From positions 19,369,001 through 19,433,000 of the forward strand of contig OX031058.1 of NCBI GenBank assembly GCA_943736015.1: a stretch of DNA of 64,000 bases. Reading direction: 5' to 3'. The translations under genes and the position numbers were made by a program. The stretch comes from Tridacna crocea. Its lineage: Eukaryota; Mollusca; Bivalvia; Cardiida; Cardiidae. Shown one piece after another: positions 1 to 64,000 of this stretch. Position 1 is the first letter of the stretch; each line of letters begins with the position of its first letter. The notes beneath the pieces are model-generated. The model worked only from the letters and a program-made list of their open reading frames with translations. It was not told the origin of the DNA and did no database searches.

Positions 1-203
1 ACCAACTGATAAAACTCTGCACTTCTTCAAATTCAAAGCATTTGCAGACAATTGATTGATTTTGACTCACATTTTGCAATTTACCTATTAAAAGGTAGAA
101 AACATTGTGTTGAAAGTAAAAATTATTAGTTGTCTTTTCACACAATGTCTCCTAAAGTATTTTTCTGCAGGGTTGTTAAAACTCAGGATTTTTGGTAAAG
201 ACT
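1..203 (-). mobile_element. Family A element, degenerate, cut by window start
   Basis: The segment AAAGCATTTGCAGACAA, the palindrome left arm GTAGAAAACATTGTG, the right arm CACACAATGTCTCC and the end TTTGGTAAAG occur in the order of a minus-oriented family A copy. The palindrome tip has decayed. The left terminus is diverged or lies outside the window. Confidence 0.6.
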
Positions 204-600
204 TACAAGTCACCAAAAATAATAAAATTGCTTCTGAAACATATTTGCAGCACAAAACTTCAGAAGCATCCTTGTGAATGTGAAAAAAATTAATCAAGGA
301 GTAAAGCTTGAGTATTCGTTAAATCATGTCAAAATTAGACATTACTTATTTTGACCAATTTGTCCTTAGGTCAAAATGTTTTCAAAATTGGTCTGCTGCA
401 AGACATAAAAAGTTATCTACAGGAGACAGACCACTGACCCCTTTATCTGCTGGTATAAAATTACTGGGCTGTCTCTGGTCCAACAACACTTGCAAGGATG
501 AATTAAACAAAGGGCTATATAAGAAGACATGCAACCATTTTAATCTTTTAACATTTAACAAAATTTTCATCATGTCTATTTTGAAAGCAAAGTTGGAGGA
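204..600. other. No recognised feature
   Basis: AT-rich sequence with overlapping short open frames on both strands (up to 95 codons). No protein family, splice pattern or repeat is recognisable. Confidence 0.5.
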
Positions 601-746
601 TGAAAAATTGTAGCCTAAATGAAAGGAAACATTGTGAGAAATGTATAAAAAGCTGATGACCAGCTTTTTTCTCCTCTTCCTTCAATGTTTTCAAAAGCGC
701 TCTGCTTCAGGGTAATGAGGAACAAAATTGTTTGGTAAAGGGTTAA
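601..746 (-). mobile_element. Family A element, degenerate
   Basis: GGAAACATTGTGAG, a weak tip (AGCTGATGACCAGCT), CAATGTTTTCAAAAG and the intact end TTTGGTAAAGGGTTAA identify the right two thirds of a minus copy. The left third is not recognisable. Confidence 0.6.
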
Positions 747-1361
747 CTCACAGAACAAAATTTCGACTGGGTCAAGCTGAGAGGATTAGCAGGTGATATG
801 CAAATGAACGGTTGAAATTTGTCTTTGAATGGGTGCAAAACACCGCAGAAAAAATGATTTCCAATATTTTCTCTTTTTCTCATATTTATTGTCCTGGCTT
901 CCCTCCCCCTGGCTGTTTTGACTCAAGCTTTTTTGATAAAGAGCCAACAAGATGCCTATTCTTCTAAGTAGAAGAAAATGCCCTGCAAATGATATCTTGT
1001 GTAGTACATCCTGTTGCATCTGCTGTCATTTGGACAGTCATGAATTAATCTTCTGTTTTACTGGTTTGGCATTTCCAATGAGTCTAAAGTAGGTGATGTT
1101 TCATGTGGCACTGTACAGATGTTTTGGACAGTTATTGTGATTGTTAGGATTTCATGGCCTATTTGCCCTCCTGCAAAAAAAAAAAAACAGGCTAAAGCAA
1201 TGTATTCAAAAAGACTTTCTGCAGAATATTTCATCATTAGAAACATTACACTTGTAAAGGCTACATCAAAATAGGCAAGCACAAGTACTGATTCTGAGTA
1301 TTCAAATAGTCTACAATTCTTTGTTATGGCCCTCAAAGTGCCTTTGACCACTTTAGTTGCT
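747..1361. other. No recognised feature
   Basis: No repeat family of this window is evident. A 104-codon minus-strand frame (1058-1372) crosses a run of A and a run of hydrophobic codons, has no recognisable homology, and is probably a chance frame. Confidence 0.5.
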
Positions 1362-1455
1362 TTTGTGATCAATGTACAATCATGACTAGACTGTAGAAAG
1401 TCTGCAGTCTGATCTCTGATCTACATTGATCGCTTTACTGAGACTGTCCAGACGA
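1362..1455. repeat. Family F palindrome, degenerate
   Basis: GTCTGCAGTCTGATCT with ATCTACATTGATCGC on the right and CAATGTACAATCATGACTAG on the left resemble the F unit (GGACAGTGTAGAT ... ATCTACACTGTCC), but pairing is poor. Confidence 0.45.
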
Positions 1456-2335
1456 GGGCAACTTCAACATTATTCTCACGATCTTATTTATAGAATGAAA
1501 CGCGTCTTTGATTTATTCCGTGCTCTTTAAAGGGTTAAGCTCATATACCTACTTTTTAAACTAGAAATGATGAATTTAACTGAAAATAATTCCAGATATG
1601 ATGGCAAAATAGGTTTTGAAGCCAATAATTCACGACCAGTTTAGAATGGCTGTCTAAGGCAATTCAATTAATAAAATGAGGCCGAATAATTCCAACTGTC
1701 ATTACCGGCAACATTCAATATGGTGCAAAGGAGACTTGGGTGCGAAACTGCACTGGTGCGAAACATATCAAAACCGCAATATGTTTCTAACCGCCCCCGA
1801 AGACGCGATATGAGTGCATTTCTAGAATGAAATGCTAAAAAAAAACATTATTTTATTGCCATAACTAGGTTAGTTTGACCTTCTTAGATCAGAAATCGAC
1901 CGAGTACATGGCCATTGCAAGGATGTACGAAAACTGGGTTACGGATTTTCGCCAATTTCCACGGCCTGTATTTAAATCACAAAATTATTTCTAAACAATA
2001 TTTTAACCCTTACCAACATCTTTCATCTCTAGTTTTTCCTCTCCAAACCCATTTTTGAGAATTTGAATAATATACACATCGGTGTTGCGTCACGAATGTC
2101 GGTACATGCATAAGCAAAATAGTGGAAAAAATCTCCATATAGCGACCAGTGATTCCGGAAGTGCAATTCACCAAACGAGACTTACAGACCCTATGGGCAA
2201 GTAAAATTTAAATAGCAGTTATTATTATTATGACGTTTTGGATTTGTACACTTGTGACGTAACACTGATGTAAACAGTTATCTAAGTTCTGCTGTGACAC
2301 CCGTATCACAATCAACAGTAAGTAAAACTCTACAT
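1456..2335. other. No recognised feature
   Basis: Single-copy-looking sequence within this window, with TTATTATTATTATGACG near 2218. No frame, splice structure or repeat was recognised. Confidence 0.5.
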
Positions 2336-2403
2336 ATCGGACAGTGTATGTGCAAGATCAGACTATATGTTCTGTATAGTGTTTCTATCTTTACTGTCCG
2401 CAA
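2336..2403. repeat. Family F palindrome, diverged
   Basis: Begins CGGACAGTGTATGTGCAAGA, continues TCAGACTATATGTTCTG and ends TTTACTGTCCGCA. This is the F hairpin plan with a decayed second arm. Confidence 0.6.
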
Positions 2404-2426
2404 AAGGTCCGAAAGTCGCGCAAAGA

Positions 2427-2657
2427 TTAACCCTTTACCACACAACAAAATTTATATTCGTCTACACTGAGGAAATTAACAGAGGAAAATTTGCGTGTTT
2501 TCAAATAATGATACTTGTTCTTGAATAAGGATAGATCTAAAGCATTGTGGGAAAAGGAGAAAATGCTGGTTACCAGCATTTTCTCCTTTTCCCACAATGT
2601 TTTCAAAAGCCTCTTTCTCAGGGTCGCTAAAAGGCGGGATTGTGTGATAGAAGTTTA
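2427..2657 (-). mobile_element. Family A element, near full length
   Basis: Starts TTAACCCTTTACCACACAAC. The palindrome arms around 2553-2608 (GGGAAAAGGAGAAAATGC and its mirror) are intact. The right flank CTTTCTCAGGGTCGC and a decayed end GTTTAA follow. Length is about 231 bp. Its left inner third differs from the family consensus. Confidence 0.85.
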
Positions 2658-3137
2658 AACACCAAAAAGCTGATTATTGTTTTCAAAACGGCGCAGGACC
2701 CGGTTAACTTATCAAAAAATGAACTTAGTACAGAATTGCCAAAAAAAGAGAGCAGACTACAAAATTAGTAGGGAGGCCTTTCCCATGAAGCTTGGCGCAC
2801 TCCTTTCCCGTCGTCCGTCTGTCAACACTGCTCGTGGGGAGCAAAAGATATCAAAGTCGTCTGGTGGGTCTCTGGATTCTGGATTTCGTTTGATAAGTGA
2901 TAATGACCTTTCGAGATTAATTTAATAAACAGATATCATACAGTTTTCGTTTCAGTCTTGTGTGCAATGGTCATTGGATCTAAAATAAAAGTTTTAGTAC
3001 AATAAAATCAGCTTGTTTCTTTCTTTATTTATTTATTTGAATGCAGTTTAACCCGGCTTGCAGCTTTGCAACTTTACTTCCGTTTTATCATGGCGGCATC
3101 TCATTAATTCATGTTTTTCACCCAGTTTCAATTATCA
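2658..3137. other. No recognised feature
   Basis: Contains a short 82-codon frame (2677-2925) that begins beside the preceding A element and has no recognisable domain, plus a T-rich TTTATTTATTTATTT run near 3021. Confidence 0.5.
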
Positions 3138-3366
3138 TTAACTCTTTACCACACTATCCCGACTTATAAAGATCCTTGGAAATAAACCTTTCAAAAACAT
3201 TGTAAGAAAAGTGGAAAATGCCGGTTACCAACAATTTCTCCTTTTCCGACAATGTTTTCTACCCTATCAAAGAAAAACTGCACCATTTGAGGCACACTGA
3301 AATTGTCATCTGCAAACGCTCTCAATTTTGACAAGGTTAAATACTTTGTCGTCCGGTAAAGGGTTA
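3138..3366 (+). mobile_element. Family A element, full length
   Basis: TTAACTCTTTACCACAC opens and CCGGTAAAGGGTTAA closes this 229-bp copy. The palindrome is diverged on the left arm (TTGTAAGAAAAGTGG) and keeps GGTTACC at the centre. Confidence 0.85.
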
Positions 3367-4078
3367 AGAGAGGATTGATTGTGCCTTATCGAAGGGCGAC
3401 CCAACAAAATGTCAGCTACGTTACTGGAGACCAAACGAGGATCTCCTAGAACCTCGAAGACTAATTGTTATTGGAGAGGTCTTTCAAACAGTGGTGAGTT
3501 TAAAAGGCAGACTGTCACAGAATTTGCTGTCTAAATCCATTTTTCTTCTGAAATTGTTCTGATACACAGTCTGTTTCGTCATGGCTTTGTGTATAAAGCG
3601 AAATCAAAAAACCGAAACAGTAGATGTGTCTTTTTTTTTTTATATATATGACGCATTTCAGAAAAGATTTGTTTTATTAATTTGCCATGGCTGCAAATGG
3701 CCTCCCACATAATTGTAATTTTTCAATAAGCAAATAAATCTAAGCAGAAGAAAAAAATAAGGAGAATTTCGTTAAAAAAGAAAAAGAAGACCGCTGGACA
3801 AGATCATGTGACTTGAAAACGCGACAAACAGGTCAAATGACCGTCATGTAAAGCATACCAGGTTTCTATGCAGTAGCTCTTTTACTTGTTTGTTTGCATA
3901 CATGTACCAAAATATATTGAAATTAAAAGCCAATAAACTATTTGAAAACATTGATGCTGACCTCTTTTGTAAAGAAGCCAACTCGTGATGTTTAACTTTT
4001 TTCATTTGTATTAGAACTCAACCCAAGTTTGTTACAGCTACATGTGTATCTTATGTCAGTGCACTTGTTACAGCCGAT
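3367..4078. other. No recognised feature
   Basis: Contains a T10/TATATATA tract near 3634 and a short GCGAAATC-type AT region. No gene or repeat family recognised. Confidence 0.5.
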
Positions 4079-4278
4079 CCTGGGCTCGTATTCACCGACC
4101 ATTCTTAAAAACGTCCTTTGTCTTATTCTCCAGAATTTTACAAATTGGAAAGTAACATAACTTCTGATTGGCTAAACCAAATGGTTTAGCCAATGAGAAG
4201 TTATGTTACTTTCAAATTTAGAAAATCTTGAAGATGATAAGAATATTCTCGTGAGTGATTGGTGAATATGGGCCTTGG
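4079..4278. mobile_element. Family G foldback element
   Basis: An almost fully palindromic 200-bp unit. CCTGGGCTCGTATTCACC pairs with GGTGAATATGGGCCTTGG. In the centre TTCTGATTGGCTAAACC is followed by its near mirror GGTTTAGCCAATGAGAA. Two other copies lie at 7047 and 59759, so it is a small MITE family. No clear target duplication is visible. Confidence 0.8.
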
Positions 4279-4685
4279 AGTTTCATTTATCATTACTTCG
4301 CTCGTCAGTCTATCTCCATCCATGTCTGCTTTCAATCAATAATCATCTGAGTCAAATTTAATGCCTGTTTGTCGTCAGCAAACGTTTCCGGTTTGCTCCA
4401 TTATAAACTCAATCTGTGTCTTGTAATAAAGAAATGGGTAATAATCCACGCAAAATCCCTTGTTGAAGTTTCAAGTCAATATTTCTCACGAGCGCAGGAC
4501 AAAGAAATTGACCACACAACTGGAAGCGCAATTGTAGCCAAAGAATCACCTTACATGTCCGTATTTATAAAATCAAGACTTTAAACAACATCCCAGTTTC
4601 AAGTTACTTTTGCACACGCTGCAAGTCTAACGTTGGTGTATAAAAATAACATTTCTTATTTTTATTCGTCGAATAACAGGGAAAG
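4279..4685. other. No recognised feature
   Basis: A 71-codon plus frame at 4369-4584 has no recognisable homology. No repeat noted. Confidence 0.5.
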
Positions 4686-4779
4686 GAGAGAGAGAGCAAG
4701 AGTCAGTCAGTCAGTCAGACAGACAGAGAGAGAGAGAGAGACAGAGAGAGACAGAGACAGAGAGGAGAGAGAGAGAGAA
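4686..4779. repeat. GA/GACA microsatellite
   Basis: Runs of GAGAGA interrupted by CAGTCAGTCAGTCAG and GACAGACAGAG. This is an impure purine-rich simple repeat. Confidence 0.95.
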
Positions 4780-5007
4780 CAAACTCTAGGTAACCCGGCG
4801 TTATTAAGGTAAAAAGGGGGATAATGAAGTAACGGGTTTAAAAATCATTCATTCATAAAACCAATTTAAAACCAGAATAGACAAAAGCGTTTATGAATCG
4901 TGTGTTGTAATTACTTTGATATGTATTTTTATACCTCACATTAAATCATCACGTTATTACTGTAACAAGGCGTCTGGAACTACGAATAAAGACTGAGCCA
5001 AGCTATT

Positions 5008-5290
5008 TGAAAAGGGGGCTTAATGCATCTGCAAAAAGTTTCGGCCCTGGTCAGCCTGCGCAGTCCGCGAAGGCTGACCAGGGCCGAAACTTTTTGCTTT
5101 CGATCGTTTTCTCTGGATGTCCAAGGACCAGACTACCTCAGGATTGAGTCATTTGTCAGACAAAAATGGATAAAATTGATCCAAAACAATGTGATGACTA
5201 GTATGGTATTTAAGCTCCTTTTCCAATGGTTTAGAATTGTAATAAATTGGCACATCATAAATCTGTTAACCTTTTCAGCTGCATAAGCGA
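5008..5290 (+). repeat. Family B palindromic repeat
   Basis: GGGGGCTTAATGCATCTGC leads into an imperfect 67-bp palindrome (about 5031-5097). Its arms contain TTTCGGCCCTGGTCAGCCTG and its core is CGCAGTCCGCG. The right flank GTCCAAGGACCAGACTACC ... GATTGAGTCATTTGTCAGAC recurs at 10.4, 22.7 and 26.0 kb. The short frames across it are palindrome artefacts. Confidence 0.8.
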
Positions 5291-5371
5291 AAAGAGAGGC
5301 TTTTGCGTACTGCATAGCTCTAGATCAGACGACAAAAACCATGTGGTCTGATCTTGAATCTGTACCGTCCG
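5291..5371. repeat. Family F palindrome, diverged
   Basis: TAGATCAGACGAC pairs with GTGGTCTGATCTTGAATCTG, followed by ACCGTCCG. It matches the F plan (GATCAGACTGCAC core) with a changed loop. Confidence 0.55.
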
Positions 5372-5458
5372 TTGGAGGAAAGTTCCCTCTGAGTTACTGT
5401 GAATTGATATATACTCAGCCGTCTCGAGAGTCTGGGTTTATGTACTAGTGTTTAGCGC

Positions 5459-5662
5459 TTAACCCTTACCACACAATCCCTACTTTTGACGCCCCCGAGA
5501 AAGAAGCCTTTAGAAAACATGGTAGGAAAAGGAGAAAATGCTGGTAACCAGCATTTTCTCCTTTTCCCACAATGTTTTCTACCCTTCACAAAACAAATTT
5601 CAAATTTTCAGTCACTTTTAATTTGGACCAGTCTAAAATATTTTCGTTTGGTAATGGGTTAA
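5459..5662 (+). mobile_element. Family A element, internal deletion
   Basis: TTAACCCTTACCACACAATC to TTTGGTAATGGGTTAA. The palindrome is well kept except for CATGGTAGG on its left arm. It is about 25 bp shorter than full length because the TTTGTCGTCTGCAAATGC segment of the right half is missing. Confidence 0.88.
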
Positions 5663-6349
5663 AGACTTGATTCTTTGTGAAACAATCTTGAGGTTTAAAT
5701 TTGAATTTCCAGGATAATTTTGATTTCCAAGATAATATGAGGTTTTTTCACTTGCACTGAATTCTGATGGATTCGTAAACTGTAGAACAGCAGTCAATAT
5801 TTTAGACTCATCTGTCGACTCGTCCAAAATATAGCCTGGTTCTGCAATGTACTCATCCAATAGAATTCAGTATTGCACCCAAGCATGTTAAAAAAAAACG
5901 TCATATTATACTGGAAATCAAAGTAAATACTTTAGTAAATAACAAGAATGGAAAACACGGTCCCAGAGTTCGAATAAAAAGCAGATGAAGAGAGTACAGA
6001 AGATGAAAAGAAAAGAAAAGGTTACGACATGGGATAGGAAGATTACAAGACTCAAAAAATTCCTCTGTCTAAAATGAGAATCATCCGAAGACAGATATGA
6101 AGCAAAAAACTAAGGAATACTACCCAGATGCTAGTTTGTATAAATGATATTAGACGCTAGCTAATGACACAAATGTTCCCTAAATTAAGCCCAATGAAAC
6201 TCTTCATTCGTCAAATGAACAGCAGCAACCCTGAATGAGCTATTCTTATTCCCCAACATGTTTTTTTTTCTTACCGGTATAATTGGTATGTTTTTGCATG
6301 GAAAATAGGTCGATTAAAATCTGAGGATGCACTAGAGAATGTCAGATTT
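5663..6349. other. No recognised feature
   Basis: AT-rich, includes an AAGAAAAGAAAAGG tract near 6010. A 75-codon minus frame at 5633-5860 overlaps the A element and is not convincing. Confidence 0.5.
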
Positions 6350-6426
6350 TCTTTCTGACGACAACATTGATCCATATCAGACTGCACAGAACTTGCAGTC
6401 TGGTCTTTCAACTACAATATCCAATG
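6350..6426. repeat. Family F palindrome
   Basis: ATATCAGACTGCACAGAACT followed by TGCAGTCTGGTCT: both arms of the F core are intact, while the outer GGACAGTGTAGAT arms have drifted. Confidence 0.7.
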
Positions 6427-6499
6427 TTTATAAAATAATCTTTATAAAAGGGGGATTCAAAGCATCTTCGTATAAACCATTAAACCAAGAAAGTTGCCC

Positions 6500-6732
6500 C
6501 ATAACACTTTACCAAACAATCCCTAGTTTTTACGATACCAAGGAAAAAGCCTTTTGAAAACATTGTGAGAAAAGGAGAAAATGCTAGCAACCAGCATTTT
6601 CTCCTTTTCCCACAATGTTTTTTACCCTTCCCAAAGCAAATTTCAAATATTAATATTAAGTCAAGCTTATTTTGTCGTCTGCAAATGCTTTCAGTTTAGA
6701 CCAGTCTAAAGTGTTGTTGTTTGGTAAATGGT
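6500..6732 (+). mobile_element. Family A element, near full length
   Basis: CATAACACTTTACCAAACAA opens and TGTTTGGTAAATGG closes. The palindrome has one arm mutated (GTGAGAAAAGG, CTAGCAACC). The right half keeps TTTGTCGTCTGCAAATGC. Both terminal TTAA motifs are altered. Confidence 0.85.
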
Positions 6733-6826
6733 CATGTCTTTATAGATCCATAAAGTCCATTTTGTTTAACAACCGACTTAATCGTGAGGTAGAGTGATCC
6801 TTAGACAGGCAAAAAATGTTAACTAT
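6733..6826 (-). repeat. Family B fragment
   Basis: ATAGATCCATAAAGTCCATT, AACCGACTTAATCG and GATCCTTAGACAGGCAAAAA are the reverse complement of the B right flank. It abuts the A element at 6500-6732. Confidence 0.6.
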
Positions 6827-7046
6827 CTAATAGCAAAAGAAGGCACCGACGCGTTGTTGACGCAGAATAACCATGTCACAGTCTTCACTTGCGAACGGTA
6901 TTTTTATTCGTAGACTTTCGCAAAAACTTACAAACTTGGCTACGCAAGTATTCAGTGAAACGCCAAAACGTTCACTTTCACACTTGTTAAGCTTACGAAA
7001 TTTTAGACTTAGATTTGCATAAGTGTTTTCAAAAATAAAACGGTCA

Positions 7047-7239
7047 CCAGGGTCTGTAATCACCAACTATTCTTCATCTTATTCTCCAAGATTTTCAACA
7101 TTTAATTGTTACACAGTTTCTGATATGGCTAAACTAAATGGTTCAGCCAATCAGAAGTTATGTTTGTTTCAAGTTTAGAAAATTCTGAAAAATTACACTG
7201 AGAATATTCTTAAGAATGTTTGGTGATTACGGGCCTAGA
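7047..7239. mobile_element. Family G foldback element, diverged
   Basis: CCAGGGTCTGTAATCACCAA pairs with TTTGGTGATTACGGGCCT. The centre has GGCTAAACTAAATGGTTCAG, where the other copies read GGCTAAACC(A/G)AA. Second copy of the unit seen at 4079. Confidence 0.7.
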
Positions 7240-7981
7240 GCTTTCAAGGGTAGAAATATGTAAAATCTCGTCATCTCGAGTCATTAGGCTTCGGGTTCAT
7301 AAATCCCAAAGGGTTTATTTATATACACTTAGACAAGACTGAGATGGATATTTCTTCAACTGCTGTAATGGGGTGGTAAAATATGGGTGGTACAATGTAA
7401 AACATCGCCGTTAACACAAATCCAGTAAGAACTCGCCTCAAACGTGAACGTTTCAAAAACTAATGTGTTAACCTCGGTTGAAAAAATGCATCCATTAGTC
7501 GAAAAAATGTCAACACGAGATCGGGGAAATCTTGAAAATAAAAAAAGGGACAGTGTTTGATTTTTGCCCTATGATAGACAAAGTACAAGATAAAACGCTG
7601 GTGTCATGAACTTGGCACAGGGATCCGCGAAATAACACGAAAAGAATTTAAATGAGGTGTCAGATTGTCTGTTTTCACTGCGGTATACTGGGCTACTAAA
7701 GTCATTTCTGTCTTCATGTGACTAGGGGTTGGGGATCCAAACTAGGGTCAGATGTAAGCGTAGCGAGAACGGCCGAGTTTTCGATCCTCACTAGTGCCTC
7801 TCCAATCACGTGGTGAGTACATCCTTGGGGCATTATCTCCCTTTAGATGGCATTCTACAAATAGAAATCTAATTCGGGCATTCTGTGTACAGAACGGGAC
7901 CTTTTTTTCAAAACAACCGTCACTTTGAATTTCAAAATGAAATAGACGTTTACCCAATTAAACGGTACCTGGTGCGATTCA
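7240..7981. other. No recognised feature
   Basis: No repeat or exon recognised. Short frames only (up to 79 codons). Confidence 0.5.
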
Positions 7982-7989
7982 TTCAGCTA

Positions 7990-8387
7990 CATCTTCGCAA
8001 GCCAAGGCTGACGATTCACTATGCTACTCTACCCTTGGCGGATCGAGCTTGATTTTTACATTCCCCCGATACGCTTTTTCATTGGATGCTCTAACTGCAA
8101 CGAATGAAATCGCTCGTAGCATTTCATCTTTGATGATAATAGAATAAGGTCGCTACCTTTGAATAGAAGGTAAACGTGGAAATCCACGTGGATGTCTGCT
8201 TATCCCTTCATGTGTATTCGTAAGCGATTTGTAAAACGATATTTCTTTGGCTTTTAGAAATATGAAGTAAAAGGGGGGGGGTAATAACCAGCATCCAATA
8301 GAGGGCGCATCGCAGGAATCTCGCAATCGGGCTCAATTAGCCAAGGTAAGATCCACGTAGTGATCGTAACCTTGGCTCGCGAAGATG
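7990..8387. mobile_element. Family I MITE with 8-bp target duplication (hAT-like)
   Basis: The 398-bp unit starts CATCTTCGCAAGCCAAGG and ends with the near mirror CCTTGGCTCGCGAAGATG. TTCAGCTA sits directly on both sides (7982-7989 and 8388-8395), a perfect 8-bp duplication. Eight-base duplications are typical of hAT elements, and also of P. The interior has no transposase frame. A second copy lies at 54677-55142. Confidence 0.88.
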
Positions 8388-8610
8388 TTCAGCTATGATC
8401 GGCTAGCATGTAACCTATGTAACGGCCATCTATAAAACAGCCCCTACATGCTTGGTTGATAGGCTTCGGTATAAGCGCTTCTTTTCCAAGGTATACGGGG
8501 GATGGGTGATGCGTCATAGAGACAGGTCGAATACCACAGAGCAACAGCCATGCATGTACCTTTGAAAAATGGACGGTCATGATTAAACTTTTAACAAGCA
8601 TTCTCTTGTT

Positions 8611-8795
8611 CCCTAATTAGACCGACTCTTGAAAACATTATTGAAAAGGGAGAAAATTCTGTGAACCCACCTTTTCTCCATTTCCGACATTGTTTTCCAT
8701 AATACTACAGATAAACTTCATCACATTTTACTTGTCGTCTTTAAATGCTTAGACCTTGGACAAGTCTAAAACTTTGTTGTCTGGTCGAAAGTGAA
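8611..8795 (+). mobile_element. Family A element, degenerate
   Basis: TGAAAACATTATTG, a decayed palindrome (GAGAAAATTCTGTGAACCC / TTTTCTCCATTTCCGAC), ACTTGTCGTCTTTAAATGC and TTGTTGTCTGGT occur in plus order. The left terminus is not recognisable. Confidence 0.65.
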
Positions 8796-9114
8796 GAGCA
8801 GGCACCATAATAATTATGGTTGAAATAATATGGAAATCGGTGTGAATCTGATTACAACAAACTCTAACCTTAACAGGGACACTGTATATGTCAATTCCTT
8901 GTTTATCTCGTCATAATAATAATGGAAGTTAAAATACTAAGCTCGTAATCACCAAGAGAATGGGATGAGCAATTTCTCCATGTAAATTGTCGGAAATAAT
9001 CTATTCTTACAGTGTAATTACCACATTCAGTCTTTTTTATGATGTTACTGCATGGGGTCTATTGTGAAAGACATAAAGATATAGGAAGCCGAATTTTACT
9101 TTTTTTTTCATTCG
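8796..9114. other. No recognised feature
   Basis: AT-rich; ATAATAATTATGG near 8808. Nothing further seen. Confidence 0.5.
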
Positions 9115-9250
9115 ACTCTTTACCAGATAAACAAAACTTAGCATAGTCCGAGTTATAAGCATTTGCAGACGACAAATATTCGTTACTCTAACCAATAAAT
9201 TTGTCTTTCAAGGGGTAGAAAACATTGTGGAAAAATGAGCAAATGCTTCC
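9115..9250 (-). mobile_element. Family A element, left part only
   Basis: CTCTTTACCAGATAAAC, AAGCATTTGCAGACGACAAA and GGTAGAAAACATTGTGG match the left half of a minus copy. The sequence stops matching within the palindrome's first arm. Confidence 0.65.
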
Positions 9251-9639
9251 ACATAGTTCACTTGAATACTAGTGTTGTTATCAAAGTAACACCGGAGCAG
9301 TTATTATGTCACATTTGGTGGGGCTGAAAATGAGAAATAATTGCATTTGCTTCATTATTAGTCGGCCAATAGTGACGTAAATATGTCACACTGTATATAT
9401 TTCTTGTGTTTTTATATCTAGATCTCTTTTCTAACGTCAATTTTCTGTTTTTCACCTCGGGAGGTAATCTTTTGAAATTAAACGGCATGTCTGACAAGAT
9501 TTTGACGTGCATTAGCTAGAATCTCAAGTAGCTGTTCAGATGTCTGAAGAAAAAGAAATAACCAAGTAACAAGACGAAACTTCCAAATGTTTTTTTTTTA
9601 AGTGAAGACGCATGCAAGGTTCAATCAGTATAACGTTTT
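9251..9639. other. No recognised feature
   Basis: No gene or window repeat family recognised. T-rich run at 9589-9599. Confidence 0.5.
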
Positions 9640-9862
9640 TTACTTTTTTGTTTCAAATTTTAGGCCTGTCCAAATTGAAAGCATTTGTAGACGACAAAAT
9701 AAATGTGACCGAAAGTTTGAAACTTGACTTTAGAATAATATAAAAGATTGTGGGAAAGGAGAGGATACTGGTAACCAGCATTTTCTCCTTTTCCCATAAT
9801 GTTTTCAGAAGGCTTCTGCCTCTGGGTTGTAGAAACCAGGGATAGTTTTGTAAAGGGTTTAA
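9640..9862 (-). mobile_element. Family A element, near full length
   Basis: TAGGCCTGTCCAAATTGAAA, GCATTTGTAGACGACAAAAT, a slightly mutated palindrome (GAGGATACTGGTAACCAGCA) and TTTGTAAAGGGTTTAAC are in order. The left terminal repeat is lost in a T-rich stretch. Confidence 0.8.
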
Positions 9863-10215
9863 CAGGGAGTCGTTCGGTCCTTCCTTTCAAAACTTAGATA
9901 CTGGAAGAAAAAAAATGACCAGCGACTCAAACATTTTCCTTTTCTATCATATACTACAAACAGGACGAAGATCTTATACTCAATAAAGTAATCTCGGGTG
10001 TAACATGACATTCAAGCCTCAAAAAGAAATTACTTTCCATCAACTTGTGACAATAACACCCGCCATTGTGCATGGGAGTCGCCATGTTTGACAGGTGTCA
10101 CTGTGCAGCGAAGTTTAATCTCAGGCTTCACAGATGGTAAACTGACACAGTTCATTTGTTTATTTCAAACCCTTATACATTCACCCACTACAAAGGGCAC
10201 TTAAATCTTTTACAC
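9863..10215. other. No recognised feature
   Basis: Nothing recognised apart from short frames. Confidence 0.5.
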
Positions 10216-10285
10216 GGTTTAACTCTTTACTTTACTACCAAAATTTCAACACGTTTAAGAGCATGTGCGTCATACTCTGGCAAAA
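10216..10285 (-). mobile_element. Family A left end, separated from its right half
   Basis: GTTTAACTCTTTAC and ACTACCAAAATTTCAACACG resemble a minus left end. A matching right half lies at 10600-10716, with a B repeat between them, so this may be one A copy split by B. Diverged. Confidence 0.4.
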
Positions 10286-10590
10286 GGAGGCTAAAATAAT
10301 GCATCTGCGAAAAGTTTCGACTCAGGTCAGCCTGCGCACTCCGCGCAGGCTGACCTGAGCCAAAACTTTTCGCTATTAAAAAAATTACTGTACGTTCAAG
10401 GACCATTCTACCTCATGGATAAGTCGTTTGTGGAAGAAAGTGGCTATTATGGATCCATTATTATGCAATGGCTTGCTTGGCGTCATTTTTCACGGAGATC
10501 CATTAAGACCTCTTTTGGCAGAGCACGGCTCATGTGTTTTCACCAATACGAAAATATTAAATGTGACACAAATAATGGAATTTGTCTACA
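10286..10590 (+). repeat. Family B palindromic repeat
   Basis: GGAGGCTAAAATAATGCATC leads to a palindrome at about 10306-10373. Its arms carry TCAGGTCAGCCTGCGC and GCGCAGGCTGACCTGAG around ACTCC. The flank TTCAAGGACCATTCTACCTC, GATAAGTCGTTTGTGG ... GGATCCATTATTATG matches other B copies. The 79- and 76-codon frames here are inside the repeat. Confidence 0.82.
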
Positions 10591-10599
10591 AGAGGAGAG

Positions 10600-10716
10600 A
10601 AAACTTTACGGAAATTGTAGAAAGTACCGGATACCAGCATTTCATTCTTTTTAAATAGGGTTTTCTAACTGCCTTTTCATCGGAGTTGTTAAAATACGGG
10701 CTTGTTTGAAGAGTTA
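10600..10716 (-). mobile_element. Family A right half, degenerate
   Basis: TTGTAGAAAGTACC, GGATACCAGCATTTC, GTTGTTAAAATACGGG and TTGTTTGAAGAGTTAA follow the order of a minus A right half. Confidence 0.5.
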
Positions 10717-11139
10717 AATACTACAGGATCAAACAAAGTTTCAAGCCTTCAAGCCTCCAATAAATTGGACACCTTCATGTCACTTAAAAAGACCGAGATT
10801 GTTGCAATTTTTCACGACTGCTTTATTTGAATAGCTCCCAAAGTAGCAGACAGAGAAGGGCGAAGACCGGACTGCACTTACAGTGCAGTCTCATCTTCAG
10901 CTAAACAGGACGGAGAATAAATTACGGTTAAACACTAACTGAATGTCAGGGAAGAAGGTCTATATAAAAGGCATTTATCGAGTCTCCAACCAAATGTGTT
11001 CGAGAGTCATTCTCTGAAAACAGCGGAGTTGCAATACTAGTTGCTCATGCGATCTCTCAAGAGTAGATCTAGTTCTAAAATGGCTTTTTCAGATGACACG
11101 AAAGTTTGAAAAGTATCTTCAGTTAGCAACAGAGTTCCA
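10717..11139. other. Unassigned, with an F half-palindrome
   Basis: GGACTGCACTTACAGTGCAG at 10869-10888 followed by TCTCATCTTC is a shortened F core. Otherwise nothing recognised. Confidence 0.45.
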
Positions 11140-12022
11140 CACAGGCCATAACTGTCTTATATTGTCCTAAAACATTTCTTTATGTGATATTTTGGATCAT
11201 CTAGTCGTTTTTTAAGTCTATTATTTGCTATATGCGTTACGAGGTGTGGTCTTTGCATTACGTTATGTGGTCTTTATATTACGTGGTGGTGTTTTAAGAT
11301 TATGTTATGGTGTTAAATTGTTATGTCATGTAGTTTCTTCATTACCTTATGTAGTCTTCTTACTACGATGTGCGGATATTATATGACGTGATGTGGTTTT
11401 GAGATTACGTTATGTAGTCTTTATATTACGTGATGGTGTTTTTAGATTACATTATGGTGTTAAATTGTTTTGTTATGTAGTTTCCTCTTTATCTTATGTA
11501 GTGTTTTTATTACGTTGTGGGGATATGATAGGACGTGATGTGGTTTTGAGATTACGTTATGGTGTTTTCCTTTATCATGATGACGTCTTTTTAATACACC
11601 GTTTTATCTAATTGTTATTTCATGTAGTTTTCACATTACTTTATGTAGTATTCTTATTACGTTGTGTGGTTATTATATGACGTGGTGTTGTTTTAAGATT
11701 ATGTTATGGTCATTATGAATGAAAGCATTGTGAGCAAAGGAGAAGTGCTTTTGTAAGCAATTTCTTCTTTCCCCAAATGCTTTCTACTAAGTAAATACTT
11801 ATTTTAACCAGTACACAATCGCTTTGAATTTTCGTGTGCAACTTTTATTTTGGACATGTCTGAAATTTTGTCACTTGGTAATGGATTTATATATCAAAGA
11901 ACAAAGACATTTGATATATAATCTATAGCTATCCGAAGGAACTCTATGTGTATTATTCTGTTTGGTTAAGTTCGACAAAAATGCAAAAAGTTGAAACCAA
12001 TCCAAATGATTTTCACAAACAT
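11140..12022 (+). repeat. Segment J, copy 1 of a dispersed inverted duplication
   Basis: The segment from CCATAACTGTCTTAT to CAAATGATTTTCACA recurs in reverse complement at 21062-22466. In order it holds a unique 90-bp head, a 147-bp-period tandem core (11239-11700), a variant A palindrome (GCATTGTGAGCAAAGG / CCAAATGCTTTC, 11725-11788) and an A right end GTCACTTGGTAATGG. A tail containing AGCTATCCGAAGGAACTC closes it. This copy has four tandem registers. Confidence 0.88.
11239..11700 (+). repeat. 147-bp tandem array inside J
   Basis: The landmark ACG(T/A)G-G-TGTGGT recurs at 11239, 11386, 11533 and 11680, an exact 147-bp step. Monomers are dense in TTACGT and TGACGT words. The two frames across the array are by-products of the repeats. 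Confidence 0.88.
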
Positions 12023-12724
12023 ACCCCATGAAAATGTGGACGATGTGGATCAGAGATCAGACTGCACATTCTGGTGGGTTCAGAGGGGTCCGGACCCCAA
12101 CCCCCTCCCTACCCCCCTAGAATTTTCAGAGTAACCATTGTCTGCTAGGAAAATTTACCAAATACTGACAACAAAGAGTTAGCTGAAAAAAAAAATTCGA
12201 GTGATATACCATGTTGTCTCTCGTCTTTTTTTCAATAATCTTACTGGGATATTGACTCTCGGTCGCTTAATGAAGGTTTCTGCCTTATAGAGATGGTCTC
12301 TCAGGCGAGGCTGATTGCGTTTCAGTTCAAAAATTTGATTTCGGGCTTTCCGGAATAACCCACCCTTCCACCCCAGCAAAAAATCCTCGATCGGCCTTTG
12401 GTAAAACTTCACCATTGTGTTTTCATTTCAGACTCAATTATTGAAAAAACTCGACCGTATTAACTCTACTATATTCTCATTACAAAATGAGATAATGATT
12501 AACGCCCCGTTTTTTGAAACTAACCAAATTATCAACAAATAATTTCGAGAAAGACAACAAAGAAATTCTTGGTCGGATGAATATGTGCAAAAGTATTACG
12601 TCTGTATATAAATCCGTAATTATAAACTAACGAGAAATTTTGTTCCATTCTGTACTGGAATTGTTACCGGTCTACAACCATAAGAAAACCATAACACAAA
12701 GTAAACACTTAGGTTACAACAAAG
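12023..12724. other. Unassigned, with an F half-palindrome
   Basis: GATGTGGATCAGAGATCAGA / CTGCACATTCTGG (12048-12084) is a left half of F. A 78-codon minus frame (12179-12415) has no recognisable homology. Confidence 0.45.
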
Positions 12725-13665
12725 CAAGAGGGCCATGATGGTCCTGGATCGCTCACCTGAGTCAATAGGCAAAATTCACTCCACATGCTTAATTCAATTT
12801 CCGACAAATTGTAAGTTCAGTTGAGCTTAAAATGTGGTCTCTATGGCATCCACAAGGAATTTCTTTAAGCTGACCTAGTGACCTAATTTATCAACCGATG
12901 TGAACCAATTTAGAACTCATCAAAAATTTTATTGAGACAAACATTCTGAACAGTTTACAACTTAATGGAGCAATAAATGTGGCATTTAGAGTGCCAACAA
13001 AGGTATTTCTGAAATTTGACCTAGTGACCTAGTTTATGACCCAAGGTTACCCTATTTTTAACCCATCCTATATTTCATCAAGACAAACATTCCAACTAAT
13101 TTTCAAGTCAGTTGAGTAAGAAATGTAGCCTCTAGGGTACCTACAGGGTATTTCTTTAATTTGACCTAGTGACCTAGATTATGACCCCCGGGACTCAATT
13201 TTGAACTCATCCTAGATTTCATCAAGACAAACATTTGGACCAATTTTCTTATCAGTTGGACAATAAATATGGTATCTAGAGTGCCCATAAGGTATTTCTT
13301 TAATTTGACCGAGTAACCTAGTTTTAAACCCTGCATGACCCAAATTCAAGCTCATGTGAGATTTTATCAAAACAAACATTCTGAACAATTTCAAGTCAAT
13401 TAAGCACAAAATGTGGCCTCTGGAGGGCCCACAAGGTATTACTTTAATTTTTCCTAGTGACCTAGTTTATTATCCCAGCTGACCTGAATCCAAACTCATC
13501 CCAGATTTTATTATGACAATTATCCAAATTTTAGGTCCTTTGAGCAATAAATGTGGCCTCGAGAGTGCCAATAAGGTATTACTTTCATTTGACCCAGAGA
13601 CCTAGTTTATGAGCCCGGGTGCCCATTTTTGAACTGAATGGACACATTGTGCTCAGGTGGGCTAA
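12725..13665 (+). mobile_element. Helitron-like tandem-core element, about 144-bp monomers
   Basis: The head GCAAGAGGGCCATGATGG / TCCTGGATCGCTCACCTGAG contains a small hairpin. Six monomers follow, marked by 'GGTATTTCTTTAATTTGACC' and 'TAGTGACCTAGTTTATGACC' at about 12852, 13001, 13145, 13290, 13432 and 13572. The end is GTGCTCAGGTGGGCTAAC, closing on CTAA. Tandem cores with hairpin heads and CTRR-type ends are known in bivalve 'pearl'-like, Helitron-related elements. The assignment here is inference. Confidence 0.7.
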
Positions 13666-14221
13666 CAAACTTAGAACAGGTTCACTACATCCAAATAATA
13701 TACCTCTATGCCTTCTAGTTTTAGGAAAGAAGAATTTTAAATTTTTCCTTATTTGTTCCTTTGATCGAACTTGTGACCCCGGGGTGGAGCCAGTTTGACC
13801 CCCAGGGACATCATATGAACAAACTTGGTAGAGGTCCACTAGGAGATGCTAGATACCGAATATCAAAAATATATGCCTGTCACTTTCAGAGAAGAAGAAT
13901 TTTAAAGTTTTCATTCTTTGTACCTATGTTCAAACTTGTGATCCCCTGGGCGGGGCCAGTATTGACCTCAGGGCATTATATGAACAAACTTGGTAGAGTT
14001 CCACTAGGAGATGCTACACACCAAATATCAAAGCTCCACGCCTTCCAGTTTCAGAACAGAATAATTTTAAAGTTTTGCTTCTTTGTTCCCATGTTGAAAC
14101 TTGTGCCCCCCTGGCCAGTATTGGCCCAGTTGGATCATATGAACAAATTTGGTAGAGGTCCACTTGGAGATGCTACATACCAAATATCAAAGCTCCAAGC
14201 CTTCCAGTTTCAGAGAAAAAG
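13666..14221 (+). repeat. 166-bp-type monomers, three diverged copies
   Basis: TTTGTTCCTATGTTCAAACT-like landmarks at about 13753, 13916 and 14075. Each unit contains TGACCCCAGGG, CATATGAACAAACTTGGTAG and CCACTAGGAGATGCTA. The 168-codon frame 13761-14267 is the longest in the window. It runs through these monomers and is a repeat artefact: the same words continue past it in all frames. Confidence 0.85.
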
Positions 14222-15905
14222 AAACAAGAGGACCATGATGGTCCTATATCGCTCACCTGAGTACTAAGCTGTAAAATCAAACTTGTGGCCCCTGGGACGG
14301 GGCCGGTTTGGACTCCAGGGGCATCCTAAGAAAAAACTTGGTAGAGGTCCATTAGGAGATGCTACTTACAAAATATCAAAGCTCTACACCTTCTAGTTTC
14401 AGAGATGCAGAATTTTAAAGTTTTCCTTCTTTGTTCCTATGTTTCGAATTTGTGACCTCTGGGGCAGGGCAAGTTTTGACCCAAGGGACATATTATGAAG
14501 ACACTTTGTAGAAGTCCACTAAGAGATGCTATATCATCCCAAATATCAAAGCTCTATGCCTTCTAGTTTCAGAGAAGAAGAATTTTTAAGTTTTCCTTCT
14601 TTGTTCCTATGTTTTAAACTTGTGACCCCCGGGGCAGTGCCAGTTTTGACCCCAGGGACATCACATGAACAATCTTGGTAGAGGTCCACTAGGAAATGCT
14701 ACATACCAAATATCAAAGCTCAACGCCTTCTAGTTTCAGAGAAGAAGAATTTTAAAGATTTCCTTCTTTGTTCCTTTGTTACAAACTTGGGACCCCCGGG
14801 ATAGAGCTAGTTTTGAGCTCAGGGACATCATATGAACAATCTTGGTAGAGGTCTACTAGGAGATGCTACATACCAAATATCAAAGCTCTGCACCTTCTAG
14901 TTTCAGAGAAGAAGATTTTTAAAGTTTTCCTTCTTTGTTCCTATGTTTCAAAATTGTGACCCCCGGCGCAGGGCCAGTTTTGACCCCAGGGGCATCATAT
15001 GAACAATCTTGGTAGAGGTCTACTAGGAGATGCTTCATACCAAATATCAAAGCTCCAAGCCTTCCAGTTTCAAAGAAAAAGAAACAAGAGCACCATGATG
15101 GTCCTATATCGCTCACCTGAGTACTAAGCTGTAAAATCAAACTTGTGGTCCCTGGGACGGGGCCGGCTTGGACTCCAGGGGCATCCTAAGAAAAAACTTG
15201 GTAGAGGTCCATTAGGAGATGCTACTTACAAAATATCAAAGCTCTACACCTTCTAGTTTCAGAGATGTAGAATTTTAAAGTTTTCCTTCTTTGTTCCTAT
15301 GTTTCGAATTTGTGACCTCTGGGGCAGGGCAAGTTTTGACCCAGGGGACATATTATGAAGACACTGTAGAAGTCCACTAAGAGATGCTATATCATCCCAA
15401 ATATCAAAGCTCTATGCCTTCTAGTTTCAGAGAAGAAGAATTTTTAAGTTTTCCTTCTTTGTTCCTATGTTTTAAACTTGTGACCCCCGGGGCAGTGCCA
15501 GTTTTGACCCCAGGGACATCACATGAACAATCTTGGTAGAGGTCCACTAGGAAATGCTACATACCAAATATCAAAGCTCAACGCCTTCTAGTTTCAGAGA
15601 AGAATAATTTTAAAGATTTCCTTCTTTGTTCCTTTGTTACAAACTTGGGACCCCCGGGACAGAGCTAGTTTTGAGCTCAGGGACATCATATGATCATTCT
15701 TGGTAGAGGTCCACTAGGAGATGCTACATACCAAATATCAAAGCTCTGCACCTTCTAATTTTAGAGAAGAAGAATTTTAAAGTTTTCCTTCTTTGTTCCT
15801 ATGTTTCAAAATTGTGACCCCCGGCGCAGGGCCAGTTTTGACCCCAGGGGCATCATATGAACAAACTTGGTAGAGGTACACTAGGAGATGCTTCATACCA
15901 AATAT
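14222..15905 (+). repeat. 860-bp higher-order duplication
   Basis: Landmarks at 14221, 14341 and 14531 recur at 15081, 15201 and 15389, so a block of about five monomers including the head was duplicated in tandem. Only scattered differences are visible (for example GATGCAG / GATGTAG and a 2-base loss near 15364), so the duplication is recent compared with monomer divergence. Confidence 0.85.
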
Positions 15906-16685
15906 CAAAGCTCTGCACCTTCTAGTTTCAGAGATGAAGAATTTTAAAGTTTTCCTTCTTTGTTCCTATGTTTCAAACTTGTGACCCCAGGGGCGGGACC
16001 AGTTTTGACCCCAGGGGTATCATATGAACAATATTGATAGAGGTTCACTAGGAGATGCTACATACCAAATATCAAAGCTCTGCACCTTCTTGTTTCAGAG
16101 ATGAAGAATTTTAAAGTTTTCCGTCTTTGTTCCTATGTTTCAAACTTGTGACCCCAGGGGCGGGACCAGTTTTGACCCCAGGGGTAAAATATGAATAATC
16201 TTGGTAGAGGTCCACTAAGAGATGCTACATACCAAATATCAAAGCTCTGCACCTTCTAGTTTCAGAGATGAAGAATTTTAAAGTTTTCCGTCTTTGTTCC
16301 TATGTTTCAAACTTGTGACCCCCGGGGCAGGGCCAGTTTTGACCCCAGGGGCATCATATGAACAGTCTTCGTAGAGGCCTGCTAGGAGATGCTACATACC
16401 AAATTTCAAAGCTCTACGCCTTCTAGTTTCAGAAATCTTGAAAGATTTTGCTATTTTTTTTCCTTTTGGTTGCCATGGCAACCAGAGTTACGGGTGGGAT
16501 TCAATCTCTTGAACAACTTTGGTAGAAATTCACCCAAGGAACATCCCTGCCAAGTTTCATCAAGATTGGCCCAGTGGTTTAGGAGAAGAAGATGTTTAAA
16601 GAAATTGTGGATGACGCACGACGGACGACGGACATTGGGCGATCACAAAAGCTCACCATGAGCACTTCGTGCTCTTGTGAGCTAA
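14222..16685 (+). mobile_element. Helitron-like tandem-core element, about 166-bp monomers
   Basis: The head AACAAGAGGACCATGATGG / TCCTATATCGCTCACCTGAG occurs at 14222 and again at 15082. Monomer landmarks (CTTTGTTCCTATGTTT) step by about 165-172 bp to 16290. The tail CCATGGCAACCAGAGTTACG, TGCCAAGTTTCATCAAGATT and CACAAAAGCTCACC precedes a hairpin GAGCACTTCGTGCTC and CTAA at 16682-16685. A hairpin just before CTAA fits a Helitron-type 3' end. No Rep/helicase frame is present, so it is non-autonomous. Confidence 0.7.
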
Positions 16686-17093
16686 AAATTTCAAAGTTTT
16701 CCTTCTTTGTTCCTATGTTCGAAGTTGTGACCCACGGGGCGGGGCCATTTTTGACCCGAGGTGTATCATTTGAAAAAACTTGGCAGAAGACTACTAGGAG
16801 ATACTATATACATGTACATACCAAATACCAAAGCGATGGGCTTTCTCGTTTCAGACAAGAAGATTTTTAAAGATGCTGTAAATTTTTCCTTTTTTGTTGC
16901 CATGGCAACCAGAGTGAATGGGTTAATTCAATTATTATAGCAAATTTAGTAGAGCTTTACCAAAGGAACATGCCTGCCAAGTTTCAAGATGATTGGCCCA
17001 CCAGTTTAAGAAAAGAAGATATTTAAAGGAATTGTTGACAGATGGACGCTGGACAATGACCATTCACAAAACCTTCGTGCTCAGGTGTGCTAA
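16686..17093 (+). mobile_element. Second Helitron-like tail
   Basis: One more monomer (TTTTCCTTCTTTGTTCCTAT), then CCATGGCAACCAGAGTGAAT, TGCCAAGTTTCAAGATGATT and an end CTTCGTGCTCAGGTG / TGCTAA at 17090-17093. It duplicates the tail at 16440-16685, so the inner element probably inserted in, or recombined with, an older copy. Confidence 0.65.
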
Positions 17094-17154
17094 AATGAAA
17101 AAATATTTTCATAGACAACCTTAACAGCAAAACTGTATAAGAATTTTGAATATC

Positions 17155-17255
17155 GGGACGATTTCTCTAAAATTTATTAAAGGGAACGATTTCTCCGGGA
17201 AAATCGTCCTCAAGCAGTTTTGGGACGATTTCTCCAGGGGACGATTTCTCGTGAC
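17155..17255. repeat. GGGACGATTTCTC cluster
   Basis: GGGACGATTTCTC or one-base variants occur at about 17155, 17180, 17223 and 17238, with an inverted GAAAATCGTCC at about 17199. This is five instances in about 100 bp with unequal spacing. Confidence 0.7.
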
Positions 17256-17279
17256 ACCATTTAAAAAAAGCTCCTGCTA

Positions 17280-17500
17280 CGCTACCAATTTGGACCAGTC
17301 CAAAACTTTGTCGTTTAGTAAGGAGTTATTGAAAAACCCCGGCATTACGTTATGTTATTCTCTTTAACTATGGTGATGTCTTTTTAATATCTGGTTTGGT
17401 TTAATTGCTTTGTCGAGTTGTTTTCAAATTACCTTATCCTACTCTTCTTGTTACGTTGTGTGGTTAAAACATTACGTGATGTCGTTTTTTCATTACGACG
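17280..17500 (+). repeat. A right end fused to a J tandem-core fragment
   Basis: CCAATTTGGACCAGTCCAAA / ACTTTGTCGTTTAGTAAGGA is an A plus right terminus (to about 17330). It is followed by GGCATTACGTTATG, TTACCTTATCCTACTCTTCT and TTACGTTGTGTGGTTA, which are J 147-bp monomer words. A third, degenerate J copy. Confidence 0.6.
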
Positions 17501-18905
17501 TGGTGAGGACTAATCGATCGGCTATGTACGGGAATGTGACACCGTTTGTAAAAATAACTTCGATCGTCCTTCAACTTCAGACAACGGCAGAATCATTTAT
17601 TAAAACTTTTCGTAATGTGCAGTCTGATCTCTGATCCACGTTGTTCACGTTTTCATTCTAGATTATAAATGAACTGTTTCTTCATATTTCAATGGAAATG
17701 TATTTTTATGGTGTCATATTTCTGCCACGAGATCACTCTCTTGCACTCCGGATCATTACATTTACCTCTGTAGTGGGCTCAGAAAGTAGACCGTCATTAC
17801 GTCATATTTTTGTCACATGACCATAACTCAAAATAGCTACACAAACGCCGGTGAAAGAAAGACCAATACCGATTGTTTCGTGTGCTGTTCAAAGTGCATG
17901 GGACCAATCAGACTTAAACGATAGTTAATGAACACAAGAGGGATTTTCTGAAAAGCCTAAATATCTTTATAGGACGATAACTTGATTTTTTATCGTACAA
18001 ACTTAGATCCAGCGGTGTGTCAAATCAGTTGTCATCATTGATGGGCGCAGCTATTTTTGTTACAATCGGCGTAAGATTCTTAAAAGTGAAGAGGCTAAAA
18101 GAAAATTAGTTCCATTTAATACAGGTAAATTCATCAGTTTGAACGCACCTATAATGTACCCAGAATCATATTTCCTTTGTCTAACTTACAATTTTATATA
18201 TGAAACAGTTAAACAGTAACAAAACATCTTTTCCTCGGTTTGACAAGATTCTTGTCATTTAGCCCATCGCAGAGATGTATCTGAGGTAACGAACGACAAC
18301 TCTGCTCGGAGATTGCCACGAGATGCGAGATAGCTATCATGAGAATATAGTGGTTTTAGATTTATAAATGATAGTTCTAGGAATGATAAAAAGGAAATGG
18401 TGGCTCGGTGAAAGTAGTAAAATAATACTCATTTTTAATCCTAGGAAATTTTGTAGGATGTTATTGTAGTGGAAATAGCGGTTTTCTATTACGGGTCCAC
18501 TACGTTAAAGGGCAATTATAGCCAAAAGCGAAAATGTAGTTTGCATACCTGTGCGAGTTTGTGAAATTTTCGATAAACCGGATGTTACTCCTCACTTATT
18601 TCGGCTTCTGTGTACTGTTAATTTGCTCTGATACTGACTTTTTTCTCCCAGCCTTACCCTCCATCATGTCGGGAGATGACTTTGCCGTCACAAAAATTTC
18701 TAACTTATGCCGGGTGCCAAGTTTAAGCACTATTTCGGGCCAGGAGATGACTCTTTATTCGTCTGTCTGTCTGTCTGTCTGAACCGAATGACGTGGCTTA
18801 ATATCAGATTTACCATTCATCCTCAAAAGGTTAAATAAACTTTTAAGCCGATTGCAAGATTTCGAATGTTGCTAGTTTTTGGAGATACAAAAATAGATAT
18901 CTCCG
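17501..18905. other. Unassigned region
   Basis: Holds an F half-palindrome (GTGCAGTCTGATCTCTGATC, 17618-17637) and a (GTCT)5 run at 18760-18780. A 73-codon frame at 18561-18782 starts with a hydrophobic leader but ends in the GTCT repeat. I do not call it a gene. Confidence 0.45.
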
Positions 18906-18971
18906 TATCAGACACTGTAAATAAGATCAGATTGCACGTTCTGTGCAGTCTGATCTTGATAAACATTGTCC
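18906..18971. repeat. Family F palindrome
   Basis: AAGATCAGATTGCACGTTCT then GTGCAGTCTGATCTTGATAA and ACATTGTCCGC: both core arms are paired over about 20 bp. Confidence 0.8.
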
Positions 18972-19796
18972 GCAAAAAGTCATTTAGCAGCCTTTGGACC
19001 ACACAAAAATTGAAACGGGGCAAGAAGTCAAAGGTAAATTCACTGTTGATTACACATCTCTTTCACATGACTGGGAGAGTGAGGCAGTTTACGGGAATCT
19101 TTTTTATTCAAGATGGTATGAATGATGAAAATACAAAAGCTATGATGTTCGACCTACCCATTTAACCTGTGTAAAATTCAAAGTTCCATTTACATTTTAT
19201 AAGAAAAAAGGGTTCAATATGGTCGTGAAAATAAAAGAGCAACTTTGTACATGACATGTATATGAAAAGCGCTTGTTAACCTCCAGATGCAATCCGGGTG
19301 AGAAAAAATAGACATGTGAAACCACAACGATGCAATACCAACATCGAAGAGGCTCCGAATTAACCCTTTGCTCCTCTACATGGATGGAGCACACAATTCT
19401 TTTCTCAAAAAAAAAAGGTTGGCACACTATATTTTTGTGCAGAGTTTGTACGCAATTTTATGGTCAGCATCTGTTATCTCGCACATGATTACAGCCAGAA
19501 ATATCGAAGAAGAAAATTAAGTAATTTTTGTCCACGTTGGTATTTCCTTTTAAATGCCATGCCTTATATGTGTCAGTAATTAGGAAATGGACTGACCTTG
19601 ATTTTAGCAGACGTTCAAAAACGTTTACTGCCTGATATAAAGGTTGGAATGCAGGAGGCAAAAAGAAAGAAACAAATTTGAAATTGTAAAAAACAACACA
19701 CACACATATAGGAAAATAAATGAAGATCAAGAGAAAAAAGAATGGATTTAACTTTAACGACAAATTCAGGACGTGTGCTGGATTGAATATTCGAAA
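18972..19796. other. No recognised feature
   Basis: Short frames up to 99 codons on both strands without recognisable domains. A (CA)5 tract lies near 19697. Confidence 0.5.
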
Positions 19797-19866
19797 GCGT
19801 TAAACAGAGGATACTTTCTCTCTGGTAGATCGCGTTAAACAGAGGATACTTTCTCTATGGTAGATC
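19797..19866. repeat. 35-bp tandem duplication
   Basis: GCGTTAAACAGAGGATACTT is repeated at 19797 and 19832, with one visible difference (CTCTCTGG / CTCTATGG) plus the final base. The duplication is recent. Confidence 0.9.
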
Positions 19867-21061
19867 AAGCCTTTTAATTCTCCCGTAAAATGCTATCATT
19901 GATGGTGTAGATCAAAATCAGACTGTGCAGGATTTGTAGACCTTTAAATGATCGACGGTGTCCTATATTTGGTAGAAACAGCCTTAGAACTGAACTCGAA
20001 TTATTTCCTTTTCACATTGCAACGTTCCTTCTTCTTTCTACCACCTAGTAGAAGAGACTTTTGGCATGCTTCAACTATCTTGAGTTATTCTTTCCTTTTC
20101 TATATATAGCTATTAAAATTCGTTGATGAGGCAGTGGTATAATTGAAATAACTTCAAGAAATAAATTTCAAGACAGTTCTGTTCCCCACCAGAAGAATAA
20201 CTTTTCAGTTTCATTGGTACTATCTCCACTAAGTTAATTAATTCAAAATTTCAGTCCTTTGATTGTAGTAAGGTGTAAGAGCGATAGAGATTGGAATTCT
20301 GCAGTACACATGGGACTGTTCAAAACGTGATAAAGCGATTTATATCTTTCCAAACATCATGTATTTTTCTAATATTTCTGCATAAGTTCATATATAGTGA
20401 CCATATCTTCTCACACTTGTGACGCCACGACAAAACTACTGGAAGTCACAATTTTTTCAGTAAGCGACTTTCAGACATGTGAAAATCCGAAGCTTAAACC
20501 TCTATATCTCGTGAAATTAGCATCACAGAACACTAGAACAATTTTTGTGAACATAATCTAGTTTAGTATTGCTCGATTTTGAAATCTTAGTCTAGAGTTA
20601 CCCTTTAATAAGATTTCAGTAAGTAAAATTTCGAATCATTAACAATTGTAGCTTAAGTGGTAAATTTTGGCAATACTCGTAATGAATAGAGGTCAGTAAA
20701 ATCACAAAGACGCCTCGAAATGCCTCGCACAAACAACTTTAAAACCATTCAGGGAAAAGGAGAATTCATAAATTTGTAGACGAAGGTGTCCCGAAACCGT
20801 ATCTATTTATAGGTACCATGAATGTCAGCTGTGGGCACGAAAGCAAAAAAAAATACGATAACAGTAAGAATTATCATGAACTTTTTGTGTTTTATCACGA
20901 TACTTCTCTTAAGTTATAGCAATAGCTTTCTCGTATCTCGCAGCAGAAATATGCCACCACAATTTTTAGCCAATGAACAAATACAATTTATTTATTCGGT
21001 AGTGAAGGAGTTAATATGGCGTTCTAAACTGGGCTATAAGGGGTATAGATAATTAACGACT
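19867..21061. other. Unassigned, with an F half-palindrome
   Basis: GTGTAGATCAAAATCAGACT / GTGCAGGATTTG (19904-19935) is a left half of F. Otherwise AT-rich single-copy-looking sequence with no recognised exon. Confidence 0.45.
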
Positions 21062-21194
21062 GCATGTGAAAATCATTTGGATTGCTTTCAACTTTTTGTC
21101 ATTTTTTGTTGAACTTAACCAAACAGAATAATACACATGGAGTTCCTTCGGATAGCTATCGATTATATATCAAATGTCCTTATTCTTTGACATA

Positions 21195-21428
21195 TCAACT
21201 CTTTACCAAACAACAAATTTTTAGGCTTGTCCAAATTGAAAGCATTGCAGATGATATTATAAATGTGACCAAAGATTTGAAATTTGTTTCAGGAAGTGAA
21301 GAAAACATTGTGGGAAAAGGAGAAAATGCTGGTTACCTACGTTAACATTTTCTTCTTTTCCCACAATGTTTTCAAACGGTTTCTTTCACAGAGTTGTTAA
21401 AAGTCGGGATTTCGTAATAAAAGGTTAA
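21195..21428 (-). mobile_element. Family A element nested in J
   Basis: Opens TCAACTCTTTACCAAAC and closes AAAAGGTTAA. The palindrome has an extra CTACGTTAA in its tip (GGTTACCTACGTTAACA). The corresponding site in J copy 1 (about 11888-11896) lacks the element, so this is a filled site with its empty counterpart in the same window. The insertion point is the TTAA at the A-type end of J. Confidence 0.92.
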
Positions 21429-21629
21429 CCTATTACCAAACGACAAAATTTCAGACCTGTCCAAATTAAAACTTGCACACGAAAATTCAAAGCGATCGTG
21501 TACTGGTTAAAATAAGTATTTACTTAGTAGAAAGCATTTTCGGAAAGAAGAAATTGCTTACAAAAGCACTTCTCCTTTGCGCACAATTCTTTCATAAATA
21601 ATGACCATAACATTATCTCAAAACAACAC

Positions 21630-22370
21630 CACGTCATATAATAACCACAGAACGTAATACAAGACTACAAAACGTAATGTGAAAACTGCATGATACAACA
21701 ATTTTACCAAAGAATGTATTAAAACGACATCATAACGATTAAGGAAAAGGCCATAATGTAAGTTCAAAACCACATCACGTAATATAATAACAACACAACG
21801 TAATAAGAAGACCACCAAACGTAATGCGAAAACTACATGACATAACAATTAAATAGCATGGTGTATTAAAAAGACATCATCATGTTAAAGGAAAACACCA
21901 TAACGTAATCTCAAAACCACATCACGTCTTATAGTATCCCCACAACGTAACAAGAAGACTACATAAGGTAATGGGGAAACTGTATGACATAACAATTTAA
22001 TAACATAATGTATTAAAGATATATCATCATGATAAGGGAAAACACCATAACGTAACGTCAATACCACATCACGTCATATCATATCCCCACAACGTAATAA
22101 GTATACTACATAAAGTAACAAGGAAAATACATGACAAAACAATTTGACACCATAATGTAATCTAAAAACACCATCACGTTATATAAAGACGACATAACGT
22201 AATGTCAAAACCACATCACGTCATATAATATCCGCACATCGTAGTAAGAAGACTACATAAGGTAACGAGGAAACTACATGACATAACAATTTAACACCAT
22301 AACGTAATCTTAAAACACCACCACGTAATATAAAAACCACATAACGTAATGCAAAGACCACACCTCGCAA
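21630..22370 (-). repeat. 147-bp tandem array inside J copy 2
   Basis: CCAC(A)TCACGT words end at 21634, 21780, 21927, 22074, 22221 and (as CTCGC) 22368, giving steps of 146, 147, 147, 147 and 147 bp. The minus frames here are repeat artefacts. Confidence 0.88.
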
Positions 22371-22614
22371 CGCATATAGCAAATAATAGACTAAAAAAAC
22401 GACTAGACGATCCAAAATATCACAGAAAGAAATGTTTTAGGACAACATAAGACAGTTATGGCGTTCCATACTTCTGGGAATAATAGATCAATAACACGCG
22501 TCCAAAGCTCTGCAGGATTAGATTGAAAAAAGGTATGATGACGTCACATCTGATCTCATTTAAAAATGAAGTCTGCGATTACAAAAACACTTATCTTTTT
22601 TAACTATGGTCTGT

Positions 22615-22887
22615 AAAAGGGGGCTTGATGCAGTCCGCGTAGGCTGGCTAGGTCCGACGCTTTTTGCCATTACTCAATTTTCTGCTTGTCCAATGACCAT
22701 TCTACTTTATGATTCAGTTTGGTTTTAGCTTGCTTGGTATGATGCATCATGGAGATGGCTTTTAAAAGTCCCCTTTTTACAGAGCATAGCTGAATATTAA
22801 ATGTTAGCATTGCCCCTTTCATGGATGTAAACGCCAAGTTCCTTTCTGCCTGCAAAGTGATATGAGACATGCACTTATAAACGACGC
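22615..22887 (+). repeat. Family B, palindrome partly deleted
   Basis: GGGGGCTTGATGCAGTCCGC shows the left arm deleted between GATGCA and GTCCGCG. TAGGCTGGCTAGGTCCGACG / CTTTTTGCC and TTGTCCAATGACCATTCTAC ... GATGCATCATGGAGATGG follow. Confidence 0.75.
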
Positions 22888-23115
22888 TTAACTCTTTACC
22901 AAACGACAAAATGTTAGCCTGGTCCGTATTTAAAGCATTTGCAGACGACAATTTAAAGATGTCTCGATTTATGAAATTTGTCTCTGAAATGGTAGAAAAC
23001 CTTGTGGGAAAAGGAGAAAATGCTGGTTACCAGCATTTTCTTCTTTTCTCACAAGGTTATCAAAAGCTTTTATTTCCAGGGTAGTGAAAACCAGGGCTTG
23101 TTGTTAAAGAGTTAC
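22888..23115 (-). mobile_element. Family A element, full length, mirrored palindrome change
   Basis: TTAACTCTTTACCAAACGAC to TTGTTAAAGAGTTA, 228 bp. The left palindrome arm reads AACCTTGTGG where the consensus has AACATTGTGG. The right arm carries the matching change CACAAGGTT, so 23001 still pairs with 23055. Confidence 0.9.
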
Positions 23116-23310
23116 TGCATTTTACCAAGTATGTCATCACATAATTAGACATCCATAAAATCCTTTCCATCTAACAATTGGCTGAATTCTGAGGTAGAAA
23201 GTTCCTTTGACATGCAGACAACTGACCAAAAGGTTTCAACCAAGGTTGACTGGGGTCGATACTTTTTGCAGATGTATTAAGCCCCCGTTTCATTTAGCAT
23301 GGCTCTTTTA
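23116..23310 (-). repeat. Family B, inverted
   Basis: CATCCATAAAATCCTTTCC, CTGAGGTAGAAAGTTCC and CGATACTTTTTGCAGATG / TATTAAGCCCCCG are the reverse complement of B. With 22615-22887 this makes a B-A-B inverted arrangement. Confidence 0.7.
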
Positions 23311-23369
23311 TATTTCGTAATATTAGCCTTTTGCGCGAAACTCTGATTCACAGAGAAAATTTTTACTTT

Positions 23370-23540
23370 GAACAAAACAGTCCTTTAAGAGGGCTTTTGT
23401 AGGAAAGTGAAAAAATGCTGGTTATGAGCATTTTCTCCTGTTACAGGCAGCAATGTTTCAACGTACAAGATACAGATTATACAGGAGCCTTGGTTAATTT
23501 GTCGTCTGCAAAATTCTTTCAACGAGAAAAAGTCATCCAG
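23370..23540 (+). mobile_element. Family A element, degenerate
   Basis: GGAAAGTGAAAAAATGCTGG / TTATGAGCATTTTCTCCTG and GGTTAATTTGTCGTCTGC / AAAATTC fit a decayed plus copy lacking both termini. Confidence 0.55.
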
Positions 23541-23955
23541 TACCTGGTCAGGTCCTGTTTCGATGTAAAGACCTGTTTTCCTTTTTTTTCGTCTCAATTT
23601 TGTGATCTAAAAAAATCAAAAAGGAGAAGACAGTCATTAAATGGAAAAGGATAAATAATGACCACTGCAGACGGCAAAAGCGCGCCATGACCATGACGAA
23701 TTGTCCTTGAGCCAACCTCTTTTGTGTTAGCACCGCTTCGCGTATGGAGTTGTCATTAGTCGATGTCAATGAAGCTTGCAGTATTGAACCCACTATTTAC
23801 ATTGAATTTTCTACTATTTACCATGTCATGGTGTCTGTTTCCCTGCATTTACAACCTCAAAGCAGTTTCTTACGGCGTAGCAATACAAGATGGCCCTTAA
23901 CCCGCGTTTAAGTACTTACGCCTAGGTTTACTAAGAGCGATTTACTAACCTTTTG
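23541..23955. other. No recognised feature
   Basis: Overlapping short frames (79-81 codons) on both strands without recognisable domains. Confidence 0.5.
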
Positions 23956-24020
23956 TGGACAGTGTAGATCAAGATCAGACTGCACAGAACGTGCAGTCTG
24001 ATCTTGGATCTACTCTGTCC
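23956..24020. repeat. Family F palindrome, nearly intact
   Basis: TGGACAGTGTAGATCAAGAT / CAGACTGCACAGAACGTGCA / GTCTGATCTTGGATCTACTC / TGTCC. Arms of about 30 bp pair with only a few mismatches around a short AGAAC loop. Confidence 0.92.
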
Positions 24021-24917
24021 AATTAGGATAAATTAATCCCCAAAACATAACTTCGAAATTTAACATTTGGGTTTTTACTATCGAATTGAAAACTTAATTA
24101 TACATGTATAATACATGTATTACAATTATACATTAGCGGGATAAGGTTTGATTAATCTCGAACGAAGAAGAAATTATTTGAGTGGTTAAACATGTGACAA
24201 AGAAGTAATTATTTTAGACTTGACTAAATTCAAAACAGTTGTACAAACGAAGTATCTGGGGCCCAACGATGAAGTTTGGCTTTAAGAAGGATATAAAACA
24301 TTATGAGAAAAGGACAGAACTTAATCTTTTTTTGTCCATTTTAGTTACAAATTCAAACACAATTCACACAAGTTTTCGTTAAAACTCGGGAATGTAGGGT
24401 AAAGTGTGAAAAAACACTGAATTTAGAGCATTCTAAATATGGGGTGACAACTTCATGCAATTCTACTAAACAATGGAAGCACGATTCAAACTGACAGAAA
24501 ATTATGACAGTGCGTTTCCTGAAAACAGCTTTCCCGCGGTTTACGTCATACGCCTACAAAAAGGCGTGATATCATTAAGAAATAACATCATAATTGGTTT
24601 AGTGGTAAATTCTTGGCTCTATATATTTGTATCATCAAAATATATCAATTTATGTGTTTGTACTTGGAAAAAATAAACTACAAGTAAACCACAAGAAAGA
24701 CTTAGATCTATCTGTATTTGGCCCATGCCCTGTGAAAAGGGAGTTTGATACAGAACAGAATAGAAGATGCAAAAATTACAGGAAAAATGCAAATTTAAAG
24801 CTTAACATTAAAAATGCCTGTAAAAGCTGTCCTGTTAAAAGAAAACAAAAGCTGTATGACACCAATACTTTGAATTTTGTACCACTAGGAAAGTTTTCAG
24901 GTATTCAAATTAATTTA
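24021..24917. other. Unassigned, possible decayed A copy
   Basis: An AT-rich palindromic stretch (TACATGTATAATACATGTA, 24101-24119). AAACATTATGAGAAAAGG (24297-24314) and AAAACTCGGGAATGTAGGG / TAAAG (24381-24404) hint at a ruined minus A copy. A 105-codon Cys/Lys-rich plus frame (24627-24944) is not recognised. Confidence 0.4.
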
Positions 24918-25088
24918 GGTAACAAACTAAGTTTACTTAGATGATTGACTCCATCTCTGAAGGAGTAGAAAATATCGTGAGAAAAGGAAGAAATGCTGAA
25001 TACTAGCATTTTCTCCCCCACCCACAATGCTCCCACGTGCTCTTTACGTACACCTGTTGAAAACAAAAACAAACAAACAAACAAACAG
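24918..25088 (-). mobile_element. Family A element, degenerate, ending in a CAAA microsatellite
   Basis: GAGTAGAAAATATCGTGAG, AAATGCTGAATACTAGCATT / TTCTCC, CACAATGCTCCCACG and TGTTGAAAACAAAAAC occur in minus order. An (ACAA)n run at about 25064-25088 replaces the right end. Confidence 0.6.
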
Positions 25089-25471
25089 CAATGCAAAAGT
25101 TACTGTAGCTTATAAAGCTACCTAAGCAATCGTAATAGTGTGCATTGAGGCAAGATCAGACAAAGCAGTAGAGCAGGCTGACCTGAGTAACATGTATCTA
25201 AATTAAAGTCATCGGTCATATTGTCTCAGATTCAAAGTAGCACTAGGGTCCAGTGTGGCTCTTTGGTAAAGTGTAGGACTCGTGACCCGTATTTGTGTGA
25301 CGTCATTTTCGATGCCATTTTTATATGCATTGCATACCAGTGAATGGGTCTTATGGAAAATACCGCAGGTGCATTTATTAATGTTTTTGCACCATCTGAT
25401 CGATATTTTGTGAATTATCGTTATGTGATAAAAAGAATCTGACATTCATGGGCATCTGAGATAATATTTTA
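25089..25471. other. No recognised feature
   Basis: A 78-codon minus frame (25209-25445) is not recognised. CAGGCTGACCTGAG at 25174-25187 is a lone B right arm. Confidence 0.45.
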
Positions 25472-25554
25472 TTAAACTCGTTAAGGGAACTGTTATTAAG
25501 TGAGCCTTTTTAAGCTCGCCAAAGGCTCGCTTAATAACATTTCCCTAGACTCGT
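25472..25554. repeat. Foldback repeat
   Basis: AGGGAACTGTTATTAAGTGA / GCC pairs with GGCTCGCTTAATAACATTTC / CCT. The outer AAACTCGTTAA is mirrored or repeated as GACTCGTTTAA. Its right edge is the TTAA used by the A element at 25555. Confidence 0.75.
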
Positions 25555-25783
25555 TTAACCCTTTACCAAACAATCCCTGGTTTTTACGGGTCTAGAATAG
25601 TAGACTTTTGAAAACCTTGTGGGAAAAGGAGAAAATGCTGGTAACCAGCATTTTCTCCTTTTCGTACAATGTTTTCTACCCTATCATAGACAGAAATCAT
25701 CTTTTCAGCAAGAGTTGAATTGTCGTCTGCAAATGCTTTCGATTTGGTGTAGTCCAAAAGTTTGTCGTTTGGGAAAGGGTTAA
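25555..25783 (+). mobile_element. Family A element, full length
   Basis: 229 bp from TTAACCCTTTACCAAACAAT to GGGAAAGGGTTAA. The left arm reads AACCTTGTGGG and the right TACAATGTTT, so here the arm change is not mirrored. The right half has AATTGTCGTCTGCAAATGC. Confidence 0.93.
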
Positions 25784-25895
25784 TAAAATCTTAGCCTATC
25801 TCAAAAGCCAACTCATGTCAGATCCTACATGTCTTACCAAAGAAGATAGGAAAAAAATGGCGTTGCGTTCATGAATACTTTTTATTCATACCCTA

Positions 25896-26140
25896 TGAAA
25901 AGGGTTTTAGACGCATTTGCAAAATGCAGAAACCCAAGTCAGCCTGCACAGTCCGCGTAGGTTCATACATTTTTTGCATGTCCAAGAACTATTCTAACTC
26001 AGGATTTGGTCGGCTGTGAGACAAAATGAATTTTGTGGATCCATGAGAATGTCATGATTTGCTTGGCATATTGCATCACGGTGATAAAGTAAACCCTTTG
26101 CCAGTGCATGACCCATTTTCTTTTTAAATGTGGCATAGTA
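25896..26140 (+). repeat. Family B, diverged
   Basis: ACGCATTTGCAAAATGCAG, CAAGTCAGCCTGCACAGTCC / GCGTAGGTTC, TGTCCAAGAACTATTCTAAC, GATTTGGTCGGCTGTGAGAC and GGATCCATGAGAATGTCATG. The right palindrome arm is truncated after GTAGG. Confidence 0.75.
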
Positions 26141-27000
26141 GGGAATTGGTGACATTTTCAGTCGTGTTTTAGATACAACTGATGTGTTTTTAAAATCTGT
26201 CTACATGTCTTGCACCGACCTATAAATTGCATTTTTCGGCTGTTGGATTCTTTCAATACCAACATTTGTGGGTTCGAGATCTCCTGCACCCGTATTTTAA
26301 GACGCTTAGTCTAATGATACAGTCTTTCAGAGTAACCCGTTTTCTGAATGGCCCAGCCAAACGCCGTTCAGAAACTGTGTTAATGACTATATTCAAAATA
26401 CAATACAGTTATTCAGTGCTAAAGTCACTGATGCATTGTATAATACATGACACCTTTAGAGAGTTTATGTTGCATCCAGCATAAAGACCGACATCAGCAT
26501 TAGCAATTGTTTTTTGATCTCGGTCTACACTTCCTACACTGTCCTATTTTGGAAGCCTATGAGTACAGCAATCAATCGATACTTTTTCAATTCCAAATGA
26601 GCCCATGTTAAAAATTCACCGTGAATCGTTTGTGATTGCGATCCCAGTTTCGCTTTCCCACGTTCACCTTGAAGCGATCAATCTTTAACAAAATTTAATT
26701 ACATATTTATATCCCATTTATTTCGAAAAATAAGATTGGCGCCCCTGTCTTAAATGCAAAATGAATATACTACATCTTATAATCCATATTTATTCTTTAT
26801 CTTAAATGTATCAAGTGTCATGGTAAAATTTATAGATGTATACATTGATTCTGACGGCATTTCATCTTGATAACAAGGAAAACAGAAGAGAGGTCGTGCA
26901 TACGTTTTTTGATATCAGCATCACGTATTTTTTTAAGTATTTTTTGTGGGTAAGCACAGATGAGGGAAGAAAAGCCTATGAAAAACAAAGTTTTAGCCAT
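26141..27000. other. No recognised feature
   Basis: 85-codon (26227-26484) and 63-codon frames, no recognisable homology, no repeat family. Confidence 0.5.
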
Positions 27001-27104
27001 GACTTTATAACTCGTGGTTACGATTGAAATTTCCGGCCCATATCATAACATCATGAAAAAGTTATCTTGTGGTCACTCAGCTCGTGGCCACGAGTTATAA
27101 AGTC
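27001..27104. repeat. Inverted repeat around CTCGTGGCCACGAG
   Basis: GACTTTATAACTCGTGG (27001-27017) is perfectly mirrored at 27088-27104. Within the right side CTCGTGGCCACGAG (27081-27094) is itself a 14-bp perfect palindrome. Confidence 0.88.
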
Positions 27105-27565
27105 GTGGTAATTAAGCCTATATTTCCAGACTAGCGACATCGAGGGTACTGGATATCGATATCTAGAGTTACCCTGATCCAAATGTGAACAAGAAACCTA
27201 ATTTAGCCAAAATACTGCCCAAAAGAAAATAATTCTGTCTATAAAAAATCGTAGGAATTTGAATGATATATAGACTGGGCAAGATGTCTGTGATAAAGTC
27301 TACAGTGTTTGCCTACATGTAAATCAAGTCAGTGACCTATGCAATTTTGGCTCATCTTTACTCATACCATCATAACCTTTCTCATCTTCTTGTTTTTCGT
27401 GGATGTTGAATTTCATATCTAGTCCAGTTCGATTAACCCGGCGATAAAAAAAGTTATTGAAAGTGTATCTAAAAGGAACCTCTAAAACACATCCATGCGC
27501 CAAATCATCAACGCCTGTTTGATGCTCTTTTATTTTGTTTCAATAAAATATCAACAAACATTTTT
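27105..27565. other. No recognised feature
   Basis: AT-rich with no recognised repeat family or exon. Confidence 0.5.
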
Positions 27566-28142
27566 GTGGTATTTGTCGAAGACAATACCACTATGAGTTC
27601 AATGATTGAATTTTGATAACCATGTATCTTATTTTGTGCAAAGCCGAAGGAAATAAACCCAGTTAAACTCATTTTTTCTGAGTGTTTTTCGGTGGCACTC
27701 AGATATGTAATTTTAAATGGCATATTAAAATACATAGAACGAGGCCATCGATCGTTGAGATACTTATTTTTTATTGAAAATAGCTTCTATCGCTCATAGC
27801 CTTTTATTGGCGCAATGATATAAATTTGCCTACTGACCACAGACTTTTTCGTTCCAAAACCAATTCGTTACATGGCTTGTTCGTCCTATGATTGCACGCT
27901 ACTCCATTTGATTGCTCATGAATATTTATAGATCGAAGTAATTGATTGTAATGTTGGAAATTAAATGTACAAGGCTAAAAATATATCAAAATTATAGTTT
28001 TATGGTACATGAGTACTCTCCCTTCAACCAAAAAGGTATTCATTTGCTTAGTGGGTTGACTTTTAACCCAATATTTTAACTATATGTCTCTTTTTCTTTC
28101 AAACTATTAATTCCACACAATGGTTTTCTTGACAAATACCAC
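27566..28142 (+). mobile_element. Family E element, copy 1
   Basis: The 577-bp unit starts GTGGTATTTGTCGAAGACAA and ends GACAAATACCAC, giving 12-bp inverted termini. The first 30 bp also fold on themselves. Homology among copies runs slightly past the right end (TTCAGCGTTCTCAACGC). Copies lie at 29488 (inverted) and 44435. No transposase frame. The 75-codon minus frame inside has no recognisable domain. Confidence 0.85.
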
Positions 28143-28589
28143 TTCAGCGTTCTCAACGCTTTGATTCTTTCATCTGTCATGGTGATACATAAAAGGCTAT
28201 GAGTAGTTGGCAGACCGGATCGAACCGGATCAGATTTAATAACCGGTTTACACTAGGTAGTGCCGGGTCGGACTTAATAACGGTCTTGGACCGGATCGAA
28301 TTGGATCACCCATATCAACCTGATGGGATTGGATCGAAAGGGAAAAGACTTAATAATCTGATCGCACAACTTTTCTTGAACACTGTATGGGGCAATCAAG
28401 TTTTGAATTTACTAATGCAGCTTTTTCCACATTCGCTGGTCAGTAAATATTTTCGGCACTTTTGCTTTGTCCCCTCGCATTGCTCCTGGTTGTGGACATG
28501 ACTTTGGGACGATTGGTATGATACAGCAACGCTGAGGGAAAATACGGCTTTCGTGGACATGCTTTGATCCTTTTCTAAGCAATTCCCCC
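28143..28589. other. GGATCGAA-rich stretch
   Basis: CCGGATCGAACCGGATCAGA (28215-28234), GGACCGGATCGAATTGGATC (28288-28307) and GGATTGGATCGAAAGG (28325-28340), with TTTAATAA / CTTAATAA between them, form a loose repeat. The 100-codon frame 28199-28501 crosses it and is unconvincing. Confidence 0.5.
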
Positions 28590-28764
28590 CCTTTTTTTAA
28601 GAAAAAAAGAAGAAAACATCGCATGACAAAAAAGAAAAAATGCTGGTAACCAGCATTTTCTCCTCCCAAAATGTTTACTACCTTCCAAGAACAAATTTCA
28701 ATTTTGAGTGGTGTTAATTTTGTCGCCTGCAAATGCTTTCAAGGAAAATTTTGTTGAGCGAATT
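28590..28764 (+). mobile_element. Family A element, termini decayed
   Basis: AAAACATCGCATGAC, AAAAATGCTGGTAACCAGC / ATTTTCTCC, TTTACTACCTTCCAAGAAC and AATTTTGTCGCCTGCAAATG in plus order. The left terminal repeat is replaced by a C/T tract. Confidence 0.75.
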
Positions 28765-28965
28765 AATTTTTTCTCACACACACACACACTCACTTTTCGG
28801 ACACAGTAAGCTGCAGATCAGTTTCAGAAAAAACAAGGCTGATTCCAGGTTCAAATTCAAAACACAGTGATCAGAAGTTCTGCTGTTTATCGACTTAACT
28901 ATCGAAGGTATAGGCTTTTTTCATATCTATCCCTGAAAGCGCCCTATACAACTGTAGTAGCATTT

Positions 28966-29033
28966 GTGGACAGTGTACATTAAGATCAGACTGCACAGAA
29001 CGTGCAATCTGATCTAAAATCTACACTGCCCGC
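28966..29033. repeat. Family F palindrome (first of a pair)
   Basis: GTGGACAGTGTACATTAAGA / TCAGACTGCACAGAACGTGC / AATCTGATCTAAAATCTACA / CTGCCCGC: nearly complete 68-bp hairpin. Confidence 0.9.
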
Positions 29034-29141
29034 TTACGTGAGGCAAAGGACAAAGTTAGCTCTGATATTACACTTTCATGACAATTGCTACAAAATGTGT
29101 GTTAGGTTTATATGGGCGGTTGAAAGGTTAAAGTAGCATAT

Positions 29142-29209
29142 GCGGACAGTGTAGATTAAGATCAGACTGCACAGAATGTGCAGTCTGATCTTTAATCTAC
29201 GCTGTCCGC
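29142..29209. repeat. Family F palindrome (second of a pair)
   Basis: GCGGACAGTGTAGATTAAGA / TCAGACTGCACAGAATGTGC / AGTCTGATCTTTAATCTACG / CTGTCCGC. The 108-bp spacer from the first copy (GAGGCAAAGGACAAAGTTAG ... AAAGTAGCATATGC) resembles 30405-30503, so F sits in a larger repeat unit. Confidence 0.92.
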
Positions 29210-29487
29210 TTAGCTGAGACACAGGATAGTAAAGATAACTGTCCGCAAAGGCGATGTTACTCTTTGACTGGTCGCCTCTGGGTACAGAGACAATCCGGAC
29301 AAAATCAGTTGAAAGTTCTGCACAGATTTTGTGCGCAAGTTTGAACTCCTGTAATTTCGCAAATAGAGCACAAAACTAGGATTTAAACATACCTGTGGTT
29401 TGTGTATTCAATATTACTTCGTTTGAAATACAAATACTTTCAATTTAAACGCTGAACGTGAGAAATCAAAGCGTTGAGAACGCTGAA

Positions 29488-30061
29488 GTGGTATTTGTTA
29501 AGAAAACTCATTGTGTGGAATTAATACTTTGAAAGAAAAAGAGTCATATTGTTCAAATATTGGCTTAAAAGTCAACCCACCAAGCAAATTAATACCTTAT
29601 CGGTTGAAGGGAGAGTATTCATGTACCTTAAAACGATAATTCAGAAATATCTTTAGCCTTTTACATTTAATTTCCAACATACAATCAATTACTTCGGTCT
29701 ATAAATATTCATGAGCAATCAAATGGAGTAGCGCGCAATCATAGGACGAACAAGCCATAGAACGAATTGGTTCTGGAACGAAATAGCCCAGGGTCAGTTG
29801 GCAAATTTATATCATTGCACGAAATGAGCGAGAGAAAATATTTTTAATGAAAAATGAATATCTCAACGATCGATGGCTTCGCCCCATGTATTCTAATATG
29901 CCATTTCAAATTACATATCTGAGTGCCACCAAAAAACTCATTTGCCTGAGAAAAAATGAGTTTAAGTGGGTTTATTTCCTTCGGCTCTGCACAAAATAGG
30001 ATACATGGTGATCAAAATTCAATCTTGAATTCATAGTGGAATTGTCTTCGACAAATACCAC
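29488..30061 (-). mobile_element. Family E element, copy 2 (inverted)
   Basis: The 574-bp unit from GTGGTATTTGTTAAGAAAAC to GTCTTCGACAAATACCAC is the reverse complement of 27566-28142 along its full length. The two copies face each other across 1.35 kb. Confidence 0.85.
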
Positions 30062-30634
30062 GAAAACGTGTATTTCATCGGGTACTCGAGTTGTTTACGT
30101 TCCCGAAAACATACAAAATGGCCGCCACGTACTACAGATTTCGTCAGTGATTTTTCGGAGATAAACATGTTATAAACGACTTCTACAAGCTCTTTAAGTA
30201 ATGAATGGTTTAACAGTTTATTTTTTGTCATATCTATTACTATAAGTTAATTGCATTTTGCTGCAATACGGATAAAACTGACGAAACAGAAAGTAAGTAT
30301 AGCGCTCTATATTTGCTACCGGAAAATTTACGATGGACTTGAGACGGTACGGTGTACATTACATGTCCAAATATGAAAAAGATCACCGGAGCGTCTCATT
30401 ATTGAGACTAAGACACAGGATAAAATTAGCCTTGGTACAGAACGTTCAGGGTTATATTGTTGTAAATGTGCGGTGGGTTTATTTGGGAGCTTCAAGGGTT
30501 AAATATCTTTATTATGCAACTTAGCTTGGAGCTTATTATGTCTAGCACCTGTACTTAAAATAGTCTTCAAGTATTATGAATAGTTTATGACAATTTCATA
30601 TATTGCCGAATCATAATATCTGCTTTGTATTTCG
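30062..30634. other. Unassigned, with an F-flank repeat
   Basis: 30405-30503 (GAGACTAAGACACAGGATAA ... GGAGCTTCAAGGGTTAA) matches the spacer between the paired F palindromes. CAAAATGGCCGCCACG at 30115-30130 resembles a YY1-type motif with a start codon, but the frame closes after ten codons. Confidence 0.45.
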
Positions 30635-30742
30635 TTAACTCTGCACCCAACATTCATGCCCGTGTTAAAACGACCCTGAAAAATGAAACGATTTAAAAAG
30701 ATTGTGGGAAAAGGATGAAATAAGAGTTATGCATTTGAAATA
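30635..30742 (+). mobile_element. Family A left half
   Basis: GTTAACTCTGCACCCAAC, ACGACCCTGAAAAATGAAAC and AAGATTGTGGGAAAAGGATG in plus order. It stops inside the palindrome's first arm. Confidence 0.6.
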
Positions 30743-30790
30743 ATGTGACACTGTACGGTATACAGTCTGATCTGGATTTTCACTGTCCTA
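30743..30790. repeat. Family F half
   Basis: ATACAGTCTGATCTGGATTT / TCACTGTCC is a right F arm. GTGACACTGTACGG may be the remains of the left. Confidence 0.5.
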
Positions 30791-30827
30791 CATAGTACCA
30801 TAGTCAACCTCATGCACAGACATTATA

Positions 30828-31047
30828 GCTTTTAACAAAGAATACCTTGTTTTACCTTCACTGTTAAAGAGGAGCCTTTTCAGATGTGGGACAAGGCGAC
30901 AATGTGGCTAGAAAGTAGTATAAGGCCCCTTTTTCCAAAATTTTTACTCTTTAAACGTAAATTATATCATTTGAGCCTTATTTCATCGCCTATACGTGGA
31001 AATACTTTCAATTTTGTTTAAAGAAATGTCGGCTGGTAAAGCGTTAA
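30828..31047 (+). mobile_element. Family A element, degenerate
   Basis: GAGGAGCCTTTTCAGATGTG, a ruined palindrome, TACTTTCAATTTTG and the end CGGCTGGTAAAGCGTTAAC fit a plus copy of about normal length. Confidence 0.5.
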
Positions 31048-31164
31048 CAAGATGCTATAATGCTATATTCATTCACAAAGAGAAGTGTTTTTATGACATA
31101 CTTACTACATCAAAGAAGATGCGCAATTGTATATTATTACGAAATAATTGATGGATTCATGGCT

Positions 31165-31240
31165 CCATAAAATGAATCCTTTTCCAGACAACAAAGTTAG
31201 GGATATCTCCAAATCAAAACCATTTACTGACAACAAAACA
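31165..31240 (-). mobile_element. Family A left end fragment
   Basis: CCTTTTCCAGACAACAAAGT, TCCAAATCAAAACCATTTAC / TGACAACAAAA. It breaks at the start of the C palindrome. Confidence 0.5.
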
Positions 31241-31244
31241 TAGC

Positions 31245-31375
31245 CTGCAGCGCGCAAAAAGGGACATTCGGACATTGGCGTAAAATGTCGTCTCAGATCA
31301 GTCTGCACAGTCCACGCAGACTAATCTGAAACGACACTTTCCATTTTTATGATATTTTCTGTTTTACGCAAGTCT
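31245..31375. repeat. Family C palindrome
   Basis: GCAGCGCGCAAAAAGGGAC, GTAAAATGTCGTCTCAGATC / AGTCTGCACAGTCCACGCAG / ACTAATCTGAAACGACACTT: long hairpin with a CAGTCC loop, flanked by TTTTATGATATTTTCTG. Confidence 0.85.
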
Positions 31376-31497
31376 ACTGCTGCATTCATTCATATCTTTA
31401 TTTCCTCCAGCAAGTGAAGATTTACAAGTATACAACGGCTACACTACAACATATACACATCAAAGTCGAGAAATCAGACAAAAAAAAAAACAGAAGA

Positions 31498-31500
<3 letters not shown>

Positions 31501-31551
<51 letters not shown>
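31501..31551. repeat. (GA)n microsatellite
   Basis: Uninterrupted AG repeat of about 50 bp, preceded by an A-rich run. Confidence 0.97.
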
Positions 31552-31553
<2 letters not shown>

Positions 31554-31727
31554 TTACACGGACGGATCATGGAAAAAAATGTATCGATAAGGATAAAATT
31601 GAACATGGAAGTAATAAGATGGAAATAAATGAAGGTATTATTATAATCACTACTTAAATGATGCTATTTTTCGTCATTGCCAATATAAGCCAATATTATT
31701 ATACCAAAAAACAGTAACTGCTATTTA

Positions 31728-31956
31728 TTAACCCATTGTCACACAATACCTACTTTTGACGCCCCTGAGAAAGAAGCCTTTAGAAAACATTGTGGGAAAA
31801 GGAGAAAATGCTGGTAACCAGCATTTTCTCCTTTTCCCACAATGTTTTCTACCCTTCACAAAACAAAATTCAAATTTTCAGTGGCTTTTATTTTGTCGTC
31901 TGCAAATGCTTTCAATTTGGACTAGTCTAAAATGTTGTCGTTTGGTAATGGGTTAA
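31728..31956 (+). mobile_element. Family A element, best-preserved copy
   Basis: 229 bp, TTAACCCATTGTCACACAAT to TTTGGTAATGGGTTAA. The centre is a perfect 71-bp palindrome (31781-31851; 35-bp arms around A31816). The segment GACGCCCCTGAGAAAGAAGC precedes it and TTTGTCGTCTGCAAATGC with TTTGGACTAGTCTAAAATG follows. It is a good reference for the family. It encodes no protein of note and relies on another element for movement. Confidence 0.96.
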
Positions 31957-33290
31957 ATAATACCCACGTAGCATGAAAATGATATAACAGAGACACTACA
32001 AAATCTGTATGCTCCTCAGTTAAAAGTGATATAAAATCTGGTAAAGGCGCACCAAAAACAAGAAGAATGCTGGTTTTAGTTAAATCACATGAAATTCTGA
32101 TGTAGTCACTTACACGTGAACCATATCATGGCAAAAACATGTAGAAAAGTTTTTTTCTCTAATTTCTTTTGTTGAATAGCAATGCAAGAGATCATGTAGA
32201 GCTATAATACTATATGGTTGTCCACATTTCATAAACAAAGTACATTCATTATTGCGCCCAAGGATTGAAATGATTTCTACAGCTATATTACAACATGTGC
32301 GATACCTAAAATTACATCTACTTATGTACCAAAATTTACTTTCACAAAAAGTAGGATGAAGTGGGGCAAAAGCTTTTAATTAAAGATTTTCATTGATATT
32401 CATATACCACATACCGATAGAATTATGTATCAACTTGCTTCCTCACTGTTTTTATTTTCAACATGAACAATCTGAAGGCTGATCCGAGACGACACTCTAC
32501 GCACTTGTCCAAATTCCATGTTCGTATGTTGCAAGCCAAAATGTCTGGTATACGGGTGGTTCTTTCAAATTGCCGTACATTTTTACGCGCGATGGACGAG
32601 AACGTGGAAGGGAGGTAACTCAAACGATACTCTTACAACTTGAACACTTTGATACTCAAGCTTCAGACATTCATGATAGATCTCTGATATGAAAATACTG
32701 ATATTGAACCAGACTACTGTAACTCGCCTGCAGCAAGTAGCGTTGACAGAACAGACCGAGAAATGGAGCAGCGGTGGTTGTTTAGGTTTATTAGAAAAAA
32801 AGATTTGTCTTTCATACTATAAAGTTCAGTGCAATGCTCTCCTTCGCTCAAGTTTTTATCCAATCTTATTCTTTTCTCAAGTAATTCTGTTTCAATGTCC
32901 CCGATGGAGAACGCTCATGTCCGTCTTCTCCCAACCCAATATGTCTACCATGCCCTGATCTTCAGGGCTTACATGAAGAAAAGCGGGTGGAAACCAGTAA
33001 AAGAAAATGCGTTTGACCGTTAAGGAAAAAGGAAACTCGTGGATAGGTGCAAATTGTAGCCGTCTTATAACGGAAAATCACGTTAAGCACAAGCAATCAC
33101 ACTAAGTTCCTGTATCTTTGGCTATGACACCCGTTACAACTCGGTAGATTCACGTATGAAATTGATGAGCAGAATGGTGCGACGAGTATTCAGAAACAGT
33201 TACACAAAAACTTGCCTTTAACTCCTTGCCCTGTGAAACAAATTCTCAACAGACAACCGCGGATACATATTTTGTAAGATAAGCACAAAT
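31957..33290. other. Unassigned region
   Basis: 1.3 kb free of the window's repeat families. Short frames (66, 89 and 64 codons) at 32423-33023 are not recognised. A GC-richer patch at 32440-32640 could be an exon or regulatory DNA, but I see no codon or splice support. Confidence 0.45.
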
Positions 33291-33323
33291 TAACTTAACG
33301 TCAGGTCCATGGACATTCACACA

Positions 33324-33392
33324 TGAAAGCATTGTAGCCAAAAGATAAATTGCTCGTTTCGAGCAATTTCTTCTTTTGCCAAAACGTTTTCA
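33324..33392. repeat. Subfamily D palindrome
   Basis: GAAAGCATTGTAGCCAAAAG, then AAATTGCTCG-TTT-CGAGCAATTT and TTTTGCCAAAACGTTTTC. The perfect tip is the D type (GCTCG) rather than the A type (GCTGG). Termini are not recognisable. Confidence 0.8.
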
Positions 33393-33689
33393 ATAAACAA
33401 ATGGTCGACCTCAAGATTATAAAAAAAATTCGTCTTCCAATGATAAAAGCGCTAATGATGAGGGGGTGATAAATGAGGAGGGTGCAAGATCCAAAACCGT
33501 GACACCATAAATTCATTTAAACATTACACTTTTATCGCAAATACTCTTTTCAACTGCCGACCAAAACATTAATTTGAGACTAACTACAGTAGCTTCCCGT
33601 TTGAGAATCGTGTTGTGAATATTGTACCCTTCCGGCGGGAGACTGGAATGTAGACTCTGGCTGAGAAGAATTTAATTAATGCATTTTCA

Positions 33690-33800
33690 TAAGGTTTGCA
33701 GCACGCGAAATAGAGCATTCGGACATTTGCGTAAAGTGTCGTCTCGGATCAGCCTGCGCAGTCCGCGCAGGCTAAACCGAGACGGCACTTTAGGACTGAA
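33690..33800. repeat. Family C palindrome, copy 2
   Basis: GTTTGCAGCACGCGAAATAG, GCGTAAAGTGTCGTCTCGGA / TCAGCCTGCGCAGTCCGCGC / AGGCTAAACCGAGACGGCAC: well-preserved arms. Confidence 0.88.
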
Positions 33801-33849
33801 TTAGATTTGGTGCTCCAGCAGACTTGTGCAATACAGAAAATGAAATAAA

Positions 33850-33965
33850 AAACGGAAGCATCGTTTCGGATTAGCCTACGCGGACTGCGCAGGCCGATCT
33901 GAAAACTTGTGAAAAGACACTTTACGCAAATTTTCGAATATCCCTTTTCGTGTGTCGCAGGCCGG
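33850..33965. repeat. Family C palindrome, copy 3 (opposite orientation)
   Basis: CGGATTAGCCTACGCGGACT / GCGCAGGCCGATCTGAAAAC and AAAGACACTTTACGCAAATT / TTCGAATATCCC / GTGTCGCAGGCC. The loop reads GGACT, so it is inverted relative to copy 2. Confidence 0.78.
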
Positions 33966-34161
33966 ATTATGATACCAAGGGAGTCATCACATATTTTCGG
34001 ATCGATAAACTCCATCCTGTATAACAACCGATTGAATAATAAAGTATGTCGGTCCTTTGACATGAAAAAAAAAAAACCCACACTCAGCCAAATGCAACAA
34101 GTTTGATACAGATCAACCTGCGCGGACTGCGCATGCTGTGTCGATACTTCTTGCACATGCG
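33966..34161 (-). repeat. Family B, inverted
   Basis: CGATAAACTCCATCCTGTAT / AACAACCGATTGAATAATAA, GTCGGTCCTTTGACATG, then GATCAACCTGCGCGGACTGC / GCATGCTG and CGATACTTCTTGCACATGCG. B reversed, ending at the A element. Confidence 0.7.
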
Positions 34162-34271
34162 TTAACTGTTGACCAAACGAAAAAATGTTAGACTGGTCCA
34201 TATTGAAAGCATTTAAAGACGACAATATAAGTTTGAGTTACTCAGAAATTGAAATTTGACTTTGGAAGAGT
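34162..34271 (-). mobile_element. Family A left half
   Basis: TTAACTGTTGACCAAACGAA, GACTGGTCCATATTGAAAGC and TTTGGAAGAGTA. It ends before the palindrome. Confidence 0.75.
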
Positions 34272-34440
34272 ACCTATAGTCAGTCATATGCTAAGCAAAA
34301 TGGATTGGATGGGTCCATAATTAATTGATGAATTGCTTGGAATTAACAGATGAATTGCTCGGTAGAATTCATCATGGAGATACAGTAAAGCTCGTTTTGC
34401 TGGAGCGCCACTAATTATTTTAAATATGGTCTGTCACTAC
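34272..34440 (+). repeat. Family B right flank
   Basis: CTAAGCAAAATGGATTGGAT / GGGTCCATAATTAATTG, AATTCATCATGGAGATACAG / TAAAGCTC matches the B right side. With 33966-34161 it forms the second B-A-B arrangement. Confidence 0.6.
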
Positions 34441-34942
34441 CAAATGAATGAGGTGGTATTGTCGAAATAAAATAAAGATACCCGAAAATAGAAATATTTT
34501 CCGTGACTCATGCCCTTATTTTCATGATAGATAATAAAGTCATTATGTGCAATGTGACTTTGCGTCTTCACTATCCACAAAGCACATTATAACGTTATTA
34601 ATGGATTCCCGTAACTCGTCAAAAAACTCGCGTAGTATTTTTCACCATCGTGGGAAGGGTCCGACAAATATACCTTACAGTTGACCCTAGATATCTTGGG
34701 TAACTATGGTGTTTAAGTATGTTGCAATTACGGCCGAAGGCTTATCAGCTCACTAAATCCGCTTATTATCTAAATGTTGGCAGTGCTTTTGGTATGTTCA
34801 AAAAACTTTCACAGAAAAAATAGAGCGACTGGTTTTCATCTGGAGTTATCTTTATACCCTGATAGTTACACATTACCTCCAGAGAAATTTGCGATGAGCC
34901 ATAGAAGGCCACTTTTAAACAGCAAGTCAGTAACGATGTTAT
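34441..34942. other. No recognised feature
   Basis: An 89-codon frame (34774-35043) runs into the next A element. Nothing else seen. Confidence 0.5.
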
Positions 34943-35171
34943 TTATTTCTTTACCACACGACAAAATTTTAGACTGGTCCAAATTGAAAGCATTTGCAGA
35001 CGACAAAATAAAGGTGACTGAAAAATTGAAATTTGTTCTTTGAAGGGTAGAAAACACTGCGGGAAAAGGAGAAAATGATGGTTACCAGCATTTTCTTCTT
35101 TTCCTACAGTGTTTTCAAAAGACTTCTTTCTCAGGGACGTCAAAAGTAGGGATTGTGTGGTAATGGGTTAA
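34943..35171 (-). mobile_element. Family A element, full length, mirrored palindrome change
   Basis: 229 bp ending GTGTGGTAATGGGTTAA; the left TTAA is degenerate. The left arm reads AACACTGCGG and the right CTACAGTGTT, so C35057 pairs with G35109 where the consensus has T and A. Confidence 0.92.
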
Positions 35172-35242
35172 TAAACCGTGCATAGCTTTTTCGGGTCCGT
35201 TCATAGAACCACCACAGCCCTAATACATAATTAGAACAGTAC

Positions 35243-35431
35243 AGAGCCGCAGATAGAGGGAGTGATTTTGATTTTAAGATTGAAAATATAATTTTTTGTC
35301 TATGAAACCCTATGTTATGGGTACTCATTACAATCGTCTCACGGAGACGATTCTAATGAGCACCCACAACATAGGGTTTGGAAGAGAAATACTGGGTTTC
35401 GAATACCATCACTTCGTCTTCTCCGGATCTC
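35243..35431. mobile_element. Family H foldback element, copy 1
   Basis: GAGCCGCAGATAGAGGGAGT ... AAACCCTATGTTATGGGTAC / TCATTACAATCGTCTC, mirrored as GAGACGATTCTAATGAGCAC / CCACAACATAGGGTTT. The ends are loosely mirrored (CACTTCGTCTTCTCCGGATC). The 70-codon frame is inside it. Confidence 0.8.
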
Positions 35432-36079
35432 AGAGGACAGTTTATGCGATAGAAGAGCCAGTGTTCTGGCAAAAGTTTAAGCGTAGGTGTGGTCGAAGAA
35501 ACCCCTGAAAACATTCATAGACGCAAATCGTCGCTTTCATAGAACCGTAATACTAAAGAAGATGAACTTGTTACATTATGTCTTCACCTATTATTAAATG
35601 GACATGAAAGTATAGAATTATTTAAGAATTTAATCAAGGTTGAATGATCAGACACGCCCACCGCACACACAAGTTTTCCTTTTGCCATTGTACTATAATA
35701 TGTATTCACGAGTAAATAGAACATTATTCCATAAAAGTGACAAATCATATTTTAGAACAAGACATTTGCCGGAAAGAAAATCTGGATAGCAGAACTTGAG
35801 AACAGAACATAGCATCTTAGGTCGATAAAGATGGAAAATTGCTGACAACGCAATTATCATCATCCTGTAGATCTAGTATTCTGAAAAATATCCGCTGACG
35901 TTTTTCCTAATGTAAATTGATAAGGATAAAGTACTGATAATATTTAGATATTAAGGTTGTAATCACCAGTTCATAACAAACGGATTTAAACTGATGGTTA
36001 GCAATTGTTCGAAAAGTGACGTAAAGGATCTCAGCCCTTGCAGAGAAAAAGCAAAGGTTCGTTTAGAATTGGGGTTAAA
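35432..36079. other. No recognised feature
   Basis: AT-rich, nothing recognised. Confidence 0.5.
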
Positions 36080-36292
36080 TTAACCCATTTACAAAACAAA
36101 TTCGTGTTTTACCTATCCTGGGGAAGAATATAGAACAGTTGCTACAAAAGTAGATGCTGGCAGCCAGTATTTTCTCCTTTACCTACAATGTTTTTCATAC
36201 TCTAATTTAACCATGTAAGCCGCATTTTATTTGTGGTCTACTATTATTATCAACATGGGAGAGTCTAAATTTTGCCGTCTGATAAATAGTGA
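36080..36292 (+). mobile_element. Family A element, diverged
   Basis: TTAACCCATTTACAAAACAA, TAGATGCTGGCAGCCAGTAT / TTTCTCC, TATTTGTGGTCTACTATTAT and GAGTCTAAATTTTGCCGTCT / GATAAATAGTG in plus order. Confidence 0.75.
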
Positions 36293-36419
36293 AGGGACCA
36301 AAAATTCAGAATAATTATGTGTGATAACACAGCAATGACAATCTTCCACGGTGACAATCAAATCGAAAGTGAAAGTAAGCCATTGTGATGTGCATTAATT
36401 TTGTTTACACCTGTCAGTC

Positions 36420-36823
36420 ATTGGACACACTGGTGGGAGGAGCTTAGTAATATTGACAGTAGATGTTATGATGGATAAAATTCCAATTTTTACCAATTGT
36501 GTGAGATAAAAACTATTCCAATTGTTTGAATAACGTTCAAATAGCATGCTTTACGAATCCTGTATCAAACAGATTACACTTTTGTCATCCGACATCGGAA
36601 AAATACCGGGGTTGCTGTGAACAAGGGACTACTTTCTATGATAGCGAGGTGTTTTAGTCACTCCGCGCTGATAGTAGGCGTTCATTCGAAAAACGTGGAT
36701 TGTAGAGGGACGATTCGCGAGTCAGTGAACGTCGAATTTTTAATGTGGATAATTTTAAAAAGCGATGCATTCGTGTTCTAGTAACCATATATTGTGAATC
36801 AGTTTAACTCGAACGGATTAAAA
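36420..36823 (+). promoter_or_regulatory. Possible promoter and 5' UTR
   Basis: A 400-bp patch free of repeat families, somewhat richer in CpG (CACTCCGCGCTGATAG, GGGACGATTCGCGAG), lies directly before the candidate start codon. No initiator or polyadenylation signal can be fixed by eye. Inference only. Confidence 0.2.
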
Positions 36824-36863
36824 ATGAATTTTGTGATCGGAAAATTAATTGTGATTGTTTGTG
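36824..36863 (+). CDS. Possible first exon encoding a signal-peptide start
   Basis: ATG at 36824 opens MNFVIGKLIVIVC. This is a short N-terminus, one Lys and a hydrophobic run, as in a secreted or membrane protein. The next bases read G|GTAGGTAT, so a splice donor could follow 36863 and leave a phase-1 exon. AAAATG gives an acceptable start context, and the upstream sequence is one of few repeat-free stretches. No following exon can be proven in the window. It could be chance, and transcript evidence would decide. Confidence 0.22.
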
Positions 36864-37207
36864 GTAGGTATAATTATATATTTTTCTAAATTTGATTTGC
36901 AAACATTAGCACGTGCAACAAGTCGTCTGCAAATGAACATGCTGAATAAGTGATTATTTTCAACTTTTAATTGCTTTTAAATGGGTCTTTTTATATAATT
37001 CAAACGCGCGAGGTGTGCGAAAGATGCAACTGACTTAATGTTTTCGATATTCACAGCACATTAAGCTAATAATTATGCGAAAGCTGCCGTGTCAGGCAGG
37101 GATAGTACCTTTGGTGCGATGTTTGTACATGTTTTTACATCAAGTAATCTTAACTATTATCTTGCTAAATAATTAAAAAAAAAACAACAGATTCTCAATT
37201 TGACAGT
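36864..37207. other. No recognised feature (intron if the exon is real)
   Basis: AT-rich; AAGTCGTCTGCAAATGAAC at 36919-36937 echoes the A word GTCGTCTGCAAATGC. An A9 run lies near 37173. Confidence 0.45.
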
Positions 37208-37436
37208 CTAACCCATTACCAAACGGCAATATTTTAGACTGGTCCAAATTGAAAGCATTTGCAGACGACAATATAAAAGTGACTGAAAATTTGAAATTTG
37301 TTTTGTGAAGTGCAGAAAACATTGTGGGAAAAGGAGAAAATGCTGGTTACCAGCATTTTCTCCTTTTCCCACAATGTTTTCTAAAGGCTTCTTTCTCGGG
37401 GTCATCAAAAGTAGGGCCTGCGTGGTAATGGGATAA
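37208..37436 (-). mobile_element. Family A element, full length, perfect palindrome
   Basis: 229 bp, CTAACCCATTACCAAACGGC to GTGGTAATGGGATAA. Arms AGAAAACATTGTGGGAAAAG ... mirrored without a mismatch around GGTTACC. Both outer TTAA motifs carry one substitution. Confidence 0.95.
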
Positions 37437-37488
37437 ACTCAAATACTGCTATTTCAAAGTTATGTTTTGAGGAATAGTATATCCTAAT

Positions 37489-37554
37489 CTGACAGTGTAG
37501 ATCCAAGATCAGAATGCACGTTCTGTGCAGTCTGATCTTGATCTACCCTGTTTG
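37489..37554. repeat. Family F palindrome
   Basis: GACAGTGTAGATCCAAGATC / AGAATGCACGTTCTGTGCAG / TCTGATCTTGATCTACCCTG: long paired arms. Confidence 0.88.
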
Positions 37555-37986
37555 CCATAGGTCAGTGTGTTGCACTTAGCAGTCTAAGGGTTATGATTAT
37601 GAAAATGCAGAAGTGGATTTAGCTGTCAACATCAAAAACTTTACAATGTGTGTATTCAGCTACTAAAATGATGAGTTAATTTCTCTATTTGCCGTGATGT
37701 TTCTGAATGCCGTCAAAGGCAGAACGATATTTCTGGATTTGACTAGATGAACCATAATGGGCTTTCCCTATAGTTTTCTGTAAAGGAAATAGATCAAGGC
37801 ATTGTTGGTCAGACAAAACTGGAAGGAATTTAAGACTGCTTTTGTCAATATTTTGCAAACTATTAGTGTTAACTTTGATCATGCTATGTATAGCCTGATC
37901 TTGATCTGTGCTATTTTCAAAACAAATGATGTTGCACTCACAGTATCCAAGGTCATTGACCCATATGAACTTGTATTTTGGTACCC
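37555..37986. other. Unassigned region
   Basis: TATAGCCTGATCTTGATCTG (37889-37908) is another F half. Two short opposing frames have no recognisable homology. Confidence 0.45.
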
Positions 37987-38264
37987 AGTGTAGATTAAAA
38001 TCAGACTGTATAGGTGCAGTCTAATCTTGATCTTCACTGTCATTCTTTTGTTTCATACTTATATTGGAAAAACAACATAGCAATAGTAAGATTTTGGCTG
38101 TATTTTCCATATGTGAAAATATTCAAGTGTAGATTAAGATCAGACTGTATAGGTGCAGTCTAATCTTGATCTTCACTGTCATTCTTTTGTCTCATACTTA
38201 TATTGGAAAAACAACATAGCAATAGTAAGATTTTGGCTGTATTTTCCATATGTGAAAATATTCA
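37987..38264. repeat. 139-bp tandem duplication carrying F palindromes
   Basis: AGTGTAGATTAAAATCAGAC at 37987 recurs at 38126 as AGTGTAGATTAAGATCAGAC. The whole 139-bp unit is repeated with only a few differences. It contains the shortened F hairpin (core TGTATAGGTGCA) and ATTTTGGCTGTATTTTCCAT. Confidence 0.93.
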
Positions 38265-38289
38265 TTTAGTTTAGATTTTTCTCTAAGGG

Positions 38290-38420
38290 TAAGATCGTTA
38301 GCAGTCAATGAAATTTTAGACTCACTGAAAATGAAAGCTTTTGCAGACAACAAGGCAATTGAGGTAGCTTCTTGAAATGGGTTATGAAGATTGCGAGAAG
38401 AGGAGAAAATGGTGGTCAAC
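38290..38420 (-). mobile_element. Family A left half, degenerate
   Basis: AAATTTTAGACTCACTGAAA, AAGCTTTTGCAGACAACAAG, ATTGCGAGAAGAGGAGAAAA / TGGTGGTCAAC. It stops after the palindrome's first arm. Confidence 0.6.
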
Positions 38421-38436
38421 GACAATATTTTAACCA

Positions 38437-38664
38437 TTAATCCTTTAGCACACAATCTTGACTTTTGACGACTCTGAGAAAGAAGCCTTTAGAAAAACAT
38501 TGAAGGAAAAATAAATTGCTGATAATCAGCATTTTCTCGTTTTTCCCGAATGTTTTCTAGTCTTCACAAAACAAATTTCAAATTTTCAGTCACTTTTATT
38601 TTGTCGTCTGCAAATACTTTCATTGCGGCCAAGCCTAAAATTTTGGTGTTTGGTGATGAGTTTA
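38437..38664 (+). mobile_element. Family A element, full length
   Basis: TTAATCCTTTAGCACACAAT to GTTTGGTGATGAGTTTA, 228 bp. Palindrome tip GCTGATAATCAGC is symmetric but differs from the usual GCTGGTAACCAGC. Confidence 0.88.
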
Positions 38665-38679
38665 CTTGTGCCGCTGATG

Positions 38680-38890
38680 AGTTACTTGTGCCGCAAGTGG
38701 AGAAAATTGTCATAGAAAGGGTTGAAAACATAGTTACCAGCATTTTCTCCTTTTCCGACAATGTTTTCTAAAGGCTTCTTTCTCAAGGTCGTCAAAAGTA
38801 AGGATTGTGTGGAAACCAGCATTTTCTTTTTTCCACAATATTTCCTACGGAGGGTTTTGAGAACTCAGGACTGTATGGTAAAGATTTGAA
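38680..38890 (-). mobile_element. Two fused A fragments
   Basis: GGTTGAAAACATAGTTACCA / GCATTTTCTCC ... GGATTGTGTGG lacks most of the left arm. It runs straight into CCAGCATTTTCTTTTTTCC / ACAATATTTCC ... CTGTATGGTAAAG, the right half of another copy. Confidence 0.7.
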
Positions 38891-39001
38891 TTGAAGGCTT
38901 TCTAATTTAGAGTCATTAATCCTTTCCTGTAGGATAGATTTAAGATACTTGCAGATTAAATTTGGTTGTTGAAGAAGTTCAACGACGGTAGAAACCATAG
39001 T

Positions 39002-39230
39002 TTAACCCTTTATTCCATAGATACTCATTTCTACACATTGCTTGTAGGAGCCTTTGGAAAACATTGTGGCAAAAGGTGAAAGTGCTCGTCACGAACAATT
39101 TCATATTTTGTCACAGTGTTTTCTATGTTATCAAAAGGTGTCATATACTCATAAAAAACGGTTTCATCCTTGCTGTTATTGAAGGTCAATAAAAGATACC
39201 ATAGAAATGCCTTATGGGGTAGAGGGTTAA
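39002..39230 (+). mobile_element. Subfamily D element, full length
   Basis: 229 bp, TTAACCCTTTATTCCATAG to TAGAGGGTTAA. ACATTGTGGCAAAAGG, tip GTGCTCGTCACGAAC, then GTCACAGTGTTTTC. It shares length, end motifs and outer arms with A but differs in the inner sequence and tip. A sister copy is at 49746. Confidence 0.85.
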
Positions 39231-39333
39231 AAGAAAGAATTTGTTACTAGCAGTATTTTCTTTTAACCCAACTTTGTGTTAAGCTTTCTTTCCAAGGATT
39301 ATTTCAATTTCTGGTCGTTTGGTAAAGGGTTAA
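39231..39333 (+). mobile_element. Family A right fragment
   Basis: TTACTAGCAGTATTTTCTTT then CTGGTCGTTTGGTAAAGGGT / TAA. It starts in the palindrome and directly follows the D element. Confidence 0.6.
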
Positions 39334-39383
39334 TTTAACTCAATCTTAATTCTTTATGAAGCTATGTTAATGTACATAATGAT

Positions 39384-39588
39384 AGACCTTTACCACACAG
39401 TGCCAAGTTTTTAATGACCCTGGGAAAGAATTCTTGTGAAAACATTGCAGGAAAAGGAGAAAATGCTGGTAACCAGCATTTTCTCCTTTCCCTACCATGT
39501 TTTGTATCCTATCAAAGAAATATTCCACTGTTTGAGCCACATTAAAATTGCTGTCTGCAAATGCTCTCAATTTGGAAAAACCTTTAAC
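39384..39588 (+). mobile_element. Family A element, right end cut
   Basis: GACCTTTACCACACAGTGCC, palindrome with GGAAAAGGAGAAAATGCTGG mirrored, AAATTGCTGTCTGCAAATGC / TCTCAATTTGG. It then breaks into the next copy before reaching its own right terminus. Confidence 0.85.
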
Positions 39589-39593
39589 CCATT

Positions 39594-39812
39594 ACCACAC
39601 AATGCCTACTTTTGATGCCCCTGAGAAAGAAGCCTTTTGAAAACACTGTGGGAAAAGGAGAAAATGCTGGTAACCAGCATTTCCTCCTTTTCCAACGGTG
39701 TTTTCTACCCTTCCCGGAACAAATTTTAATTTTTCAGTCACATTCATTTTGTCGTCTGCAAATGCTTTCGATTTAGACCAGTCTAAAATTTTGTTGTTGG
39801 GTAATGGGTTAA
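39594..39812 (+). mobile_element. Family A element, mirrored palindrome change
   Basis: TTAACCCATTACCACACAAT to TTGGGTAATGGGTTAA. Left arm AACACTGTGG, right arm CGGTGTTTTC, so C39646 pairs with G39698. The closing TTAA is shared with the next copy. Confidence 0.93.
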
Positions 39813-40021
39813 CCTGAATTACGAAACGACAAAATGTTAAGTTTGTCCAAATTGAAAGCACTGGCAATGGACAAAATAAAAGTTACTGAAAATTTGAAAT
39901 TTGTTTTGTGAAGGGTAGAAAACGTTGTGGGAGACCAGCATTTTCTCCTTTTCTGACAATGTTTTCGAAAGGCATCTTTCTCAGGGTTGTCAAAAGTAGG
40001 GATTGTATGGAAATGGGTTGA
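39809..40021 (-). mobile_element. Family A element, palindrome arm deletion
   Basis: TTAACCTGAATTACGAAACG to GTATGGAAATGGGTTGA. The left arm jumps from GTTGTGGGA to GACCAGCATTTTCTCC, losing GAAAAGGAGAAAATGCTGG-type sequence. Shares TTAA 39809-39812 with its neighbour in opposite orientation. Confidence 0.9.
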
Positions 40022-40070
40022 ATTTGGTTATTTACTAAGGAGGTAGATAGACTTGTTCTTATTGAAAGCA

Positions 40071-40300
40071 TTAACTCTTTACCACATAATCCCGACTTTT
40101 GACGACCCTGAGAAAGAAGCCTATAGAAAACATCGTGGGAAAAGAAGAAAATGCTGTTATACCAGCATTTTCTCCTTTTCCCACAATGTTTTCTTCCCTT
40201 CCTAAAGCAAATTTCAATTCTTTAGTCACATTTATTTTGTTGTCTGCAAATGCTTTCAATTTGGAACAATCTAAAATTTTGTTTCTTGGTAAAGAGTTTA
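40071..40300 (+). mobile_element. Family A element, full length
   Basis: TTAACTCTTTACCACATAAT to TTGGTAAAGAGTTTA, 230 bp. Palindrome nearly intact (tip GCTGTTATACCAGC). Confidence 0.93.
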
Positions 40301-40334
40301 AAGAAGTGTAAGAAACACGTAACATGACTGTAAA

Positions 40335-40470
40335 ACAAAATATGTTTTTGAAGGGTTAAAAGAATTATAAAAAAAAAGTAGAAAAAGCTTTTCTTTCATA
40401 CCACTATGTTTCTAAAACTCTTTTTCTATAGAGTGGGAAAAAAAATGAATTCTATCGTAAAGGGATATAA
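40335..40470 (-). mobile_element. Family A right half, degenerate
   Basis: AAGCTTTTCTTTCATACC, ACTATGTTTCTAAAACTC, CTATCGTAAAGGGATA in minus order. Confidence 0.45.
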
Positions 40471-40578
40471 GAGATGTAATCATTAACATTTTCTTTAGAT
40501 ATACGGATGCAATTATGCAGTTATGAAAATGTTAAGACATCTATTATTTTAATGCTAATTTCATACCATGTTCACTCG

Positions 40579-40862
40579 TTAACCCTTTCAGTACCAAATA
40601 AACCCATGTCGTCTTATTTCTGTCGCAAAAATATCACTGGCAGCAAAAGCAGCTGTCGTTGTGAAAGGGCTTTTAGATAACATTGTGGGAAAAGGAGAAA
40701 ATGATGATAATTGGCATTTTCTCCTTTTCCCACAATATTTTTTACCCTATGAAAGTTAGAAATCATCATTTTAACAAGATTTAATTTGCTGTCTGGAGTG
40801 TCTACAGATGCTTTGAATTTGTTCCTGTCCAAAAATTTGTTGCTTCAATGGTAAAGGGTTAA
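40579..40862 (+). mobile_element. Family A element with extra internal sequence
   Basis: TTAACCCTTTCAGTACCAAA to AATGGTAAAGGGTTAA, 284 bp. Palindrome tip ATGATGATAATTGGCAT is imperfect. About 50 bp extra compared with the 229-bp form, mainly in the left third. Confidence 0.85.
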
Positions 40863-40914
40863 CACACAACTTAATAAAAACTTGTCCGAATTGAAAGTAT
40901 TTGCAGATGATGAT
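40859..40914 (-). mobile_element. Family A left end fragment
   Basis: TTAACACACAACTTAATAAA, ACTTGTCCGAATTGAAAGTA / TTTGCAGATGATG. Truncated by the insertion or fusion of the following plus copy. Confidence 0.65.
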
Positions 40915-41142
40915 TTAACTCTATACCACACAGTCCAGACTTTTAACGACCCTATGAAAGAAGCCTTTTGAAAACATTGTGTGAAAAGGAGAAAATGCTG
41001 GTAACCAGCATTTTCTCCTTTTCCCACAATTTTTTCTACCCTTTCTAAACCAAATTTCAATTCTTCAGTCACATTTATTTTGTCATCTGCAAATGCTTTC
41101 AATTTGGATCCGAGTGTAAAATTTTGTTTGGTAATGAGTTAA
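40915..41142 (+). mobile_element. Family A element, full length
   Basis: 228 bp, TTAACTCTATACCACACAGT to GTTTGGTAATGAGTTAA. The palindrome is almost perfect (GTGTGAAAAGG / CCTTTTCCCAC). Confidence 0.94.
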
Positions 41143-41672
41143 ATGTGCTTAAAATGATGGAAATTTGTGTTTTATTGGTTGGAAAAGATTGATGGAAAAG
41201 GAGACAATGCTGGTTACCAGCATTTTTTCCTTTTTCCTACATTGTTTTAACAAGTTTACTTTCTCCGGGTTAGAGTTTTCTTTGTAAGTCAGTATTGTTC
41301 TGTAAGGAGTAAAAAATTTATACCAACAGAAAAATTTTAGTATGGTCCAAATAAAAAGTATCTCAGCAGACAAATTTTAAAGTTTCATCCATCGTAATAC
41401 TCATGATCGAATTCGGATCATAGACAGTGAAAAGTATTGTGGGAAAATGTGAAAAGCCCTGATTATAGGCACTTTATGTTTACCCAAAAGGTTTTTTAGA
41501 AGTCCTCTGACAAAATTTATTTTGCAAAAGTGATGGGATTTGCCTGGAAACCATTGTGGGAAAAAGAGAAAAACTAATGCTTGTTTCCAGCATCTTCATT
41601 TCCCTCAATGTTTGAAAAGGCATACTTTTCAGGTCAGCAAAAATCAGAATTGAATTACTAGTTAAAGGGGTA
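41143..41672 (-). mobile_element. Run of three degenerate A copies
   Basis: Palindrome remains at about 41187-41250 (GGAGACAATGCTGGTTACCA), 41432-41494 (TATTGTGGGAAAATGTG / ACCCAAAAGG) and 41550-41610 (CATTGTGGGAAAAAGAG / CCCTCAATG). GAAAAATTTTAGTATGGTCC at 41331 marks a left end. All are in minus order. Confidence 0.6.
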
Positions 41673-41843
41673 ACCCTTTACCAAACAATCCCAGGCTTTA
41701 ATGATTCAAAGAAAGAAACCTTTTGAAACACTTCTGAAACCAGCATTTTCTCTTTTTCCCACAAAGTTTTCTACTCTTCCAAAATCAAGTTTTGAGTCAC
41801 CTTTCCTTTGTCGTCTGAATTTTGTCACTTGGTAGAGAGTTAA
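41670..41843 (+). mobile_element. Family A element, left palindrome arm deleted
   Basis: GTAACCCTTTACCAAACAAT, TTTTGAAACACTTCTGAAAC / CAGCATTTTCTC, CCTTTGTCGTCTG and ACTTGGTAGAGAGTTAA. The join at about 41735 removes most of the first arm. Confidence 0.82.
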
Positions 41844-42057
41844 AACACAGGATTGATGCATGGCAAACAGTCTACCTTCTGTCAGAGCAGTTAGATTGAA
41901 AGATACTGGGAAATATAAGTCTTTCAAAGAACAGCAGTTTGTTAGATATTTTTGAAGCTTGTATCTGAAAAGTGTTTGATGATGGAACTTGTGATAAAAA
42001 TATATTTTGTGAAATGTCATCTTAATCAGATTATTGGTTGGCAAAGGGACTATAAAG

Positions 42058-42870
42058 GAATAGCAAAAGCATGAAATGACATGAAAAGACTGCAAAAATT
42101 ACCAAAGTTTCTATGTAGTCATTTCCTGGTTACACTCTGTAAGTAGAGAGAGAATTTGGCCGCCTATATTTTAAGTTTTTGGTGGGAAAGAAATCTCTGA
42201 TGGAAAAGGAGAAAATGCTGGTTACAAGCAATTTATCCCTTTACTACAGTGTTTTCAAAAAGCTTCTTTCTCAGGGTCATTCAAAGTTGGGATTGTGTGG
42301 TAAAGGGTTAAATATAGCTATTTATGTTGCAAAATTTACTCATTAACTTGCGAAAAGAATTTACTATTAATAACTTGGAAAAAATATTTGTTAACCTTCA
42401 CCACACAATTTGTGGTTTCATGACCCTGAGGCAGAAGCTGTTTTAACTCTTTACCGTACAATCTCGAATAGCAAAAGCATGAAATGACATAAAAAGACTA
42501 CAAAAATTACCAAAGTTTCTGTGTAGTCATTCCCTGGTTACACTCTGTAAGAGAGAATTTGGCCGCCTATATTTTAAGTTTTTGGTGGGAAAGAAAACTC
42601 TGTGGGAAAAGGGGAAAATGCTGGTTACAAGCAATTTATCCTTTTACTACAGTGTTTTCAAAAAGCTTCTTTCTCAGGGTCATTCAAAGTTGGGATTGTG
42701 TGGTAAAGGGTTTAATATCTATAGCTATTTATGTTGCAAAATTTACTCATTAACTTGCGAAAAGAATTTACTATTAATAACTTGGAAAAAGTATTTGTTA
42801 ACCTTCACCACACAATCTGTGGTTTCATGACCCTGAGGCAGAAGCTGTTTTAACTCTTTACAATACAATC
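42058..42870. repeat. 408-bp tandem duplication including an A copy
   Basis: GAATAGCAAAAGCATGAAAT occurs at 42058 and 42466, and the two units (42058-42465 and 42466-about 42870) match throughout except for scattered substitutions and a 4-base indel near 42142. Each contains a minus A right half (GAAAATGCTGGTTACAAGC ... GTGTGGTAAAGGGTT) and a plus A left end (CACCACACAAT). Confidence 0.93.
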
Positions 42871-43078
42871 CGTGCTTTTAACGACCTTGAGAAAGAAAGC
42901 TTTTGAAAACATTGTGGGAAAAGGTGAAAATGCTGGTTACCAGCATTTTCTCCTTTTCCCACAATGTTTACTATCCTTCACAAAAGAAATTTCAATGTTT
43001 AAGGCAAATTTATTTTGTTGTCTGCAAATACTCTCAATTTGGACAAGTCTAATATTTTGTTGTATGGTAAAGAGTTGA
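42850..43078 (+). mobile_element. Family A element, full length
   Basis: 229 bp, TTAACTCTTTACAATACAAT to TATGGTAAAGAGTTGA. The palindrome is nearly perfect. Its left end overlaps the end of the second 408-bp unit. Confidence 0.93.
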
Positions 43079-43370
43079 AACATTTCAGCTGGGAAAATGA
43101 GAAAAAACTCAACCTCAGCATTTTTCCTTTTCCTATTATGATTTCTACCCTTTCAAAGACAAGTTGAGCATAGGTAAAATTTTCATCTGCAATGTACATG
43201 TAACAAGCATTATTTTTCTTTTCCCACAAGGCTTTCTACTCTTTCAGACCAGATTCCATCACTAGAGCCATATTTTTTCTGTCGTCTGCCAATACTTTCA
43301 AATTTGAAAACTGTAAACACTTTTAATTTAGGGCAGTCGGAAATATATCATCATGTGCTAAAGTATTAAA
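43079..43370 (+). mobile_element. Two degenerate A fragments
   Basis: GCTGGGAAAATGAGAAAAAA / CTCAACCTCAGC, then CAAGCATTATTTTTCTTTTC / CCACAAGGC, CTGTCGTCTGCCAATACTTT. Termini lost. Confidence 0.5.
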
Positions 43371-43630
43371 TGTAATCTGTGTTGTAATGGGCTCGTGATG
43401 TTGTATCCAGTTATCAATGTTAAAGATATAATGCACTTACAAAACATCTCTTGAGCTTCATACAAGATCGGTGAAAAATGTTTTAAATGCCTCAAAAGCG
43501 ACAAAAAAAGATAGAAAATATTGAAATTTTATCAGTTATTGAAACTTTATCACAAAGTTATGAATATAAACTACTAAATGAGATTAAATTGAGAATCTGG
43601 GTGCTCCCCATCTCTCACCTAAAACTTGCA
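43371..43630. other. No recognised feature
   Basis: Single-copy-looking AT-rich stretch within the A cluster; a 62-codon frame is not recognised. Confidence 0.45.
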
Positions 43631-43864
43631 TTAACTTCTTTACCAAATGACAAACTTGTAGACAGACCAGTCTAAATTGAACCCATTTGCAGGCGACAAA
43701 ATAAATGTGACTGAAAAATTTTAATTTCATTTTGGAAGGGCAGAAAATATTGTGGAAAGGGGAGGAAATGCTGCTTACCAGCATTTTCTCCTTTTCCCAC
43801 AGTGCTTTCAAAAGGCTTCCTCCTCAGGGTTGTGAAAACCAGGGATTATGCAGTAAAGAGTTAA
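43631..43864 (-). mobile_element. Family A element, full length
   Basis: 234 bp, TTAACTTCTTTACCAAATGA to CAGTAAAGAGTTAA. Palindrome with tip GCTGCTTACCAGC. The closing TTAA is shared with the next element. Confidence 0.92.
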
Positions 43865-44082
43865 CACTGTTCCAAACAATCTGGTGTACTTACCTGAAGA
43901 AGGTTTTTGAAACATTGTTGGATTGGAAAATTATGTTGATGGCCACTAATCTTTCTACTCTCACACAGTTTGTTATCCTTCAAGTACAAATTTCATAATT
44001 TTAGCACTGTCCAATTGACACCTACATCTCTACACTCTTATAACTGGCAAGTCTAATGCTTTTTGTGGTTAAGAGTTATTGA
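43861..44082 (+). mobile_element. Family A element, diverged
   Basis: TTAACACTGTTCCAAACAAT, GAAGAAGGTTTTTGAAACAT / TGTTGG, TTTCTACTCTCACACAGT, CAAGTCTAATGC and TTGTGGTTAAGAGTTA. The palindrome has collapsed. Confidence 0.65.
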
Positions 44083-44434
44083 AATACTTCCAGCAGTTTT
44101 CCATCTTGCAATAGACTTTTATAACATTTTAGGGAAAAGAAGTTTTTGCATCTTTGTTCTGACTCTTTTCATATTCCACTTGCATATTAAATCTTAAATG
44201 TTATTATCATTACTACTAAATATTGTATTTAACATACCACTTATAGCATTATTTCAATATTATCATAGCAACCATTACAACTGCCCATGCTTTCCTTTGG
44301 TTTGTATATAGGAGTTTAACATGCATTTTAACAGCTTAATTCATATCATGGTGACCATGCAGTGATGTTTCCTGGCTTTGCTTTTTCACACCAGTACTGA
44401 CACAACTTTCTTTCCAAAGCTACTGACTATTTTT
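44083..44434. other. Unassigned, with a SINE-like piece at its end
   Basis: CAACTTTCTTTCCAAAGC / TACTGACTA (44402-44430) resembles 48825-48848 of the SINE-like unit at 48772. It is cut by the E element. Confidence 0.4.
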
Positions 44435-45154
44435 GTGGTATTTGTCGAAGACAATACCACTATGAGTTCAAGATTGAAATTTGATAACCATGTATCTTAT
44501 TTTGTGCAAAGCCGAAGGAAATAAACCCACTTAAACTCATTTTTTCTCAGGCAAATGAGTTTTACAGTGGCACTCCGATATATAATTTGAAATGTTATAT
44601 CAAAATATATTGGGCGAGGCCATTGATCGTTAAGATACTTATTTTTGATTGAAAATAGCTTCTCTCGCTCATAGCCTTTTATTGGCGCAATGATACAAAT
44701 TTGCCTACTGACCCTGGTTTTTTTGTTCCAAAACCAATTCGTTCCATGGCTTGTTTGTCCTATGATTGCACGCTACTCCATTTGATTGCTCATGAATATT
44801 TATAGATCGAGGTAATTGATTGTATATTGGAAATTAAATGTAAAAGGCTAGAGATATTTCAAAATTATAGTTTTCAGGAACAAACTTAATTCTGTTCGAT
44901 ATATCAATAGGATTTTTCTCTCTATTCTTCATGCATCCTACTGTCAAGGGGCGTTACTCCTGCTTCCTCCTAATGATCAAAGGGAGACCACTTATACCAA
45001 AATTAAACCAAACTTTGTCACGATTACTCTCCCTTCAACCGAAAAGGTATTCATTTGCTTAGTGGGTTGACTTTTAAGCCAATGTTTGAACAATATGTCT
45101 CTGTTTCTTTCAAACTATTAATTCCACACAATGGGTTTCCTTGACAAATACCAC
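44435..45154 (+). mobile_element. Family E element, copy 3 (long form)
   Basis: 720 bp from GTGGTATTTGTCGAAGACAA to CTTGACAAATACCAC. It matches 27566-28142 except for about 135 extra bases (about 44882-45020: GGAACAAACTTAATTCTG ... GTCACGATTAC). Copies 1 and 2 lack these, so there are at least two E subtypes. Confidence 0.85.
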
Positions 45155-45235
45155 TTCAGTGTACTCAACGCTTTGATTCTCACTTGCATCAGAGGTGAGA
45201 AGTGAAAAAATCGCTGAAAAGAAAGTTTGCCGCAA

Positions 45236-45303
45236 TTGGGTACCAAACCCACATTCTACAGGTCATGAGTCAAATACATAACCACTGATCTATCCATCTG
45301 GGC
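45236..45303 (-). repeat. tRNA-derived SINE head
   Basis: Read on the minus strand, GCCCAGATGGATAGATCAGT / GGTTATG (A-box-like) and GTGGGTTTGGTACCC (B-box-like) have tRNA spacing. No intact acceptor stem or CCA end, so not a tRNA gene. Confidence 0.5.
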
Positions 45304-45540
45304 TTCATGCTTTCCTAGAGTTTCTTTGACTTTACTTTGCAGAAAATTAATACTGAGCCACTGAATCCTTTTCCACATAACTGTCATTGAAACAATAGAT
45401 ACTGATGAGATATGAAAGAATCCTGTCTCAATGACTATCATCAGTCAGCAGAAAAAAAAATGGCCAAGCTTTGGATTCAAACCACTGACCCCCTTGTTTT
45501 CAAGACATGCATGCTACCAGCTGCTTGGGCTTGGTTCATT
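45304..45540 (-). repeat. SINE-like unit with tRNA-like head
   Basis: Minus strand: GCAGCTGGTAGCATGCATGT (A-box-like) and GTCAGTGGTTTGAATCC (B-box-like) at about 45467-45530. The body (CTCAATGACTATCATCA at 45428-45444, CTTTCCTAGAGTTTC near 45310) matches 48772-48997. Confidence 0.55.
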
Positions 45541-45545
45541 TTTCA

Positions 45546-45876
45546 GAGCTCCAGATTTAAGGGGGAGTGATGATATTCTAATATCCATTATTATACCCAC
45601 ACAAAACAAATGTTTTTGGGGGGTACTTGAATCAGCCTGTCTCTGTGTGTCCGTCCATCCGTGTGTCCATCTGTACAAAATACTGTCAAAGTGTGGGCGT
45701 GGGGGGTGGGGGGGGAGTAAAGTCACATTCAGTGACAGCTCTCGTTTCTCTTTGAAACCATATGTTGTAGGTACTTATTAGAATCGTCTCCTAATGAGTA
45801 CCCACAACATAGGTTTTAGTAGAGTACAAATATGTTAAATTTTTTAAATGAAAATCACTCCCTCCATCTGCAGCTT
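45546..45876. mobile_element. Family H foldback element, copy 4, with inserted sequence
   Basis: GAGCTCCAGATTTAAGGGGG ... CATATGTTGTAGGTACTTAT / TAGAATCGTCTCCTAATGAG / TACCCACAACATAGG ... AATCACTCCCTCCATCTGCA. About 140 bases (GTGTCCGTCCATCCGTGTG and a G-rich GGGGGGTGGGGGGGAG) lie in the left side. Confidence 0.7.
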
Positions 45877-46145
45877 TGATTATTTTATTTTCACAGGCAT
45901 CGGTTGTATATTTATTTCACAGGATAATGGGTGAAATCTCTCCCTCAAGGGAATGCCTTTTCACACCTCTTAACCCATTGCAATAAAATGGCGTGCTTAA
46001 TCATGAAGAGGAGTATTTATTCTAAAAACAGTATGGAAAAAGAAGAAAGAGATGCCCTTTCACACACACATTGGATCTTGCGTTGAGCCTCAATGTAATT
46101 AGTTGTCTGCAACAGCATTCAAATTGTAAGAGTTTTCAGACTTTG

Positions 46146-46337
46146 GTGTGTTGTAAATGATTAAATCAGAGGATAAAATTTTAGACTTGCCTAGTGTGTT
46201 GTAAATTATTAAATCAGAGGATACAATTTTAGACTTGCCTAGTGTGTTGTAAATTATTAAATCAGAGGATAAAATTTTAGACTTGCCTGGTGTGTTGTAA
46301 ATTATTAAATCGGAGGATAAAATTTTAGACTTGCCTA
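46146..46337. repeat. 48-bp tandem repeat, four copies
   Basis: GTGTGTTGTAAATTATTAAA units start at 46146, 46194, 46242 and 46290, each ending TTTTAGACTTGCCT. The unit derives from the left end of an A element (AAAATTTTAGACTTG). As 48 is a multiple of three, the minus strand shows an 87-codon frame with a 16-residue repeat. That frame is an artefact. Confidence 0.95.
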
Positions 46338-46523
46338 TATTTAAAGCATTTTCAGACAACAAATTAGATACAGATCCAATTATTTATTTGTCTTCGGTAG
46401 GCTAGAAAACATTGCTAAAGTGAAGGGAAGATGGTGGTAACCAGCATTTCTCCTTTTTCCACAGAGTTTTCAAAAGCTTTTACACATGGTAGTAAAGTAT
46501 TGGATTGTTTGGTAAAGGGTTGA
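46338..46523 (-). mobile_element. Family A element with expanded left end
   Basis: AAAGCATTTTCAGACAACAA, GGCTAGAAAACATTGC, GATGGTGGTAACCAGCATTT / CTCC and GTTTGGTAAAGGGTTGA in minus order. Its left terminus is replaced by the 48-bp array. Confidence 0.8.
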
Positions 46524-46699
46524 TATGAGGTAACTTTCACCCATGATGCACCTTGATGCTACAAAATCAGATAATGTCAACAACGACACAAATTAACCCC
46601 TTGGGAATGCAAATATAATGAACCTTCAGTCAACTGAAAAGGCCCACATGATGTAATAACCACACTCATTACACAGTAAAGTTCTCTGAATGACATATC

Positions 46700-46772
46700 T
46701 CTGGACAATAAAGATAGATGATCACACTGCATGTTTTGTTCAATCTGATCTTGGTTCTGCAGTGTCTAGAAA
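46700..46772. repeat. Family F palindrome, diverged
   Basis: TGGACAATAAAGATAGATGA / TCACACTGCATGTTTTGTTC / AATCTGATCTTGGTTCTGCA / GTGTC. Confidence 0.6.
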
Positions 46773-47167
46773 GGCACCTTGAAGTTCCCGTTAAGGCACT
46801 TTAATGTTGCTATTAGCATACTCGTGTTAAAATACACATATGTTTTACGAGCCTTGAAATTACTTTTGCAGAACAATTAATGTCACCCAAGGGCACCATA
46901 GATTGAATATTTATCACTTTTACTGTCTGTTTCAATTAGCTTTTCTTACTCTTTCACAAAGGAGTTGCAGGTAAAAGTATTTAAACATGTAGGTATTGAA
47001 AACATTGCAATAAATGGTAAAAATACTCTTAAAGGCGATTTATGTCTCTATGAGTATAATGGCAAATTGAAATGTTGCTTTTGTCTATTGCCTTAGCAGA
47101 TTGCTTCTCGTTCAACAAATTTGTATTTTGTAATTTTGTTTATGTGGGGAAGCAAGCCATGGCATTT
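46773..47167. other. Unassigned, possible decayed A copy
   Basis: TATTGAAAACATTGCAATAA (46996-47015) with CTTTCACAAAGGAG upstream hints at a ruined A element. Confidence 0.35.
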
Positions 47168-47260
47168 AGCTGAGCTGTGTAGCTCTGTTGCTAGTGTACA
47201 GGACTAAAAACTAGGACCTGCTGGTTGGAATCATGCCAGCAATGCCAACCTTTTTCCGAG
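47168..47260 (+). repeat. tRNA-derived SINE-like head
   Basis: GTAGCTCTGTTGCTAGTG resembles an A-box and GCTGGTTGGAATCATGCC a B-box, about 35 bases apart, with GGACTAAAAACTAGG between them as an anticodon-arm remnant. Not an intact tRNA. Confidence 0.45.
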
Positions 47261-47471
47261 GATCGCTGATGGTCATTGCCACAGGAGCAATTTCTCTCCC
47301 AACACTGAAAATTGTTGTGTGGGAAAATGGCCAGAGGTTTGTGAAGATTCTGTGTTAGTATTGGTAAAAAACTTAACAGAAGCATGGATAGGTGCTATGG
47401 CATCTGAAATGATGTTGAAAACAGGACTGAACACCATACTGTTGACAAGTAGCAATCAAAGGATGTTGCTC

Positions 47472-47656
47472 TCAACTCTTTTCCGAACGACATTCTGTTA
47501 GACTGGTCCAAATTGGAAGCATTTGCAGATATGACAAAATAAAAGTGACTGAAAATTTGAAATTTGTTTATCAGCATTTTCGCCATTTCCCACAATGTTT
47601 TCTGAAGGCTTCATTATCAGGGTCGTCAAAAGTAGGGATTGTGTGATAATGGGTGA
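47472..47656 (-). mobile_element. Family A element, left palindrome arm deleted
   Basis: TCAACTCTTTTCCGAACGAC, AAAAGTGACTGAAAATTTGA / AATTTGTTT joined directly to ATCAGCATTTTCGCC. Right end GTGTGATAATGGGTGAA. Confidence 0.85.
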
Positions 47657-47704
47657 AACAGAAACACCCATATCACCTGTATAAATATATTTTCCATTTT
47701 TTGC

Positions 47705-47838
47705 TTGTCTCCTTTTCCCACAATGCTTTCTACCTTTCACAAAACAAATTTTAGATTTTCGGTCACTTTTACTTTGTCGTCTGCAAATGCGTTCGATTTG
47801 GACAAACCTAAAATTTTGTTGTTTGGTAATGAGTAAAG
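47705..47838 (+). mobile_element. Family A right half
   Basis: Begins in the right arm (GTCTCCTTTTCCCACAATGC) and continues TTTGTCGTCTGCAAATGCG to TTTGGTAATGAGTAA. The left half is missing. Confidence 0.82.
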
Positions 47839-47839
47839 A

Positions 47840-48202
47840 CTAGATGTTGTGGGGAAACTTAGGGAAAGGGCAGTTTAACAGTATTTTTACCATTTCTTAT
47901 ATTGTTTTCTATCCATTGAAAGAAAGACTGAAAAATGATACATCCTATCATTAATTTTGAGCCTCAATGACTTTGTGGTCAGAAAAATGCTTTTATTTAT
48001 GGTCGGCAAATGCTTTCATTTATGGACATTTCAAAACATTGTCCTCTCACCTTCAGAGTTCTAACAATTGAGATAAAGAAACCTTTAAAAACATTGTAGG
48101 AAAAGTATTTAATGCTGGAAACCTTTCTACTCTTTGAAGAACAAATTTCTTGTTTGAATACCAATTAATTTGTCATCAGGGATTGCTCTTAATTTAACGT
48201 GT
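47840..48202 (+). mobile_element. Two degenerate A copies
   Basis: GTTGTGGGGAAACTTAGGG ... TATTGTTTTCTATCC, GGTCGGCAAATGCTTTC. Then AAAACATTGTAGGAAAAGTA / TTTAATGCTGG, CTTTCTACTCTTTG, TTTGTCATCAGGGATTGC. Confidence 0.55.
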
Positions 48203-48426
48203 TTCTAAACAAATTTTAGACATGCGCAACTGGAAAGCATTTACAGACACCAAACTAAAGGTGGGTGAAATGGCAAGATTTGCCTTTCAAGATTTGTCTT
48301 TGAAAGATTAGAAAACTTTGTGGGAAAGGGAGAAAATGCTGGAAACAGCATTTTCTCCTTTTTCCCACAATGTTTTCAAAAGGCTCCTATCCCAAGTTAT
48401 AAGCAGGACTGTTTGGTAAAGAGTTA
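48201..48426 (-). mobile_element. Family A element, near full length
   Basis: TTTCTAAACAAATTTTAGAC to GTTTGGTAAAGAGTTAA. The palindrome tip is shortened (GCTGGAAACAGC) but remains symmetric. An extra AAGATTTGTCTTTGAAAG duplication lies upstream. Confidence 0.87.
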
Positions 48427-48771
48427 AAAAAGGCTATAACTTTGTTGGTAGGTAGAGTTAATTACCTGTAGGTAATTTCCGTTACATAACCAAGCAAAGA
48501 TGGTTGTTTGATAATGAGTACATAGTTTTTATATTCAAGTCTAACTGCCATGAAATTGACACAAAATGAGTGATGGTAAAAACATATTAGCAGCAGAAAT
48601 TTCCTTGCCTTTGATTCAATGTTCTCTTCCAATGACTGATGCTGGTTACTGCGTTACTAGTCAAAAAATCCAGGATTTGTTGATATTTGAAGCATTTGAT
48701 TGATTGCATCGGGTGTTGAACACCACTTTCAACATTATGTCAAGTATATCACAGTGGCAAGTGCACCTTTA
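48427..48771. other. No recognised feature
   Basis: AATTACCTGTAGGTAATT (48460-48477) is a small palindrome. Nothing else seen. Confidence 0.45.
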
Positions 48772-48997
48772 AATTCATGCTTTCCTGAGTCTCTTTTACC
48801 AGTAGTCCAGTGCTCCATACAATTTTTCTTTCCAAGCCACTAGCTGCTTTCCCACATAGCCATTGTTGAGGTAATGGTCTGTGTAAGGAGAGGAATGAAT
48901 CCTGCCTCAATGACTATCATCAATCCGTGGTAGAAAATTGGCCCAGCCAGGGATGTAACCCATGACTTCCTGTTCTAAAGTCCTGCACACCACAAAC
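48772..48997 (-). repeat. SINE-like unit, second copy
   Basis: CTTTCCTGAGTCTCTTTTAC, TCCTGCCTCAATGACTATCA and the minus-strand head GTCATGGGTTACATCCC parallel 45304-45540 over about 220 bp. Confidence 0.6.
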
Positions 48998-48999
48998 AG

Positions 49000-49120
49000 T
49001 GTGGAAAGCATTTGGAGAAATAGGAAAATGTTTGTTACCAGCAGTTTCTTCTATACCCACTGGCATTTTCATGCCTACAAGCATTTTAAAACCTTCTTGA
49101 TGTGATGGAAAAATTGAATG
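49000..49120. mobile_element. Ruined A palindrome
   Basis: GGAAAGCATTTGGAGAAATA / GGAAAATG, TGTTACCAGCAGTTTCTTC, CCCACTGGCATTTTC. Order fits A, no termini. Confidence 0.4.
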
Positions 49121-49124
49121 TGAT

Positions 49125-49205
49125 GTGCTTGGTTGTGAGAAAAAGTGTCAGTCTCATAAACAAAAGGTCCCCAGTTTGAAACCTGGGAATGGGTGTCAAC
49201 TTTGG
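49125..49205 (+). repeat. tRNA-like fragment
   Basis: GTCCCCAGTTTGAAACCTGG (49168-49187) is B-box-like and GGTTGTGAGAAAAAGTG may be a decayed A-box. The 92-codon frame over it has no recognisable homology. Confidence 0.35.
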
Positions 49206-49569
49206 GTTTTTCATTGGTCCACATATTTCGGCGCAAGTACAGATGTAGTTCCCATGAAGCAGAATCAAGAGATTAGAAAAAGTTGTAAGAGCTTCTTTCT
49301 CAATCGATGTAAAATATATACAAGTGAAATATTATATGAGCCGCACCAATACTTTTCATTGGTATGGCATGCCACACCAATAAAATTGGCTCATGCGGTA
49401 TGATGCCACACCAATGAAATGATGCCGCAGACCCCTAGCATAGCTTTGCCCTGTTGGCGCTCACATTCACTTCTTGGGGCTCAATTTTGCTGCACCAATT
49501 CAAATAACATGGCTACGGCTCTTATGAGTGATATATCGTAGCCCTGTATCAAACAGTCTTTCTTTTTTT
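49206..49569. other. Short repeats CCACACCAAT
   Basis: CACACCAATAAAATTGG, CACACCAATGAAATG and CGCACCAATAC with mirrored CATTGGTATGGCATGCCA (49358-49375) form a small cluster of direct and inverted words. Confidence 0.45.
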
Positions 49570-49690
49570 ACCCTTTACCATATATTTTTACCCTTTATAC
49601 CAACATTTGATTATCTAAAAAAAGAAAGACTTCTAAAAACATTTTGGAAAAGGAGACCACCATTGGTCATGAAAACAATTTTGCTGTCTT
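49570..49690 (+). mobile_element. Family A left half, degenerate
   Basis: CCCTTTACCATATATTTTTA / CCCTTTATACC (two end-like motifs), AAGACTTCTAAAAACATTTT / GGAAAAGGAG. Breaks in the palindrome. Confidence 0.5.
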
Positions 49691-49745
49691 GCAACAAGTA
49701 GGAATGTTTCATTTTCTTTGTTTGCATATAATTTTAGCATCGCAT

Positions 49746-49975
49746 TTAACCCTTTACTCCATAGATACTCAGTTTGACGTATCAACAACAGACAGCTTTT
49801 GAAAACATTGTGGGAAAAGGAGAAATTACTCGTAAAGAGCAATTTCTCCTTTTCCCACAATGTTCTCTGCTCAATCAGATATTTGTATCCTCATTTGTCC
49901 ATATTTTTTGACATCATATCTTTATTTGCTGCTGAAACGGTAGAGCCTCAAATTGGCATATCAGGTCAAGGGTTA
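49746..49975 (+). mobile_element. Subfamily D element, full length
   Basis: 230 bp, TTAACCCTTTACTCCATAGA to AGGTCAAGGGTTAA. Outer arms are the A type (ACATTGTGGGAAAAGGAG); tip AAATTACTCG-TAA-AGAGCAATTT. Left inner sequence ATAGATACTCA is shared with 39002. Confidence 0.9.
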
Positions 49976-50146
49976 ATAAAGGTTTTTTTTTTCTCTTTAA
50001 AAGAGACCTATTACTTGTTGCAGAATGGGCATCATCATGTAGATAACTCTTTTGTAATGGTTTGAATTGTCAGATTTATTTTTGTGTGCTCTCAGAATTA
50101 TATTAGTTCTAAAGTGTATTGCGTTTCTCTGCTCTGCGACTTCTAC

Positions 50147-50375
50147 TTAACTCTTAACCGCACAATCCCGACTATTGACGACCCTGAGATGGACAGCCTT
50201 TGAAAACATTGTGGGAAAAGGAGAAAATGCTGAAAACCAGCATTTTCTCCTTTTCCCACAATGTTATTTTACCCTTTCCAAATCAATTTTCAATTTTTGA
50301 TTCACACTTATTTTGTTGTCTGCAAATGCTTTCAATTTTGACAAGTCCAAAATTTTGTTGTTTGGTAAAGAGTTA
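50147..50375 (+). mobile_element. Family A element, full length
   Basis: 229 bp, TTAACTCTTAACCGCACAAT to TTTGGTAAAGAGTTAA. Palindrome intact apart from tip GCTGAAAACCAGC. Confidence 0.95.
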
Positions 50376-50408
50376 AAGGTGACTTTCCACTCTGCTCAGT
50401 TGAAAGTG

Positions 50409-50552
50409 TTAACCCTTTACCAGCTCCTTTTCCCACAATGTTTTCTACTCCCCTGGAACAATTCTAAATTTTTTGAGTCACATTAATTTTGTCATCTGCA
50501 AGTGCTTTCAATATGGACCAGTCTAAAATTTTGCCATTTGGTAAAGGGTTTA
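50409..50552 (+). mobile_element. Family A element, half deleted
   Basis: TTAACCCTTTACCA is joined directly to GCTCCTTTTCCCACAATG. The left half and first arm are gone, while both terminal repeats remain. 144 bp. Confidence 0.92.
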
Positions 50553-50559
50553 GTCCCTG

Positions 50560-50668
50560 TCCTCTTTCAAAGATAGATGCTATCATTTCAGTTACATTTA
50601 GTTTGTCATCTGCAAATGCTTTCAATTTGGTTACATGTAAGTCTTAAATTTTGTCGCCAAGAAAAGAG
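50560..50668 (+). mobile_element. Family A right part
   Basis: CAGTTACATTTAGTTTGTCA / TCTGCAAATGC, TTAAATTTTGTCGCCAAG / AAAAG. Lacks palindrome and left half. Confidence 0.75.
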
Positions 50669-50772
50669 GAAAAAATAATGTAAGGAATAATTTCACTTGG
50701 TCTGCCATGCTAATCAACGAGATTTTCCTTGTTGTTGCTTGCTCCAGTAGGTTACAACTTCCATAACTTTTC

Positions 50773-50999
50773 GTAACCCTTTGCCACACAATGACGACTT
50801 TTGACGACCCCGAAAGAGAAGGCTTCAGAAAACATTGTGGGGAAAAAGGAGAAAATGGTGGTAACCAGCATTTTCTCCTTTTCCCAAAATGTTTTCTATC
50901 CTTCCCATAGCAAATTTTGACTTTTCATTCACATTTAGTCGCCTGCAAATTCTCTCAGTTTGGACCAGTCCAAATATTTGTTGTTTGGTAAAGAGTTAA
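50773..50999 (+). mobile_element. Family A element, full length
   Basis: 227 bp, GTAACCCTTTGCCACACAAT to TTTGGTAAAGAGTTAA. Palindrome with CATTGTGGGGAAAAAGG / CCTTTTCCCAAAATG. Confidence 0.94.
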
Positions 51000-51094
51000 G
51001 TTTGATTAAGAACTTTTCTTTTCATGGTCAAAGCTGAATATTGCCCAAGAAATCTTCATGCCAGATCTTGGAGACCTTTTAGTTGAGCTGTTTC

Positions 51095-51290
51095 AGTATC
51101 CTTTTCCCCACTAAAATTTTAGACATGTTCAAACTGAGAGCATTTTGCTTCAAGTATTGCACTAACTTTGGAATTGAAAGGGTAGATAAACATTCTGGTG
51201 AAAGGAAAAAATCATGTGCCCAAGTTTTCCATAATGTTTTCAAAAGCTTTCTCTGTCAAGGTTGTTAAACACAGATTGTTTGGCAAAGGT
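51095..51290 (-). mobile_element. Family A element, degenerate
   Basis: ACTAAAATTTTAGACATGTT, AAGGGTAGATAAACATTCTG, CATAATGTTTTCAAAAGC and TTGTTTGGCAAAGGTTTA in minus order; palindrome tip deleted. Confidence 0.75.
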
Positions 51291-51368
51291 TTATCCTTCT
51301 TTAGAACATCCTTTGATATGTGACATAGAGAGTCTTTCATTCAGAATTTGAAAAAATGTTGCTTTTGT

Positions 51369-51597
51369 TTAACCCATTACCACACGAGAGAATTTTAGAC
51401 TGGTCCAAATTCAAAGCATTTGCAGACGACTAAATAAAGGCGACTCAAAAATAGAAATTTGTTCTGGTAAGGGTAGAAAACACTGTGGGAAAAGGAGAAA
51501 ATGCTGGTAACCAGCATTTTCTCCTTTTCCCACAGTGTTTTCAAAAGGCTTCTTTCTCAGGGGCGTCAAAAGTAGGGATTGTGTGGTAATGGGTTAA
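51369..51597 (-). mobile_element. Family A element, full length, mirrored palindrome change
   Basis: 229 bp, TTAACCCATTACCACACGAG to GTGTGGTAATGGGTTAA. Arms AACACTGTGGGAAAAGGAG and their exact mirror CCCACAGTGTTTTC. C51483 pairs with G51535, replacing the usual T-A. Confidence 0.96.
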
Positions 51598-51828
51598 TTA
51601 GCACTTGAAGTGTTAAATGTCTTGAACTCCCGAGCTCTAACAATGATTATTTTTTAGGCAAAGCGGTAATTAGTTATCATTTTTGAGAAGTCACAAAGTC
51701 TGAATGTATTTGGTAATAGTTTGGGACAGAAAAGCCAATTAGCTGTCTGCCGAGGAGAATGTGAGTTTTTATTTGCCAGAGGAATATAAACCCTTGAATT
51801 TCTTTCACAGATATTGTGACCATTGCAT

Positions 51829-51892
51829 TCAATTTAGATCAAGATCAAACAGGGCAGAACATGCAATCTGATCTTATACCTACACTGTCTGT
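51829..51892. repeat. Family F palindrome, diverged
   Basis: TTTAGATCAAGATCAAACAG / GGCAGAACATGCAATCTGAT / CTTATACCTACACTGTC. Confidence 0.7.
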
Positions 51893-52629
51893 TACACAAA
51901 CTTGATATTGAGAAAAAAAGAAATGTAATTCTGGTAAGTTGGGTATTTTTGCCCGGGCTGAAATAAATGTCCACTTTGTATATCTTGTAATCTAAGGGTA
52001 AGAAAGAATTTAGAGTTGATGATTTAGTACAGGTGATGACAACAAAATGGGGTAATAGGGATTTTATAGGGAGCCTTTAGGATATTTGTTGCGTCTAATT
52101 CTGAACCGTATAGGTACTTTTAATGCACAAAAGATCTTTACAAATTTAGTTGCATTTGTTGACAATAGTCAAGTACATGTATGTACAGAACTTGGATTTT
52201 CCTTCCACAAATTTGAGGCCTAATATACCTTACTGAATTGTTTAGCAAATTATCGCAAGTGCATGTAGCGGGCAAAATTTTTTTATTCTTTGTTGAAAGG
52301 CACTTGTTAACGAACAAAATTGTGTTTCTCAGACTTTTTCTTATTATGTTCCTCCCATAAAATGGCAGATTGGCATTGTGTTACCCATGTCTGTGTGTGC
52401 ATTTGCTTGCTTGGAAAAGGTGGTGTTCATATCTGGCCCTGAACCTTGATATACATTTTTGGATGTCATAATAGTTTAGCAAAAATGATTTTCATGACAA
52501 GACAAGATGTTGCAGGCAAAACAGTGTTTTGCTACCTCAAAGATCAAGGTCACAGTTCATGAGTTTGAAATTTTAACATGACTGACTCAGTTGTGTGTTG
52601 CTTGAGCATCCGTTGTCAGTGGCTTATTT
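51893..52629. other. No recognised feature
   Basis: Single-copy-looking; no frame or repeat recognised. Confidence 0.5.
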
Positions 52630-52702
52630 TTTAGTCTCACATTGTTTTCAATAACCTTCTTATTCAAGATCATTGAAAATTGGGGTTGTGTGGTGAAGGG
52701 TA
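52630..52702 (-). mobile_element. Family A right fragment
   Basis: CACATTGTTTTCAATAACC, TTATTCAAGATCATTGAAAA and GTTGTGTGGTGAAGGGTAG. Confidence 0.6.
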
Positions 52703-52950
52703 GAGAGGTTTTTAACCTGCATCTCATTTGCATATTTATTGTTTTGTGAATAGTTCATCATAAAAGCATCAGAATGAAAGGACTGAAAATTTAGATACCG
52801 TGTAATGATCTTAATGCAGAGATTAAAGGTAATAAAACATGGTGGCAAATAGATTTATGATGTAGCAACTAAAGGTCACCAATTTGTCAAAATGCTTTTT
52901 AAAAACTTATTTATTATTGTCACATTAAAATGCATTATGTATTAAATTAT
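52703..52950. other. No recognised feature
   Basis: AT-rich; a 62-codon minus frame is not recognised. Confidence 0.45.
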
Positions 52951-52993
52951 TTAACCCATTGTCAAAGTATCTTTTGACCCTGAGAAAGGCTTT
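52951..52993 (+). mobile_element. Family A left end stub
   Basis: TTAACCCATTGTCAAAGTAT / CTTTTGACCCTGAGAAAGGC, cut by the next A copy at its TTAA. Confidence 0.75.
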
Positions 52994-53223
52994 TTAACTC
53001 TTTACCAAACAACAAAATTTTGGACCAGTCCAGACTGAAAGCATGTGCAGATGACAATATACATGTGAATCAGAAATTGAAATTTGAATTTAGATCAGGT
53101 AGAAAACATTAAGGGAAAAGGAGACAGTGCTGGTTACCAGCATTTTCTCCTTTCCCCAAATTGTTTTCATAGGCTTTCTTTCTCAGGGTCGTTAAAAGTT
53201 GGGATCGTGTGGTAGTGGGTTAA
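52994..53223 (-). mobile_element. Family A element, full length
   Basis: 230 bp, TTAACTCTTTACCAAACAAC to GTGTGGTAGTGGGTTAA. Palindrome with GAGACAGTGCTGGTTACC / AGCATTTTCTCC. Confidence 0.93.
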
Positions 53224-53231
53224 ATGGTTTA

Positions 53232-53371
53232 AAAAGGTTTTATCCTTTTCCAGTGATGTTGTCTGTCGTTTCCAACCCAACTATTCATTTTTCATTCACA
53301 TTTAAGTTGTTGTTTGCCAGTGCTTCAATTTGGACAAGTTCAATATTTTTTTTTGTTTGAGTAAGAGTTAG
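53232..53371 (+). mobile_element. Family A right half, degenerate
   Basis: TTATCCTTTTCCAGTGATGT, AAGTTGTTGTTTGCCAGTGC, TTTGGACAAGTTCAATATTT. Confidence 0.6.
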
Positions 53372-53373
53372 AT

Positions 53374-53612
53374 GAACTCTTTGGCAGGGCTTATATTATT
53401 CCCTATTTTTAGTCTGCAAGAAAGCAACAAATATTTGCAGATGACGAAATAAAAAGGACTGAAAATTTGAGATTTGTTTTGTGAAGGGTAGAAAAAATAG
53501 TGGGAAAAGAAGAAAATGTTCGTTACCAGCATTTTCTCCTTTTCCCACAATGTTTTCTAAAGGCTTCTTTCTCAGGATTGTCAAAAGTAGGGATTGTGTT
53601 GTAGTGGGTTAA
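53374..53612 (-). mobile_element. Family A element, near full length
   Basis: AACTCTTTGGCAGGGC, ATATTTGCAGATGACGAAAT, palindrome AAAATAGTGGGAAAAGAAG / CTTTTCCCACAATG with tip GTTCGTTACCAGC, end GTTGTAGTGGGTTAA. Confidence 0.9.
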
Positions 53613-54007
53613 TTGCCTTTATATGCCTGATCTTGATCTTCAGTAACTGTGTAACAAGGGTGAACTGTAATCCTTAGAGTGGTGAATGTTAAAACCTTTT
53701 TGATTATGAAAAATGTTGCATTTTCATTATTGTATTGGCCTGAATACATTAGAAATCAGACTGCATGTTCTATGAAGTTTGATCTTGATTCAAATGCAAA
53801 AACATTGTAAAATGTCCATATGCACTGTTAGGGATAAGTTGTTGTTGCCTTGCTAGAGGTATAGCGAAATGTTTTTTGATGTTCCAAATTCATTATATTC
53901 AGTATTTTACTTGCAAATTTCTCCTTTGATGTTAAGTTATATTTTTTCTAATTGCCTGAAGCAGATTTTGCTGCAGATGATTCAGAGAGCATCCCATATC
54001 TTTGTGT
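53613..54007. other. Unassigned, with F halves
   Basis: GCCTGATCTTGATCTTCAGT (53624-53643) and AAATCAGACTGCATGTTCTA / TGAAGTTTGATCTTGATTC (53752-53790) are decayed F units. Confidence 0.5.
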
Positions 54008-54077
54008 TTTTAACTCCATACCTAACAACAAAATTTGGACTCATCCAAATTTAAGCAAATGCAGATAACAAATTGAT
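54008..54077 (-). mobile_element. Family A left end fragment
   Basis: TTTAACTCCATACCTAACAA / CAAAATTTGGACTC, AGCAAATGCAGATAACAAAT. Confidence 0.65.
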
Positions 54078-54218
54078 GCATTACCACATAATCCCTGCTT
54101 TGATGACCCTGAGAAAGAAGCCTTTAGAAAACATTGCAGGAAAAGGAGAAATTTTCAGTCACTTTTACTATGTAGTCTGCAAATGCTTTCCAAATTTTGT
54201 CATTTGGTAATGACTTAA
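54078..54218 (+). mobile_element. Family A element, palindrome second arm deleted
   Basis: ATTACCACATAATCCCTGC, AACATTGCAGGAAAAGGAGA / AA joined to TTTTCAGTCACTTTTAC, end TTTGGTAATGACTTAA. Confidence 0.85.
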
Positions 54219-54322
54219 AGATGGCAAAATTGAGGAAATTTTTCATGATGTAGCAGAAAACATTGTGAGAAAAGGCTTCTTCCCTAGAGTCGTTAACAGT
54301 GGGGACTTGTGTTGTGAATAGT
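54219..54322 (-). mobile_element. Family A element, palindrome almost wholly deleted
   Basis: AGAAAACATTGTGAGAAAAG joined to GCTTCTTCCCTAGAG, end GTTGTGAATAGTTAA. Confidence 0.75.
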
Positions 54323-54451
54323 TAATGCAGTGTTTCAAAAAAAGAAATAAGTGTATGGTGCAATATCATCTTTTGCCATCACCACTTTTGAGTTTCAAAG
54401 TGGTCAGCTGCAAGATAACAGCACTACTATTTTGAAAGGAAAAAAACCAAC

Positions 54452-54645
54452 TAAATGAACATAAGAAAGAAGCCTTTTGGAAACATTGTGGAAATAGGAG
54501 AAAATGCTGGTAACCAGCATTTTCTCCTTTTCCCACTATGTTTTCTACCCCTCCCAAAACATATTTCAATTGTTCAGTCTTATCTACATGTATTTTGTAT
54601 TCTGCAAATGTTTTCAATCAGACTTATCTGTGTGGTAAGGAGTTA
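54452..54645 (+). mobile_element. Family A element, left end lost
   Basis: ACATAAGAAAGAAGCC, palindrome ACATTGTGGAAATAGGAG / CTCCTTTTCCCACTATG, TTTTGTATTCTGCAAATG, end GTGTGGTAAGGAGTTAA. Confidence 0.88.
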
Positions 54646-54676
54646 AGGTATATCTCTGATGCATTATAGAATGATT

Positions 54677-55142
54677 CATCTTTGCAAGCCAAGGGTTACA
54701 ATCCACTACGCTACTCTACCCTTGGCGGATTGAGCTTGATTTTGACAATCACCCGATACCCATTTTCATTGGTTGCAGGTAGCTCTAACTGCATCAAATC
54801 AAATCCCTCGTAGCATTTCATCTTTGATAGAAATAGAACAGGGTCGCGATAGAAATAGAAGATAAACATGAATACCTCCGTGGATGTGTACCGGATCAGT
54901 AATGATGTATTACAGAAGAAAACATAGACAAACAATATTTACATAAAGTTTCAATGTGACCAATCAATTATCAGATGTTTTAAGCTATATCCCAGCACCT
55001 TTTCATTGGCTATAAGAAATATGATGTAAAGGGAGATAATTAGCAGCATTCGATAAGGGGCATGTTGGGGGAATCTCGAAATCAGGCTCAATCCGCCAAG
55101 GTAAGATACACGTAGTGATTGTAACCTTGGCTTGCGAAGATG
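54677..55142. mobile_element. Family I MITE, second copy
   Basis: CATCTTTGCAAGCCAAGGG to CCTTGGCTTGCGAAGATG, 466 bp, parallel to 7990-8387 (TACGCTACTCTACCCTTGGC, TCGTAGCATTTCATCTTTGA). Flanks GAATGATT and GCATGATT (one base further out on the right) may be a decayed 8-bp duplication. Confidence 0.85.
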
Positions 55143-55149
55143 AGCATGA

Positions 55150-55349
55150 TTAGGAATCCGTAAAATCCATTTTGTCTAAAAGCCAACATATGCATGGGGT
55201 GGACTGGTCCTCTGAGCTGCAGCAAGTTGATCTGTAGCAAAAAGTTTCAGTCCAGGTCAGCCTGTGCAGACTGCATAGGTTCACATTAGTTGATACTTTT
55301 TGCTGATGCCTTAGACCCATTTACTCAGAGCATGGCTCATCCATTTTCT
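55150..55349 (-). repeat. Family B, inverted
   Basis: AATCCGTAAAATCCATTTTG / TCTAAAAGCC, AGTTTCAGTCCAGGTCAGCC / TGTGCAGACTGCATAGG, GATACTTTTTGCTGATGCCT and CAGAGCATGGCTCAT. Confidence 0.72.
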
Positions 55350-55582
55350 TCAACACTTTACCACACAATCCAGAGCTTTAACAACCCTGATGAAAAGGGC
55401 TGTTGAAAAATGAGGGAAGAGGAGAAAATGCTGGTGGAAATACTTTCCACAATGTTATCTGTCCTTGCATTGGATGTTACAAGCCATTTGTGCATTTTTA
55501 GTTGTAGGGATGCCGGAAATTTCAACAGCTTTCTTCTTCTGGGTTGGTATACAAAACACATGATAGTTTGATAATGGGTTAA
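55350..55582. mobile_element. Family A foldback: both halves of left type
   Basis: TCAACACTTTACCACACAAT ... ACAACCCTGATGAAAAGGG / CTGTTGAAAA on the left. The right end is a mirror of the same module (TTTCAACAGC, TTCTTCTGGGTTG, GATAATGGGTTAA) instead of the usual CAAATGC/TTTGTCG module. Confidence 0.75.
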
Positions 55583-55602
55583 CTCTTTACCAAATGACCA
55601 TA
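55579..55602 (-). mobile_element. Family A left end, interrupted (part 1)
   Basis: TTAACTCTTTACCAAATGAC, then the sequence jumps to a 3.6-kb insertion. The remainder of the same element resumes at 59233 with AAAATTTCAGACTGGTC. Confidence 0.88.
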
Positions 55603-56504
55603 GCCAACTTTCGCGGACATGGAAAAATCGATATCGGCCAATTTTACCTGCAATTTTTTATATAGAATTATGAAGGGCCTAGGTAAATAAACGCTTATAA
55701 CTTTATCAATTTTCAGAATTGAAAATTATCTCAAGTGAGGTAAGAAAATTCAATTTATTCTCTTTCAAATGAACTTAGTTTGAAAAAATTCGAAAAAGAA
55801 AGTTTTGGTCCTTTTTTAACTTAAAAATTGTAGGTATGGTTTATATAGAATAAAGAGGAAAAACGCATTTTCCGAGGTCAAAAACTGTAATATTTGTTTA
55901 ATTTTCTTTCTTTGTGTTGAAAAGTCAAAATTATCTCAAGTGGAGTGAGTTACTTTATTCATTTCTCTTTCAAATGGTATAATTTTGAGGCGTTTAAAAA
56001 AATAAACTTTTGGTCCTTTTTACACTTTTTTAATGCCACTATCCTATTTTTTTCTTTTTCCGTGAACGTTCGGATCATGCCGGACTTTGCCGATAATGGC
56101 CGAGTCTTACTGTTAGATAAGCCAGCCGGGTATCTTTATTGTGTTACGTAATGTTTCATTGACAAACGGACCCCCTGCTATGTTTATGATATACATGTAT
56201 CCACATGATTATAAACTGGAATTTATACCCGGGTTGTTTTCAGATCGAATACTGTTTGATCCTGACAGAATCCTAAGATGTTTTATTATGTATCCTATTT
56301 ATCTAAAAGACCAGAATTTAATACTTATGACATTATTTCCTTTTACAATGATTAAGATTGACATATGAAATAAGAAAATGTACGTTTGATGATTTTTTCA
56401 ACTTTTCAGCTTTTTAGAAATTAATGCATTATAATTTTTTTTTTCTGGCGACAGCTCACAAACTCATGTTTCCTTGCTTTTTTCACATCGGTCTTTAATC
56501 TGTC

Positions 56505-56690
56505 GTATCACATAGAAGGCCTTGAAAACATTGAAGAAATAGATTTTAAAGCTGGTTGCCAACATTTTCTCACACTATTTTTAACTCAATTAAAGATAAG
56601 TTCCACTTTTTCCATGTTTTATTTGTCTTAAGAAAATTACTTCATTGTGAACAAGTCTGAAATTTTGTCTTTTGGTAAAGATTCAAATAA
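56505..56690 (+). mobile_element. Decayed A copy inside the insertion
   Basis: AGAAGGCCTTGAAAACATTG, GCTGGTTGCCAACATTTTCT, ACAAGTCTGAAATTTTGTCT / TTTGGTAAAG in plus order. Confidence 0.6.
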
Positions 56691-58029
56691 CAATTAAGCT
56701 TAACCTGTTACTGTATAAATACGGCATCTAACGACCCTGCTGTTGATTGTTTAGGATAGAATATGAAAACAGGCGCATTATCTTTTTACAAGTTATCTTC
56801 TACTTTTCAAACAATATTGTCTACATCACGCAATCGGTTTCTCCTGCAAAGAGTATTTACCATTCAAAGAATGACAACACTAGATCAAAATTGACAACTT
56901 TTCTTTAACATAAATCAAATAGTTTCTCCCTTCTTTCAAATGTTTCCCCCCTTTAACATCTTTAATATTTTAATTGTTCATTGGAAGAATTAGCCTAAAC
57001 ATTGAGGTTCTTCCATCTTTAAAACGATGCAACCTGCAAAAAGCATAACCGCTATGAGTGAATAAAAGATGGAAAAAAAAGATGACTTGTACACGGAAAT
57101 GGGAATAATACAAGCTACTTCTCCTTTACCAGTAACTTAAAAAGTTACCTGCTGCATAATCATTATTTATCATTTCAAGAGATAGTACTCAATCAACCTT
57201 GTATTAAGAATGATCTACATGTATCTTGGTTTGAAACCGGTTTTTAACACAGCTTGCTGGTGAATTCTACTGATGATTAGTTGAAATGACACCATACATA
57301 ACTTTTTTAGAGGAAGACATATCTTTTTATCTTTATCATGCCTGTAAGCGGCGCTAGAGTGTAGCATCGAATCAGTTCACAAGTGCTGATCTGTTACTTT
57401 CAACACGAACCTTTTAGTAACTTTCTGTTGAGTCTCGAGCACATTTTCCCCCCATTTCGGATGCAATAAAAAGAATCTTAAGTATATATAATACATCTGC
57501 AGGTTTTTAAACTTGTGTGATAATACCGGTAATAGCTTGGACCTACTTTTATGTATAAAATGTAGTTTAGTGCATAGATAGACCCAAGTTGTTCCGAAAT
57601 ACTTATACTTAAACAGTTTTTAGACTCACTCAAAATGGAAACATCTTAATACATTTAATACATTTATTGATAGTAGTAGACATTGTAAGCAACTTCAACA
57701 TCCCTCATTAAGCCAAAATACAAATCGGCGCCACACAGTACCATTTTCTTTTATTTGTTCGATGAAAACCAACTTTGAATGAATGCTTTTTTATATGGCG
57801 AATCTGTAACTTTTCGTCTGCGTAAAACCATGAAAATTTACTCTAATGGTTCTGAGCAGCCGGTGAAATTATTTTATGTGCTATAACAGTTTTATTTCTC
57901 CGCCTTCCCAACTTTTTTTCTTTTAAAAATCGTAGAAAGCAGAAATTATAAAAATCAAAACCATCAAACCACACATGCACACAAAAGACAAAGTCTACCC
58001 AATCAAGATATAACCATTAGCTATTTACT
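56691..58029. other. No recognised feature (interior of the insertion)
   Basis: AT-rich, no long frame, no recognised family except a possible A palindrome fragment near 56740-56830. Confidence 0.45.
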
Positions 58030-58500
58030 AAGCGACAAAATATATTATGATTTTTTTTTTTTCAAGTTGAAAGAACTTACAGACGATAAATACCCTTTCG
58101 AAACGGTAGAAAACACTGTGGGAATCGTAGAAAACATGTTATATACGATCCCTAGGAAAAATGAGAAATTGCCCACCACAAGTATTTTCTCCTGTCCGTG
58201 CTTGCTTTTTCGGGGTCGGATGGGTCTTTCTTTCTCGGGGACTCTTCTTTCTCAGGGTCGGATAGGTCATGTAAATGCCACATAAAGCAAATCTTCTCAT
58301 CAAAAAAAAAAAAACGAATGACGAAATTTTGGACACCACCAAGTTAAAAACATATGCAGACAACAAAATAAATGCAACTCAAATGATAATGTCTGTCTTT
58401 GAAAAGGTAGAACATTTTAGGAACAGGAGAAAATTTTCTCCCTCTCCGGCAAAGTTTACAAAAGCCTTTTTTCTCAGGTCCGTTAGATTGCTGTAGTGTG
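58030..58500 (-). mobile_element. Two decayed A copies inside the insertion
   Basis: TACTAAGCGACAAAATATAT, GGTAGAAAACACTGTGGGAA, CTTTCTCAGGGTCGGATAGG; then ACGAATGACGAAATTTTGGA, ACATATGCAGACAACAAAAT, GGAGAAAATTTTCTCC and TTTTCTCAGGTCCG. Confidence 0.6.
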
Positions 58501-58589
58501 AAACTGGTATTCCCAATTTTCTGCTGAATTCAACTTGTTGATTTTGCTATGAATATCAAAGATTTTTTTTCTAACCAAAATAATTTTCG

Positions 58590-58960
58590 ACATATAGAAT
58601 CGATCAGGTCCAAGATCAGACAGCTTGTTTTGTGCAGCCTGTTATAAATCTACAATGTCAGCAAAAGCGCATTTGAACGGATTAGATTTCAGGATCAGAC
58701 TACAAAAAGTGCATTTGTCGAGAGCAGTTTTAGGACCGATCAGTTTATGTCTCAGAGAATCAAAACTTAACCCTTAATCCGAGGATAAATGAATTACAAA
58801 CCGACAAATAATGCTGAAACATAACAATTTCAATGTTCTTTTCTCAAGAAAAATCTCGCTTTATCAGGAGGTGTTGTTCCAATATGCTGTTGAGTCTAAT
58901 AAGGGTGCGCATTATGTGCAGTCTGATACTGATATTCAAGAGCCACACTGGCTGTACCAG
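58590..58960. repeat. Three decayed F half-palindromes inside the insertion
   Basis: GTCCAAGATCAGACAGC (58610-58626), TTCAGGATCAGACTAC (58688-58703) and TTATGTGCAGTCTGATAC (58912-58929). Confidence 0.5.
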
Positions 58961-59232
58961 ACAAAGGTTTAGGTTAAATCAGAAAAAAAATGCCAGGACA
59001 GATATATCGTCTAGGCAAGGATTGTGAATTTGAAGCAGGCCACTGTTACGTAATGTTACGGTTCTCTTATCTTTTATCGCTGCAGGCTATTGAATATCGA
59101 TTACTTGTATACACGATGTAAGTTCGCCAAACTCCGGAAACTCCCGGACTTTTACGTATGATATCGATTTTTTTCATCGATTTGTTGATATGCGAGACTG
59201 CTGATAAGGCATGTCCGTGAAAGTTGGCTATG

Positions 59233-59457
59233 AAAATTTCAGACTGGTCTAAATAGAAAGCATCTGCAGATGTCAATATAGAAGAGATTGAAAATCTTAA
59301 ATTTGCATTGGATGGGGTTGAAAAAATTGTTGAAAAAATTGTTGGAAAAGGAGAAAATGCTGGTTACCAGCATTTTTTCCTTTTCCCACAATGTTTTCTA
59401 AAGGCTTCTTTCTGGGGCAGGGTTGTCAAAAGTTGGGATTGTGTGGTAATGGGTTAA
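59233..59457 (-). mobile_element. Family A element, remainder (part 2 of 55579)
   Basis: AAAATTTCAGACTGGTC, a palindrome with duplicated arm start (GAAAAAATTGTTGAAAAAAT / TGTTGGAAAAGG), tip GCTGGTTACCAGC, end GTGTGGTAATGGGTTAA. With 55579-55602 it totals about 249 bp. Confidence 0.9.
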
Positions 59458-59564
59458 CCAGTTAATTTGTGTCATCTGGTGGTTAAAATTAGTTTCTGAA
59501 ACATGTGCTTCATAAAATGTGCTGCATGAAAATTAATCCATTTCCTCATTTAGTTAGGTATGTT

Positions 59565-59705
59565 ATTAACCCTTTACTGAAATAAGTTTCTGATGAGGAA
59601 CTCTTAAATCTCAAAACATTGATGTAAATGCTAGTAGGCAGCTTTTTCTCCTGTTCCCACAATGCTCTCTTACCCTTTCAAAGGAGGTTCCCATTGTCTG
59701 AGCTG
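59565..59705 (+). mobile_element. Family A element, right part lost
   Basis: TTAACCCTTTACTGAAATAA, CAAAACATTGATGTAAATGC, GCTTTTTCTCCTGTTCCCAC / AATG. Confidence 0.7.
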
Positions 59706-59758
59706 TGTGTATTTATTTACTGTAATTGCCATTTCAGTTGTATTTTGTCTGCCAGTCT

Positions 59759-59965
59759 TCCTGGGCCCATATTCATCAACCATTCTTGAGAGTATTCTTA
59801 GTCTTATTCTCCAATGTTTTCTATATTAGTAAGAAACACAACTTCTGATTGGCTAAACCGAATAGTTTAGCCAATCACAAGTTGTGTTACTTACAAATGT
59901 AGAAAATTCTTGAGAATAAGACAAAGAATGTTTTAAGAATGCTGGTTGTTGAATAGGGGTCCTGG
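59759..59965. mobile_element. Family G foldback element, copy 3
   Basis: CCTGGGCCCATATTCATCAA mirrored by TTGTTGAATAGGGGTCCTGG; centre CTTCTGATTGGCTAAACC / GAATAG / TTTAGCCAATCACAAG. Flank GGAGTTTC(T/A)TTTA(C/T)CATTA is shared with the copy at 4079. Confidence 0.85.
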
Positions 59966-60087
59966 AGTTTCTTTTACCATTATTTTGTGTGATATGCTTT
60001 CTAAGCCACGTTTTTTTTTCAACGTAAACAGTGTTAAAAAATGTTCAGAAATGAGAGAGGTATGAATTTTGTTGCAAAGACCATCAA

Positions 60088-60280
60088 AGCTCCAGATAGA
60101 GGGAGTGATTTTGAAATTGAAAATACCAATTATTCTCCACTAAACTCTATGTTATGAACTTATGGGTACTTATTAGAATTGTCTCATCGACATGTCTAAT
60201 TCTAATGAGTACCTGTAACGTAGGGGTTCAAAGAGAAATGATGGATTTAGAAAACCATCACTTGCTCTCATGCAGAGCTC
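60088..60280. mobile_element. Family H foldback element, copy 2
   Basis: GCTCCAGATAGAGGGAGTGA ... GGGTACTTATTAGAATTGTC / TC and TCTAATTCTAATGAGTACCT, ending CATCACTTGCTCTCATGCAG / AGCTC. Confidence 0.82.
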
Positions 60281-60477
60281 CAGATAGAGGGAGTGATTTT
60301 GATTTCAAAATTGAAAATAAAAATTGTTCTCAAAAAAAAAAACGTATGGTGTGGATACTCATTAGAATCCATTAGAATCATCTCTCCAAGAAGATTCTAA
60401 TGAGTACCTGTAAAATAGGGTTTCAAAAAGAAATAACGGATTTAGAAAACCATCATGCCCTCTTATCTGGAGCTCTG
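60274..60477. mobile_element. Family H foldback element, copy 3, abutting copy 2
   Basis: AGAGCTCCAGATAGAGGGAG ... GGATACTCATTAGAATCC, AAGATTCTAATGAGTACC, ending CCCTCTTATCTGGAGCTC. It shares the GAGCTC boundary with copy 2. Confidence 0.82.
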
Positions 60478-60754
60478 TGATATTTGAAACATGAGGCCAT
60501 CAGTGCTACTGAGTTTGAAAGCTAAATCACAATTCTCCACTTGTCACTCTGAGCAAACATAGATTACATAACAGTCTGACCTCTGGTCAAGTTGTCCAGA
60601 TTACTGACCAGTAGGAAAGGTCATTTGCCTGACATGTGTCATGTAAAGCAGATGGGGGGGTAATCACCTTTTAAATAGTGGTATTAATTATTCAACAAGG
60701 TCTGCATGTTTGTTAATATATATGAATAGATACATGACTACTATTTTATTCTCA
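60478..60754. other. No recognised feature
   Basis: Nothing recognised. Confidence 0.45.
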
Positions 60755-60958
60755 TTAACCCTTTACCACACAATCTAAGGATTTACCAAACCTGAAGAAG
60801 GTTTTTGAAAACAATGGAGGGAAAGGAGAAAATGTTGTTAACCATCATTTCTCATTTCTCACAATGTTTTCTACCTTTTCAAAGGTAATTTTTACCTCTA
60901 ACACATTTACAAATGCTTTGGATAAGTCAAAAATTAATATTGTTGTTCAGTAAAGAGC
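60755..60958 (+). mobile_element. Family A element, diverged
   Basis: TTAACCCTTTACCACACAAT, AGGTTTTTGAAAACAATGG, GAAAATGTTGTTAACCATCA / TTTCTC, TTGTTGTTCAGTAAAGAG. Confidence 0.82.
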
Positions 60959-61097
60959 AGAACACTCCTTATTCGTTATGGTGGCCTCAATAGACAGGTG
61001 ACAGCTTAATGCAGCTTAATCATCATACATTATGTTTGACATGCATTATGCAGTATTAATTAAATGAGCATTTCAGTGATTGCAGCTTACCGATTAA

Positions 61098-61331
61098 TTA
61101 CTCTTTACCAGACAATAAATTTTTGGACTGGACCAAATTCAAAGCATCTTCAGACAATAAATTAAATCTTGTTAATATAATGATTTCTGACTTGGATAGG
61201 GTGGAAAAGATTGTGGGAAATGGAGAAAATGCAGCCAGGTTGCATTTTCTCCTTTTCCCACAATACTAGTATTTTCTATTGGCTTCTTTCTCAGGGTCTT
61301 TAAATGTCAGGATTGTGTGGCAAAGAGTTAA
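61098..61331 (-). mobile_element. Family A element with a replaced palindrome tip
   Basis: TTACTCTTTACCAGACAATA to GTGTGGCAAAGAGTTAA. Outer arms are standard (TTGTGGGAAATGGAGAAAAT), but the tip is GCAGCCAGGTTGC, still near-symmetric, instead of GCTGGTAACCAGC. CTAGTA inserted after the right arm. Confidence 0.9.
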
Positions 61332-61419
61332 AATGTTGGAACATGTGTATGGCCTGTATAATTTAGCCCAAAAAGTAGGATTCAGTATTAATTTTAAAAG
61401 GAAATTGTAAATCCTCAAT

Positions 61420-61512
61420 ACTTAACCTTTGCTATTAGTACTCATGATGATTGTCTTAATATGACCACTGTAATGAGTACTCACAATTTAGGTATTAATG
61501 AAGAACAGAATT
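61420..61512. mobile_element. Family H foldback fragment
   Basis: CTATTAGTACTCATGATG / ATTGTCTTAATA and TAATGAGTACTCACAATTTA / GG: H core arms without the outer ends. Confidence 0.6.
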
Positions 61513-61751
61513 TGCTTTTTGGACTCTTAGATACTCTATAAGCCCTATCTGTTCCCTTGATTCAGTGGGTATAAACACTAGGGTATTATTATTATAATGA
61601 TTTTGAAAATGATGAAACCCGAGTTTAAAAGTTTTGTCACAAAGTAGCGGAAATTAAAAATAATGTTACGAGACAACCCAGCACTGCGAAAAAGTAGAAC
61701 GACTGGGGTGAGTAAAACACATAAAACCAAGGACCGTTTAATATGATGTGT

Positions 61752-61946
61752 CTTAGCCCTTTACTCTTCAAGTGTTTACCAAATAAGCCCTTTTGAAAAC
61801 ATTGTGGGAAAAGGTGAAAATACTAGTATCCAGCATTTCCTTCATTTTCCTCAATGTTTTCTAGCCTTTCCAATGATTGATTTTGTCGTCTGCAAATGCT
61901 TTCAGTTTGGGTAATTGAAAATTTTTGTCGTCTGGTTAAGACATAA
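61752..61946 (+). mobile_element. Family A element, diverged
   Basis: TTAGCCCTTTACTCTTCAAG, GCCCTTTTGAAAACATTGTG, GAAAATACTAGTATCCAGCA, ATTTTGTCGTCTGCAAATGC, TTTTGTCGTCTGGTTAAG. Confidence 0.85.
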
Positions 61947-62019
61947 CAGAAGGCTAACTTTATGATTTGTGCAACCTGAAATCTTTCACAGATGTTAAGG
62001 TGACTATGGCTTATTATTA

Positions 62020-62100
62020 TTTATAAAAAGATTTTTCTTTAAAAACATTATGGGAAAAGGAGAAAATACTTGTTTCCAATGTCCTATCAGTTTTTAGTAT
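62020..62100 (+). mobile_element. Family A fragment
   Basis: TTAAAAACATTATGGGAAAA / GGAGAAAATACTTGTTTCC: first palindrome arm only. Confidence 0.6.
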
Positions 62101-62156
62101 AAAAAAAATATTAATTCAAAATTCATCTTCCTCAAAAAATCTTATTATAAAAAGAG

Positions 62157-62222
62157 ACATTGTACATTCAAGATCATATTTCTCATTCTTTGAAGTCTGA
62201 TCCTGGTCTACAATGTCCCCGA
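62157..62222. repeat. Family F palindrome, diverged
   Basis: ACATTGTACATTCAAGATCA then GAAGTCTGATCCTGGTCTAC / AATGTCC. The loop has drifted. Confidence 0.65.
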
Positions 62223-62255
62223 TGGTGCATTGAGTGGTGCCGAGCCTCCATTGTG

Positions 62256-62325
62256 TTAACCCTTTCCCACAAAGTCCAGACTTCCATTTGGATCCAAGAT
62301 CAGACTGCATTAATAACATGCAGTC
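62256..62325. repeat. A left end joined to an F half
   Basis: TTAACCCTTTCCCACAAAGT / CCAGACTTCC (A plus left end) runs into GGATCCAAGATCAGACTGCA / TTAATAACATGCAGTC (F core). Confidence 0.65.
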
Positions 62326-63062
62326 AACGCACCAAAAAAAAAAATAAACAAAGGCTGCAGATGGTGAAGGCCAGCGTAGCCTTTTTACTTTCGGCATGAA
62401 AAGTTTGAATTCTTTGCCAATCGATCTACAGGTCATCAAATCTCCAAATATTTAGTCTCAATCTGAGGTGCCGGTTCTGTCGGGCATCGCCGATCTCCCT
62501 TTGTCTGAAGACTAGACAATTATTATCACTGCACATGATGCAAATTCTACATCTCCAGACATAATATCCAAGCCTAGCCTTCACAGTAACTTCCACCAGG
62601 GATCATATATAGAATCCCTGCTTCCACAGATAATGATTCCCTTGTATCATATGATGGCCGAAAAGCAGTTCCTCTAAAGTATTAATTCTGGTGCCCATGG
62701 TTGTACCACAGTAATCTTAAAAAGGGCTCTAAGCCTATATGTGCAAATTCTGTGAGTTATATGGCCCAAGTTAAAGCAGTTAAAGTTTGAATGTAGAATT
62801 TGTTTAACTTGTTAATTAATTCGCTGCACCTTTTATATACTGTATAATAATACTGTACACTGCCATTAATATGTTTTTATTGATGTACATTGAAAGTCTG
62901 TCCGATTTTTCCCATTTTGGCCAAAATCAAGCTTTAATTTCCCAAAATGAAAGGCCAAGGCCCTTCCCAATTTTCGGAAAAAAAGCCCTGCCTTTAGTTA
63001 AATCTTACGCAATGTAAAAGATTATTATTTACCTGCACTTATTACACCTTTTGGTAATTTTC
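62326..63062. other. No recognised feature
   Basis: An A11 run near 62334. A 107-codon minus frame (62116-62439) spans F and poly-A sequence and is not credible as a gene. Confidence 0.5.
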
Positions 63063-63285
63063 TTAACCCTTAGCTACCAGTAAATAATACTTTATTTTAT
63101 GATCCTGAGGAAGAAAGTTTGAGAAAACATTGTAGGAAATCAGGTTAATGCTAGCTGGTAACCAGTGTTTATTCTTTTTTCCACAATGTTTTGTACCCTT
63201 GGAAAGGCAATTTTTTTTATCCATTTTTGTTGTTTGCAAATGCTTTTAGTTCAGATGATTTCAGATTTTGCAGATGAAGAGTTTA
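63063..63285 (+). mobile_element. Family A element, diverged
   Basis: TTAACCCTTAGCTACCAG, GATCCTGAGGAAGAAAG, TTGTAGGAAATCAGG / GCTAGCTGGTAACCAGTG, TTTGTTGTTTGCAAATGC, end GATGAAGAGTTTA. Confidence 0.8.
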
Positions 63286-63830
63286 AAGATCAGCTATGGG
63301 ATCGTTAAAATTGATTGATTTGAGTTTAATGCTATTTCAACATTTTTCACAGGTCATTTACCTTTATCAGTTTTGTTTTGGCTTCCCTTTAGTCTTGCCA
63401 GGGAAGTGCCAAAGGAATGAACTAGACACTGAAGCTTGCACCTCCACATATCAGAACTTAGCTACTAGCCTACTACACCTCTTTTTGGGGCTGAAGAACT
63501 TACAAAAGATGCTTATTTTAAAGGCAGGATAGAAGAAAGGAACATTTTAGATACAGGGTTAGAGAGTGCACATTCTGTGCAGACTGATCTTGATCTGAGC
63601 CATTCCTAAAAGCGCATTTTTCACCAATTGTATTGCTATTGTTGTGGTACAAAGACTTACATGTGACGTACCCTGGTTCTTACTGAGGACATTCACTTCA
63701 AACTCAAACAAATACAACCCATACCAGGAGGGCAGGTAACCCTCAAAATATTTTTGACTGTGAGTTATGCCTCTTTTTGCAAAATAACATGTTTGCTGAA
63801 AAGCAACTACAGCTGACCATTTGCACTGGC
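63286..63830. other. Unassigned, with an F half and an unsupported exon-like patch
   Basis: TGTGCAGACTGATCTTGATC (63577-63596) is an F right arm. 63411-63480 reads LPGKCQRNELDTEACTSTYQ in one frame after a T-rich CTTCCCTTTAG acceptor-like site, but no donor or homology supports an exon. Confidence 0.35.
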
Positions 63831-64000
63831 TTAACCCTTTAGCAAACAACAAAATTTTAGACGAGTCCAAATTGAAAGCACTTGCAGAATACAAAATGAA
63901 TGTAACTCAAAAATTAGAATTTATTTCCAGCAGGGTAGAAAACATTGTGGGAAAAGGAGAAAATGCTGGTTACCAGCATTTTCTCCTTTTCCCACAATGA
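63831..64000 (-). mobile_element. Family A element, cut by window end
   Basis: TTAACCCTTTAGCAAACAAC, GACGAGTCCAAATTGAAAGC, and a palindrome from about 63939 (GGTAGAAAACATTGTGGG) intact to CCCACAATG at the window edge. Confidence 0.93.

What the first reader, a model, noticed from the sequence alone, without database searches (positions are those of the whole stretch)
31728..31956. High-copy 229-bp element with TTAA ends and a perfect 71-bp central palindrome
More than 60 full or partial copies fill this window, and intact ones are 227-231 bp. Each has TTAA outside, CCCTTTACCA-type inverted ends, two different inner modules and a long hairpin in the middle. TTAA targets with CCC-starting ends fit a piggyBac-type MITE. 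A strictly conserved long inverted repeat inside such a MITE is not a feature I know of for the group. Constant length and an intact hairpin across diverged copies suggest that the hairpin itself matters, for mobility or as transcribed RNA.
Basis: partly seen in the sequence, partly recalled or inferred. Interest (0 to 1): 0.85.

Follow-up and report, generated by a model that had tools for sequence, protein, structure and literature searches.

The report
Hairpin-core transposon filling a genome
A tiny piece of jumping DNA makes up about a fifth of this genome, and the long hairpin in its middle has mostly been kept foldable by paired changes in the versions that spread, which suggests that the hairpin helps it to multiply.

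Summary
The 229-bp element at 31728-31956 has TTAA flanks, CCC...GGG ends and a perfect 71-bp palindrome. Profile hits cover 24% of the window and 20.3 +/- 2.4% of 30 other 5-kb stretches (29 of 30 hit), which extrapolates to about 1.2 million hits in the 1.05-Gb genome. Perfect 29-bp cores of type A alone number 208,145.
At least three families (A, B, C) share the ends, a length near 229 bp and the hairpin position. A's flanks are 33-46% identical to those of B and C, its hairpin 85-90%. Hairpin differences are mostly symmetric: pairs 3, 8, 13 and 20 between families, pair 26 within A. Half-changed forms are rare at pairs 3 and 13, not at pair 26. After insertion the hairpin mutates like the flanks, but variants shared by many copies are depleted (9 of 137 alleles against 122 of 328).
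Reading: a TTAA/piggyBac-like MITE clan whose hairpin is selected in the copies that spread. No autonomous partner with these ends was found. The mechanism is inferred.

The parts
31728..31956 (+). The reported element, a full-length family-A copy of 229 bp including both TTAA
31728..31731 (+). Left TTAA (target site duplication)
   Evidence: 106 of 113 A copies have at most one mismatch to TTAA at each end
31732..31741 (+). Left terminal inverted repeat, CCCATTGTCA here, consensus CCCTTTACCA
31742..31780 (+). Left inner module (differs between family A and families B and C)
31781..31851 (+). Central 71-bp perfect palindrome (67 bp in the consensus), the conserved hairpin core
31852..31942 (+). 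Right inner module (differs between families)
31943..31952 (-). Right terminal inverted repeat, CCCATTACCA on the minus strand
31953..31956 (+). Right TTAA
39002..39230 (+). Family-B copy, 229 bp: same ends and hairpin position, different flanks, B-type hairpin
49746..49976 (+). Family-C copy, 231 bp: hairpin intermediate between A and B
51369..51597 (-). Family-A copy of the subfamily with the symmetric pair-26 change (CACTGTGG...CCACAGTG)
37209..37436 (-). Full-length family-A copy, 92% identical to the reported one
34951..35171 (-). Near full-length family-A copy, pair-26 subfamily
39584..39812 (+). Full-length family-A copy, pair-26 subfamily
40071..40298 (+). Full-length family-A copy

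Best explanation
This is a clan of very high-copy, non-coding TTAA-specific (piggyBac-like) MITEs. SHOWN: the architecture is ends, a hairpin core at a fixed place, and two replaceable flanks. In the copies that spread, the ends, the total length and the hairpin are conserved, and hairpin changes are mostly made on both arms, so that a strand can still fold. In copies that merely sit in the genome the hairpin decays like the rest. INFERRED: a piggyBac-type transposase acts on the ends, and the hairpin is a cis-acting part that raises the chance of a copy being mobilised. Its foldability (as an extruded cruciform, or as a hairpin on single-stranded DNA during replication or excision) would bring the ends together or recruit the transposition or replication machinery. 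Selection therefore acts among elements for ability to multiply, not on the host.
For: Abundance: 20.3 +/- 2.4% of 30 stretches; 208,145 A, 16,497 B and 10,723 C perfect 29-bp cores, reversed-pattern controls 0. Architecture: A 229, B 229, C 230 and 231 bp; hairpin at 54-124 in these; hairpin identity of A to B and C 0.85-0.90 against flank identity 0.33-0.46. Symmetry: complementary double changes 107 observed against 31.8 in shuffles (maximum 48 in 500). Families differ at pairs 3 and 8 (A against C), 13 and 20 (C against B), and at pair 26 inside A. Half-steps rare: 207 against 10,723 and 16,497 for pair 13; 679 beside 208,145 for pair 3. MK-like test: rare substitutions per base 0.0366 in the hairpin, 0.0386 and 0.0366 in the flanks; alleles above 5%: hairpin 9 of 137, flanks 122 of 328, p = 6e-13; ends 8 of 52; against the left flank alone p = 1e-7. 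No indel shared by more than 5% of 85 copies between positions 13 and 215, although rare indels run at 0.19 per rare substitution. Little correction of arms in place: 9 complementary doubles against 4.0 expected outside the family-diagnostic pairs in 123 A copies.
Against: Asymmetric variants also spread. Pair 22 left G to A is in 13 of 122 A copies. Pair 21 right is T in 7 of 13 B copies while the left stays G, leaving G.T. At pair 26 the left half-step has 1,940 exact copies against 9,352 symmetric ones (right half-step not counted), and in the sample 12 copies are symmetric, 8 left-only and 3 right-only. Only about five symmetric pair changes are well supported, and the C consensus rests on two copies plus the genome-wide core count, so independent events are few. 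Close pairs of copies (flank distance under 0.05, 21 pairs; 0.05-0.10, 197 pairs) already show a hairpin-to-flank ratio of 0.53, where equal rates after insertion would give about 1. Families A and C differ by an indel in the right flank. Templated correction of one arm by the other could give the symmetry without selection for folding. No autonomous partner, transcript or transposition assay is available.
Confidence: 0.55

Rival explanations
1. Templated symmetry without function: a mutation in one arm of the palindrome is copied to the other by template switching or hairpin mismatch repair during replication or transposition, so the palindrome keeps itself perfect.
For: Symmetric changes at pairs 3, 8, 13, 20 and 26. 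Slight excess of private complementary doubles, 9 against 4.0.
Against: It explains symmetry, but not why shared variants of any kind are about 8.5 to 10 times rarer in the hairpin than in the flanks while rare mutations are equal (my arithmetic on the rates; allele counts). Immobile copies show little correction.
Confidence: 0.25
2. The hairpin works as RNA: read-through transcripts fold into a 33-35-bp stem that is processed or binds a protein, and this favours the element.
For: Very stable on either strand, -56.1 and -54.6 kcal/mol. Some tolerated one-sided changes leave G.U pairs.
Against: No Rfam family matches the window at the gathering score. The predicted loop is three bases, unlike a typical microRNA precursor (recalled). 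Double-stranded RNA from a transposon is usually a silencing trigger (recalled).
Confidence: 0.15
3. The palindrome arms are inverted binding sites for a transposase or host dimer, selected for sequence and not for folding.
For: piggyBac and piggyBat transposases bind short palindromes near the ends through their cysteine-rich domains (PMC11707139, passages). Hairpin sequence is conserved, not only pairing.
Against: Half-site binding does not need base-by-base transversions on both arms (pairs 3, 8, 13, 20). The palindromes described there are of 14 and 19 bp, not 67-71.
Confidence: 0.2
4. Each family made its own palindrome anew by inverted duplication of a single diverged arm.
For: Would also give symmetric differences between families.
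Against: Same centre (GT-N-AC) in the A, B and C cores, same start and nearly the same total length. Pair 26 changed inside family A in copies with very similar flanks.
Confidence: 0.04

Closest known systems
CMITEs of Acropora corals (PMC2872659; abstract, Results part 1 of 2, Discussion and found passages read)
   Same: TTAA target, CCCTTT-type ends, several MITE families that share an internal region more conserved than their ends, tandem copies, internal region suggested to aid transposition.
   Different: About 100 bp against about 229 bp; about 1,600 copies estimated in A. millepora against about 1.2 million hits here. A main-text search for palindrom, hairpin and secondary structure found none. 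Whether the 75-base internal region is homologous or palindromic could not be tested: I saw no full sequence in the text read.
REPINs of bacteria (PMC3116915; passages read)
   Same: Short, non-autonomous, dispersed, hairpin-forming; [quoted passage not shown] selection inferred on the hairpin as the replicating unit.
   Different: Bacterial, associated with RAYT transposases; the TTAA target and piggyBac-type ends found here are not features of that description.
piggyBac and piggyBat transposons (PMC11707139; passages read)
   Same: TTAA-targeting superfamily with palindromic transposase-binding sites near the ends.
   Different: Those palindromes are short and subterminal; here one long palindrome lies internally, 53 and 105 bp from the outer edges of the element.
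T2-MITEs of Xenopus, Kolobok superfamily (PMC6004289; passages read)
   Same: TTAA target, long-lived and abundant MITEs.
   Different: Termini AGGRR, not CCC; the word hairpin does not occur in the main text.

Membership tests
TTAA/piggyBac-like MITE | TTAA target site duplication | tested here: met
   65 of 113 A copies exact at both ends, 106 of 113 within one mismatch at each end. 10 of 71 neighbouring full-length pairs overlap by about 4 bp, as expected for a shared TTAA (junction letters not checked). One nested case had one TTAA decayed.
TTAA/piggyBac-like MITE | Terminal CC[C/T]T-type inverted repeats | tested here: met
   Consensus CCCTTTACCA at both ends of A; CCCTTTAC at both ends of B and C. 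The reported copy itself has CCCATT.
TTAA/piggyBac-like MITE | Short, non-coding, high copy number | tested here: met
   229 bp; about 1.2 million hits by extrapolation
TTAA/piggyBac-like MITE | Autonomous partner with the same ends in the genome | tested here: inconclusive
   118 PF13843 matches, 30 loci held. Paired ends read at 12 of 30 plus L038, none CCCTTTACCA. For the other 17 no pair was found within 1.5 kb, so their ends are unknown. CCCTTTACCA-like ends seen lie at MITE copies.
Kolobok MITE | 5'-RR...YY-3' termini | tested here: not met
   Ends are CCC...GGG; criterion from PMC9587614
CMITE | Internal region more conserved between families than the rest | tested here: met
   A-B hairpin 0.85, inner flanks 0.41-0.46; the outermost 12 bp are also shared
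CMITE | Length of about 100 bp | tested here: not met
   A 229, B 229, C 230 and 231 bp
CMITE | Sequence homology of the internal region | not testable with these tools
   I saw no full CMITE sequence in the text read, and coral genomes are not among the collections offered
Known structured RNA | Match to an Rfam family | tested here: not met
   0 matches at gathering score in the window
REPIN | Linked RAYT transposase in a bacterial genome | not tested
   The genome has 1.05 Gb and carries PF13843 transposase matches, so a RAYT search was not made

The most novel reading that the evidence does not exclude
The internal palindrome is a required folding element in transposition: these MITEs multiply through a hairpin formed on single-stranded or cruciform DNA, so a TTAA cut-and-paste system has acquired a structure-dependent, perhaps replication-coupled, amplification step. 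That would account for one element clan reaching about a fifth of a 1-Gb genome.
Probability: 0.3. Interest if true: 0.85.

Novelty: new variant of a known kind. Interest (0 to 1): 0.7.

Why it matters
How MITEs without genes reach enormous copy numbers is an old question. With more than 200,000 perfect hairpin cores and post-insertion decay at the same rate as the flanks as an internal control, this genome lets one separate what selection keeps in the copies that spread from what mutation does afterwards. It points to a specific, testable part, the hairpin, as a reason for success. A single clan at about 20% of 1.05 Gb is also, as far as I recall and did not search systematically, unusually dominant for a DNA element.

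Tried and rejected
Autonomous partner: PF13843 search of the genome, paired TTAA/CCC ends in the flanks of 30 loci (a pair at 12), relaxed end search in 10 of them (L038 has CCCTCTAG at both ends). None has CCCTTTACCA. At 17 of the 30 no paired end was found, so the search is incomplete. The transposase loci L025-L029, L034 and L037 share a longer repeated unit that already contains nested MITE copies, so I did not take them as the partner.

Hairpin inside autonomous piggyBac: L038 (985-1051, 3433-3488) and L010 (five weak matches) show hairpin-like stretches around the transposase. With about one hairpin hit per kb (217 in 214 kb) this is expected by chance, so I did not use it.

Nested insertion as proof of the target: one clear nested case in L008, but one TTAA had decayed; not used.

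Kolobok origin: rejected on termini. Known RNA family: rejected. Three ORFs of 120 aa or more in the window: no Pfam match; not pursued.

Searches for the sequence or the phenomenon in print. In one search, 18 papers hold one of four sequence words (17 the 12-base word, 1 TTAACCCTTTACC); judged from titles and abstract beginnings alone, none is about this element. One search returned 0 papers. No listing that I saw showed a TTAA MITE with a long conserved palindrome; the library holds open-licence papers only.

Single-linkage clustering of flanks put 177 copies in one group and was replaced by Louvain clustering, which split families by orientation. Family labels therefore rest on flank similarity. 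One search failed on a parsing error and was rerun.

Full report
OBSERVATION. The element at 31728-31956 is as described: TTAA, CCC-type ends in inverted orientation, and a perfect 71-bp palindrome at 31781-31851. The window is part of an unnamed 1.049-Gb genome in 31 contigs. A profile built from the copies gave 92 non-overlapping hits in the window, covering 24%. In 30 further 5-kb stretches at preset round coordinates (L039-L068; not chosen by content, though not truly random) it gave 170 hits, 93 full length, covering 20.3 +/- 2.4% (standard error), with 29 of 30 stretches hit and none in reversed sequence. Extrapolated by me: about 1.2 million hits, about 650,000 full-length copies and about 210 Mb. 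The profile was partly trained on copies from these stretches, and it also picks up families B and C through the hairpin. Independent of the profile, exact 29-bp palindromic cores occur 208,145 times for type A, 16,497 for B and 10,723 for C; the patterns read backwards occur 0 times. Of 122 long palindromes in 214 kb, 96 lie in the element.

ANATOMY AND FAMILIES. Besides the main family A there are B (window 39002-39230) and C (window 49746-49976, L053), plus thinly sampled further variants. A is 229 bp and B 229 (consensus), the two C copies 230 and 231, and the hairpin lies at 54-124 in each. Individual B copies hit from end to end range from 222 to 235 bp. All begin TTAACCCTTTAC and end GGGTTAA. 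In-register flank identity is 0.46 (left) and 0.41 (right) for A-B; 0.46 and 0.33-0.42 for A-C, where the right flank shifts by an indel; 0.63-0.68 and 0.33-0.36 for B-C. The hairpins are 0.85 (A-B), 0.89-0.90 (A-C) and 0.85-0.86 (B-C) identical. For family C, the 40 places scored in the genome (a cap; the window copy included) are 92-100% identical.

SYMMETRIC CHANGE. Counting pairs outward from the centre, A and C differ at pair 3 (G-C against C-G) and pair 8 (A-T against T-A); C and B differ at pair 13 (A-T against T-A) and pair 20 (G-C against C-G). All four are transversions on both arms. C looks intermediate; the direction is not known. A subfamily of A carries T-A to C-G at pair 26: 12 of 123 A copies have both changes, 8 the left alone and 3 the right alone (copies listed). 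In 178 hairpins there were 107 complementary double changes against a shuffle mean of 31.8 and maximum of 48 in 500; related copies inflate this. Genome-wide, the half-step between C and B at pair 13 has 114 + 93 exact copies and the half-step at pair 3 in an A background has 317 + 362, far fewer than the symmetric forms. Against this, the pair-26 left half-step has 1,940 copies beside 9,352 symmetric ones (exact 57-base patterns with A at the centre; right half-step not counted), pair 22 of A has a one-sided variant in 13 of 122 copies, and pair 21 of B is T on the right in 7 of 13 copies, leaving G.T. So symmetry is the rule in what spreads, not a law.

WHERE SELECTION ACTS. For 113 family-A copies (identity 0.78 or more, fewer than 20 gaps; the locus duplicating the window and six loci duplicating one repeated unit dropped; some loci had been fetched by similarity to the reported copy or beside transposases) I split substitutions into rare ones, taken as mutations after insertion, and ones shared by more than 5% of copies, taken as inherited from sources. 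Rare substitutions per base, CpG excluded, are 0.0366 in the hairpin, 0.0386 in the left flank and 0.0366 in the right flank. Shared alleles are 9 of 137 in the hairpin, 122 of 328 in the flanks and 8 of 52 in the ends (hairpin against flanks p = 6e-13; against the left flank alone p = 1e-7). So the hairpin is about as constrained as the ends in the lineages that spread, and free once inserted. Length behaves alike: 73 rare indels against 383 rare substitutions in positions 13-215 of 85 copies, and no indel there shared by more than 5%. A caveat: close pairs have a hairpin-to-flank distance ratio of 0.53 rather than 1 (21 pairs under 0.05 and 197 pairs at 0.05-0.10, not independent), which the simplest version of this argument does not predict. 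Outside the diagnostic pairs, private complementary doubles are 9 against 4.0 expected in 123 A copies: little correction of arms in place.

IDENTITY. The TTAA target (106 of 113 copies within one mismatch at each end; 10 of 71 neighbouring full-length pairs overlap by about 4 bp) and CCC ends match piggyBac and not Kolobok (5'-RR; PMC9587614 passages). The genome has at least 118 PF13843 matches; 26 of the 30 best have no internal stop. Paired TTAA/CCC ends were found at 12 of the 30 loci held and at L038, none of them CCCTTTACCA; at the other 17 no pair was found within 1.5 kb. The partner may be among these, among the 88 matches not read, lost, or a relative with partly similar ends.

MECHANISM. 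Shown: ends, length and hairpin are what the spreading lineages keep. Inferred: transposase acts at the ends, and the hairpin, folded on one strand or as a cruciform, raises mobilisation. Transversions on both arms fit pairing better than half-site recognition, but the strong sequence conservation leaves room for a bound protein. Templated correction could supply the symmetry; it does not supply the lack of shared variants. RNA function is untested; the hairpin is nearly equally stable on both strands and matches no Rfam family at the gathering score.

KNOWN RELATIVES. Coral CMITEs share the oddity of an internal region more conserved between families than the ends, with TTAA and CCCTTT ends (PMC2872659: abstract, Results part 1 of 2, Discussion and passages). 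They are about 100 bp, and no palindrome or hairpin is mentioned in the main text. Bacterial REPINs show compensatory hairpin changes and selection on a hairpin unit (PMC3116915, passages). I therefore rate this a new variant of a known kind. Searches whose listings showed no earlier report of this element: limited to open-licence papers.

The number of transposase loci whose ends could actually be read (13 of 30), the lower bound of flank identity (33%), the count of papers with the 12-base word (17 of 18), the half-step counts at pair 26 in the sample and the B counts at pair 21 were corrected or added.

Noticed in passing
window 5031-5097, 10307-10373; L041 4848-4914, L047 2928-2992, L055 1723-1789, L063 3878-3944, L066 2551-2617: A separate palindromic repeat family (GCGAAAAGT...CAGCCTGCGCA...), about 65 bp, seen several times among the palindromes outside the reported element.
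   Followed up: no
window 4135-4226, 59817-59906; L041 1046-1109, L045 540-616, L055 909-981: Another palindromic repeat family with arms like GAAAGTAACAC..TTCTGATTGGCTAAACC.
   Followed up: no
L025-L029, L034, L037: Seven loci carry closely similar piggyBac transposase matches and share a nested MITE copy in the same place (six of them share more), so a longer unit that includes them was duplicated or moved as a whole.
   Followed up: partly
L014-L019, L023 (paired ends read); same transposase cluster L013, L031, L033: A piggyBac-like element family with ends CCCTTTATATAC, about 2.8 kb; four copies (L014-L017) have an open 624-aa frame.
   Followed up: no
L038 985-1051 and 3433-3488: Diverged hairpin-like stretches of the same kind lie on each side of an open transposase frame, between TTAA/CCCTCTAG ends; this may be chance, since hairpins occur about once per kb.
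   Followed up: partly
window 13685-16433: Long tandem array with a 167-bp unit (334-bp double unit).
   Followed up: no
window 11245-11708 and 21604-22362: Two arrays with a 147-bp unit; hairpin copies at about 11720 and 21594 have similar flanks including satellite-like sequence.
   Followed up: no
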